Shown one piece after another: positions 1 through 37,577 of a stretch of DNA of 37,577 nt. Where the stretch lies: IMG/VR virus record IMGVR_UViG_3300007734_000653, positions 1 to 37,577 of that record; one strand, written 5' to 3'. The DNA is from a virus. The stretch's first letter is position 1; every line of letters begins with the position of its first letter. The notes under the pieces are model-generated. The model worked only from the letters and a program-made list of their open reading frames with translations, was not told where the DNA came from and made no database searches. The translations under genes were made by a program, and so were the position numbers.

Positions 1-714
1 GGAATACAATTTACTAGATGTTAAAGTTTCTATGTATAACTTAGAAGTTGCACCACTAAAACTTCCTGTAAATGATCCTGAATTAAAAGCTCTTACTGGA
101 GAATAAAAACTGGAGCTACAAGGTATACCGGTATTTGACTTGCCCAGTATTCTTCCTCTTAAATTTTTAAAGCTTCCTGTACCTGTCAAAGATGATGTTA
201 GTGGACTTGTTGTGTATGTGCGTTTGTTTACTTTTAAATTCGTGAAAAAACTACCAGCTCTTACAGAACCAGAAAAACTACCTGTACTCCAACTTCCTGT
301 GAAGAATGAGTAACTAGTTATATTCATACTACCCGTAAATGATCCGGATGCATAATTGGAAGATCCGGAAATATAAAGTGGTCGCTTTGGATTAGTAGTT
401 ACATTGGACAATCTACCTGTAAAATTAGCAATAAATGATGTATTTGGTATTACAGAAGATGTAAGATTAAAAGCATACCACTTACTGCCAGAATAAATGA
501 ACAATGAAGAGGTGGTATATGCCAACCATCCATTATTACCATATGAAGAGGCAGTAAGAGGTGGGGTGTGCCAATTTGGATCTGTGTAAACAGTTTTTTT
601 GCCTGCGTTTGACGCATATATTTCTAATATTTCGTCTATTCCAAAATTTTTATTTTGGAATTTGTCGGAATTGTTAATATAAGTGTCTTGAGATGGATAA
701 ATGAAAATATGCAT
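1..714 (-). CDS. Tail fibre-like structural protein, C-terminus outside window
   Basis: The minus-strand frame is open from an ATG at 714 to the window edge, giving about 238 residues with no stop. The start lies 1 nt after the stop of the gp6-like gene, so the two are probably translated together. Residues 8-32 (QDTYINNSDKFQNKNFGIDE) resemble the opening strands of DNRLRE/CBM96-type beta-sandwich domains; this is a resemblance only. The rest is rich in Ser, Gly and Thr and contains several GSFTGS-like repeats, as in the fibre at 12464-13954. I infer a tail or baseplate fibre from the repeats and from its place at the end of the baseplate operon. No receptor-binding or chaperone domain is visible in the part seen. 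Confidence 0.7.
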   Translation of the reverse strand, partial: MHIFIYPSQDTYINNSDKFQNKNFGIDEILEIYASNAGKKTVYTDPNWHTPPLTASSYGNNGWLAYTTSSLFIYSGSKWYAFNLTSSVIPNTSFIANFTGRLSNVTTNPKRPLYISGSSNYASGSFTGSMNITSYSFFTGSWSTGSFSGSVRAGSFFTNLKVNKRTYTTSPLTSSLTGTGSFKNLRGRILGKSNTGIPCSSSFYSPVRAFNSGSFTGSFSGATSKLYIETLTSSKLYS

Positions 715-715
715 A

Positions 716-2701
716 TTATACTACCAATCCTTTTATATCGTTATCAGGATATTTAATTTCAAATACTGATGGGTCTTTTGATGGATAGAGAATATTATTT
801 TGTGTAGCAATACTTACGTTATATGCTATAGGTGAATAATCCCCATCATCAATTGTCAAATTCTTAATCTTCAACTCAATTACAGATTGAACTCCTTCGT
901 TTTTCATTATTTCGAAATTGAGCTGACTGAGATTTATTGGTTGGTTAAAACTCATATTGTCAATATTCAAATAGTTTTTTACAGACTGAATACAGTTGTT
1001 TAATACGTCTCGTTTATTAAAACCGGTAAATACTGTAATTTTAAAGTCAAACCCTAAATTGATAATATAACCGTCAATAATATTGATCTTGTCTGTGAGT
1101 ATCTTGAAGTTATTAAGATAACTTATTAAATTTTGTAATGTGGCAGGATTCAACTTTGTTAAATTTTTATTGACATCATACCCCAACAAATAAAGATTGT
1201 TAGTAAATGGATTACTTGCTTCCAAAAACTTTCTTCTATCCAATGGATTTAATGGATTCAGATCCAAAGCTTCATTGCCGCCTTCAGTTACTACACCTTG
1301 TATTAATTGGTTATATTGAATGCGTCTATTGGAATTACTTTCAACATATGCCTTTGAAATATTACCCAAGTAAGTTGGTAATGAGTATACTCTTAGTAGA
1401 ATATCTTCGGAGGTAACCATTCTGTTTTGAGCAGAAAAGTTTAATATAGCATTTTGACGAATTTCTTCATCTGTTTCCGCATCATTGCCACCAGTTGATG
1501 AAAGTGGATTGTTTACTCTTAGTGAATTTTTAATGTTGTTTAATAAAATAACTTCACTGTCAGTTAAACTGGTTACGTCATTTAAATAATCGGTACTAGC
1601 AATCTTATTTATTTCTTCCGAATTTACATTTGAATCCAAACCACCACCGACAACATAATTAACGGTCAATGTTGTATTTGATGGAGATACACCGTATGAA
1701 TTGGCTTTCAATACGTTTGTACCATCCAAAGATATATTTAAATTCTTTAGATTGGATAATGCAACGCCAACATTAGTTGGATTTGGTATAATAACTGTGT
1801 TTTCGTAGTTTTCCGTATTTGCACCAAATTGAATATAAGTGAAATTATTTTGATCTACTGTTGTGATAAATCTACGTTCAGTTCGTAGATACTTTAAAAT
1901 CTTAGGAGTTTCATTTCTATATGGTGATAATGTTTGATTATTAAGAGGTACATTGTCGATTAATAGTGGAATTGTATCTTGTGCTAGATACTGAGTTTCA
2001 TAGTAATTGTTACCGTTAGAATCTACCACACTGATTATCTTAACTACATTGGTTTCATCTAACTTTATTTTTAAAAATGCTTGTGGGTCGCCAACACTAA
2101 ATGTTTTTGAAGTTATTCGACCAGAGTAACATTGCGCAGTTTTCTTCACCAAGTAAAATAAAGGAGCACCTGTGTTGTCACGATTATAAACACTTATTTG
2201 TCTTGGGGAGAATAAGGTATCTTGACTAAAATCTACACTTTCTTCAACTATAAATGATACACCTGATACACTGGATAGTTGTGTATACGGTTTTAAAATC
2301 AAACAATATCTTTCATCTGGTATATATTCACCATTAACACCCGACGTACGAGTTGCAGGCAACAATTGAAATAACTCTACGTATGTGGATGATACTGAAG
2401 ATACCTTTGGCTTATATCCCAAAAACTGAGCTTGGTTTATAATATTTTTACGTTCGCCTGCAAATTGAATAAAACTTTCTTTGAATTGATAATCAGTATA
2501 GTATGATAATACGTCGCCAACGAAAGAAGCTTGTTCAATAAAGATTTGGCCTGGTGAACTTTCACTAAAATCTTTATAACTTTGTGGATAATACTGTTTG
2601 GTAAAATCAATGAGTTGTTGTTTTAAAGAAGTGAAATCACGATTTAAATACAAAACGTCTTTTGTATTAGCTTTAAATGTTTTGTTAATTAATTGTTGCA
2701 T
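716..2701 (-). CDS. 6: Baseplate wedge protein, T4 gp6-like
   Basis: The protein has 661 residues; T4 gp6 has 660. The N-terminal region contains GQIFIEQASFVGDVLSYYTD followed by a long helix ending in a GYKP motif, the signature of gp6/baseplate J-like wedge proteins. In T4, gp6 dimers form the ring that ties baseplate wedges together around the hub. The start ATG overlaps the gp25-like stop by one base (TAATG), a sign of translational coupling. The gp25-gp6 order is typical of T4-like and many other contractile tails. I see no truncation. Family assignment is firm; detailed contacts are inferred from T4. Confidence 0.9.
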   Translation of the reverse strand: MQQLINKTFKANTKDVLYLNRDFTSLKQQLIDFTKQYYPQSYKDFSESSPGQIFIEQASFVGDVLSYYTDYQFKESFIQFAGERKNIINQAQFLGYKPKVSSVSSTYVELFQLLPATRTSGVNGEYIPDERYCLILKPYTQLSSVSGVSFIVEESVDFSQDTLFSPRQISVYNRDNTGAPLFYLVKKTAQCYSGRITSKTFSVGDPQAFLKIKLDETNVVKIISVVDSNGNNYYETQYLAQDTIPLLIDNVPLNNQTLSPYRNETPKILKYLRTERRFITTVDQNNFTYIQFGANTENYENTVIIPNPTNVGVALSNLKNLNISLDGTNVLKANSYGVSPSNTTLTVNYVVGGGLDSNVNSEEINKIASTDYLNDVTSLTDSEVILLNNIKNSLRVNNPLSSTGGNDAETDEEIRQNAILNFSAQNRMVTSEDILLRVYSLPTYLGNISKAYVESNSNRRIQYNQLIQGVVTEGGNEALDLNPLNPLDRRKFLEASNPFTNNLYLLGYDVNKNLTKLNPATLQNLISYLNNFKILTDKINIIDGYIINLGFDFKITVFTGFNKRDVLNNCIQSVKNYLNIDNMSFNQPINLSQLNFEIMKNEGVQSVIELKIKNLTIDDGDYSPIAYNVSIATQNNILYPSKDPSVFEIKYPDNDIKGLVV

Positions 2702-3102
2702 TATATATTGTTGTTTGTGATAATCACTTCAGTGGTTGACTTTAATTCTTTGTAACTAAAGGCTACTTTTATAAATATTTTATTATAATCATTATTTACA
2801 ACATCATTTTCCAATAATTGAACTTTAACATCTTCAACTATTACACCGTTCATAAATCTATTTACATCATTTTGAATGAGATTTACTAACATAGGTAACA
2901 TTTCACCCAATTCATTTTGATCAAACAAAACTTTATACAATGAAGAACCAAACGCATTATTAAATCTGCGTTCTCCTGGTCTGGTTAATAAAAGATTCTT
3001 TATATTACTAGAAACTTGCGAAATAGTATCGGCATTTGTTTCAAAATAACCATCTTGACCCAATCTAAACGGTATTTTAAGTCCTAGTGCTTTTTTAGCC
3101 AT
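2701..3102 (-). CDS. 25: Baseplate wedge protein, T4 gp25-like
   Basis: The protein has 133 residues, matching T4 gp25 (132). It has the gpW/gp25 fold signature: a GLKIPF start, a stretch where NIKNLLLTRPGERRF is followed by NAFGSSLY, and a C-terminal strand pair. The family links the tail sheath start to the wedge and is lysozyme-related in sequence only. The gene sits between a coiled-coil protein gene (2 nt upstream) and gp6 (1-base overlap). The EPR-like element of the family appears here as PGERR. Confidence 0.93.
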   Translation of the reverse strand: MAKKALGLKIPFRLGQDGYFETNADTISQVSSNIKNLLLTRPGERRFNNAFGSSLYKVLFDQNELGEMLPMLVNLIQNDVNRFMNGVIVEDVKVQLLENDVVNNDYNKIFIKVAFSYKELKSTTEVIITNNNI

Positions 3103-3104
3103 AA

Positions 3105-3572
3105 TTAAACTTTAGATTTCTTACTATCTACCGCTTTCATTAAAGATCTATAATCTCTATTCATTGCTGAATACACGGATTTTACAGGTGCAGGAGCATT
3201 TTCTGGAACTTTGGTCTCATTTATCGTAGTTTGAGTTGTTCCACCAAATCCGCCCATCATATTAACCATACCGCCCTCTTGTGGTATTCCACCTGTGGTT
3301 TGATTCAAAATATCATTTAACATTGGGTTACTTGTATATTTGACAAACTTTTTTGCGGGTTTAACTGGCTCTTCAACAACAGATTCATTCATAGTTTCCA
3401 ATTCTTTTAAAATTTGTTGTTCCAAATCAGAATCAGATGATTTTTTCTTGGCTTGAAGAACTTCTTTAGAAAATATTTCTGCCAATTGAAGCTTAAGCTC
3501 AGATTGTACTACACTTCGTACCTCTTGTTGTACCGTTTTCTTGATAAATTCTTTTAATACGTCTATTTTCAT
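3105..3572 (-). CDS. Coiled-coil protein of the baseplate operon, unknown function
   Basis: The protein has 155 residues and I cannot name a family. Residues 1-60 are charged and helical (MKIDVLKEFIKKTVQQEVRS), likely a coiled coil. The middle has an NPMLNDILNQTTGGIP segment, followed by a Gly/Met-rich stretch and a basic C-terminus (KKSKV). Small proteins of this kind lie next to gp25 in several T4-like marine phages, but that is from memory. It is co-oriented and 2 nt from gp25, so a structural or assembly role is likely. Confidence 0.7.
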   Translation of the reverse strand: MKIDVLKEFIKKTVQQEVRSVVQSELKLQLAEIFSKEVLQAKKKSSDSDLEQQILKELETMNESVVEEPVKPAKKFVKYTSNPMLNDILNQTTGGIPQEGGMVNMMGGFGGTTQTTINETKVPENAPAPVKSVYSAMNRDYRSLMKAVDSKKSKV

Positions 3573-3589
3573 ATTATTATATATAATTA

Positions 3590-5185
3590 TTAACCCAAAC
3601 GAGATTTAGGTAAATTTAATAATGCTTGTGCTCCTTTTGTATCAGATGGTCTTGGTATCTTGACTGTCTTAATACGAGGTGTACTAGGTGGTTTGGGTAT
3701 ATTTGGTTTGGGCATATCCTTCTGTATACTGGCTAATTTAGCCGCAGCTGCACCAATTGCACCTCCAGAAACAGCACCAATTACAGCTCCTTTTCCACCC
3801 CCAACTATTCCGCCTATTCCAGCTCCCAATCCACCACCAGCTAAAGCGCCTCCCGTTATACCTCCGACAGACAATCCGGCACCAAGTGCAGTACCACTCA
3901 ATCCGCCTATTAATGCTCCTTTACCACCTCCAGCTAAAGCCCCAACTCCAGCGCCAAGAGCACCACCTAATACTCCACCTTTTAATCCAGCTGCTAATTT
4001 AGAGGTTGAACTAATTGTTCCAGTTTTTGCATTAACAATTGTATCATTTCCAGCTATAGATTCAGGACTAAACTTATCAGGCGACCAATCCTTACCCAAA
4101 CCATCTGGCTTTATACCTTTTGGATTGAGTTTATCAAATACTTTACCGGCTACACCACCTGCTACCAATCCAGCACCAGCACCAATCAATGCGCCTTTTC
4201 CTCCACCTGCCAATGCTCCAATACCAGCCCCTAAAGCACCTCCGCCAATTGCACCTTTAACTCCAGATGAAAGATTACTAAGTACTCCCCCAGCGGATTC
4301 TTGAGCACCACCAATTGCACCTTGTGCCTGTCCAGCTGCTCCTTCTAACGCACCTTGTGCCTGTCCAGCTGCTCCTTCTAACGCACCTTGTGCCTGTCCA
4401 GCAACTCCTTGAACTTGATCTGTAGCTCCTTGTAATGCACCTTGTGCCTGACCAGCGGTTCCTTGAACCTGTGATGTTAATCCTCCAGTTGCACTTTTAA
4501 CTTGAGATGTAGCACTACTCGCTGCGTCCTGGGCTTTTGAGGCTGCTTGTTGTGCTGCATTTGCATCTAACCCCTTTACTTCTTGTGTTGGAAGTTTTAT
4601 GTTAGGATTGTCTACCACAGGAGCTTTATTTGTAACTCCTGATATCGTTTGTGTAGGTGGTCCTACTAAAGCAGGATCTGGATCGGTAAATGGATCTTGT
4701 CGTTCCACTTTAATTCCCTTACCAGAACCACCAACTTGATCAGCTAAAGTTTGTAACAAAGATTCTCTTAGTTCTTTAAAAGCATTATTGAAAGCTTCAC
4801 CTGGAGTCTTTCCAACAGCACGTGTAGTCTTAAAAGAAGATGCTATTATAACTTTTAGTGTTTTTCCACTAGGTGTTTGTCTTGGAACCTTAACGTCTCC
4901 ACTCAAAGTAACATTTGATAAGTAATTTCCGGTTAATTCATCACGTTTTGATGTTGAAAATTTTCCACTTAAACTAAAATTCAATTCGTTGGAAAAATTT
5001 GCATCTGGAGATAAATTTTTTACAGAAATATTTGGGGTTGGAGCACCATCCTCCACTATTACATTTGGTTGTACAAGATCAACTTTTGAATAGAATGAGT
5101 TTATAGCTCTTCTATATTCGTTGGCATTAAAAACGCTGCCATTCCACGGTACAGTTTCTTCATAGGCTATATAATAATCACTCAT
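3590..5185 (-). CDS. Glycine-zipper repeat protein in the baseplate operon
   Basis: The protein has 531 residues in three parts. Residues 1-160 form a globular-looking domain with beta strands (LSGKFSTSKRDELTGNY). Residues about 205-300 are an Ala/Gln/Gly repeat region with tandem AGQAQGALEGA units. Residues about 305-490 hold three long glycine-zipper blocks (GALGAGIGALAGGGKGALIG), a pattern of hydrophobic helices that pack in membranes. The C-terminus is Pro/Lys-rich. It lies 2 nt downstream of the gp5-like gene. A membrane-inserting or tape-like role is inference only. The mirror frame on the other strand is an artefact of the repeats. Confidence 0.75.
   Translation of the reverse strand: MSDYYIAYEETVPWNGSVFNANEYRRAINSFYSKVDLVQPNVIVEDGAPTPNISVKNLSPDANFSNELNFSLSGKFSTSKRDELTGNYLSNVTLSGDVKVPRQTPSGKTLKVIIASSFKTTRAVGKTPGEAFNNAFKELRESLLQTLADQVGGSGKGIKVERQDPFTDPDPALVGPPTQTISGVTNKAPVVDNPNIKLPTQEVKGLDANAAQQAASKAQDAASSATSQVKSATGGLTSQVQGTAGQAQGALQGATDQVQGVAGQAQGALEGAAGQAQGALEGAAGQAQGAIGGAQESAGGVLSNLSSGVKGAIGGGALGAGIGALAGGGKGALIGAGAGLVAGGVAGKVFDKLNPKGIKPDGLGKDWSPDKFSPESIAGNDTIVNAKTGTISSTSKLAAGLKGGVLGGALGAGVGALAGGGKGALIGGLSGTALGAGLSVGGITGGALAGGGLGAGIGGIVGGGKGAVIGAVSGGAIGAAAAKLASIQKDMPKPNIPKPPSTPRIKTVKIPRPSDTKGAQALLNLPKSRLG
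4318..4445 (-). repeat. 33-bp tandem repeat inside the glycine-zipper gene
   Basis: Two near-perfect 33-bp units and degenerate further copies encode AGQAQGALEGA. The nucleotide identity of the first two units is higher than protein constraint needs, suggesting recent copy-number change. Confidence 0.8.
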
Positions 5186-5187
5186 AA

Positions 5188-6873
5188 TTAATTCTCAAAT
5201 TCAAATTCAACTTGTACTGGACCTTCACGACGATTTCTACCTTTGAAATCACCGACAACTCCAGCTCCTGTAACTGTATTAATTACTACTGGATCTTTAC
5301 ACTCTCCGCCACTTCCAGTTGGTTTAACTCCGTTACTGCCAGGCGCATAACCGCCTCCAGTAACGAATACTCGTCTACTTAGTGTCTTGTGTAAATTATC
5401 TCTTAATAATTGTAGTTTAATTTGTTGTACTGGTATTTGCGTTTGATCCGGATTAGCATCCTTTGTATTTTCTGGAGTGGCAGCACCTGATCTAGGATGT
5501 GTATGAGGATGTGGGTGTACGTGATGATGCCAGTGAACGTGATCCAATAACCAATTACAAAGATCATACATCCAATCTACAGTTGTTTGACCCAATAATG
5601 CTGGTTCATTAGTTTCACCATATTGACCCAAAAATATTTGTGGAGCATTTATAGTAGCAGTGTTATTTGTAGTTATAACTACATTATCATTAGCGTCTAC
5701 TGTGTATTCGCTATCAGTAGTTACGGCATAACGTTTTTTACTAAAATGTAGCGTTTCTGCAAATCTACTGCTCAACACCAATCTATCAGTATTTATTACG
5801 ATTTGATCGCCGTTTAAAGTTGGAAATACAAATGGAGTGGAATTTTTTGGATTGAATCTTACTTGTTCTTCAGTTGGCTCTCCATTTGATGTTTTGCCAA
5901 ATGTACTTTTATAAACTGTAGTTTTCCAATCGCTCGATGTTCTGCCACTTGTTAACTGAATAGTGGATCCGTCGTTATTAATATCTTCTGGTATTTGACC
6001 ACCGAAATTCTTTTCAATAGGTGTAATTTTAGGAATAGGTGGTAACTTAGGGTGTAATTGTTGCGCTTCATCCAAAGCAATATTTCTCTGTCTATTTCTA
6101 ATAGTAACTTTAGGATTCCCATATCCACCGCCGCTTGAGTCTTTCAATAAATTGCCATTTAAGTCGTAAGATGGATATACACCTTTATCATTTTGTCTGT
6201 TATCATCATATGCACTAAATCGAATTGATTGACCAAATCTACTTTCTATTACAGTGTCACCTTCATTTTTCTTAACCAATCTTATAAATGGATTTGAAAT
6301 GAAATATTGTCCTACGTATCCTATATTATTGTACTTTGAGTAAATTGGAGCAGATGTATAAGTTGCTCTAGCACCATCAAAATAAAAAGGCACGGCTGGT
6401 TTTCCATTTTCGCTATATACGGTTTCAACTGTATAATCGATATTATTGGGGAAATTGAATTTGTTTAATGGTTTGCTATAGTAATAATTGTTTCCAACCT
6501 TTTGTACCAATACCAATTCATTGACCAATGGATATTGTGTGATAGTTTGTTCAAGTGGTATAGCCCAAGGTAATTTTTCGACCGATGACTTTTTTTCTTG
6601 AGATAATATTCTTACTTTAGCTCGGCCTATATAAGAAAAATCCACATCATTTTCATTTGCGGCTTCATTTTTATAATTAAGCGGAACGGTTTGTGGATTT
6701 ATTTTTTGTTTATAAGCATCTTGTAATTTTATATGAGTTTCATCAAAAATTATATCGACTACTACAGCAAGTTGTATGGGTGAACGAACATCAACCAAAT
6801 CTTTTATTTGTTGATCATTTAGTTGAGGAGATTTATTTGATTTAGATATGTCCGTGCTTACCATATTATTCAC
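5188..6873 (-). CDS. Baseplate hub/central spike protein, gp5-like without a visible lysozyme domain
   Basis: The protein has 561 residues. The N-terminal part (about 30-130) looks like the OB-fold domain of gp5/VgrG-type spike proteins (IQLAVVVDIIFDE, then YIGRAKVRIL and YPLVNELVLV). The middle contains repeating short beta strands. Around residues 445-465 is a histidine cluster (DHVHWHHHVHPHPHTHP), a plausible metal-binding site like those at spike tips. No T4-type lysozyme catalytic motif is visible between OB fold and repeats. The start overlaps the upstream gene by 8 bases. T4 gp5 is the closest functional model; I am moderately sure. Confidence 0.6.
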   Translation of the reverse strand: MNNMVSTDISKSNKSPQLNDQQIKDLVDVRSPIQLAVVVDIIFDETHIKLQDAYKQKINPQTVPLNYKNEAANENDVDFSYIGRAKVRILSQEKKSSVEKLPWAIPLEQTITQYPLVNELVLVQKVGNNYYYSKPLNKFNFPNNIDYTVETVYSENGKPAVPFYFDGARATYTSAPIYSKYNNIGYVGQYFISNPFIRLVKKNEGDTVIESRFGQSIRFSAYDDNRQNDKGVYPSYDLNGNLLKDSSGGGYGNPKVTIRNRQRNIALDEAQQLHPKLPPIPKITPIEKNFGGQIPEDINNDGSTIQLTSGRTSSDWKTTVYKSTFGKTSNGEPTEEQVRFNPKNSTPFVFPTLNGDQIVINTDRLVLSSRFAETLHFSKKRYAVTTDSEYTVDANDNVVITTNNTATINAPQIFLGQYGETNEPALLGQTTVDWMYDLCNWLLDHVHWHHHVHPHPHTHPRSGAATPENTKDANPDQTQIPVQQIKLQLLRDNLHKTLSRRVFVTGGGYAPGSNGVKPTGSGGECKDPVVINTVTGAGVVGDFKGRNRREGPVQVEFEFEN

Positions 6874-7207
6874 CTTTACTGATTGTTATAACTTCATCCA
6901 TCAATTGTTTACGTTCGTCTTCACTTAAAACCATAGAAGTTCCTTCACCACTAGCTTCGCCTTTAGCTACTAAACGTTGTACAACAGCTGCTAACTTAAC
7001 CAATTGTTCATCGTTTTTGATGCCTACATCGTAATAATCTTTGATCATAGGAACGATGATGGTAGCATCATTGATGGTTTTTATCAAGCTTCGTAACTCT
7101 GATATCAGAATATCAATCTGATCCTTTTTGCTCTCGGAATTTTTCACTATGTCCTTACAAAGACCCGAAAAATTCTTTCCTTTGTAAATTTCAAAATTTA
7201 AGTCCAT
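6866..7207 (-). CDS. Small helical protein, first gene of the tail operon
   Basis: The protein has 113 residues, is predicted mostly helical and acidic, and belongs to no family I recognise. It contains the segment ATIIVPMIKDYYDVG in the middle. It is the first gene after the terminator of the sigma-factor gene and overlaps the gp5-like start by 8 bases. A TATTTATA motif lies 5 nt before its ATG, so it probably heads the late tail operon that runs to position 1. Confidence 0.75.
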   Translation of the reverse strand: MDLNFEIYKGKNFSGLCKDIVKNSESKKDQIDILISELRSLIKTINDATIIVPMIKDYYDVGIKNDEQLVKLAAVVQRLVAKGEASGEGTSMVLSEDERKQLMDEVITISKGE

Positions 7208-7212
7208 ATATC

Positions 7213-7220
7213 TATAAATA
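7213..7220 (-). promoter_or_regulatory. Late-promoter-like TATTTATA before 7207 gene
   Basis: On the minus strand the element reads CTATTTATAG and ends 5 nt before the ATG. It lies between a terminator and the tail operon, where a promoter is needed. With T4-like geometry the transcript would begin at or next to the start codon. Confidence 0.6.
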
Positions 7221-7221
7221 G

Positions 7222-7247
7222 AAAAACCACTCCGTTTGGAGTGGTTT
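7222..7247 (-). terminator. Terminator after the late sigma factor gene
   Basis: A 10-bp perfect stem (AAACCACTCC / GGAGTGGTTT) with a GTTT/AAAC loop is followed on the minus strand by TTTTTC. It sits directly after the 7265 stop codon. Confidence 0.85.
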
Positions 7248-7264
7248 ATTTGTTTTGTTTTGTG

Positions 7265-8275
7265 TTATACTTTACCACTGTCTATGTAATTTTTCATAAC
7301 TACATTTTGATATGATTTCATCTTATTAATGATTTTAGTAATTTGTTGTGTTTTGCAATTACTCAATTCTCTGATATAAAGATACAGTGTTTTTTTATTA
7401 AAATTCTCTATTCTATCGCTACTACGAAATAATTCGATTACCGCATATGCTATATTAAGATCTTTTTGTTTGGTGAATATCTTTGTTATATTTTTTTCCC
7501 AGTAATTAATTAACAATTTCATAAACTCTTGGGTTTGAATAGTCTTATGATGAGCGTCTTCTGTTTGCAAACAGACACTATCTTCTCCTGGAGTTTCACT
7601 AATGTCTACGTGTTGATTGAATCGTTTATAATTGTTATTATTATGAAATATCAAATAGTTTTTGGCTACAATACTGAAATAACTAAAAGCTTTACCTTTA
7701 CCGGCTTCAAATTTATGCATATTCGAAACCAAATGTGCTACAGTTTCTTTTTGAATTTCTAATGGACTATTATCAAAATAAGTGAATTTGAATGTATTGA
7801 ATATGTTCTCAACTAATTTGTCAAAACTGTACTTTATACGATTCTCATATATTTCATTTCTCTTTGCAATATCTGATTCTAAATTATATTCAACAATTGC
7901 TTCTTCAGTTTTTTTAGAAAAATAAATCTTTTCTTTCTTGTTTCTACCACGACGTTTTTTTCTTACATCTGTTAACTCTTCTACTTCTTTATTAATAGCA
8001 TTTAAATCATTGATTACTATTATATCTTTATCTGTAATATTTCTTGGAACTGTTATCTCAGATATCTTCTTAGATTCATATGTAATATCTAATTTTAGTT
8101 TTTTATTTTTTTTAGGTGTTTCATTTTTAACTATCTTTTTAAAAGATGTTATCTTAGTTGTCTTTTTGATTTTTTTATCAACACTTTTTACCATAGAAGT
8201 AATTTTACGTTTTTTAACTTTTACTACTTTAGTCGTTTTTTTATTTGCGACTTTACTTTTTTTTGTTTGTTTCAT
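7265..8275 (-). CDS. 55: Late transcription sigma factor, gp55-like
   Basis: The protein has 336 residues. Residues about 115-230 carry the gp55/sigma-70 region 2-like core: YFSKKTEEAIVEYNLESD, then NRIKYSFDKLVENIFNTFKF, then KAFSYFSIVAKNYLI. In T4, gp55 directs RNA polymerase to TATAAATA late promoters together with the sliding clamp. T4 gp55 has 185 residues; this protein has an extra very Lys-rich N-terminus of about 90 residues, possibly for DNA or polymerase contact. Its 3' end is marked by a terminator. It is the likely reader of the TATTTATA elements in this window (inference). Confidence 0.85.
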   Translation of the reverse strand: MKQTKKSKVANKKTTKVVKVKKRKITSMVKSVDKKIKKTTKITSFKKIVKNETPKKNKKLKLDITYESKKISEITVPRNITDKDIIVINDLNAINKEVEELTDVRKKRRGRNKKEKIYFSKKTEEAIVEYNLESDIAKRNEIYENRIKYSFDKLVENIFNTFKFTYFDNSPLEIQKETVAHLVSNMHKFEAGKGKAFSYFSIVAKNYLIFHNNNNYKRFNQHVDISETPGEDSVCLQTEDAHHKTIQTQEFMKLLINYWEKNITKIFTKQKDLNIAYAVIELFRSSDRIENFNKKTLYLYIRELSNCKTQQITKIINKMKSYQNVVMKNYIDSGKV

Positions 8276-8288
8276 TCAAGTAATAATA

Positions 8289-8570
8289 TCAAACGTTATC
8301 GGTTTCTTCTTCTTTTACCTTTTTATTTAAAGATTCGATTATTTGTTTTAAATCAGAAAAAAGAAAACCAACGTCGTCATCTTTTTCAAAGATACCACGG
8401 TTATCAATGTCTTTCAATTTATTAAAAGTATTTTCTACAGATTTTTTAAAGTTTATTATCCAGTCTTCTAAGATATCAACCTGGATAAATAACTTTTTTA
8501 GTGTGATTAATAAAAACACATTAACCGATACTGATGCAAACAGTAATATTAATAACAAAATTTCAATCAT
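8289..8570 (-). CDS. Small membrane protein with coiled coil
   Basis: I place the start at the ATG at 8570 rather than an upstream in-frame ATG at 8603. The 8570 ATG overlaps the stop of the small upstream gene (ATGATTGA), which is a standard coupling arrangement. The product has 93 residues: one N-terminal membrane segment (IEILLLILLFASVSVNVFLL), then a helical charged region. No family recognised. A role in lysis or inner-membrane modification is possible but not shown. Confidence 0.75.
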   Translation of the reverse strand: MIEILLLILLFASVSVNVFLLITLKKLFIQVDILEDWIINFKKSVENTFNKLKDIDNRGIFEKDDDVGFLFSDLKQIIESLNKKVKEEETDNV

Positions 8571-8706
8571 TGTCTGTAGGTAGTTCTTCGTCCACTTCCA
8601 CAAATTCCGAAATATAATCTAAAGCGTCATTCAAGGTTTTCCAACACGATTCGTCGTATGATCTTTTGATCAATTTATACAATTCTTTAAGTTCAGTTTC
8701 ATCCAT
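8563..8706 (-). CDS. Small acidic protein of 47 residues
   Basis: This short frame begins MDETELKELYKLIKRSYDES and ends just inside the next gene through an ATGATTGA overlap. It is acidic and helical, with no recognised family. A TACTTATA element lies 3 nt before the ATG, the same layout seen before other phage genes here, which supports the start. Confidence 0.7.
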   Translation of the reverse strand: MDETELKELYKLIKRSYDESCWKTLNDALDYISEFVEVDEELPTDND

Positions 8707-8709
8707 ACT

Positions 8710-8717
8710 TATAAGTA
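8710..8717 (-). promoter_or_regulatory. TACTTATA late-like element
   Basis: One-base variant of TATTTATA on the minus strand, 3 nt before the ATG of the 47-residue gene. Confidence 0.4.
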
Positions 8718-8764
8718 CATATATATGAACCGACTACAAAATTATAAAAGAATTATTTTAATTG

Positions 8765-9808
8765 TTAAAAACTAAACATTCCTCTTACTCCCGCCTTGCC
8801 TTTTCGCTCGACTATTTTCTCCACTATCTTTTCAACCTCAACAGGCTTCTCAACTATTTTCTCAACTTCAACTGGTTTTTCAATAATTTTTTCCACTATC
8901 TTTTCAACCTCAACAGGCTTCTCAACTATTTTTTCTACTACGGTTTGAGTTGGTGCAATTGCATCAACGTTAGATTCATCAGTAGGCTTTTCTTGTTTTT
9001 TATACAATTCGTAATTTTTGTCATCTTCTGAATAAATTTTATTCGTGCTTATATTATATGCCAACAATAGTACAACGGCGAGTGGATCAAATACTGTAAT
9101 AAGTACTACAATAAACCATTTCACTACGTTTTGAATGGTTGTACTAAATTGATCCGCTACGAATTTAAAGGTTGTAATGTCTTTTTTCTGACTATTATCC
9201 ACTTTCAACTTGAAAATATCATCGTCTATAGATGTAGATTTAGCACTATAGGTTTTAATTTTGTCATTTTCGTTTTCTAACTGTTTGTTAAGATCTGTGA
9301 TTTGATCGTTAATTTGATTTTGAATATTTTGTAGTTGAATTGGATTACGAGCAATTAATGCATTCGTGAGTACTTCATTCAATCTATTTTCTTGACTATT
9401 TCTTAACGCATAGAGTTTTTCTATAGATTTTTTTGTGGATTCGATCTTATTAATCTCTTCTTTTTTTTGAGACTCTAACGTTGAAATTTTATTCAATGAT
9501 AATTCGGTTTCCAATGATGATTTTTGAAAAGCCGCAGTTAAAAATCCAAATACACCCAATGATGTTATAGCCATCAATGCGAATACTGCAATTATCATAT
9601 ATGTCTTCATTAGAAAATTGACTTTATTCCAGTATCTAAATAACCAACTAGTTGTTACTAACTTTCCAAGTTCTAAAGACCCAGCCATAATCATAGCTGC
9701 GATGGTTGCGCCTGAAAATAACAACCCAATACCATATACACTGAAATACGCAGCACATCCTGCAATTAAAAAAGATGTTGCTATTACCAAATGATGAAAT
9801 TTTATCAT
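8765..9808 (-). CDS. Multi-pass membrane protein with coiled coil and VEKIVEKP repeats
   Basis: The protein has 347 residues. Four likely membrane segments lie at about 5-25, 30-48, 70-95 and 230-252. A long coiled coil occupies about 100-220 (LESQKKEEINKIESTKKSIE). The C-terminus, about 290-335, is a tandem repeat of VEKIVEKPVE units, ending in a basic tail RKGKAGVRGMFSF. Such repeats form charged extended helices. No enzyme motif is visible. The ATG is preceded 3 nt upstream by TATTTATA, so late expression is likely. Confidence 0.8.
   Translation of the reverse strand: MIKFHHLVIATSFLIAGCAAYFSVYGIGLLFSGATIAAMIMAGSLELGKLVTTSWLFRYWNKVNFLMKTYMIIAVFALMAITSLGVFGFLTAAFQKSSLETELSLNKISTLESQKKEEINKIESTKKSIEKLYALRNSQENRLNEVLTNALIARNPIQLQNIQNQINDQITDLNKQLENENDKIKTYSAKSTSIDDDIFKLKVDNSQKKDITTFKFVADQFSTTIQNVVKWFIVVLITVFDPLAVVLLLAYNISTNKIYSEDDKNYELYKKQEKPTDESNVDAIAPTQTVVEKIVEKPVEVEKIVEKIIEKPVEVEKIVEKPVEVEKIVEKIVERKGKAGVRGMFSF
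8790..8945 (-). repeat. Short tandem repeat encoding VEKIVEKPVE
   Basis: Repeated units alternate EKIVEKP and VEVEKIVE; the DNA copies are close enough to allow slippage. Confidence 0.75.
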
Positions 9809-9811
9809 ATC

Positions 9812-9819
9812 TATAAATA
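9812..9819 (-). promoter_or_regulatory. Late-promoter-like TATTTATA before 9808 gene
   Basis: Minus-strand CTATTTATAG, 3 nt before the ATG. Confidence 0.55.
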
Positions 9820-9830
9820 GATAGAAATAA

Positions 9831-9858
9831 AAAACCCCGCCAATTTAATGGCGGGGTT
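9831..9858 (-). terminator. Terminator after hsp20
   Basis: A 10-bp stem (AACCCCGCCA / TGGCGGGGTT) is followed by TTTTTTATTTC on the minus strand, directly after the hsp20 stop. Confidence 0.9.
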
Positions 9859-9878
9859 AATATAACCTTGACTGATTA

Positions 9879-10361
9879 TTAATCAATCTTTACTTTCTTG
9901 GTTTCAGGAATTGTTGGTTTGACTTTTGATAAAGTCACCTTCAACAACCCATTTTCAAACTTTGCACTAGGATTGTTTCTATCGATTTGATCTCCCAAAG
10001 TAAAACTTCGTTTAAAGCTACTATGTTTCAACTCCCTACGAATATACTTTCCAGTTGATTCTCTACCATCGACATTTTTAATCTTTTGACCACTAATGGT
10101 AAGCACGTTCTCTTGTACATCCACAGACACTTCATCTTTGGATAGACCAGGAATTTCAGCTAGAATTTCTACACGGTCATTATAATCAACAACATCTACA
10201 CGGGGATAACTTTGTTTTTCAAAAAAACCAACACCTAACTCTTTATTTAGTTCTGGGAAATGTGCCGCAAATACTTCATCGAATACGCGGTCAAATGGTG
10301 TTAAAAACTCATCACGATCAATGTGTCGCAATGCAAACGGACTATATTTAATTACTGACAT
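9879..10361 (-). CDS. hsp20: Small heat-shock protein Hsp20
   Basis: The protein has 160 residues with a clear alpha-crystallin domain at about 50-145: the PRVDVVDYNDRVEILAEIPG strand pair, VSVDVQENVLTISG, and ENGLLKVTLSK. The C-terminal IPETKK corresponds to the I-x-I/V-type anchoring motif region. Hsp20 holds unfolding proteins as an ATP-independent chaperone, and T4-like cyanophages also carry it, probably to aid virion protein folding. An AAAGG ribosome site lies 8 nt before the ATG, and a TTGACA box sits about 120 nt upstream. The gene is flanked by its own promoter and terminator, so it is a separate unit. Confidence 0.93.
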   Translation of the reverse strand: MSVIKYSPFALRHIDRDEFLTPFDRVFDEVFAAHFPELNKELGVGFFEKQSYPRVDVVDYNDRVEILAEIPGLSKDEVSVDVQENVLTISGQKIKNVDGRESTGKYIRRELKHSSFKRSFTLGDQIDRNNPSAKFENGLLKVTLSKVKPTIPETKKVKID

Positions 10362-10458
10362 ATATTTACCTTTCTTTTAATAATTCTATTGAACTTATTA
10401 ACCTAATAGCCTCACTCGAGCACTATAGTGAATAACACATCTGTGTCATTCAAGAATA

Positions 10459-10487
10459 TATATGACATAAATTCAGAAAAATGTCAA
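10459..10487 (-). promoter_or_regulatory. Probable sigma-70 promoter of hsp20
   Basis: TTGACA (10482-10487) is followed after 17 nt by CATATA on the minus strand. The -35 is perfect and the -10 is weak. The long leader contains the palindrome CACTATAGTG near 10421-10430, a possible operator. Confidence 0.5.
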
Positions 10488-10493
10488 TATTTT

Positions 10494-12449
10494 TTATCCA
10501 ACCGACGAAACTCCGCCTGTTTGACACAAATTAATGTAACTTTCAGCGTCTACATTATTATTGTTTTTTCTTAAGAACAATATATAAAAATTTGCACTTC
10601 CTAATATGGAATTTGTTGTTTCAACTGTATAAGTGCCTGAAAATTGACCTGATGTGCCTGGTGTACACACATATTCTTGTCCACCCGCTGGATCCAAAAT
10701 CCAATTGATACTAACTGAATAACCATCTTGTGTTATACTTGTTGGTAATGTACATCCTGAATTTGGCAAAGCATTAACAACTGCTTTGGCAAAAGTTTTA
10801 TCAGCTGATGTACCAGTTTTATACGCAATTGTTACCACCGTTCTAAGTTTTATTTGCGTCCAACTTTCAAGCATACTAGGATTATAACTTATACATCCTA
10901 AATTACTTGTTACAGGCGTAACTACAGGAGGCGTTACTGGTGAAATCACACACGAATTTTTATCAAAATTAGCTATAATTTCACAATTTTGCGATTGCGG
11001 GGAATATCCTAATGGTAAGGTTAAATTAACTGAACCTTTAGCTGTAAAAGTTTTTGGTTGAAGTGTATTTTGATAATTAGACAACCCAAAACCAATACTA
11101 ATTTTACGTGTACTGTTAGCTGAAACGGAAAACATACCAGTTGGCGTAAAATTAACTGTACTAATTAATGAATTTAAAGGAGTTCCATCTAAGTTAGTCC
11201 AAGTTGGACTGATAGTGGCTAACATCTCCGCATTGTTATTATTCGTGATTATGAAGCTACCACTATGTTTTATTTGAGTGGTAGAAGTTGGATTACACAC
11301 TGGTTGAGTATAACCATCGCCACAATCTAAATAACCACATCTTGGGCCTGTAAAAGAAATATTGGTTGGAAAATTACCAACCAGTGTTGGTGATGTCGCA
11401 CACGATGTCGAGCTTGAATCTTGAGTGCCTAAAATGTAAAGTGTAATTTGACCAAATGTAGATGTATTTTCAAAAGAATATGCATATGTAGGATTTGTTC
11501 CGCCCGAACTAGTAGCGGTTACCAATCCAGTGTAAAAATATCCAAGTGAACCATCCGGTGTGGCTGATTTTTGCAAAATTAATCCGTCGAAAGTCAAAGT
11601 TCTATTGTATCCTAAATTGTCTTTATAAGATATAACTGGCAAAAGTTGTCCACTTGATTTATAAGTCGTAATATTTGGATTTTGCAATAAACTATTTAGG
11701 TTATTCAATATATTAGACAAATCTGTTATCTTGACATTTGTATATCCATTAGCCGTTTTATCATTATTTATTGTTTGAAACAATAAAGAAGCCGCAGTTG
11801 GTAAATCTGATGCGGACATTGTGTATGTGTATGTTGTATTATCAACAACTGCACTTGCACATGTACCTATGAACATACTAGATGTAAATGCATTTGACAA
11901 ACAATCTTTAGAAACCAATTTATACGCTTTTGCATCAACTAAATTATAAAATAATTCAATATTATCACCAGATTTAGCATAAGAAAACATCTTATTCCAT
12001 CCAGAATCTACAATAGGTGTAGTGATATCAGACTTAGAATACAACGTGTATTGATAAATTTTATCCTGTATATTATTGGTCAAAAAGTTATTATTTTGTA
12101 CTACACTAGGAGAGTAAATTTTAACAGTAGCAACACCGGTAGACGCAGCTACACTGAACGAACTACTTATGTAAGACGCACCGTAAAATTCACTAAACTT
12201 TATTGGCCGTCTATTGTCTTTATTTATGAATCCAACTCCTAAAGCTTTTGTAATATTAATCGTTCGTGAATCGGAGTTTGAATTGCCAATTCTATTTTCC
12301 AATTGATAATAACTTTGTGATATAGAAAAGTTATTTGAACCTGGATTATAAAAGTTACTTAATAAACTGTTGATCGAAAGATTTTCGCTGTTATTTGTTT
12401 CGCTTTTGAAACTCAACGGACCAAATCTGTTTAATATATTGACAGGCAT
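10494..12449 (-). CDS. Large virion structural protein, probable fibre or adhesin
   Basis: The protein has 651 residues, is rich in Ser, Thr and Asn, and looks entirely beta-stranded, with scattered Cys residues (CGYLDCGDGYTQPVC in the middle). The N-terminus contains RRPIKFSEFYGA, similar to a short F-S-[DE]-F-Y-G motif found in phage tail tip and fibre proteins (memory-based). It follows the S74 fibre gene by 14 nt and appears to be the last gene of the fibre operon. I infer a fibre, adhesin or decoration role. Confidence 0.7.
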   Translation of the reverse strand: MPVNILNRFGPLSFKSETNNSENLSINSLLSNFYNPGSNNFSISQSYYQLENRIGNSNSDSRTINITKALGVGFINKDNRRPIKFSEFYGASYISSSFSVAASTGVATVKIYSPSVVQNNNFLTNNIQDKIYQYTLYSKSDITTPIVDSGWNKMFSYAKSGDNIELFYNLVDAKAYKLVSKDCLSNAFTSSMFIGTCASAVVDNTTYTYTMSASDLPTAASLLFQTINNDKTANGYTNVKITDLSNILNNLNSLLQNPNITTYKSSGQLLPVISYKDNLGYNRTLTFDGLILQKSATPDGSLGYFYTGLVTATSSGGTNPTYAYSFENTSTFGQITLYILGTQDSSSTSCATSPTLVGNFPTNISFTGPRCGYLDCGDGYTQPVCNPTSTTQIKHSGSFIITNNNNAEMLATISPTWTNLDGTPLNSLISTVNFTPTGMFSVSANSTRKISIGFGLSNYQNTLQPKTFTAKGSVNLTLPLGYSPQSQNCEIIANFDKNSCVISPVTPPVVTPVTSNLGCISYNPSMLESWTQIKLRTVVTIAYKTGTSADKTFAKAVVNALPNSGCTLPTSITQDGYSVSINWILDPAGGQEYVCTPGTSGQFSGTYTVETTNSILGSANFYILFLRKNNNNVDAESYINLCQTGGVSSVG

Positions 12450-12463
12450 ATATCCTATATATA

Positions 12464-13954
12464 TTAAGATTCGATCTTATTTTTTAGTTCTTGAACTTCT
12501 TTGTGTAGTTCTTGAATAGATTTTAGTAGCAATGCAATAAGCGGATTATACTTTACAACTTTATATCCCTCAATATTTTCAGTTACTAAGTCTGGATATA
12601 ACTCTTCAATTTGTTGCGCACTAACACCAAAATCTTGTTTTCCATTTGATTTCCAATTAAATTCAATTGGACTTATCTGATTAACTTTGGATAAAGCGTT
12701 TTCTATAGGTTTGATGTTATCTTTGAGTCTTATATCTGATGAAGCGAATGTAGATAGTGCAACTATATCACCTCTTACGTCCAACTGACCACTGCCACTC
12801 ACACGTAATAGTTTGGTTTGACTGCTGCCTGAGGTAATTAGAAATACATTTGAATTTGGATTGTAACTCGTTGGCCAACCAGTAGATCCGCTTAAATGTA
12901 AGTGCAATTGAGCATTTACATTATCAGAACTTACTATATTGCCTATACTTAATAGTCTTTGTCTTACACCCAATACTCCCCATCCAGATTTGCCTGATTG
13001 CCAAATTACATCTCTGCCTGGTAAAGCCGATGTATTTACATGAGATCCTGAATAATAAATTGCAAAATTAGCAGCGGATCTTAAATAATTATTAGAAGTT
13101 TGCAATCCCAATCCAGATATAGATTGTCCAGATGAAGAGTTTTGAATAATCTGTTCGCCTACAGCGGAAAATTGTAAAGGGTTATTAACTGTAATTCTAC
13201 CCGCAGGCATACTACCTAAATTATTAATAGTACTATTTCTTACAATATAATTGGTAGATCCCAATGCACTTGTTCCTGACCAATATGAAAATTGATTGGT
13301 AGTACCTGTACCCGTTATGTTTCCACCTGAATTTAAAGCATAAGATGCTGTTTTAGCACAACTAGCTGTACCATAAAATGCTACTTTTCTATTAGCATTA
13401 TAATGATTTGACGCACTGATATAACCCTTTATACTAGCCGAAACACTTCCTGAAAAACGACCTCTTGAAGTTCCATTGAAACTACCAGTCAATTTAGAGT
13501 TTTTACTAATTATAGTACCATACAAACTTCCACTAAAACTACCACTAGCATTTGCTTTTTTGGTCAATATATAACCACTAAAACTGCCACTCAATGATCC
13601 AGATGTTTTGGATCTGCCTGTGGTCGATCCTTTAAAACTGCCTGTGAAACTGCCTGTATTACTGCCATTAAAATTGCCACTAAAACTGCCAGAATGTTTT
13701 CCTTTAAAACTGCCTGTAAAACTGCCTGTAAATTTACCGCTTAATGTTTTTGCAGATCCTGAAAAACTTCCCGTGTATGAACCTGTTGTTGATGATAAAA
13801 ATTTTACGACATCGCCAAATGTACTTTTTCTGGAGTACAAATCGTTGGATGATCCAGATTCAATTGTTAATATTAAATCCTTAGCTGTTAGTGTATTGTA
13901 TCTTAACAAATCACTAACTTTTACTTGTTGTATTAAATTGCAGGTAGTTGACAT
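12464..13954 (-). CDS. Tail fibre with C-terminal S74 intramolecular chaperone
   Basis: The protein has 496 residues. Residues 1-55 form an anchor domain shared with the next two proteins (VKVSDLLRYN..., YSRKSTFGDV). Residues 70-190 are GSFTGSF-type repeats, predicted to form an extended beta fibre. The last 91 residues, from S406 (SDIRLKDNIKPIENALSKVN), are a peptidase S74/endosialidase chaperone. That domain helps fibres trimerise and then cleaves itself off at the Ser of the SD-x-RLK motif. A C-terminal coiled coil (ELHKEVQELKNKIES) closes it. The start is 2 nt after the preceding stop. Confidence 0.88.
   Translation of the reverse strand: MSTTCNLIQQVKVSDLLRYNTLTAKDLILTIESGSSNDLYSRKSTFGDVVKFLSSTTGSYTGSFSGSAKTLSGKFTGSFTGSFKGKHSGSFSGNFNGSNTGSFTGSFKGSTTGRSKTSGSLSGSFSGYILTKKANASGSFSGSLYGTIISKNSKLTGSFNGTSRGRFSGSVSASIKGYISASNHYNANRKVAFYGTASCAKTASYALNSGGNITGTGTTNQFSYWSGTSALGSTNYIVRNSTINNLGSMPAGRITVNNPLQFSAVGEQIIQNSSSGQSISGLGLQTSNNYLRSAANFAIYYSGSHVNTSALPGRDVIWQSGKSGWGVLGVRQRLLSIGNIVSSDNVNAQLHLHLSGSTGWPTSYNPNSNVFLITSGSSQTKLLRVSGSGQLDVRGDIVALSTFASSDIRLKDNIKPIENALSKVNQISPIEFNWKSNGKQDFGVSAQQIEELYPDLVTENIEGYKVVKYNPLIALLLKSIQELHKEVQELKNKIES
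13440..13760 (-). repeat. GSFTGSF-coding repeats
   Basis: Degenerate repeats of about 18-24 bp encode GSF-TGSF units. Similar repeats recur at 1-400 and, more sparsely, in the 14519-16891 gene. Confidence 0.75.
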
Positions 13955-13956
13955 AA

Positions 13957-14499
13957 TTACTTCCAGGCGTAAATTTTAATATACCATTTAGTTGCATTGA
14001 TGTTATACTGACTTATTACACTGGTACCACTATTATAATCATATGTGGTAATACTGGTAAAAGGTGGAACAACTATTAGAACAGAACTAGTACTAGAAAC
14101 AACACTGCAAATTGGCTTAGTTTCGTTGTTGAAAAATGATGTTACATCAATTTCTTGATTAGTGATAAATCTACCGTCATTTGATTGACAATTTAAAACT
14201 ACTCGGACCATAGATGGTGTGGACGAAAAACCATGTGAGAAAGAAAATACATTGCCCGACAAATAAGTATAAAAACTATTTGAATCGGTTACGGTGTTAA
14301 ATAAAGAGGTTGTATAACCAGATATACCACCTGAATTAACATAATCTTTCAAATCTGACAGAGTAGATTTTCTAGAATATTTTGAACCACCTGTATTTTC
14401 TATAAGCATCAATTGATCTGCCGCTTTTATATTACTATAGCTCGCAAGATCACTGACCTTTATTAATTGAACATTTAAACTATTACACGGAGTTGCCAT
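13957..14499 (-). CDS. Short fibre-like protein with shared anchor domain
   Basis: The protein has 180 residues. Residues 1-55 (VQLIKVSDLASYSNIKAADQ, then KYSRKSTLSDLKDYV) align by eye with the N-terminus of the S74 fibre, pointing to a common attachment site. The remainder is a small beta-rich domain with HGFSSTPSMVRVVLNC, a pattern seen in phage H-type or gpP-like receptor-binding tips. The ATG is preceded 4 nt upstream by TATTTATA. A short receptor-binding fibre is a reasonable inference. Confidence 0.7.
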   Translation of the reverse strand: MATPCNSLNVQLIKVSDLASYSNIKAADQLMLIENTGGSKYSRKSTLSDLKDYVNSGGISGYTTSLFNTVTDSNSFYTYLSGNVFSFSHGFSSTPSMVRVVLNCQSNDGRFITNQEIDVTSFFNNETKPICSVVSSTSSVLIVVPPFTSITTYDYNSGTSVISQYNINATKWYIKIYAWK

Positions 14500-14503
14500 A
14501 TTT

Positions 14504-14511
14504 TATAAATA
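14504..14511 (-). promoter_or_regulatory. Late-promoter-like TATTTATA before 14499 gene
   Basis: Minus-strand TATTTATA, 4 nt before the ATG. Confidence 0.55.
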
Positions 14512-14518
14512 TAAAGTA

Positions 14519-16891
14519 TTAAGAATAAGAAGCTCCGATTCTATTAATAAGAATTTCACTTCCCATTAATACTATAGAATATAGATCTCTAGCACCATTT
14601 GATGGATTGGTTGCCGATCCACCTGGCCATTTTAATGAATTAGGTGTACCTGTACTCCAAGTAAATGATGTTCCGCCACTATTATTGTAGAAATATAAAT
14701 AACACACTTTCTTCTGTGTAAGATTTACATTAAATGTTTGAGCAGCTGTAGCTGTTAGATAAATCATATCATAATCATCAAAACTCAAATTTGTGGTTGC
14801 AGATGCAACAGTTGCACTAACAGTGGTGTAATCTTTTTGGTAATTTCCTTTAAAAGATCCTGTTATGATGGCACTATCTGTTTTAGAAATATATGATCCA
14901 TTATCAACTTTGATACTTCCATATGAATATATTTTACTGCCGCTAATAGATCCATATGCCCGCATATCACCGCTACTAGATACGTAAAATGTATTTGAAA
15001 AACTACTAGATCCGTATTGTACTAATATCGCTGTTTGTTTGTTTTCTACACCAATAGGCGCCCCACCAACAAATTTACCAGCTAATACTGATCCAGCAAC
15101 GTTAGCAGCCTGATTACTACCGCTAAACATTCTGATTTGCAACTTAGCACGTAAATACTTGTCTATAGAACCAGTTGGCTCGGCTGGAGGTTGTATGCCT
15201 ATACCAACTGAACCATCCCTTGCAGCCGAATTTGTATTAATATATGGCCAGAAGTAAAAACCATTACGTACTTGTTTCAGTGCAACCATCACCCCACCTG
15301 AATCTGATGTTCTTGTTGTAATGGTACTATTTTTAAGATGATATGATCCTGTAGTAATACTTAATGTTAAACTACCACTGGTAACAGATGATATAAACCA
15401 TTGATCTTGATTTGGATATGCAGTTGATCTGTTTTTATTTTGTAATACAAATCCAGCTGAACTATATATGCCAGATCCTCTATTTACTACAAAAAGATTT
15501 GACTGTGCATATTTAGCAGAAGCTGATATATAAAAATTAATTTGTCCAAACTCATTTTTATAAAATAATGGAGATGTTGTTAATCTATTACCGTCAAAGT
15601 ATGGTACAGCACTTGAACTATTTAAAGATCCTTTTAATAAATAAGAGGATGTCAATGAAGTAGTAGATGAATCAGCTGTTATGGCGTTCAAAGCGTTATC
15701 AACTGTACCAAGTACAGTTGAAGCTCTTAATGCGTATGAAGCACTTGTAGTTCTTGTAGAATAACTACTGCTTATAGCTTTACTTGAAGTAAGTGCGTAA
15801 CTGCTTGAGAAAGAGGAATACTTTCCACTTCCATTATAAGAATAACTAGCGGTACCATTTGTTCTTAGATTAGACCAATTCAAATATGAAGATGTATCAG
15901 CGGTAGTTGACATACACATACTTGATGTTTGTGCGTAACTACTGGATAGAGAAGACAATTCACCAACTCCATTGTAAGAGTAACTAGATGTACCTACAAA
16001 TGATGGCGATTGAATATAACCACTAGAATATATAATAGCGGATGTAATATTGTTGAATGTACTAGTGCCTGAGTTAGCTGTTACATTGCCTGTTAATTTA
16101 CCTTTTAAACTACCAGTCATTGAAATATTACCACTACCTGAAAATACTCCTGAGAATCCATTTTTAGAATAGATCTTTGAACCTGATATAATTGAAGGTA
16201 CAATTGTTCCAATTGGAGAATTGTTAATAGTAACATCTCCAACAACACCTGCATTTATAGTAACGTTATCTACCTCAGCATTTACAACGTATAAATTATT
16301 ATTTACGTCTACGTTATTAAAAGAACTTTTACCTGTACCAATTGTTACATTGCCTAATAAACGTCCTTTTACGCTGCCTGTTATACCAATACTAGCTGTA
16401 ATTTGTTCAATCTTAAAAGGTGTGTTTTCAAGATTCAATCCATTTGGATAATCTAAAATTGTTATTTGACTACTTAAAGCATTTCCAGTAAAGCTAATAT
16501 TACCACCGCCTCCAGTTGCCTGATTAACATCTATCGTTTTTGCATAGATTCCCAAAAATGTTGGCGCCGATGGATTGTATCCAATAGTAAGATAATCGCT
16601 TACTATGGCTCTTTTAAATAGATTTGGTACTTTTTGACTTATGACAGAATAGTTGTCACTTTCAAAGCTTCTAAAAGAACCTGTATAAGTGTTGTTTGGA
16701 CCTACAAAATTTAAGCTATTGAATGATGTTAAAAGATCGCCGGTCTTTTGTACAAAGCTATTGACCGTAGATTTTTTAGTTGAATTGCTACTTACATTTT
16801 GTATGATCAAATAATCATTGTTTCCAATATTACCAGATGTTAATGTTGGTAATTCGGGAACGGTTCTACCTTGATTGGATACTATCGCCAT
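14519..16891 (-). CDS. Long tail fibre protein with shared anchor domain
   Basis: The protein has 790 residues. The N-terminus (VPELPTLTSGNIGNNDYLII, then STKKSTVNSFV) is a third version of the anchor domain in the two following genes. The body is Ser/Thr-rich with repeated SSYA, TASYA and SGS motifs typical of extended beta fibres. The C-terminal 100 residues form a compact beta domain (YDMIYLTATAAQTFNVNLTQ) resembling head domains used for binding. There is no S74 chaperone. It leads the fibre cluster and lies 20 nt after phoH. Confidence 0.8.
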   Translation of the reverse strand: MAIVSNQGRTVPELPTLTSGNIGNNDYLIIQNVSSNSTKKSTVNSFVQKTGDLLTSFNSLNFVGPNNTYTGSFRSFESDNYSVISQKVPNLFKRAIVSDYLTIGYNPSAPTFLGIYAKTIDVNQATGGGGNISFTGNALSSQITILDYPNGLNLENTPFKIEQITASIGITGSVKGRLLGNVTIGTGKSSFNNVDVNNNLYVVNAEVDNVTINAGVVGDVTINNSPIGTIVPSIISGSKIYSKNGFSGVFSGSGNISMTGSLKGKLTGNVTANSGTSTFNNITSAIIYSSGYIQSPSFVGTSSYSYNGVGELSSLSSSYAQTSSMCMSTTADTSSYLNWSNLRTNGTASYSYNGSGKYSSFSSSYALTSSKAISSSYSTRTTSASYALRASTVLGTVDNALNAITADSSTTSLTSSYLLKGSLNSSSAVPYFDGNRLTTSPLFYKNEFGQINFYISASAKYAQSNLFVVNRGSGIYSSAGFVLQNKNRSTAYPNQDQWFISSVTSGSLTLSITTGSYHLKNSTITTRTSDSGGVMVALKQVRNGFYFWPYINTNSAARDGSVGIGIQPPAEPTGSIDKYLRAKLQIRMFSGSNQAANVAGSVLAGKFVGGAPIGVENKQTAILVQYGSSSFSNTFYVSSSGDMRAYGSISGSKIYSYGSIKVDNGSYISKTDSAIITGSFKGNYQKDYTTVSATVASATTNLSFDDYDMIYLTATAAQTFNVNLTQKKVCYLYFYNNSGGTSFTWSTGTPNSLKWPGGSATNPSNGARDLYSIVLMGSEILINRIGASYS

Positions 16892-16911
16892 AATATATTA
16901 ATAATTATTAA

Positions 16912-17622
16912 TCACCCAACATTTTTTAGTTTTTTTAATATAAATTTTACTAAACCGCTTCGAACAATGTCTTCTTCGTCGAATTTAAACACATAAATGC
17001 CATTATTTCTACTTTCTTCGTCGTCAAAAATGTTCATCATCGGTACAAATCCACTTTTACCATTGATATCACTTTGATCAGGATCACCACAGATAAATAA
17101 TTTACTAAATTCACCAACACGGGTGACCAATGTAGTTAATTCTTTTTTGCTCATATTCTGAGCTTCATCGGCTACGATACACTTAGCATTCCAACTTAAA
17201 CCACGTAAGAAATTGATTGGAAATCCATGAATGCGTTCTTCTTTTTTCAACTTATCAATGTCGTGTTTTGGCAATAATTCTTCTAACTTATCGATCAATG
17301 GTTGAATGTATGGACTCATTTTTTCATCCATTTCACCTGGTAAAAATCCTAATTTGCTATCACTACTTTCTACTATGCTTCGTACATAAACTATTTCGCT
17401 TACCTTTTTTTGATTCAGTAAGTTTAAACCGGCTAATATTGATGTGTATGTTTTGGAAGTTCCAGCTGGGCCAGATATAAAGACTAGTTTGGTTGTTTTA
17501 TTTTGTAGTAAATTTAATAATTCAATTTGTTTTGGGGTAAGAGATCGTTCATCTATTCTAACGGATTCTCTAATTTTTTCGTTTTGGTGAACCTTTGGAC
17601 TTGTGTCTTTTTTCTTGCTCAT
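16912..17622 (-). CDS. phoH: PhoH-like ATPase
   Basis: The protein has 236 residues. It has a Walker A (GPAGTSKT, about 55-62; many PhoH proteins have GTGKT) and a Walker B (IVADEAQNM, about 150). The GEFSKLFICGDPDQSD segment holds the sensor motif. PhoH proteins are P-loop ATPases related to superfamily 1 helicases and are common in marine and T4-like phages; their function in infection is unsettled. The N-terminus is basic. The start overlaps the upstream gene by 53 bases, so co-expression is likely. Confidence 0.92.
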   Translation of the reverse strand: MSKKKDTSPKVHQNEKIRESVRIDERSLTPKQIELLNLLQNKTTKLVFISGPAGTSKTYTSILAGLNLLNQKKVSEIVYVRSIVESSDSKLGFLPGEMDEKMSPYIQPLIDKLEELLPKHDIDKLKKEERIHGFPINFLRGLSWNAKCIVADEAQNMSKKELTTLVTRVGEFSKLFICGDPDQSDINGKSGFVPMMNIFDDEESRNNGIYVFKFDEEDIVRSGLVKFILKKLKNVG

Positions 17623-17920
17623 TTTTTTTGGTTAGTTGTTGTTTAATGTTCAAAACACGACCGCAATGTTCATATATCTCAGAAGAGATGTAGTAATCAT
17701 AAATACTATTTAAATTACTTTCGAAAGAATTGCGGTCTAATACTACTATGAAATCGGAGTCTTTAAAATTAAAGACTTCTATCGCATTCAAATTGTTCTC
17801 CACCGCATAACATATTGATGAAACAACCTGTTCCATCAATTTAATTTTATTGATTTTAATCAAACTTTCCATCTGACAATAATCAGATGGCAAAGTTAAT
17901 GAAGAGTATTTATCTGTCAT
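17570..17920 (-). CDS. Conserved-looking protein upstream of phoH
   Basis: I chose the second of two adjacent ATGs (17920, not 17923) because it gives the usual 4-nt spacing to a TACTTATA element. The product has 116 residues with a central helix-strand pattern (FIVVLDRNSFESNLNSIYDY) and a basic C-terminus. Similar proteins precede phoH in T4-like cyanophages, as I recall, but no function is known. The 3' end overlaps phoH by 53 bases. Confidence 0.75.
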   Translation of the reverse strand: MTDKYSSLTLPSDYCQMESLIKINKIKLMEQVVSSICYAVENNLNAIEVFNFKDSDFIVVLDRNSFESNLNSIYDYYISSEIYEHCGRVLNIKQQLTKKNEQEKRHKSKGSPKRKN

Positions 17921-17924
17921 CATA

Positions 17925-17932
17925 TATAAGTA
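17925..17932 (-). promoter_or_regulatory. TACTTATA late-like element
   Basis: Minus-strand TACTTATA, 4 nt before the ATG at 17920, directly after the terminator of the preceding gene. Confidence 0.45.
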
Positions 17933-17946
17933 TATAGGAAAAAAAT

Positions 17947-17972
17947 AAAGACGTTACCGAAGTAACGTCTTT
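17947..17972 (-). terminator. Terminator between small genes and the phoH unit
   Basis: An 11-bp stem (AAAGACGTTAC / GTAACGTCTTT) with a stable TTCG loop on the minus strand is followed by ATTTTTTT. Confidence 0.88.
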
Positions 17973-17994
17973 TCAGAACCAATTTGGTTAAATC

Positions 17995-18228
17995 TTACTT
18001 TTTCTTTTTCTTTTTTACTGGTTTATCACTATCATTTTCAACCTTTTCTACTGACGAAATAGTCGAATTTAACTGTTGTAACTTTTTTGCAGAAGCATTT
18101 TTCCAAGAACGAATTGTTTCTGGAGATGCATCTACGTATGTTTTGCTTATCTGCAACAAATCTAGTACTTCTTTTTCTGTACTAGCTGCGTTAATCTTCT
18201 GTTTCAGACCAAATATATTACCACTCAT
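17995..18228 (-). CDS. Small basic-tailed protein of 77 residues
   Basis: Helical, with a C-terminal KPVKKKKKK tail that suggests nucleic-acid or membrane contact. It shares its first base with the upstream stop. No family recognised. Confidence 0.65.
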   Translation of the reverse strand: MSGNIFGLKQKINAASTEKEVLDLLQISKTYVDASPETIRSWKNASAKKLQQLNSTISSVEKVENDSDKPVKKKKKK

Positions 18229-18419
18229 TATTTACCTTTCACTTCTACAATTTCAATTTTAGAACCATCTGGCCATCGTTTAAGAATTGAAGACCAATGA
18301 TCATATTCAGTTTTAGCTTCATCCTTGGATGGATATTCCAAATCTGAAACTCGTCTGCCATCACGTAGGATTACGTACTTAATATTGTTATCCATAACAC
18401 TATCACTTTTAACTGTCAT
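18228..18419 (-). CDS. Small protein of 63 residues
   Basis: Contains KYVILRDGRRVSDLEYPSKD, then WSSILKRWPDGSKIEIVEV, a compact beta-alpha-beta pattern. No family recognised. It forms a two-gene unit with the 77-residue protein. Confidence 0.65.
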   Translation of the reverse strand: MTVKSDSVMDNNIKYVILRDGRRVSDLEYPSKDEAKTEYDHWSSILKRWPDGSKIEIVEVKGK

Positions 18420-18586
18420 ACTAATTTATAATTTAATATTTAACCGTGGTAATATATTTTCGAGTTCTAAGATTACCAGCCTTAGAACATAATCTAATAA
18501 TACATACAAATATCGATTACGTCAACTTTATTTTAAAATATAAAAAATCTAATAATAGAAAATCGTCATATGTATATGAAAATATT

Positions 18587-18871
18587 ATGAGTGATGTTAC
18601 TAAATTTACAGAACAAGAAATGCAAGAAATCGCAATCGTTCAATCCAAATATCAACAGAAAATATTTGAACTTGGTCAATTACAATTAGAAGAAATCGAA
18701 TTGGAACAAACCAAAACAGAACTAACTGATAGAAGAACCGCAATTCTTGCTGAATGGAAAGATATTCAAAAATTAGAAGAAGGTTTATTGAATAATTTAG
18801 CTACAAAATACGGTGATGGCAGCCTCAATTTAAAAGACGGCACGTTTAAACCCGCTCCTAAACAACAGTAA
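18587..18871 (+). CDS. Coiled-coil protein of 94 residues
   Basis: The frame is open further upstream, but the ATG at 18587 begins a clean coiled-coil protein (MSDVTKFTEQEMQEIAIVQS), while the upstream extension is not protein-like. The product is Gln/Glu/Leu-rich and helical, with a short C-terminal tail (KDGTFKPAPKQQ). Convergent with 18904-19089 across a shared terminator. Function unknown. Confidence 0.7.
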   Translation: MSDVTKFTEQEMQEIAIVQSKYQQKIFELGQLQLEEIELEQTKTELTDRRTAILAEWKDIQKLEEGLLNNLATKYGDGSLNLKDGTFKPAPKQQ

Positions 18872-18874
18872 TAA

Positions 18875-18903
18875 AAAACCCGGTCGAAAGACCGGGTTTT
18901 GTT
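18875..18903. terminator. Bidirectional terminator
   Basis: A 10-bp stem (AAACCCGGTC / GACCGGGTTT) with a GAAA tetraloop, flanked by A-run and T-run, separates two convergent genes. Confidence 0.9.
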
Positions 18904-19089
18904 TTATTTAGTTGAATCTCCAATTGAAGCTTCTTCTACAATCGCTTTAATTTCAGATTCAATTTCTTTCATACGATCTTTGTAGCCAGCAGCTACATCC
19001 TTGAAGTCTTTCTTAACGTGTAAGAGATCTTCGGTTAGTTGATATACTTTCTTTTCGGCTTCAGCCTTTGTTAGTTTAATATTACTCAT
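18904..19089 (-). CDS. Small coiled-coil protein of 61 residues
   Basis: Highly charged single helix (KKVYQLTEDLLHVKKDFKDV). It overlaps the upstream gene's stop by 4 bases. Function unknown. Confidence 0.65.
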   Translation of the reverse strand: MSNIKLTKAEAEKKVYQLTEDLLHVKKDFKDVAAGYKDRMKEIESEIKAIVEEASIGDSTK

Positions 19090-19496
19090 AACTGTTTTAA
19101 GTCTATAATTTTGGTTACTGCTTCTATCGGTATATAACTAGTAACATAATTGCCTGGATCTACATTTTTTAAATCGGGTAACTTACTTTTATCCACTACT
19201 ACTATAATACCCTCTCCTTTGTCTCTGTAATTGACCAAGGCAAACCTAGCTGCCAATTTAAAATCACTCGCTAGATAACTACCTGATATGTTTCGAGTAT
19301 TTCCCCTACCTTTTGAAGTAACTTTACCAGTACTCTTCAAAATATTATATTCTTTCTCCGACATTCCTCTATAAAGTTTAGTGTTGTCTGTAGGAATTTT
19401 ATCTAACTCATCAGCAATATACTGCAATTTTCCAGTTGGTTCCCACACTAGATAATCATATATGCTAGATTCGTATAATAAACTATATCTTTTCAT
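19086..19496 (-). CDS. Putative ADP-ribosyltransferase-fold protein with capsid-targeting-like N-terminus
   Basis: The protein has 136 residues. KLYRGMSEKEY (about 40-50) matches the Arg motif of the R-S-E class of ADP-ribosyltransferases. SGSYLASDFKLAARFA (about 71-86) resembles the S-T-S motif and helix, and EGIIVVVDKSKLP follows. The catalytic Glu motif is not obvious; the Glu in YIPIEAV is a candidate. The start MKRYSLLYE|SS is like T4 internal proteins (MKTYQEFIAE), which are cleaved after Glu by the prohead protease. Delivery with the DNA, as for T4 Alt, is inference. TATTTATA lies 5 nt before the ATG. Confidence 0.6.
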   Translation of the reverse strand: MKRYSLLYESSIYDYLVWEPTGKLQYIADELDKIPTDNTKLYRGMSEKEYNILKSTGKVTSKGRGNTRNISGSYLASDFKLAARFALVNYRDKGEGIIVVVDKSKLPDLKNVDPGNYVTSYIPIEAVTKIIDLKQL

Positions 19497-19501
19497 TGCT
19501 G

Positions 19502-19517
19502 TATAAATATACTTATA
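19502..19517. promoter_or_regulatory. Divergent overlapping late-like elements
   Basis: TATAAATA at 19502-19509 reads as TATTTATA on the minus strand, 5 nt before the ATG at 19496. TACTTATA at 19510-19517 lies 4 nt before the plus-strand ATG at 19522. The two elements abut and serve divergent genes. Confidence 0.5.
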
Positions 19518-19521
19518 GTTA

Positions 19522-19737
19522 ATGGAAGAGATTAATTTTCACCAAGTTAGTATAAACAATCACGATATAACAGTTTGGGCTAATAGATTTGTTGTACTAA
19601 GACATCCAGAAAAATGTGATCTATACGAGGATGATTGTTGTAGAGAACGAATCACAAAGTATTTAATTGAAGAAGGTTACATCAATGATAGTGGAGTGTT
19701 GATTATTGATAGCTACATTGATTTTGAACCAGAATAA
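19522..19737 (+). CDS. Small acidic protein of 71 residues
   Basis: Contains NHDITVWANRFVVLRHPEKC, then CCRERITKYLIEEGYI, and an acidic end. No family recognised. The adjacent TACTTATA element supports this start. It stands alone on the plus strand among minus-strand genes. Confidence 0.65.
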   Translation: MEEINFHQVSINNHDITVWANRFVVLRHPEKCDLYEDDCCRERITKYLIEEGYINDSGVLIIDSYIDFEPE

Positions 19738-19789
19738 AATGGTGGACGCGGGCGGATATTATTTTTTATTAATATCACATCACAATCAC

Positions 19790-19797
19790 TATTTATT
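19790..19797 (+). promoter_or_regulatory. TATTTATT element before the HNH gene
   Basis: CTATTTATTAGTAT directly precedes the ATG. The same TATTTATTAGTAT stretch precedes the nuclease gene at 23047 and, almost unchanged, the one at 33462. Confidence 0.55.
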
Positions 19798-19802
19798 AGT
19801 AT

Positions 19803-20375
19803 ATGGCAAAAACTGAAGTCAGATGTGAATTGTGTAATAAACTTTTTAAAAAAGAAAATAAAGAGATAAATCGTTGTAGAAAACGTGGAATTGGAAATTA
19901 TTGTAGCAACTCCTGTGTGGCTAAACATAGAAACACATCGATGTCTAAAATTTATTGGAAAAAACAATATAAAAAACATCCTAATTTTAGAGGATATACT
20001 CGTCAAGATGAATACTCTCCGTTTAGAACATTTATTAGTAAAGGTAGAGGATCAATAAAGAAAAAAGGATGTACGATTGATGTGAAATATCTTAAAACTA
20101 TATGGGAATTTCAAAATGGTATATGTCCTTATACTGGTATAAAAATGATATTGCCAAAAAATACATTAGAATATAATTCCACTAAATCTCTTAAAAAAGC
20201 CAGTTTAGATCGCATCGATTCATCCAAAGGATATGTAGAAGGAAACTTAGAATTTGTATGTTGTGGTATTAATTTTGCAAAAAACAATTTTACAAAAAAA
20301 GACATGACCTCATTTTTAGATGAAATCATGTCTTCAATGAATGCTCTTAGCGTTACTCAAGTGCAACCAACGTGA
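19803..20375 (+). CDS. HNH homing endonuclease with N-terminal zinc ribbon
   Basis: The protein has 190 residues. An N-terminal zinc ribbon uses C8, C11, C34 and C38. The HNH domain lies at about 95-175: CPYTG at 108-112, then SLDRIDSSKGYVEGNLEFVC and NFAKNNF. Such free-standing nucleases cut a target site and spread by repair. The gene ends 21 nt from the 3' end of the tmRNA gene and is tail-to-tail with it, so the tmRNA locus is the likely home site (inference). Confidence 0.88.
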   Translation: MAKTEVRCELCNKLFKKENKEINRCRKRGIGNYCSNSCVAKHRNTSMSKIYWKKQYKKHPNFRGYTRQDEYSPFRTFISKGRGSIKKKGCTIDVKYLKTIWEFQNGICPYTGIKMILPKNTLEYNSTKSLKKASLDRIDSSKGYVEGNLEFVCCGINFAKNNFTKKDMTSFLDEIMSSMNALSVTQVQPT

Positions 20376-20396
20376 AGGTGGCATTCTTATGCACTT

Positions 20397-20778
20397 TGGA
20401 CGCGGCGAGAGTCGAACTCGCGTCTTTAACAGATAACTTACATCAGACTACACGCTTATATATTTTGAATTGTTAGGAAGTAATAATGAAAAATATCTAA
20501 AAATATTACCCTTAAGATTTACTAATATCTCGACCATTTACGCAAATCAAATATTTGGTCCAGTCCAATAATTTACACCCAACACAACTATCAGACTTTA
20601 TTGTATTGAATGTGCAACAACTTAGGCTGCAAGGGCTACTACTTCATCGTAAGAGAAGTCATAGCTAACTACGTTATCTTCAGCAGTTAATGTTTCGATA
20701 GATGTATTAAAGAGGCCAACTATCATCCTCTACGTGCCTAACATACGTGTACTATTAAATCGATACCAGTACGCGCCC
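20397..20778 (-). ncRNA. ssrA: tmRNA (ssrA) with a 20-residue tag
   Basis: The tRNA-like ends pair as GGGCGCG / CGCGTCC with a G3:U70 pair, the alanyl-tRNA synthetase identity element. The T arm is GCGAG-TTCGACT-CTCGC and the 5' part has CTGGTATCGA. The tag frame runs from GCT at 20684 to the TAA at 20622-20624 and reads AEDNVVSYDFSYDEVVALAA. The ALAA end is the usual ClpXP signal. tmRNA rescues stalled ribosomes and tags the product. No 3' CCA is encoded. The length is 382 nt. Phage tmRNAs are known but uncommon. Confidence 0.93.
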
Positions 20779-20807
20779 ATAAAATTTTAAAGAACTATAT
20801 ATAAGTA

Positions 20808-22139
20808 TTATCCAAATACTTTATATTTCTTAGAATCAAAAATGTGAGTCTCCCAACCCACCACATATTCACTATAGTGGTTTAGCCATCGATGCCATCC
20901 TTTACCTATCCATAACTCACACGCCATACGATGGTCTGACATATCTCCATTATACATCGTATCTACAAAAGTCAACGATAAATTTGGCAATCTATTTATA
21001 TATTCACAATCACCCCACCAAAAATTACCAGAATAATAATTTCTATATTCTTTTTGCGGACTAACGTAATGTGTAATATACAATCCACCTACAACATCAT
21101 AATTTTTAGTCTTTAATACGTCAACAGATTTTTGCCAATTATCTATGTTTAGATATTCTAAACAATCACGCCAAGACTTTATTGATTCTGTTTGTATTAC
21201 TTTAGATGTTCCTTTTGAATGATAATATAAAACACACCCATTAGGATTTAGCTTACAGTAATTCTGCAAATTAATTAATGTATTATATTCAAATTTATTT
21301 ATGGTATAACGAACAACTTTTATTTTTGCATCTTTATCATAAGAATCTACTATCTTAAGAAAATTATAATATTCTTCATCTGATTCTGAATATACACCGC
21401 AAAAATAATGATCACATCTATTGTATAATCCAGACTTAACCACTCTTTCAAATTGATTTTTTATTATAGATACCCAATCATTTTTAAGATAATTGTGAGA
21501 AAATACTGACACAGGATAATTTTTAACTATTCCAATTCCACCCCAAGATTCGTATCTTTGGTTCTTCATAATCGAATGAAATAAATTATCGGTAGAATAA
21601 TCGTTCGTAGCTTTATCCGATATAAATTCGTAACTGTCTATATATTGAGTTTTGATCTCACTCCAAAACTTACTTACAAAAATATTGTTGCCTTCATTTT
21701 CAGGACTTGATACAACATCGTGAAATCCTAAATAACCATCTGAATTTAATAATTGCTTAAACTTTAAATAATCAGATTTTACTCCATTATATGAATGATC
21801 ACCGTCTATAAAAATAAAATCAAACTTAATATTGAGCGATTTTAAATAATTAATTGTATCATTGCTGGTTGAATCTGAAATTATATATTCGTAATTTGAA
21901 TATTTGTTTTTGAGCAAGTCAAAATTAGAGTTGTGTTTTATGTCAATAGTTATAACTTTATCAAACAATTCACACAATCCAGCTGCAAAACCACCATAAT
22001 TAGATCCTATCTCAAGTGCAATTCTTTTTTTGGAGTTTGCATTCAAAAAATCCAATAAAGATTTGAATTCTTCGGGTTTTTGTTCAATGTTAAATTGTAA
22101 ACAAGACTCCCATATCTTTGGGAAATTATAACCATTCAT
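20808..22139 (-). CDS. Fusion of SAM methyltransferase and glycosyltransferase-like domains
   Basis: The protein has 443 residues. Residues 38-165 form a class I methyltransferase: ALEIGSNYGG (41-50) is the SAM loop and IDGDHSY (111-117) is typical of the Methyltransf_24/cephalosporin hydroxylase group. Residues about 205-440 form a second domain with LYYHSKGTSK (304-313), SWRDCLEYLN and GNFWWGD, as in a family of bacterial glycosyltransferase-like proteins (memory-based). It probably modifies sugars on virion or host surface. The gene lies between tmRNA and tRNA-Gly on the same strand. Confidence 0.75.
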   Translation of the reverse strand: MNGYNFPKIWESCLQFNIEQKPEEFKSLLDFLNANSKKRIALEIGSNYGGFAAGLCELFDKVITIDIKHNSNFDLLKNKYSNYEYIISDSTSNDTINYLKSLNIKFDFIFIDGDHSYNGVKSDYLKFKQLLNSDGYLGFHDVVSSPENEGNNIFVSKFWSEIKTQYIDSYEFISDKATNDYSTDNLFHSIMKNQRYESWGGIGIVKNYPVSVFSHNYLKNDWVSIIKNQFERVVKSGLYNRCDHYFCGVYSESDEEYYNFLKIVDSYDKDAKIKVVRYTINKFEYNTLINLQNYCKLNPNGCVLYYHSKGTSKVIQTESIKSWRDCLEYLNIDNWQKSVDVLKTKNYDVVGGLYITHYVSPQKEYRNYYSGNFWWGDCEYINRLPNLSLTFVDTMYNGDMSDHRMACELWIGKGWHRWLNHYSEYVVGWETHIFDSKKYKVFG

Positions 22140-22147
22140 AATAAAAT

Positions 22148-22221
22148 TGGAGCGGGTAGCCGGAATCGAACCGGCACATCGACCTTGGCAAGGTTGCAGG
22201 CTACCACTACATCATACCCGC
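22148..22221 (-). tRNA. tRNA-Gly(GCC)
   Basis: The acceptor GCGGGTA pairs with TACCCGC, the loop is TTGCCAA, the T-loop is canonical TTCGATT and CCA is encoded. Confidence 0.92.
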
Positions 22222-22231
22222 GCTCTCAACA

Positions 22232-23047
22232 TTAATATATATTAGATTTTTTTAAAATACAATTTTTTAGTTCAAAAATTATATCCTCTTCAAGACCATA
22301 TATCAATTTTATTTTATTCTCAAAAATAACTCTTGTCATTTTATCTCTGTCTTTTTCAATCTTATATTTGTTTTTCGGATCTAAATACAAATTATGTTCA
22401 GGCAAATAAAAATCCGGATAATATCTTCGTTTTATGCCATTTACATCAGTCCATATAAAATTAATTTTTCTATCTCGTATCCATTTAATATTATTGGTAT
22501 CCAACCATTTTGCAATATTAACTTCCCAACTTGAATCCATCCAAATATTATTATATTTATATTTTTTATAGTTAGTTTCCCCACCACAATTTGGATTTTT
22601 AGTTGAATTTATACTAATTAATTTTTTATAACATAAATCAGAACAAGTTTTTCTAGTTTTAGACTTCTGTACACTAAATACATTTTCACAAATTAAACAT
22701 TTATTATCATCATATGTTTTTATCTGTGGGTTATTTTGATAATATTTTTTTAATGTTTTTGAGATTTTATCAGGTTTTACAAAAGACTGAGCATACTTCT
22801 TAGCACACAATTTATTGCAACACTTTTTGTGTTTTTTATGTGTTGTTGATATAAACTTTTGTTTACAAGATAAACATTCTCTTTCAATTTCAAAATGTTT
22901 TAATCTTTTTTTATTTGTAAATGTACTAGAACAACTTAATGTACAATAAAAATTAGAACTTCCATTTTTTAATTGCCTTTTATATTCTTTTAATTGTTTG
23001 GAGAATTTAACATTACATCCACAACATATTAGCTCAATGATTTTCAT
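22232..23047 (-). CDS. Zinc-ribbon PD-(D/E)XK-type homing endonuclease
   Basis: The protein has 271 residues. Three Cys-rich modules with CxxC pairs precede the nuclease: C8/C11 with C35/C39, C58/C61 with C76/C81, and C117/C120 with C135/C139. The nuclease-like domain at about 165-260 has WEVNIAKWLD, then RRYYPDFYLPEHNLYLDPKN, in which D212 and D223-x-K225 fit a PD-(D/E)XK active site as in Vsr-like homing enzymes. The flank contains a tRNA-like remnant. The ATG follows TATTTATTAGTAT. The Cys modules match those of the 30810 and 19803 nucleases. Confidence 0.8.
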   Translation of the reverse strand: MKIIELICCGCNVKFSKQLKEYKRQLKNGSSNFYCTLSCSSTFTNKKRLKHFEIERECLSCKQKFISTTHKKHKKCCNKLCAKKYAQSFVKPDKISKTLKKYYQNNPQIKTYDDNKCLICENVFSVQKSKTRKTCSDLCYKKLISINSTKNPNCGGETNYKKYKYNNIWMDSSWEVNIAKWLDTNNIKWIRDRKINFIWTDVNGIKRRYYPDFYLPEHNLYLDPKNKYKIEKDRDKMTRVIFENKIKLIYGLEEDIIFELKNCILKKSNIY

Positions 23048-23048
23048 T

Positions 23049-23160
23049 ATACTAATAAATAGTATTGGTGGAGACGAAATGACTTAGAACCTACATTTTA
23101 TATCACTTTTTGCATGAAATTTTAACATTTCATCCCATTGACAACCATCGTGGAGGTTGT
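23049..23160 (-). other. Possible tRNA remnant and hairpins next to nuclease gene
   Basis: The minus strand has a tRNA-like 3' end (GGTTCTAAGTC, then GTCTCCACCA) ending near 23049, but no matching acceptor 5' strand or T stem. A hairpin with ACAACC / GGTTGT lies at 23141-23160. I read this as a decayed tRNA beside the inserted nuclease. Confidence 0.3.
23054..23061 (-). promoter_or_regulatory. TATTTATT element before the 23047 nuclease
   Basis: Minus-strand CTATTTATTAGTATA directly before the ATG. Confidence 0.5.
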
Positions 23161-23175
23161 GATATTTCTGTCAAC

Positions 23176-23247
23176 TGGACCCTAGCGGTACCGCCCCGCT
23201 GCCTCAGCTTTGCAAAAGCCATGTGCTACTATTATCACCAAGAGCCC
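23176..23247 (-). tRNA. tRNA-Ala(TGC), non-canonical elbow, no CCA
   Basis: The acceptor GGGCTCT pairs with AGGGTCC and includes the Ala identity pair G3:U70. The anticodon loop is TTTGCAA. The T-loop is GGCGGTA on an AGCGG/CCGCT stem. The D-loop carries AG instead of GG. Confidence 0.8.
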
Positions 23248-23255
23248 GTATAAAG

Positions 23256-23284
23256 AACATACACTAATATATAGTGTTTGTCAA
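23256..23284 (-). promoter_or_regulatory. Sigma-70 promoter of tRNA-Ala
   Basis: TTGACA (23279-23284), a 17-nt spacer, then TATGTT (23256-23261). The predicted start is next to the mature tRNA 5' end at 23247. The spacer holds the palindrome ACACTA-TAGTGT. Confidence 0.75.
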
Positions 23285-23399
23285 ACTAAAAATCAACCCT
23301 ATCCTATCTGGATCAGATTCGTCCGGGTCAGACATACAGGGGTGTATCGTGTCCCTCACGCTGTTGGACGTTTCCACCCAACACGCACATTTACTAAAA

Positions 23400-23477
23400 T
23401 GGTCGGGATGACAGGACTTGCACCTGCAACTTCCTGACTCCAGATCAGGCCGTCTCCTAATTGACAATACACCCCGA
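23400..23477 (-). tRNA. tRNA-Pro-like (TGG) with C33 and A18:G55
   Basis: The acceptor TCGGGGT pairs with ATCCCGA and CCA is encoded. The anticodon stem CCTGA/TCAGG encloses TCTGGAG, so the anticodon reads TGG with an unusual C at position 33. The T-loop is TGCAAGT and the D-loop AATTAGGA. Confidence 0.7.
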
Positions 23478-23483
23478 TTAAAT

Positions 23484-23557
23484 TGGTTGGGGATGATGGA
23501 ATCGAACCACCACAAGCAGATTCAAAGTCTGCCGCACTACCATTATGCAAATCCCCA
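23484..23557 (-). tRNA. tRNA-Gln(TTG)
   Basis: The acceptor TGGGGAT/ATCCCCA, loop CTTTGAA, T-loop TTCGATT and encoded CCA are all standard. Confidence 0.93.
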
Positions 23558-23564
23558 GTTAAAT

Positions 23565-23638
23565 TGGAGCGGGTAGTGAGAATCGAACTCACCTTGCCAG
23601 TTTGGAAGACTGGCGCTTTACCACTAAGCTATACCCGC
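23565..23638 (-). tRNA. tRNA-Gly(TCC)
   Basis: The acceptor GCGGGTA/TACCCGC, loop CTTCCAA, T-loop TTCGATT and encoded CCA are all standard. Confidence 0.93.
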
Positions 23639-23641
23639 AAA

Positions 23642-23734
23642 TGGCGGAGGCGAAGGGTGCTGCCCCCTCAGTGGCTTTTAGACCACGGCAGTTTAGCAAA
23701 CTGCTGTAGAAACCTGACTATCTACGTCACCTCC
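23642..23734 (-). tRNA. tRNA-Ser(GCT), non-canonical elbow
   Basis: The acceptor is GGAGGTG/CGCCTCC, the anticodon loop TTGCTAA, and the long variable arm is GTGG/CCAC. The T-loop is GGCAGCA, the D-loop carries AG, and CCA is encoded. Confidence 0.87.
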
Positions 23735-23773
23735 ATAAAATCTTTTGACAAACTCCGATTTCTTCAAGAGACG

Positions 23774-23802
23774 ATATTATCAGTCTTCGGTTCCATTGTC
23801 AA
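23774..23802 (-). promoter_or_regulatory. Strong sigma-70 promoter of a tRNA operon
   Basis: TTGACA (23797-23802), a 17-nt spacer and TAATAT (23774-23779) lie 40 nt upstream of tRNA-Ser(GCT). Confidence 0.85.
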
Positions 23803-23819
23803 GTGGAGTTGTATTAAAA

Positions 23820-23911
23820 TGGCGGTTAATGTCCGTACTGCCCGGACCTTCGTCTTTCAACGAACCTAGTTTTCAAGACTAGTGAGGCCAGCTTATATCC
23901 CCCTATCAACC
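23820..23911 (-). tRNA. tRNA-Ser(TGA), non-canonical elbow
   Basis: The acceptor is GGTTGAT/ATTAACC, the anticodon loop CTTGAAA, and the variable arm TTCGT/ACGAA. The T-loop is GGCAGTA, the D-loop carries AG, and CCA is encoded. Confidence 0.87.
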
Positions 23912-23935
23912 ATATAAATTAAAAACTGGGTATGT

Positions 23936-24000
23936 GTGACTACACCCGAAAGGTCAATTACACTCAAAGATCATACGACCAAATATGATTTTATAGTCAC
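23936..24000 (-). ncRNA. 65-nt tRNA-like structured element, unassigned
   Basis: A perfect 7-bp terminal stem (GTGACTA / TAGTCAC) encloses a 6-bp hairpin (ATCATA / TATGAT) and a small ACC/GGT hairpin. It has no assignable anticodon. It sits between two ordinary tRNAs. Confidence 0.35.
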
Positions 24001-24009
24001 TTTTTAAAT

Positions 24010-24094
24010 TGGTGGGCATAGAGGGACTTGAACCCCCACGGATTTCTCCACGAGCTTCTAAGACTCGCACGGCTGCCAATTACGTCATATGCCC
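24010..24094 (-). tRNA. tRNA-Leu(TAG)
   Basis: The acceptor is GGGCATA/TATGCCC, the anticodon loop CTTAGAA, a long variable arm is present, the T-loop is TTCAAGT and CCA is encoded. Confidence 0.93.
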
Positions 24095-24101
24095 AATAAA
24101 A

Positions 24102-24176
24102 TGGTCGGCCACGCCAGAATTGAACTGGCTCCACATGCTCCCAAAGCACGGATGCTACCGTAACACCTGTGACCGA
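24102..24176 (-). tRNA. tRNA-Pro(TGG)
   Basis: The acceptor is TCGGTCA/TGGCCGA, the loop TTTGGGA, the T-loop TTCAATT and CCA is encoded. This is the standard partner of the odd Pro-like tRNA at 23400. Confidence 0.92.
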
Positions 24177-24182
24177 TTAAAA

Positions 24183-24257
24183 TGGTAGGCGGTAAAGGAT
24201 TTGAACCTCTGGCCTTGACCGTGTAAAGGTCCTGCTCTTCCACTGAGCTAACCGCCC
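24183..24257 (-). tRNA. tRNA-Val(TAC)
   Basis: The acceptor is GGGCGGT/ACCGCCT, the loop TTTACAC, the T-loop TTCAAAT and CCA is encoded. Confidence 0.93.
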
Positions 24258-24289
24258 ATTTAAAAATTGTTAATTAATTATTTTTAATT

Positions 24290-24335
24290 ATCGCCAGTTG
24301 GGTTCTGTATTTCAACATAACACCCAGTGACCGAT
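24290..24335 (-). ncRNA. Structured RNA element, copy 1
   Basis: On the minus strand, ATCG-G-TCA pairs with TGG-CGAT around an inner TGGGT/ACCCA stem with GTTATG...AATACAGA inside. A second copy lies at 34357-34402. Paired changes between the copies (TCA/TGG versus TCC/GGG) keep the outer stem. It follows a sigma-70 promoter and leads a tRNA array. Confidence 0.6.
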
Positions 24336-24397
24336 CAAATGTTTTAACTTTCGTTGGGGACATCAGATAGAGTTTCAACCCCGTTCGTTATATTTCT

Positions 24398-24425
24398 AAT
24401 TTACCATACTTCGTCAAATTGTCAA
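24398..24425 (-). promoter_or_regulatory. Extended -10 sigma-70 promoter of a tRNA array
   Basis: TTGACA (24420-24425), a 16-nt spacer ending in TGG, then TAAATT (24398-24403). It matches the promoter at 34568-34595 closely. Confidence 0.75.
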
Positions 24426-24439
24426 CCACTAAAATTAAA

Positions 24440-24474
24440 AACCCGTCATTCTTTTTTCGTAGAGTGACGGGTTG
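24440..24474 (-). terminator. Terminator
   Basis: AACCCGTCA / TGACGGGTT stem, then TTTTTAATTTT on the minus strand. Confidence 0.88.
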
Positions 24475-24546
24475 GATCTTTATAGCAAACAACCTCTCAC
24501 TCAACTTCCGGATGGGAGTTGACTGGCTTGACTAGGTTGTGAAATT
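24440..24546 (-). ncRNA. Candidate small RNA with intrinsic terminator
   Basis: The minus strand has a nested hairpin (CAACCT / AGGTTG outside, CAACT / AGTTG inside) ending in the terminator. CACTATATATTA near 24557-24575 matches part of the tRNA-Ala promoter and may start it. No protein frame fits. It may also be the 3' end of the beta-helix gene mRNA. Confidence 0.45.
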
Positions 24547-24597
24547 AAATTCATATTCGTATTAATATATAGTGTTCGAAATTAGAAATCAACAAAA

Positions 24598-25971
24598 TTA
24601 TTTACGTTTGAATATTTTTTTAAAGAAATTTTTAATTTTATCAAATAATGATATTGATTTAGTTACAACCACGACAAAATTATTTTTGTTATTAATTAGT
24701 TTGATTTCATTAATTACAGGTTCATTAGGCACCATTCCATATGGTAACGCAGGAAGATATGAATTTAATGGTGGCCACCAACCGCCTAAATTTTTTAATA
24801 AATTAGTTGGGTCAACATTAATTGTGTTGTCTTGAATTATAATGTTCTTAAATATGGATGACATATTGGGTAAATCTCTATCCATACTATATGCTAAAAA
24901 TACTCCATCCCAAGCTGCATATTTTCCTGGCTTCCAGTTCCAAGTACCTTTACCAGTTGTTACTACATTATTGTTTATTACAATTAAATTGTGATGATAT
25001 GCATAATTTACCGCCCACCATTCATTGCCATATTGTCTTACATAATTTTGTGCGCTTAATCTAATAAAACAAGGAACATTAATTGCACTATTTTTTTCAA
25101 CTATAGTATCAATATTCGTTCCAGTATCAACGTAATAACACATTCCTTCAAATCCATCAAAATTATTATTTCGTATAACAACACCTTTTGTATTTGCAAC
25201 GCTAATACCAGCTAGTGGTGAAAATTGCGTTGGACCTGCGTCACCTCTGAACGTACAATCTTCAATTAAACATTCTGTAGCAAATTTTTTAGCAGATAAA
25301 CTTCCACCCACCTGTACGTGTACAATTTGTTCAGTATCAAGTTCTGGATATCTATTATTTCTACCGGGCGAATGAAAATCACATCTTCTTACAGTTGTTC
25401 CTTTTGCATCGTCTTTTGAATTAGTAGATAATAAAGATATAATAATAAATGATGTAGCATTGTCTTTACCCACGTTGAAGCCTTTAAATTCACAGTCTTC
25501 ATATAATGTGTTGCTACCAAATGTAGTACAACCAGCAATAGTTAATTCATTGCCTTTAACTTCATTTATCACATCGTAATTACCATCAAACGTTATACCT
25601 TTAAATACTATATTCTTACAATCTTCTCTACCATCTCCGCCAGGTCCAACTGCTTGTACCATTATCAATTGATTGTTATTTACAGCTAAATCTCTTCTAC
25701 CATTTAACCCCTCTGATAATTTAATTATAGTCTTACCTTTACCTTTACCTATTAATTGTACTCCAGACTCGTTTTGTTGAGGATCCCATCCCCATAATAT
25801 ACCACTTTTTAATACCTTTAGTGGATCATTTGGCTCTATATCTTTACCACCAATTATATATGTACCCTCACCAAATTCACAAATGTTATGCAATCGTATA
25901 CATTCGTTTATAGCATACGCGCAATTGGTTTTACCGTCCGCAATTGCGCCGTATTGTTCTGGTTTAGCCAT
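24598..25971 (-). CDS. Right-handed beta-helix protein, pectate-lyase-like fold
   Basis: The protein has 457 residues. The opening YGAIADGKTNCAYAINECIR is the characteristic start of Pectate_lyase_3 and tailspike-type beta helices (Y-G-A-x-x-D-G-x-x-D/N). Repeated coils with CxFxGN- and IxNNNxD-type ladders follow (IVFKGITFDGNYDVI, VVIRNNNFDGFEGMC). The last 20 residues are strongly basic and amphipathic (LFDKIKNFFKKIFKRK), which is unusual for the family. It may be a polysaccharide-binding or -degrading virion protein; no catalytic residues can be assigned. It lies among RNA genes rather than tail genes. Confidence 0.8.
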   Translation of the reverse strand: MAKPEQYGAIADGKTNCAYAINECIRLHNICEFGEGTYIIGGKDIEPNDPLKVLKSGILWGWDPQQNESGVQLIGKGKGKTIIKLSEGLNGRRDLAVNNNQLIMVQAVGPGGDGREDCKNIVFKGITFDGNYDVINEVKGNELTIAGCTTFGSNTLYEDCEFKGFNVGKDNATSFIIISLLSTNSKDDAKGTTVRRCDFHSPGRNNRYPELDTEQIVHVQVGGSLSAKKFATECLIEDCTFRGDAGPTQFSPLAGISVANTKGVVIRNNNFDGFEGMCYYVDTGTNIDTIVEKNSAINVPCFIRLSAQNYVRQYGNEWWAVNYAYHHNLIVINNNVVTTGKGTWNWKPGKYAAWDGVFLAYSMDRDLPNMSSIFKNIIIQDNTINVDPTNLLKNLGGWWPPLNSYLPALPYGMVPNEPVINEIKLINNKNNFVVVVTKSISLFDKIKNFFKKIFKRK

Positions 25972-25982
25972 ATATGCAAACG

Positions 25983-26162
25983 TTATTTGCCTGTAATCTT
26001 GCTAATCACTTTTTGGAAAAATGATTTACCGCCCATTCCACTGGTACCATAAATACCACTACTACCACCAGTACCACTTGTTGGTGCAGGCGCAGAAATT
26101 GTTCTGCTACTTACATTACCACCGATACCACTACTACCATTTGATCCACTTGTTGATGACAT
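25983..26162 (-). CDS. Small Ser/Gly-rich protein of 59 residues
   Basis: The protein is low-complexity Ser/Gly/Thr-rich, with a C-terminal amphipathic segment (KSFFQKVISKITGK) like the tail of the beta-helix protein 11 nt downstream. It has an AAAGG ribosome site and a TATTTATA element 20 nt before the ATG. I infer a virion-associated or linker protein encoded with the beta-helix protein. Confidence 0.7.
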   Translation of the reverse strand: MSSTSGSNGSSGIGGNVSSRTISAPAPTSGTGGSSGIYGTSGMGGKSFFQKVISKITGK

Positions 26163-26182
26163 AAAATAAACCTTTCTTTAAT

Positions 26183-26190
26183 TATAAATA
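26183..26190 (-). promoter_or_regulatory. TATTTATA element with normal leader
   Basis: The element lies 20 nt upstream of the ATG at 26162 and is followed by AAAGG. Here the spacing leaves room for a ribosome site, unlike most other copies. Confidence 0.5.
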
Positions 26191-26206
26191 GATCGTTAAA
26201 ATGAAA

Positions 26207-26234
26207 AAAACCCGCTTATTTCTAAGCGGGTTTT
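26207..26234 (-). terminator. Terminator after the outer-membrane protein gene
   Basis: A 12-bp stem (AAAACCCGCTTA / TAAGCGGGTTTT) with T-runs on both sides. Confidence 0.9.
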
Positions 26235-26255
26235 AATACACTATTCTAGTCTAGA

Positions 26256-26966
26256 TTAGAAGGTCAATCTCAAACCACCAGAATATACTACATCTCCACT
26301 AAATTCACGGGTAGCCCAATTATAATTGCCAGCCTTGAAATTATTGTCATACCATCCAACAGCAGCAAATGGAGTCAATACACCAAATGAAGTTTCGAAT
26401 GGACGAGTCAATGATGCCTTAGCATTTACAGCGGTATAATCACTGGATGTACCAAATACCTTACCATATTCAACAGCAGGTGTGATTACAAACCCAAATG
26501 GCAACTTCTGAGCACGTTCCAAACCAACAAACGCACCCTTTTGATCTAGATCAATGTCAAATGATCCACGTACATAAGGAGTTGCCAACTTGTTTGGTAG
26601 AGCCAACTTGACACCAAACTCAGTACTGTTGGGAATGCCAAAATTACCAGCTTGGTGACGAGTTACAGTAGCATCAGCACGGGCGGAAAATACATCCTTC
26701 CACACACTAACTTCTTTACCTGTACCCAATGTCCAGTGTGACTGATCTAGGTCACCATTGGCCAAAAGAGTACCACCCAAGTATACATCGGCATACTTTA
26801 GACTCTTTACAGCACCTACACCAACAAACGCTGTTCCCTCGGAACGAGCTACACCATTAACGATGTATTGGTTGTTGTACCCAGCTTCTACTGAGAGGTT
26901 TGAATTATCTCCAGCAGATACAGCTAGAGCGGTCAACAATGACACTAATACTAATACTTTCTTCAT
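26256..26966 (-). CDS. Outer-membrane beta-barrel protein with signal peptide
   Basis: The protein has 236 residues. It starts with a Sec signal peptide (MKKVLVLVSLLTALAVSAG; cleavage likely after VSA). Alternating amphipathic strands follow (AFVGVGAVKSLKYADVYLGG, FGVLTPFAAVGWYD) and the protein ends in Phe (SGGLRLTF), the BAM-recognised C-terminus of outer-membrane barrels. The YNNQYIVNG segment recalls TorF-type putative porins. A phage-made barrel could change host surface or transport, or block superinfection. It has an AAGGA ribosome site, its own terminator, and visibly higher GC than its neighbours, so it may come from a bacterium. Confidence 0.85.
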   Translation of the reverse strand: MKKVLVLVSLLTALAVSAGDNSNLSVEAGYNNQYIVNGVARSEGTAFVGVGAVKSLKYADVYLGGTLLANGDLDQSHWTLGTGKEVSVWKDVFSARADATVTRHQAGNFGIPNSTEFGVKLALPNKLATPYVRGSFDIDLDQKGAFVGLERAQKLPFGFVITPAVEYGKVFGTSSDYTAVNAKASLTRPFETSFGVLTPFAAVGWYDNNFKAGNYNWATREFSGDVVYSGGLRLTF

Positions 26967-27115
26967 ATTTAACTATCCTTTATTTTGTTTGTTTATGTTT
27001 ACTAACTACGTTAAGAACAGCTTAACGTTATCCGAAAAAACCAATAAAATGTATTTTTCCGAAATTGTTCATCAATATATAGTTTTTATAATCTTATAAG
27101 AACTTATTTATTTAT

Positions 27116-27436
27116 TTAAGTAGTTTTCATCTTCTTGAGACGTTTGTTCAAAACTTTATCCTTTTCGGGTAAATAAACATAAGAAGCTTTCATACTTCTC
27201 TTACTTTCGCCCAAGATGGACAAAGTTTCTTCGTGTACATCCAATGTTTTTAGTATTGCGTTCTTTACAAATCTAAAACTATCAGTGCCAACAACATCAA
27301 TACAAATACCATACGTTAGATCTCTATATTGTACGTCAGTTGCGCCATACTTGGAACACAATACATCTTTGATTTTAGCCTTTTTGTCATTACTAAAGAC
27401 TAAATTCGCCATATCAATTTTACTTAGTTCATTCAT
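27116..27436 (-). CDS. Hypothetical protein under a consensus early promoter
   Basis: The protein has 106 residues, alpha/beta, with a basic C-terminus (KRLKKMKTT) and no recognised family. A perfect TTGACA/TATAAT promoter ends 11 nt before the ATG. The transcript therefore starts near the start codon, or the AAAGG next to the -10 lies upstream of the transcription start. Early expression by host polymerase is likely. A second ATG (MANLVFSNDKK) is a possible alternative start. Confidence 0.75.
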   Translation of the reverse strand: MNELSKIDMANLVFSNDKKAKIKDVLCSKYGATDVQYRDLTYGICIDVVGTDSFRFVKNAILKTLDVHEETLSILGESKRSMKASYVYLPEKDKVLNKRLKKMKTT

Positions 27437-27447
27437 ACTATACCTTT

Positions 27448-27475
27448 ATTATACTTGTTTACGATTCGTTGTCAA
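27448..27475 (-). promoter_or_regulatory. Consensus sigma-70 promoter
   Basis: TTGACA (27470-27475), a 16-nt spacer, TATAAT (27448-27453). Both boxes are perfect. Confidence 0.88.
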
Positions 27476-27484
27476 TAAAAAATA

Positions 27485-27512
27485 AAACGATTAATTTTAA
27501 CATTAATCGTTT
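27485..27512 (-). terminator. Terminator
   Basis: AAACGATTAA / TTAATCGTTT stem, then TTTATTTTTTATTG on the minus strand, after the 27540 gene. Confidence 0.8.
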
Positions 27513-27539
27513 CACTCTGTTTAAATTTAAATCTATTTT

Positions 27540-27956
27540 TTACTTCTTTTTAAGCTTATCTACAACCTTTTTAAATTTCTCGGGTTGATTGGTTTGTAAC
27601 CATTTGAAATAATCTTCCTTCTCTCTACGAGACAATTCACTATCTCTATAAAGACCAGCATACTTCTTTACAATGTCTCTAAAAGGATCACTGCTTTCAT
27701 TCTTTTGTTTCTTTAATTTAGCAATTTTACCCATTAACATTTTCTTATAATTTTCCAAAGAACCATAATCTTTTGCTCTACTTGGATCTGGGTTTTTTAA
27801 CAATTTAGCTAAATCTTTAATGTTAGCATCAGTATCATCTTCGGATAAATGAGCAGTAAGTTCATCACTTTCCACTTCGGCCGCATTGTTAAAATCTTCG
27901 TTTAACACTTCTTTTGTCAAACTCTTGATTAATTTTTTCAAATCATTTTTGGTCAT
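27540..27956 (-). CDS. Helical protein with capsid-targeting-like N-terminus
   Basis: The protein has 138 residues, highly charged. The N-terminal helix LKKLIKSLTKEVLNE|DFN ends in an L-x-E site like those cut by T4-type prohead proteases. The rest contains DPSRAKDYGSLENYKKMLMG and SRREKEDYFKWLQTNQPEKF. No family recognised. TATTTATA lies 4 nt before the ATG. With 28170 and 19086 it may be a third packaged protein (inference). Confidence 0.65.
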   Translation of the reverse strand: MTKNDLKKLIKSLTKEVLNEDFNNAAEVESDELTAHLSEDDTDANIKDLAKLLKNPDPSRAKDYGSLENYKKMLMGKIAKLKKQKNESSDPFRDIVKKYAGLYRDSELSRREKEDYFKWLQTNQPEKFKKVVDKLKKK

Positions 27957-27960
27957 ATGT

Positions 27961-27968
27961 TATAAATA
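27961..27968 (-). promoter_or_regulatory. Late-promoter-like TATTTATA before 27956 gene
   Basis: Minus-strand ATATTTATAAC, 4 nt before the ATG. Confidence 0.55.
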
Positions 27969-27976
27969 TATTAATT

Positions 27977-28150
27977 TTATTTATTATGCTTTATATTCTC
28001 ACACCAACCAGTTCTATGTTTAGATATCCAATCAACTAATGCACGTTCAAATCCTATATCATTACCGTTCTTTTCACTCTCTATCCATTTATGTTTTTCT
28101 ATTTCCTTTTTCAACTCTAAGAACTTTTGATATAGATTAAATTCATTCAT
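27977..28150 (-). CDS. Small protein of 57 residues with DWISKHR motif
   Basis: MNEFNLYQKFLELKKEIEKH is followed by NDIGFERALVDWISKHRTGW. The IGFERAxxDWIxKHR pattern looks like a small conserved domain found in phage proteins, but I cannot name it. It lies between two possibly packaged proteins, 19 nt downstream of the 28170 stop. Confidence 0.7.
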   Translation of the reverse strand: MNEFNLYQKFLELKKEIEKHKWIESEKNGNDIGFERALVDWISKHRTGWCENIKHNK

Positions 28151-28169
28151 ACCAAAATAAGTAGTTCGA

Positions 28170-28640
28170 TTATCTCAACGGTATATACAAATCTCCTGTT
28201 AATCCTTTTTGACTTAAATAATTAGCATCACTTACCGCAAGTGGACTCTTAATATATCCATATTTCTTACTCAATATACTACGTAACTGTTTACCTGCTA
28301 ATTGTATTAAATCTAACTGTTCTTGTCCACTGCTATATTTGATTTGTTTTGCAAGACCAGGCGGTAACATATTTTCATACTGCTTATATAAATTAACTAT
28401 GTCATTATAATGAGACAATTCCAATCCAGGTCCATTTAATTTAGTAGTTATTATCTGTTTGCCAAATCGTTTAGCAACATCTAAATTATCAGTATGATTA
28501 GGCCCCAACGTTGCAACTAATTTATCTCCTATCTTGGTGCTATTGATACCAAGACCCACATCTCCATAAGCTGCATTAACACCTCTATATACTGTTAATA
28601 CTGACGGTGATTCTATCAATAAATCTTTTAATAATATCAT
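28170..28640 (-). CDS. Putative ADP-ribosyltransferase-like protein with capsid-targeting-like N-terminus
   Basis: The protein has 156 residues. SVLTVYRGVNAAYGD (13-27) fits the Arg motif of R-S-E ADP-ribosyltransferases, and TLGPNHTDNLDVAKRFGKQ (about 44-62) fits the strand-helix after the Ser motif. The Glu motif is unclear. The start MILLKDLLIE|SPS resembles T4 internal-protein and Alt leaders cut after Glu. The layout copies that of 19086-19496. AATAAATA (TATTTATT on the coding strand) lies 5 nt before the ATG. Packaging and injection are inference. Confidence 0.5.
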   Translation of the reverse strand: MILLKDLLIESPSVLTVYRGVNAAYGDVGLGINSTKIGDKLVATLGPNHTDNLDVAKRFGKQIITTKLNGPGLELSHYNDIVNLYKQYENMLPPGLAKQIKYSSGQEQLDLIQLAGKQLRSILSKKYGYIKSPLAVSDANYLSQKGLTGDLYIPLR

Positions 28641-28645
28641 ACAGT

Positions 28646-28653
28646 AATAAATA
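28646..28653 (-). promoter_or_regulatory. TATTTATT element before 28640 gene
   Basis: Minus-strand TATTTATTACTGT directly before the ATG. Confidence 0.5.
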
Positions 28654-28662
28654 TATAAAAAA

Positions 28663-28737
28663 TGGAGTCCCGTGTTGGATTTGCACCAACCTAATGCTGT
28701 TTTGCAGACAGCCGCCTAACTACTCGACCAACGAGAC
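28663..28737 (-). tRNA. tRNA-Cys(GCA), A18:G55
   Basis: The acceptor is GTCTCGT/ACGGGAC and the anticodon loop CTGCAAA. The T-loop is TGCAAAT, the D-loop GAGTAGTTA, and CCA is encoded. Confidence 0.87.
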
Positions 28738-28743
28738 ATAAAA

Positions 28744-28818
28744 TGGAGCCTATAATTGTTTTTGATACAATATCTATCAATTTACGAAATTGATGCTTTA
28801 CCTTTAAGCTATATAGGC
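28744..28818 (-). tRNA. tRNA-Thr(CGT)
   Basis: The acceptor is GCCTATA/TATAGGC, the loop TTCGTAA, the T-loop ATCAAAA, the D-loop has GG and CCA is encoded. It lies 6 nt after the 28825 stop, so it is probably processed from that mRNA. Confidence 0.9.
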
Positions 28819-28824
28819 ATTAAA

Positions 28825-29628
28825 TTATTCAGTTTCACCCGAGCCAAAAATACGCTTCCAAAAACCTACTTTTTTAGGTTTTTCTTCTTCTTTTGACTCA
28901 TCGGTTTTGTTAACTTCATCTAAAATCTTTTGAGCATTTTGTTTAGCAATCTTCATCAACACTTCTGCACCTTTTGGCCACTCTCCCAATTTGTTGTGAA
29001 ATTCATATCCATCTTTTTTCAGATTTTGTCGCAAATTTTGAGCCAAAAGTGCATTTTCTTTCTTCAATTCTTCTATGATCTTTTCATACTCAGCAATCTT
29101 GTTCTTCAAAAAATCTCTTTCTTTTGTAAGCTCTTCAATCTTAGCTACAAGATCATTTTGATCTTTCTCAGTCTTAGCAACTTTAAGTTCATCACTCAAA
29201 TCTACGATCTCTTTAGTCATTTTTGTAAGCGTATTACGCAAAGACTTTAAATCAGATTCAAGCGCAGTTTTTTCTTGAGACAAATCTTTAATCTTCACAT
29301 CCTTTTCATCAGATGATACTTTTAACTTCTCGGTAATACTTTGTAACTGAGTTAAATTAGTATGCAATATACTCAATTTATTGTCATAACTCTTCAATAA
29401 CGTCGCCAATTCCACATTCTTTTGATTTAAATTGGTAATTAATAAACTTTGATTTACAACAATCTCAGTCTGATTAACAACCTTCTTAGTTAAAGCTTTA
29501 TTATCTCTGTTCAACGAACTAAATAATGTATATAATCCAAAAATTACTAGTACGATTACAGCAATTATTGCATATAATACCTTTTTATTAGTAAACGAAA
29601 ATGTTTGGGGAGCGTTTGTAGATTCCAT
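28825..29628 (-). CDS. Membrane-anchored coiled-coil protein
   Basis: The protein has 267 residues. A single membrane helix (VLYAIIAVIVLVIFGLYTLF, about 15-35) leads into a long coiled coil from about 40 to 205 (KIEELTKERDFLKNKIAEYE). A small C-terminal region and a basic/aromatic tail (KVGFWKRIFGS) follow. There is no signal-peptidase site, so it is an N-in membrane anchor facing the periplasm or a cytoplasmic tether. A spanin-like or membrane-organising role is possible but unsupported. Confidence 0.75.
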   Translation of the reverse strand: MESTNAPQTFSFTNKKVLYAIIAVIVLVIFGLYTLFSSLNRDNKALTKKVVNQTEIVVNQSLLITNLNQKNVELATLLKSYDNKLSILHTNLTQLQSITEKLKVSSDEKDVKIKDLSQEKTALESDLKSLRNTLTKMTKEIVDLSDELKVAKTEKDQNDLVAKIEELTKERDFLKNKIAEYEKIIEELKKENALLAQNLRQNLKKDGYEFHNKLGEWPKGAEVLMKIAKQNAQKILDEVNKTDESKEEEKPKKVGFWKRIFGSGETE

Positions 29629-29681
29629 AAATTTATTTTACTATATATATAATTCCCACACTTCTAAATATATTTTTAAAA

Positions 29682-29755
29682 TGGAGCCTCCAGCAGGTAC
29701 CGCCCCTGCGTTTCATCATTACCAACGATGTGTAATACTTTTATACTATGAAGGC
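29682..29755 (-). tRNA. tRNA-Thr(GGT), non-canonical elbow
   Basis: The acceptor is GCCTTCA/TGGAGGC and the anticodon loop TTGGTAA. The T-loop is GGCGGTA, the D-loop TAAAAGTAT, and CCA is encoded. Confidence 0.85.
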
Positions 29756-29806
29756 AAATAAAACTTTAAATTCAATCTTGTAGCTACACTACCATATATA
29801 TCCCAT

Positions 29807-30589
29807 ATGGCAACACAAACAAATACATCCGCAGAAATCAATCAATCCGCAACCGCAACAGTTGATAAAAACTCAGCAAGTGTTTCTTACACAAATACCG
29901 CAGAAGCATCCGCAGGCGCAAATGTTGGAAATAAAAACGCATCCGTTGGTGTGGAAGCATCAGTAAAAACTGGTACAGAAGCATCCGCTGCCGGTGGTCT
30001 AGATGGTAACAATGTATACGCAAACGCAAGTTATAGTAGCGGTACAGAAGCTCACGTTGTTGTAGATGGTAAAGTTCAAAGTAATGGTGTAGGCGTTGCA
30101 GGTACAGCAGACGCTTACGCAGTCAGTGGTACAAACGCATCTGCAAATATTCAAGCCGGTGACAAAGGTGTTGCAGTTGGTGCAGAAGGTTCTATTGGTA
30201 ATGCTGTAGGTGTTGACGCTTCTGGAACTGCAAAAGTAAGAGGCGCATCAGTTACCGCAGGTTCAGGCGTTAGTGTTGGTGAACAAGTTGGCGGCGGTGG
30301 TTCTGCTCAAGCCACTATGGACAATGGTAAAGTAACCGTTGGTGTAAGTGGTGATGTTGCAGTATTAGTTGGCGCAAAGGTAGATGTAAGTGCTACAATT
30401 GATACAAATCAAGTTGTAAAAGATGCTAATACCGTTGCAAAAGCAACTCAACCAGTAGTTCAACAAACTACCAATGTAACAAATACTGCCGTCAAAGAAA
30501 CAACTAATGTTGTAAATAATGCAGGTAATGCAATTAATGATGGTGCCAAAAAAGCAGGCAACTCAATCAAAAAAGCATTCAGATTTTAA
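29807..30589 (+). CDS. Ala/Gly/Val repeat protein, unknown function
   Basis: The protein has 260 residues, very rich in Ala, Gly, Val, Ser and Thr. Degenerate repeats alternate small and polar residues (SVGVEASVKTGTEASAAGGL, VGVDASGTAKVRGASV), suggesting a repetitive beta structure. From about 200 it becomes Val/Asn/Thr-rich (VVQQTTNVTNTAVKETTNVV) and ends in a basic segment GNSIKKAFRF. There is no signal peptide. It stands alone on the plus strand and ends 2 nt from the tRNA-Arg 3' end. A surface, fibre or phase-forming role is speculation. Confidence 0.75.
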   Translation: MATQTNTSAEINQSATATVDKNSASVSYTNTAEASAGANVGNKNASVGVEASVKTGTEASAAGGLDGNNVYANASYSSGTEAHVVVDGKVQSNGVGVAGTADAYAVSGTNASANIQAGDKGVAVGAEGSIGNAVGVDASGTAKVRGASVTAGSGVSVGEQVGGGGSAQATMDNGKVTVGVSGDVAVLVGAKVDVSATIDTNQVVKDANTVAKATQPVVQQTTNVTNTAVKETTNVVNNAGNAINDGAKKAGNSIKKAFRF

Positions 30590-30591
30590 AA

Positions 30592-30668
30592 TGGCACACC
30601 CGGAGGGACTCTAACCCCCAACCTTTCCGGTAGAAACGGATGGCTCTATACAATTGAGCTACGAGTGC
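30592..30668 (-). tRNA. tRNA-Arg(TCT) with U19:A56
   Basis: The acceptor is GCACTCG/CGGGTGT and the anticodon loop TTTCTAC. The T-loop is TTAGAGT (A56) and the D-loop AATTGTATA (GT instead of GG). CCA is encoded. It is tail-to-tail with the 29807 gene. Confidence 0.85.
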
Positions 30669-30675
30669 GTTAAAA

Positions 30676-30753
30676 TGGTTGTCCCGATTGGATTTGAACC
30701 AACGACCTTTGTGTTATCAACACACTGCTCTAAACCAACTGAGCTACGGGACA
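30676..30753 (-). tRNA. tRNA-Ile(GAT)
   Basis: The acceptor is TGTCCCG/CGGGACA, the loop TTGATAA, the T-loop TTCAAAT and CCA is encoded. Confidence 0.93.
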
Positions 30754-30796
30754 ATTGAAAAATAATAATTTTGGCGATATTAAACATTCTCGTTCA

Positions 30797-30804
30797 TATT
30801 TATA
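30797..30804 (+). promoter_or_regulatory. Late-promoter-like TATTTATA before the 30810 nuclease
   Basis: The element ends 5 nt before the ATG at 30810 and decides that start over the upstream ATG at 30771. Confidence 0.55.
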
Positions 30805-30809
30805 ATTGT

Positions 30810-31661
30810 ATGAAGAATATAACACCCACAGATAAAATTGTCAACTTAAAAAGTAGAGATCCAATTGAACTTGAATGTTATGAATGTAAATCAACTTATC
30901 AACACGCAAAACATCGTTATTTATGTTATAAACTTAAAGGAAAATTATCAGGATGTTTTTGCACACAAAAGTGTGCTATGACATACAAAAATAAATTAAA
31001 AAATATAAATACTAAATGTGAATATTGTAAAAAAGATATTACTAAAAGTTTGAATCAATATAAAAAATCTAAATTACATTTTTGTTCAACTTCTTGTTCC
31101 GCAACACATTGGAATAAAATTCACCATCCTATTAGAATAACAAAACCAAAAATAAAAAGAACGGTAAAACTACCTATATTATTAACTTGTACAAATTGTT
31201 CAAATCAACATTATAGAAAATATTATAAATCAAGTAAAAGTGGTACTAATTTTTGTACTAGATCTTGTCAATCAATTTATGCAAATAAGACTTGGAATAA
31301 GTCTTCTAGATTTGGAATAAATAAAAGTCGTTGTGAAACTATATTAAAAAATATTATTTTAAATGAATTTCCAAATTTACAAATTATTGAAAATGATAGA
31401 ACTACAATTAAAGGCGGATTAGAAATAGATTTACACATACCAAGCAAAAATGTTGCGATTGAATTAAATGGGCCCTGTCATTATATTCCTATATTTGGTA
31501 CAAAAGAACTAGAAAAAACACAAAATAAAGATTTATTAAAAATTGAGTATTGTCAAAATAATAATATTAAACTTTTTGTAGTTAATGTGATGGGATTAAA
31601 AAATCAAATACAAACATTAACTGATGTATTTAATACTACACTAAAATCACATTTAGTATGA
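30810..31661 (+). CDS. Zinc-ribbon Vsr/PD-(D/E)XK-type homing endonuclease
   Basis: The protein has 283 residues from the ATG at 30810. Three tandem Cys modules occur at C23/C26 with C51/C55, C70/C73 with C92/C96, and C127/C130 with C149/C153. The nuclease domain at about 165-265 has GLEIDLHIPSKNVAIELNG (E205, D207, E218), then LLKIEYCQNNNIKLFVV, as in Vsr-like EDxHD-type homing enzymes. The Cys modules are close relatives of those in the 22232-23047 and 19803-20375 proteins. It is inserted between tRNA-Ile and tRNA-Asp. Confidence 0.82.
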   Translation: MKNITPTDKIVNLKSRDPIELECYECKSTYQHAKHRYLCYKLKGKLSGCFCTQKCAMTYKNKLKNINTKCEYCKKDITKSLNQYKKSKLHFCSTSCSATHWNKIHHPIRITKPKIKRTVKLPILLTCTNCSNQHYRKYYKSSKSGTNFCTRSCQSIYANKTWNKSSRFGINKSRCETILKNIILNEFPNLQIIENDRTTIKGGLEIDLHIPSKNVAIELNGPCHYIPIFGTKELEKTQNKDLLKIEYCQNNNIKLFVVNVMGLKNQIQTLTDVFNTTLKSHLV

Positions 31662-31664
31662 AAG

Positions 31665-31736
31665 CCCTCCATACGAGACTCGCACTCGTTACTACATCGT
31701 GACAGGATGTTATGATAACTCATTCAACAATGGAAG
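31665..31736 (-). tRNA. tRNA-Asp(GTC), A18:G55, no CCA
   Basis: The acceptor is CTTCCAT/ATGGAGG with an unusual C1:G72. The anticodon loop is CTGTCAC, the T-loop TGCGAGT on ACGAG/CTCGT, and the D-loop ATGAGTTA. It starts 3 nt from the nuclease stop. Confidence 0.78.
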
Positions 31737-31945
31737 AAAAATAAATTGGTGCTGTGCTCTCCACGCCGTCTCTGTGTTTTACCGAATGTACCGGTCGGCA
31801 GTCACTTATGGGGTCAGTTACCCATTATTAGTGTTCTCGTCAACAGTGACGTTTTTTGTTGCTCCTTCTCAATGTTTTTTAAACTGTTACGATTGCCTTT
31901 GATTTTATCGCCGGATTGTAGTATATGGTGCATCACTAATAAAAA
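31737..31945 (-). other. Unassigned structured region in the tRNA array
   Basis: The minus strand ends in GCACAGCACCA near 31747, like a tRNA 3' end, but no acceptor partner or T arm can be found. Upstream are hairpins GCCG/CGGC enclosing ACCG/CGGT, and a weak promoter (TTGACG at 31838-31843). No protein frame is convincing. Confidence 0.35.
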
Positions 31946-32023
31946 TGGTGGATGTGGTGGGATTTGAACCCACAACCTTTCGGGTAAGAGCCGAATACTC
32001 TGATCCAGTTGAGTTACACATCC
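31946..32023 (-). tRNA. tRNA-Lys(CTT)
   Basis: The acceptor is GGATGTG/CACATCC, the loop CTCTTAC, the T-loop TTCAAAT and CCA is encoded. Confidence 0.93.
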
Positions 32024-32062
32024 ATAAAAAATTGTATCTAATATTGTCAACGAACTATAATC

Positions 32063-32090
32063 ATATTACCACACTTTATTGTTCCGTCAA
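32063..32090 (-). promoter_or_regulatory. Sigma-70 promoter upstream of tRNA-Lys
   Basis: TTGACG (32085-32090), a 16-nt spacer ending in TGTGG, then TAATAT (32063-32068). Confidence 0.78.
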
Positions 32091-32106
32091 CAACTTTCTT
32101 AAAAAA

Positions 32107-32181
32107 TGGTGGCTCAGGTCAGACTTGAACTGACAACACGAAGCTCTTCAGGCTTCTGCTCTACATTGGAGCTACTGAGCC
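32107..32181 (-). tRNA. tRNA-Phe(GAA)
   Basis: The acceptor is GGCTCAG/CTGAGCC, the loop CTGAAGA, the T-loop TTCAAGT and CCA is encoded. The D-loop CAATGTA is short and has only one G. Confidence 0.9.
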
Positions 32182-32193
32182 AATAAATTAAAT

Positions 32194-32270
32194 TGACAAG
32201 TCAAAGGAATCGAACCTTTTCGGAACAGCATCACTGCTCCTTTACCATGCCATGTACACTAGCACCTGTC
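32194..32270 (-). tRNA. tRNA of uncertain type, no CCA
   Basis: The acceptor is GACAGGT/ACTTGTC, the T arm AAAGG-TTCGATT-CCTTT. The anticodon arm GAGCA-GTGATGC-TGTTC would read GAT, but the stem can slide to give other readings. There is one extra base between T stem and acceptor. Confidence 0.55.
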
Positions 32271-32278
32271 AAAATCAC

Positions 32279-32420
32279 GATGTATGGTTGGAATCGAACC
32301 AACGGCTATCTTTACAACCATTATCATATGATAAATGGGAAATTTTACAACCTGACATAAGATTTTTGTGGGCTTATCCCATAGTCAGGTACTCTGCTCT
32401 AACCACTGAGCTACATACAA
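32279..32420 (-). tRNA. tRNA-like gene with a long central insertion
   Basis: A tRNA 5' part (TTGTATG acceptor, D arm GCTC/GAGC with AGTGGTTA) and a 3' part (GTTGG-TTCGATT-CCAAC, CATACAT acceptor) are 142 nt end to end. The middle holds a 7-bp stem (ACCTGAC / GTCAGGT), a CCATT/AATGG hairpin and two GGTTGTAAA copies. No anticodon can be assigned. It is either a disrupted tRNA or one with an intron-like insert. Confidence 0.5.
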
Positions 32421-32429
32421 TGTTTAAAA

Positions 32430-32515
32430 TGGTGGGGTATGTAGGTAATGCGCCTACCGAGCCTTTCAGCGCCAGATTTACAGTCTGGACCATCTCTTTA
32501 ATGGTATAATACCCC
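32430..32515 (-). tRNA. tRNA-Tyr(GTA), non-canonical elbow
   Basis: The acceptor is GGGGTAT/ATACCCC, the anticodon loop CTGTAAA, and a long variable arm is present. The T-loop is CGCATTA, the D-loop TTAAAGAGA, and CCA is encoded. Confidence 0.88.
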
Positions 32516-32654
32516 GAAAAATTATATAATGTATAATGAACAATGAAATTATTTAAATTTCTTAAGGCACTTTATGTTCATACTATTGCAATTTGATCAA
32601 CTGCCTAACCCTTAATCAGCATATATCATACATCATATAAAACTATTGAAAGAG

Positions 32655-32777
32655 CTCCAGAGGAGGGTTTCGAACCCCCAACCCTGCGGTTAACTTTGGC
32701 CTTATGAGATTTGCACTCTCTATTAAATAATACTTTATGGCCCACAGCCGCATGCTCTACCATTGAGCTACTCTGGA
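32655..32777 (-). tRNA. tRNA-Asn(GTT) interrupted by a 51-nt insertion
   Basis: The acceptor is TCCAGAG/CTCTGGA with G73 and no CCA. The D-loop has GG and the T-loop is TTCGAAA. The anticodon stem TGCGG/CCGCA is perfect, but the loop holds an extra 51 nt (32693-32743). Removing it leaves CTGTTAA, the standard Asn loop. GT is present at both junctions. Confidence 0.78.
32693..32743 (-). other. 51-nt intron-like insertion in a tRNA-Asn anticodon loop
   Basis: It begins GGGCC and ends GGCCAAAGT on the minus strand. The GGCC ends can pair, enclosing hairpins TATTA/TAATA and GAGA/TCTC in a three-way junction. It is far too short for a standard group I or II intron. Confidence 0.6.
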
Positions 32778-32784
32778 ATTGAAA

Positions 32785-33462
32785 TCATTTACATACTCTA
32801 CCTTTAGTATAACCGTTTGTCAAGTATGTTTGTAATTCTTCTTTTTTAATTTTAAGATTTTTATTTGTTGTAGAATGATATACCCAACAAGTTCCATATT
32901 GAGAATTTTTTGCACCGGATTGTGCTACTTTTAATTTTTCCCCAATTTTCTTTTTTGTATCATCTTTATGTTTTCTACCGGTCCAATGAAAACCATCTCG
33001 TTTCCATTTTTCTTTTAAAGATGATGATATTTTTTCTTTATACTTATCAAATAATCCGTGTTCTATCAAAAATTGTTTCATTTTATCTCCAGGTAATAAA
33101 TTTTTTCCTCCGTGATTAATATCACCATTTTGTCCATATAAATTTTTACCAGATTCATTTATATATGAATACCCTCCACAACCACCTTCCATAATATTGT
33201 ATGTATTATCTGATTCAATAAATAATTGATTTACTATTTCTTTTTCTTTAGCAAACATTTCTTCAGCGGTATCAAATATAAACAAAACTTCTTTTACAAA
33301 ATTCGACTCTTCATATTTTTCCATTGCTCTTTTAAAAAGTTTACCGGACCCCATATAATTATCATATGGATTTTTTGTTTTATGCATTCCAATATAAACT
33401 TTGTTATTAACTTTATTGGTTGTCTTATATATTGTGTATTTGAAATCTAGGTTCGTGTCCAT
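32785..33462 (-). CDS. GIY-YIG homing endonuclease
   Basis: I place the start at the ATG at 33462 because TATTTATTAGT directly precedes it, as before other nuclease genes here; an upstream ATG at 33480 would lie inside that element. The 225-residue product has the GIY-YIG core at about 9-27 (YTIYKTTNKVNNKVYIGMH), a catalytic Glu region (AKEKEIVNQ) and NIMEGGCGGYS. Its C-terminal HTGRKHKDDTKKKIGEKLKV resembles NUMOD3 DNA-binding modules. It lies between two tRNA-Asn genes, one of which has the anticodon-loop insertion. Confidence 0.88.
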   Translation of the reverse strand: MDTNLDFKYTIYKTTNKVNNKVYIGMHKTKNPYDNYMGSGKLFKRAMEKYEESNFVKEVLFIFDTAEEMFAKEKEIVNQLFIESDNTYNIMEGGCGGYSYINESGKNLYGQNGDINHGGKNLLPGDKMKQFLIEHGLFDKYKEKISSSLKEKWKRDGFHWTGRKHKDDTKKKIGEKLKVAQSGAKNSQYGTCWVYHSTTNKNLKIKKEELQTYLTNGYTKGRVCK

Positions 33463-33465
33463 ACT

Positions 33466-33473
33466 AATAAATA
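33466..33473 (-). promoter_or_regulatory. TATTTATT element before the GIY-YIG gene
   Basis: Minus-strand TATATTTATTAGT, 3 nt before the chosen ATG. Confidence 0.5.
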
Positions 33474-33513
33474 TAGACACGAACTATCAAAATATATTTT
33501 ATTTTGACGAAAG

Positions 33514-33585
33514 CTCCCCCAGAAGGACTCGCACCTTCACCGAACTGGGTAACAACCAGCCGTGCTACTTTGACACTACAGGGGA
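33514..33585 (-). tRNA. tRNA-Asn(GTT), A18:G55, no CCA
   Basis: The acceptor is TCCCCTG/TGGGGGA with G73, and the anticodon loop TTGTTAC. The T-loop is TGCGAGT and the D-loop TCAAAGTAG. Confidence 0.82.
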
Positions 33586-33650
33586 ATTGAAATTAAAAAT
33601 GTTTACTGGATTTCAACGAACGTTCCATTTACTAATCATAACCTCGTCAG

Positions 33651-33680
33651 ATTATAACATTCAATGTCTATCAGTTTCAA
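33651..33680 (-). promoter_or_regulatory. Sigma-70 promoter upstream of tRNA-Asn
   Basis: TTGAAA (33675-33680), an 18-nt spacer ending in TGT, then TATAAT (33651-33656). Confidence 0.75.
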
Positions 33681-33703
33681 TACATTACTTACTACTTCAA
33701 CTA

Positions 33704-33773
33704 GTGATTCAGATTCGAACTGAATGACTCCCGCTTATTCGTGCGGTTGTTTTACCAATTAAACTACGTTCGT
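33704..33773 (-). pseudogene. Degenerate tRNA
   Basis: D arm (GTTT-AATTGGTA-AAAC), anticodon-like stem (CCGC/GCGG) and T arm (TTCAG-TTCGAAT-CTGAA) are present. The acceptor strands do not pair and no anticodon with U33 can be read. Confidence 0.45.
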
Positions 33774-33800
33774 TGCCTTCACCTAATGTATTTGAAAAAA

Positions 33801-33877
33801 TGGCATCCACCGTAAGAATCGAACTTACCCAGTCGGATTTGGAGTCCAACTCGCCTAACCTTGGAACATTGGCGGAT
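33801..33877 (-). tRNA. tRNA-Trp(CCA)
   Basis: The acceptor is ATCCGCC/GGTGGAT, the loop CTCCAAA, the T-loop TTCGATT and CCA is encoded. Confidence 0.92.
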
Positions 33878-33884
33878 ATTGAAA

Positions 33885-33959
33885 TGGTAGCCTATGCCGG
33901 TGCTGCCCCGGCTACTCCTGAGTGAAAGTCAGGTGACTTAGCTGGTTGTCGAATAGGCC
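33885..33959 (-). tRNA. tRNA-Glu(TTC), non-canonical elbow
   Basis: The acceptor is GGCCTAT/ATAGGCT and the anticodon loop CTTTCAC. The T-loop is GGCAGCA on GCCGG/CCGGC, the D-loop AACCAGCTAA, and CCA is encoded. Confidence 0.88.
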
Positions 33960-33966
33960 ATTAAAA

Positions 33967-34044
33967 TGGTGCTTCAGTGAGGATTCGAACCCCAAACTCA
34001 ACGTTCGTAGCGTTGCGTGATATATCCATTTTCACCACTGAAGC
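33967..34044 (-). tRNA. tRNA-Arg(ACG)
   Basis: The acceptor is GCTTCAG/CTGAAGC, the loop CTACGAA, the T-loop TTCGAAT, the D-loop has GG and CCA is encoded. Confidence 0.92.
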
Positions 34045-34050
34045 ATAAAT

Positions 34051-34129
34051 TGGTAGCCTCACTCGGAGTCAAACCGAGTTCTCCGGATTGAGAATCCAGA
34101 ATCCTATTTCTTTCGTAGACGATGAGGCC
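34051..34129 (-). tRNA. tRNA-Glu(CTC) with A19:U56
   Basis: The acceptor is GGCCTCA/TGAGGCT and the anticodon loop TTCTCAA. The T-loop is TTTGACT (U56), and the D-loop CGAAAGAAA can supply G18-A19. CCA is encoded. Confidence 0.85.
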
Positions 34130-34141
34130 ATTAATTAAATT

Positions 34142-34217
34142 TGGGGTGATATACGAGTGCTGCCCTCGTTCCGTGAGTTTCACAAACTCAAATGCTAACT
34201 GTTACACCAATATCACC
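34142..34217 (-). tRNA. tRNA-His(GTG), non-canonical elbow
   Basis: The acceptor is GTGATAT/ATATCAC with the extra His-specific G-1:C73 pair. The anticodon loop is TTGTGAA, the T-loop GGCAGCA, and the D-loop TAACAGTTA. CCA is encoded. Confidence 0.9.
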
Positions 34218-34229
34218 ATTACTATAAAT

Positions 34230-34304
34230 TGGAGCCTCCTCCCGGGCTTGCGCCGAGCTCTGGGGTTTACAAAACCTCTGCATCGCTACCAATGCTTAGG
34301 AGGC
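34230..34304 (-). tRNA. tRNA-Thr(TGT), non-canonical elbow
   Basis: The acceptor is GCCTCCT/AGGAGGC and the anticodon loop TTTGTAA. The T-loop is CGCAAGC, the D-loop TGGTAGCG, and CCA is encoded. Confidence 0.87.
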
Positions 34305-34356
34305 ATAAAAATCTTTTATTCTTATACCAAATAACAATAACCTCAGTTATGTCATT

Positions 34357-34402
34357 ATCGCCCTATGGGTTCTGTATTAGAGCATAACACCCACGGACCA
34401 AT
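34357..34402 (-). ncRNA. Structured RNA element, copy 2
   Basis: Same fold as 24290-24335: ATTG-G-TCC pairs with GGG-CGAT around TGGGT/ACCCA, with GTTATG...AATACAGA inside. An upstream box TTGAAACTC-ATCTG is also shared between the copies. It leads the tRNA array that starts at tRNA-Thr(TGT). Confidence 0.6.
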
Positions 34403-34484
34403 CAATTGATTTTCCCAGTCTTTACCTTTGGTTACTGGCGGTGGCTCAACAGATGGAGTTTCAAGCCTTCCACAATCTTCTCTA

Positions 34485-34512
34485 AGTCTATCACAACTTT
34501 AACAGTTGTCAA
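34485..34512 (-). promoter_or_regulatory. Sigma-70 promoter, inner of a tandem pair
   Basis: TTGACA (34507-34512), a 16-nt spacer ending in TGTGA, then TAGACT (34485-34490). Confidence 0.65.
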
Positions 34513-34567
34513 CAAACTTTCTTTAAATTTTCTTCAATGAAATACTTTCGTCGTTCACTGTTTAACT

Positions 34568-34595
34568 ACTTTACCACAACTTCAAAGAACGTCAA
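34568..34595 (-). promoter_or_regulatory. Sigma-70 promoter, outer of a tandem pair
   Basis: TTGACG (34590-34595), a 16-nt spacer ending in TGTGG, then TAAAGT (34568-34573). It matches the promoter at 24398-24425 and starts just after a terminator. Confidence 0.75.
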
Positions 34596-34609
34596 CCCCA
34601 AAAACAAAA

Positions 34610-34634
34610 AACCGTCACTTTTTCTGTGACGGTT
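34610..34634 (-). terminator. Terminator
   Basis: AACCGTCAC / GTGACGGTT stem, then TTTTTTGTTTTT on the minus strand. Confidence 0.88.
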
Positions 34635-34742
34635 GATATTGTTTCGAAGTTGACCAAATTTGAGTCTATACAATATCACCGCCAACACATTCACAATTTG
34701 TAAATGTATCCCAGCGTTTAATATGTGTATACTGTACTCTCA
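34610..34742 (-). ncRNA. Candidate small RNA with terminator
   Basis: The minus strand has hairpins ACATT/AATGT and an 8-bp GATATTGT/ACAATATC stem, then the terminator. No protein frame fits. It holds the same place relative to the structured element and promoter as 24440-24546. It may instead be the 3' region of the 34777 gene. Confidence 0.4.
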
Positions 34743-34776
34743 TTATGTTAATATATATCACTCAATTTAAAAAACA

Positions 34777-34950
34777 TCAATAATTTTTACTAAAATTCTT
34801 TATAATTCTATACAAACTATAAATACAATACATCGTTAATACTGTTAAAGCACTAACCCCAAAACTCACTCCTATTGTAACTACCCAACCAATTATATTA
34901 CGTTGTTCTTCACTCAATGTAAACATATCGCAAAATACATACTCAACCAT
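34777..34950 (-). CDS. Small membrane protein of 57 residues
   Basis: MVEYVFCDMFTLSEEQRNII is followed by one hydrophobic helix (GWVVTIGVSFGVSALTVLTM) and a basic end (YRIIKNFSKNY). It probably spans the inner membrane once. No family recognised. Confidence 0.65.
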   Translation of the reverse strand: MVEYVFCDMFTLSEEQRNIIGWVVTIGVSFGVSALTVLTMYCIYSLYRIIKNFSKNY

Positions 34951-35020
34951 TAATCATTAAACTTATTATATTAAATTAAAATTATAACCACTTATTACAT
35001 CAATTCTATCTATATTAGTT

Positions 35021-35689
35021 ATGCACAATTTTACATTAGATTACACAGACGGTCTCAAAATAGACAATAACTTTTATGACCCAGAATTTGCCGCAGGTAA
35101 AGAATCTCACTATATGGTAAAAGTTTATTTTTGTCACAAAAAAATAAAACGTAGCCTGCAAACACACCCAGATCAATTGGGCATAACCGCAACAATCGAA
35201 GAATTAGAATCCACATCAAACAAAACTCTACTAACAGTAAACGATTGCAACCTGGGATGCTGGATACAACCAAGCTTTTCCAAATTCTTTGTGCCATATC
35301 ACGTAGACATTTATTATAACACCGAATTGTATCAATCAGATACTTTAGACTGCAAATTCAAATTGGTCAACTTTACTCTACATCCAAAAGATGATAGAGA
35401 ACTATACACCTGGATGAATGTTATAGAAAATTTCAAAAAACAAATGCAATGCGACATATCTATAAAAAATGATACAGTCGCCTCTACCACAGAATTCGAC
35501 CACATCGCAGATGTAAAATATAAAACCAATGATGCAAATAAACAATATTACCTAGGTTTACACATCGGCAGATTTTATCAACCCAATAGCCAAAATCCAG
35601 ACGTAAATTATCACCCAACTGGTTTACATAACAAAAATTCTCTGGATATCATCAACGATATACTATACTACTACACTACCATAATTTAA
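35021..35689 (+). CDS. Unknown protein, first gene of the sugar-modification operon
   Basis: The protein has 222 residues. I do not recognise it. It is beta-rich with several Cys and many His and Tyr residues (LLTVNDCNLGCWIQPSFSKF), and a GLHIGRFYQP segment near the end. The next gene starts 4 nt downstream, and that gene resembles a glycosyltransferase, so it probably acts on or binds glycans. Coding-strand base use is C- and A-rich and G-poor, unlike genes on the minus strand. Confidence 0.75.
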   Translation: MHNFTLDYTDGLKIDNNFYDPEFAAGKESHYMVKVYFCHKKIKRSLQTHPDQLGITATIEELESTSNKTLLTVNDCNLGCWIQPSFSKFFVPYHVDIYYNTELYQSDTLDCKFKLVNFTLHPKDDRELYTWMNVIENFKKQMQCDISIKNDTVASTTEFDHIADVKYKTNDANKQYYLGLHIGRFYQPNSQNPDVNYHPTGLHNKNSLDIINDILYYYTTII

Positions 35690-35693
35690 TCAT

Positions 35694-36359
35694 ATGCACG
35701 ATACAGTATTAATGATACTATCAGTTAGAAATATACAATCAGTAATAGATTGCAACCTGAGCCTGCCATGCGAAAAAATTTGGTTCAAAGGATACAAAGA
35801 ATTCGAATTAGCACCCATCATCAATGACTTTGTTAATAACTCAAACTTCAAATACTACTTCATCACCTCAGACGACGCACTCATAAAAAAAGAAAACTTC
35901 ATAAACCTACAACACCACCTACATTATCACAATATCGTCTCAGGCTGGTGTCTGTATAGACAAAACGCAAACCACACCACCATCGTAAAACCCAATAACT
36001 TTCATAACCTAATATTTAAACCAAACTTCACCACCAATCAATTCGTAAACAATATTCTACACCACACCTACAAAACTCACCAAGTCAACGCACTGCCAGA
36101 TATCATAGAATCCGCATTCACAGGCTGGTGCTACACAGGCATGCACAAACACATATGGCAACAATATCCTTTCCAAACACTACAATGGCCATACAGTAGC
36201 TCAGACCTGCTTTTTAGCCACAGAGTATTCTCAGACAAAAAATATAAACAATACATAATAAAACAAGCACACGCCATCCACCTAAGCCACTTTTACCAAA
36301 AAAGCTACTTTGACCCTTCACAATGCTTCAATAATAAAGAAATAATCAAAACCTTCTGA
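35694..36359 (+). CDS. Glycosyltransferase-like protein
   Basis: The protein has 221 residues. YYFITSDDALIKKENF (54-69) carries an SDD motif at the end of a predicted strand, the position of the metal-binding DxD in GT-A fold glycosyltransferases. SGWCLYRQNANH and TGWCYTGMHKHIWQQYPF follow. It is shorter than most GT-A enzymes. Context with a hexapeptide acetyltransferase and an FkbM-type methyltransferase supports a role in glycan synthesis. The family is not certain. Confidence 0.6.
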   Translation: MHDTVLMILSVRNIQSVIDCNLSLPCEKIWFKGYKEFELAPIINDFVNNSNFKYYFITSDDALIKKENFINLQHHLHYHNIVSGWCLYRQNANHTTIVKPNNFHNLIFKPNFTTNQFVNNILHHTYKTHQVNALPDIIESAFTGWCYTGMHKHIWQQYPFQTLQWPYSSSDLLFSHRVFSDKKYKQYIIKQAHAIHLSHFYQKSYFDPSQCFNNKEIIKTF

Positions 36360-36368
36360 TTTGACTGT

Positions 36369-36836
36369 ATGCCAACAATACACCCATCCGCCATCATAGA
36401 TACCCACATCTCCAATATAGGAGAAAATACCAAAATATGGGCATTCTCCCATATATGCAAAAATACCACAATAGGATCCAACTGCATCATAGGCGAAGGC
36501 GTATACATAGGACCAAACGTTATCATAGGAAACAATTGCAAAATTCAAAACCATAGCCTCATCTACGAAGGACTAACCATCGAAGATAATGTATTCATCG
36601 GCCCAAACGTAATTACCACCAATGATATGTTTCCAAGAGCACAAGGCGATTGGACAGACAGATTCAGAAAAACTATAGTAAAACAAGGCGCAAGCATCTG
36701 CGCAAACTCCACCATCATCTGCGGCATAACCATAGGCGAATTGGCTATGATAGGCGCAGGTTCAGTCGTCACCAAAAATATCAAACCACACTACCTAGCC
36801 TACGGCAACCCAGCTCGACACGTTCGACACATCTAA
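36369..36836 (+). CDS. Hexapeptide-repeat sugar N-acetyltransferase
   Basis: The protein has 155 residues built of left-handed beta-helix hexapeptides ([36 protein letters not shown]). It closely resembles WbpD/WlbB-type UDP- or dTDP-amino-sugar N-acetyltransferases: [17 protein letters not shown], then [22 protein letters not shown]. These acetylate 3-amino sugars for O-antigen. The VITTND segment lies where the family has its active-site loop. It is co-transcribed with its neighbours. Confidence 0.88.
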
Positions 36837-36846
36837 TAAAAATAAT

Positions 36847-37509
36847 ATGATATTTAATACCATATCCACATTTCTACAATCAAACCCAAACGCCACCATT
36901 CTGCAAATAGGCGGCAACGACGGCACTCAAGACGATTTTATAAAACCTATAATATCTCAATATCCCAATGCCACCCTACACACACTGGAACCCATACCAC
37001 AATACTACAAAGAATTATGCAACACCTACAAAGATTATAAAAATGTACACTGCCACAACTACGCAATCACAAATACATCAGGCACAGAATTTATAAACTA
37101 TATTCCCTACAACCACTCTATGCCAACTTGGCTAAAAGGTTGCTCCAGCTTCTTCACCAACAAAAATATCATAGACCCATATTGGCAAAATATCGTCAAC
37201 AACCACGATGTAAACAATTACCTAAAAAATAACATAATCAAACTGCAAGTAAATACCCTAACCTTCAATCACTTTGTAACACAACACAATATCAATAACA
37301 TAGACATTTTGGTAATAGACACAGAAGGATACGAATGCGAAATTCTAAAACAAATCAACCTCTCTCAATTTACCCCCCACATAATAATTCTAGAATTTCA
37401 TAACCACTCTGACCAAGACAAAAATACAATCACCAATATCCTGAATTCAAATAACTACACATACAACATTTTGCCAATGGATATAGTCGCCACCAAATTA
37501 ACCACATAA
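36847..37509 (+). CDS. FkbM-family methyltransferase
   Basis: The protein has 220 residues. TILQIGGNDGTQDDF (about 17-31) is the SAM loop, LHTLEPIPQYYKEL follows, and LVIDTEGYECEIL is the characteristic FkbM D-T-E-G motif. Such enzymes O-methylate sugars or polyketides. It ends the visible operon at 37509; the last 68 bases are non-coding. Base composition matches the other three genes of the operon. Confidence 0.87.
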   Translation: MIFNTISTFLQSNPNATILQIGGNDGTQDDFIKPIISQYPNATLHTLEPIPQYYKELCNTYKDYKNVHCHNYAITNTSGTEFINYIPYNHSMPTWLKGCSSFFTNKNIIDPYWQNIVNNHDVNNYLKNNIIKLQVNTLTFNHFVTQHNINNIDILVIDTEGYECEILKQINLSQFTPHIIILEFHNHSDQDKNTITNILNSNNYTYNILPMDIVATKLTT

Positions 37510-37577
37510 AACATATACTCTTTTTCCCCATAAAAAAATTACCCCCATGGTTTTTTAACAAATTAGCCCAAAAAACC

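Follow-up and report, generated by a model that had tools for sequence, protein, structure and literature searches.

A virus record of 37,577 nt from IMG/VR, analysed as a whole and here called the window (37.6 kb), probably encodes a working phage tmRNA that borrows the SmpB of its host and whose gene has been reshaped by homing and recombination. In the reading that we favour, the one-piece RNA would be charged with alanine via G3:U70, would rescue stalled ribosomes together with host SmpB and would append a tag of 20 residues that ends in an ordinary proteolysis signal. A putative homing endonuclease cassette has entered the T-arm; it carries a T-arm and an acceptor 3' strand that complete the tmRNA, and what remains of the native 3' end now lies beyond the endonuclease gene. 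Across the wider phage group, the tRNA-like domain (TLD) has repeatedly switched as a whole, 5' and 3' strand together, between two alleles, A and B, of which B has a T-stem of 6 bp and a T-loop with G55. The tag and pseudoknot core that these alleles flank is nearly constant, and recombination during co-infection by different phages is the probable source of the exchange. Phage tmRNAs as a class are not new, since 402 phages with a tmRNA were counted in a 2021 survey (PMC9004378) and tmRNAs were also reported from huge phages (PMC7162821). Yet they are little explained, and near-identical phages that differ in the TLD amount to a natural experiment. Neither an invaded 3' end nor TLD exchange was found in the literature, in a limited search of open-access text.

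Table 1. Features at the tmRNA gene of the window
Feature	Position	Strand	Basis
tmRNA gene, G1 to discriminator A73, 3' CCA not encoded	20397..20778	-	ARAGORN; Rfam RF00023; 51 complete homologues aligned
Acceptor 5' strand GGGCGCG; 7/7 pairs with CGCGUCC including G3:U70	20772..20778	-	Pairing check
Tag reading frame, 20 codons + UAA, AEDNVVSYDFSYDEVVALAA	20622..20684	-	ARAGORN, sequence; pN/pS 0.25 over 17 haplotypes
Extra hairpin within the tag-coding stretch (AGCUAUGACUUC...GUAGUAGC), upstream of helix 5	20634..20666	-	Folds, codon table
Helix-5 hairpin UGCAGC-CUAAGUU-GUUGCA, stop codon UAA in loop	20613..20631	-	Sequence, alignment, fold
Cassette-supplied T-arm GCGAG-UUCGACU-CUCGC and acceptor 3' strand CGCGUCC-A	20397..20421	-	Unlike native arm of closest relatives
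Inserted cassette, ~665 bp, inside T-arm of tmRNA gene	19757..20421		74% DNA identity over length to L060 cassette, same site
HNH/endonuclease VII-like putative homing endonuclease gene, 190 aa, antisense to tmRNA	19803..20375	+	PHROG matches; 69% identical to L060 copy
Displaced native tmRNA 3' end TCCGCCCGCGTCCACCA, then native downstream flank	19740..19756	-	Identical to 3' ends of L026, L031, L037
Methyltransferase-domain ORF, 443 aa, between tRNA-Gly and tmRNA	20808..22139	-	Pfam PF13578, E 1.7e-12
tRNA-Gly(GCC), upstream neighbour of tmRNA in many relatives	22148..22221	-	ARAGORN

The window was proposed, in a sequence-only reading, to hold a tmRNA gene with G3:U70, and this is borne out. 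ARAGORN located a one-piece tmRNA, RF00023 covers it in full length (112.2 bits with a gathering score of 47, E 2.9e-43, model positions 1–374), the acceptor pairs throughout (Table 1) and the T-stem is paired in 5/5 positions; both anatomy and pairing can be read directly from the letters. Relatives were collected as 69 IMG/VR loci from a PhoH search and as 54 contigs carrying the tag core, found by scans of the relatives and a tag-pattern scan, and 51 complete tmRNA genes (36 distinct) were aligned. The alanine identity elements G3:U70 and discriminator A73 are kept in 51/51 of these and the tag core is in frame in every one of the 54 contigs; the observation is therefore not due to chance. 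With the one-piece tmRNAs of bacteria and phages (RF00023) the gene has in common the G3:U70 acceptor, the T-arm, the long P2 helix and the tag ORF, and as in ordinary tmRNAs the stop codon lies in the loop of helix 5. It differs from them in its 20-residue tag, its extra in-frame hairpin and a 3' CCA lost to the insertion, while the wider phage group differs in having the TLD as two exchangeable alleles. The conservation argues for a working phage tmRNA, and we infer that it is expressed, charged with alanine and used with SmpB. No SmpB gene was found in 13 phage records (incomplete genomes), and the RNA therefore presumably works with the SmpB of its host. T4-like baseplate and PhoH genes are present in the window, and T4-type capsid and terminase genes in larger relatives, the related phage sequences all being metagenomic contigs. 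In one relative, L006, the spacing between tRNA-Gly and tmRNA is just 22 nt.

The claim that the tag is unusually long holds as well, its 20 codons being about twice the 10 residues that are the commonest bacterial tag length (PMC11915505). The length arises because approximately 30 nt, forming a small hairpin, precede in frame the helix 5 that carries the stop codon in its loop. The family consensus is A[EK][DE]NV[VI]SYDFSY[DE][DEN][VT][VAGT]A[LIV][AV]A, and in one group of relatives the tag is shorter by one residue through in-frame loss of a codon. A pN/pS of ~0.25 across 17 haplotypes indicates purifying selection. In the same haplotypes no base varies in tag codons 7, 9, 10, and 11 (AGC, GAC TTC TCT). 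Within the tag all bases of GACTTCTCTTA are fixed, wobble positions included, and adjacent codons vary synonymously; the fixed wobble bases suggest a constraint at the RNA level. In the window the frame closes in the helix-5 loop after a hydrophobic Ala-Ala end. The [LIV]AA end of the family presumably fits ordinary ClpXP-type proteolysis rather than a new destination, although redirected degradation of stalled products had been suggested as a possibility.

A degenerate pattern of the tag core, N[VI][VI]SYDFSY[DE], gave 0 matches in 84,980 bacterial and archaeal genomes, and tag matching therefore does not indicate a host. Of the earlier interpretation the real tmRNA with a long tag thus stands, and the suggestion that the tag may match that of the host, and so reveal the host, is not supported. 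The endonuclease insertion and the TLD exchange, which are more informative, had escaped the sequence-only reading. The tags of Bacteroidia tmRNAs, taken for comparison (n = 30), are different and mostly of 8–10 codons (e.g., GENNYALAA), and the tag was rejected as a host marker. Matches to the tag core in IMG/VR are confined to one phage group as far as visible, nearly all of the 54 contigs being recognisable as members of it. In INPHARED the tmRNA gave only short chance matches (blastn), and the window protein encoded at 14519–16891 gave no match. Capsid and terminase of the relatives come closest, among cultured phages, to those of Microcystis phage Mel-JY01 and Flavobacterium phage immuto; as the identity is just 49–59%, the host was not assigned from them. 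Flavobacterium phage immuto has no tmRNA match, and Microcystis phage Mel-JY01 has a weak partial one below the cut-off.

The 3' part of the tmRNA gene is interrupted by the cassette (Table 1). Beyond the endonuclease ORF comes TCCGCCCGCGTCCACCATTTTATTCTGG..., which matches the native 3' end of close relatives exactly, and the 150 bp downstream of this remnant are 99% identical to L004 and L031. The displaced native 3' end followed by the native flank shows that the cassette was inserted in the T-arm, giving the gene a different T-arm and acceptor strand that pair fully; the native T-arm, as found in the closest relatives L026, L031, and L037, is GGCGG-UUCAACU-CCGCC. It is because of this insertion that the tmRNA lacks the 3' CCA encoded by most other tRNAs of the window, and the mature 3' end would have to come from nucleases and the CCA-adding enzyme of the cell. 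The encoded protein matches PHROG profiles of endonucleases (3322, endonuclease, E 3e-19; 1035, endonuclease VII, E 5e-11; 3118, HNH, E 4e-10) and has no match in Pfam. A foreign 3' end, an endonuclease ORF and a displaced native 3' end are thus all three present in the window, with a second case in the 303-kb phage contig L060, which has a homologous cassette at the same tmRNA site with its own remnant CCCCACGTCCACCA. In L060 the cassette strand UACGUCC pairs 7/7 with GGGCGUA, while the remnant strand CACGUCC would give an A-C mismatch. This anatomy supports the capture of the 3' end of a tmRNA gene by a homing-type cassette, of which the homing activity and the cut site remain putative. The cassette is known from these two contigs, which may reflect either separate insertions or an old common descent followed by losses; both have type-A genes, and n = 2 is too few to tie A/B switching to homing. 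A 29-base pattern from the tmRNA-side flank of the cassette has its only other IMG/VR site in the L060 contig. A search of IMG/VR with the endonuclease protein confirmed no relatives; as the same search missed the L060 copy it is not a complete census.

The layout of the window corresponds to that of fungal mitochondria, where mobile endonuclease ORFs replace the 3' ends of atp6, atp9, cox2, and nad3 (PMC3630166), leaving likewise a foreign 3' end, an endonuclease ORF and a displaced native 3' end. The fungal elements, however, invade protein genes and encode LAGLIDADG or GIY-YIG enzymes, whereas here the target is a phage RNA gene and the ORF is of HNH type and antisense; a strategy documented for mitochondrial protein genes would in this way extend to the 3' end of an RNA gene. 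SegB of T6 (PMC13096335) is, like the window enzyme, a homing endonuclease tied to phage tRNA-type genes, but it amplifies the tRNA genes that it lies beside, whereas the window endonuclease gene sits inside the gene for the tmRNA, whose 3' end it has replaced.

Among the 51 contigs the TLD is of type A, as in the window, in 28 and of type B in 21, and two are A5'/B3' hybrids. Type-A genes have the ends GGGC.../...GUCC, and their 12 distinct acceptor/T-arm combinations are all 7/7 and 5/5 paired with G3:U70 and A73. Type B has the acceptor GGGGAUG/CAUCUCC, a 6-bp T-stem and the loop UGCGACU, so that neither its T-loop nor its stem length is the usual one. The tmRNA core around either type is 92–97% identical among close relatives. 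When the window (A) is compared with L004 (B), identity is 98% in the upstream 60 bp, 62% in the 5' TLD, 95% in the core, 74% in the 3' TLD and 99% in the downstream 150 bp, to be read against a mean of 55–56% for shuffled TLD ends in gapped alignment. The well-supported branches of the PhoH tree imply at least six changes of TLD type, and the PhoH genes of L006 (A) and L009 (B) do not differ at any base. The ends are matched, A5'-A3' or B5'-B3', in 49/51 contigs, and because both strands switch together the acceptor stays 7/7 paired in A and in B; in the hybrids, L008 and L066, it is 5/7 paired. Allele switching is plain as a pattern, and recombination is its probable mechanism. The hybrids may be real recombinants or recombination intermediates, or else assembly chimeras, since the shared core exceeds a typical short read.

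The T-arm of type B is also found in bacteria. A B-style T-arm pattern had 28 matches in genomes, of which 21 are tmRNA-like genes with a 6-bp stem (6 confirmed by Rfam), and the bacterial genes belong to Chloroflexota (Dehalococcoidia, SAR202) and Bacillota. The TLD of these tmRNAs is of the same style as phage type B, as seen from L168 (GGGGACGCGTAGGTTCGACA) and L003 (GGGGATGCGTAGTTTCGACA), but in phage type B it is joined to the core and tag of the phages, and the window itself is type A. As bacterial tmRNAs have the same style, type B was rejected as a phage invention, and since its pairing and G3:U70 are kept, it is unlikely to consist of dead copies. None of the complete type-B genes was reported as a tmRNA by ARAGORN, and such genes are consequently likely to be under-reported.

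It might be argued that the RNA does not work as a tmRNA at all and instead acts as a decoy, tying up SmpB, EF-Tu or AlaRS of the host and so dampening the host's own trans-translation. Phage DS6A, whose tag-less tmRNA is inhibitory as cited in PMC11915505, provides a precedent, and the huge phage LR756508 has, besides a full tmRNA, a tmRNA-like locus that at 112 nt is too short to hold a tag. The window tmRNA is not of the tag-less DS6A type, however, as it has a conserved 20-codon tag, and a decoy would need neither the tag frame nor the stop-in-loop helix nor the [LIV]AA end that purifying selection maintains; we regard a decoy as improbable. More improbable still is that the A/B mosaic arose mostly during assembly, from mixed strains sharing a 300-bp core. 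Although the core is longer than typical short reads and k-mers and two hybrid contigs exist, 49/51 contigs from many metagenomes have matched ends with 7/7 acceptor pairing, and random joining would yield many A-B and B-A hybrids, of which B-A was found in none. Least likely of these, and in our judgement very unlikely, is that the insertion represents an intron or a genomic island of the integrase type and not a cassette whose endonuclease gene comes with a restored 3' end. Both are known invaders of tmRNA genes, group I introns occurring in the T-loop and islands often integrating at the gene (PMC11915505); with these introns the cassette shares the T-arm as the invaded site, and some of them carry homing endonuclease genes. 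These introns are, however, spliced out, and their endonucleases are of the LAGLIDADG kind, whereas the cassette provides a replacement 3' end and an HNH/endonuclease VII-like enzyme. As a complete T-arm and acceptor strand are supplied before the endonuclease ORF, splicing is not needed, and no group I intron or other intron family is among the Rfam matches in the window; a group I intron was rejected accordingly. The unit of ~665 bp, with an antisense endonuclease ORF alone and no integrase, does not resemble an island.

For the working tmRNA reshaped by homing and recombination, the force that selects TLD swaps may be sought in homing endonucleases, host nucleases or the fit to a new host. 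A driver of the homing-endonuclease or host-nuclease kind is plausible because tRNA-targeting defence and tRNA-associated homing endonucleases both exist in the phage world (PMC13096335). It is tempting to speculate, and we do so with some doubt, that the TLD is a swappable module under arms-race selection, both strands being traded, and tag and pseudoknot core kept, so as to escape agents that target the domain, either the HNH cassette acting on DNA or a host nuclease acting on RNA. With the same reserve, one of the traded TLDs might be of a kind rare in bacteria, in which acceptor and T-arm stack to 13 bp and the elbow is altered. A somewhat better but still minor chance is given to selection by host factors acting on the RNA, i.e., a tRNA/tmRNA nuclease or the fit to SmpB, AlaRS and EF-Tu of another host, instead of homing endonucleases acting on DNA. 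The tRNA-cutting defence Septu and the counter-adaptation of phage tRNAs are on record (PMC13096335) and type B alters the elbow of the RNA (T-loop UGCGACU, 6-bp T-stem), but the sole invader seen acts on DNA at the T-arm. Selection by host factors concerns the driver only and is compatible with the rest of the preferred explanation. Two questions become testable, namely whether conflicts among phages, or between phage and host, have the phage tmRNA as a target, and how far the TLD can change and still be accepted by SmpB, AlaRS, and EF-Tu.

Other RNA genes of the window and of its relatives may be recorded here. tRNA-Asp (31664–31736) and tRNA-Asn (33513–33585) are, like the tmRNA, without an encoded CCA, and genes resembling homing endonucleases adjoin their 3' ends, as at the tmRNA (30771–31661 and 32785–33480, respectively). 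No displaced 3' remnants of the two tRNAs were found by eye, without an uninterrupted relative for comparison. A 123-nt tRNA at 32655–32777 (-), matched by Rfam (52.5 bits) and not listed by ARAGORN, resembles tRNA-His(GTG) except for ~50 extra nt at the anticodon loop, fewer than a usual group I intron would need. At ~32280–32420 (-) lies another tRNA-like sequence, enlarged by additional bases in its anticodon/variable region; its homologues in L139 and L105 are 87–93% identical over 150–176 nt and keep these bases. The full tmRNA of the uncultured 484-kb phage LR756508.1 (L194, 92434–92880) has a possible tag of ~33 codons ending in AAV, and the tag-less locus of that phage (L196, 414804–414915) is reminiscent of phage DS6A. 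Finally, a gene for an Hsp20-like small heat shock protein (PHROG 432, E 2e-23) lies between structural genes of the window at 9879–10361 (-).
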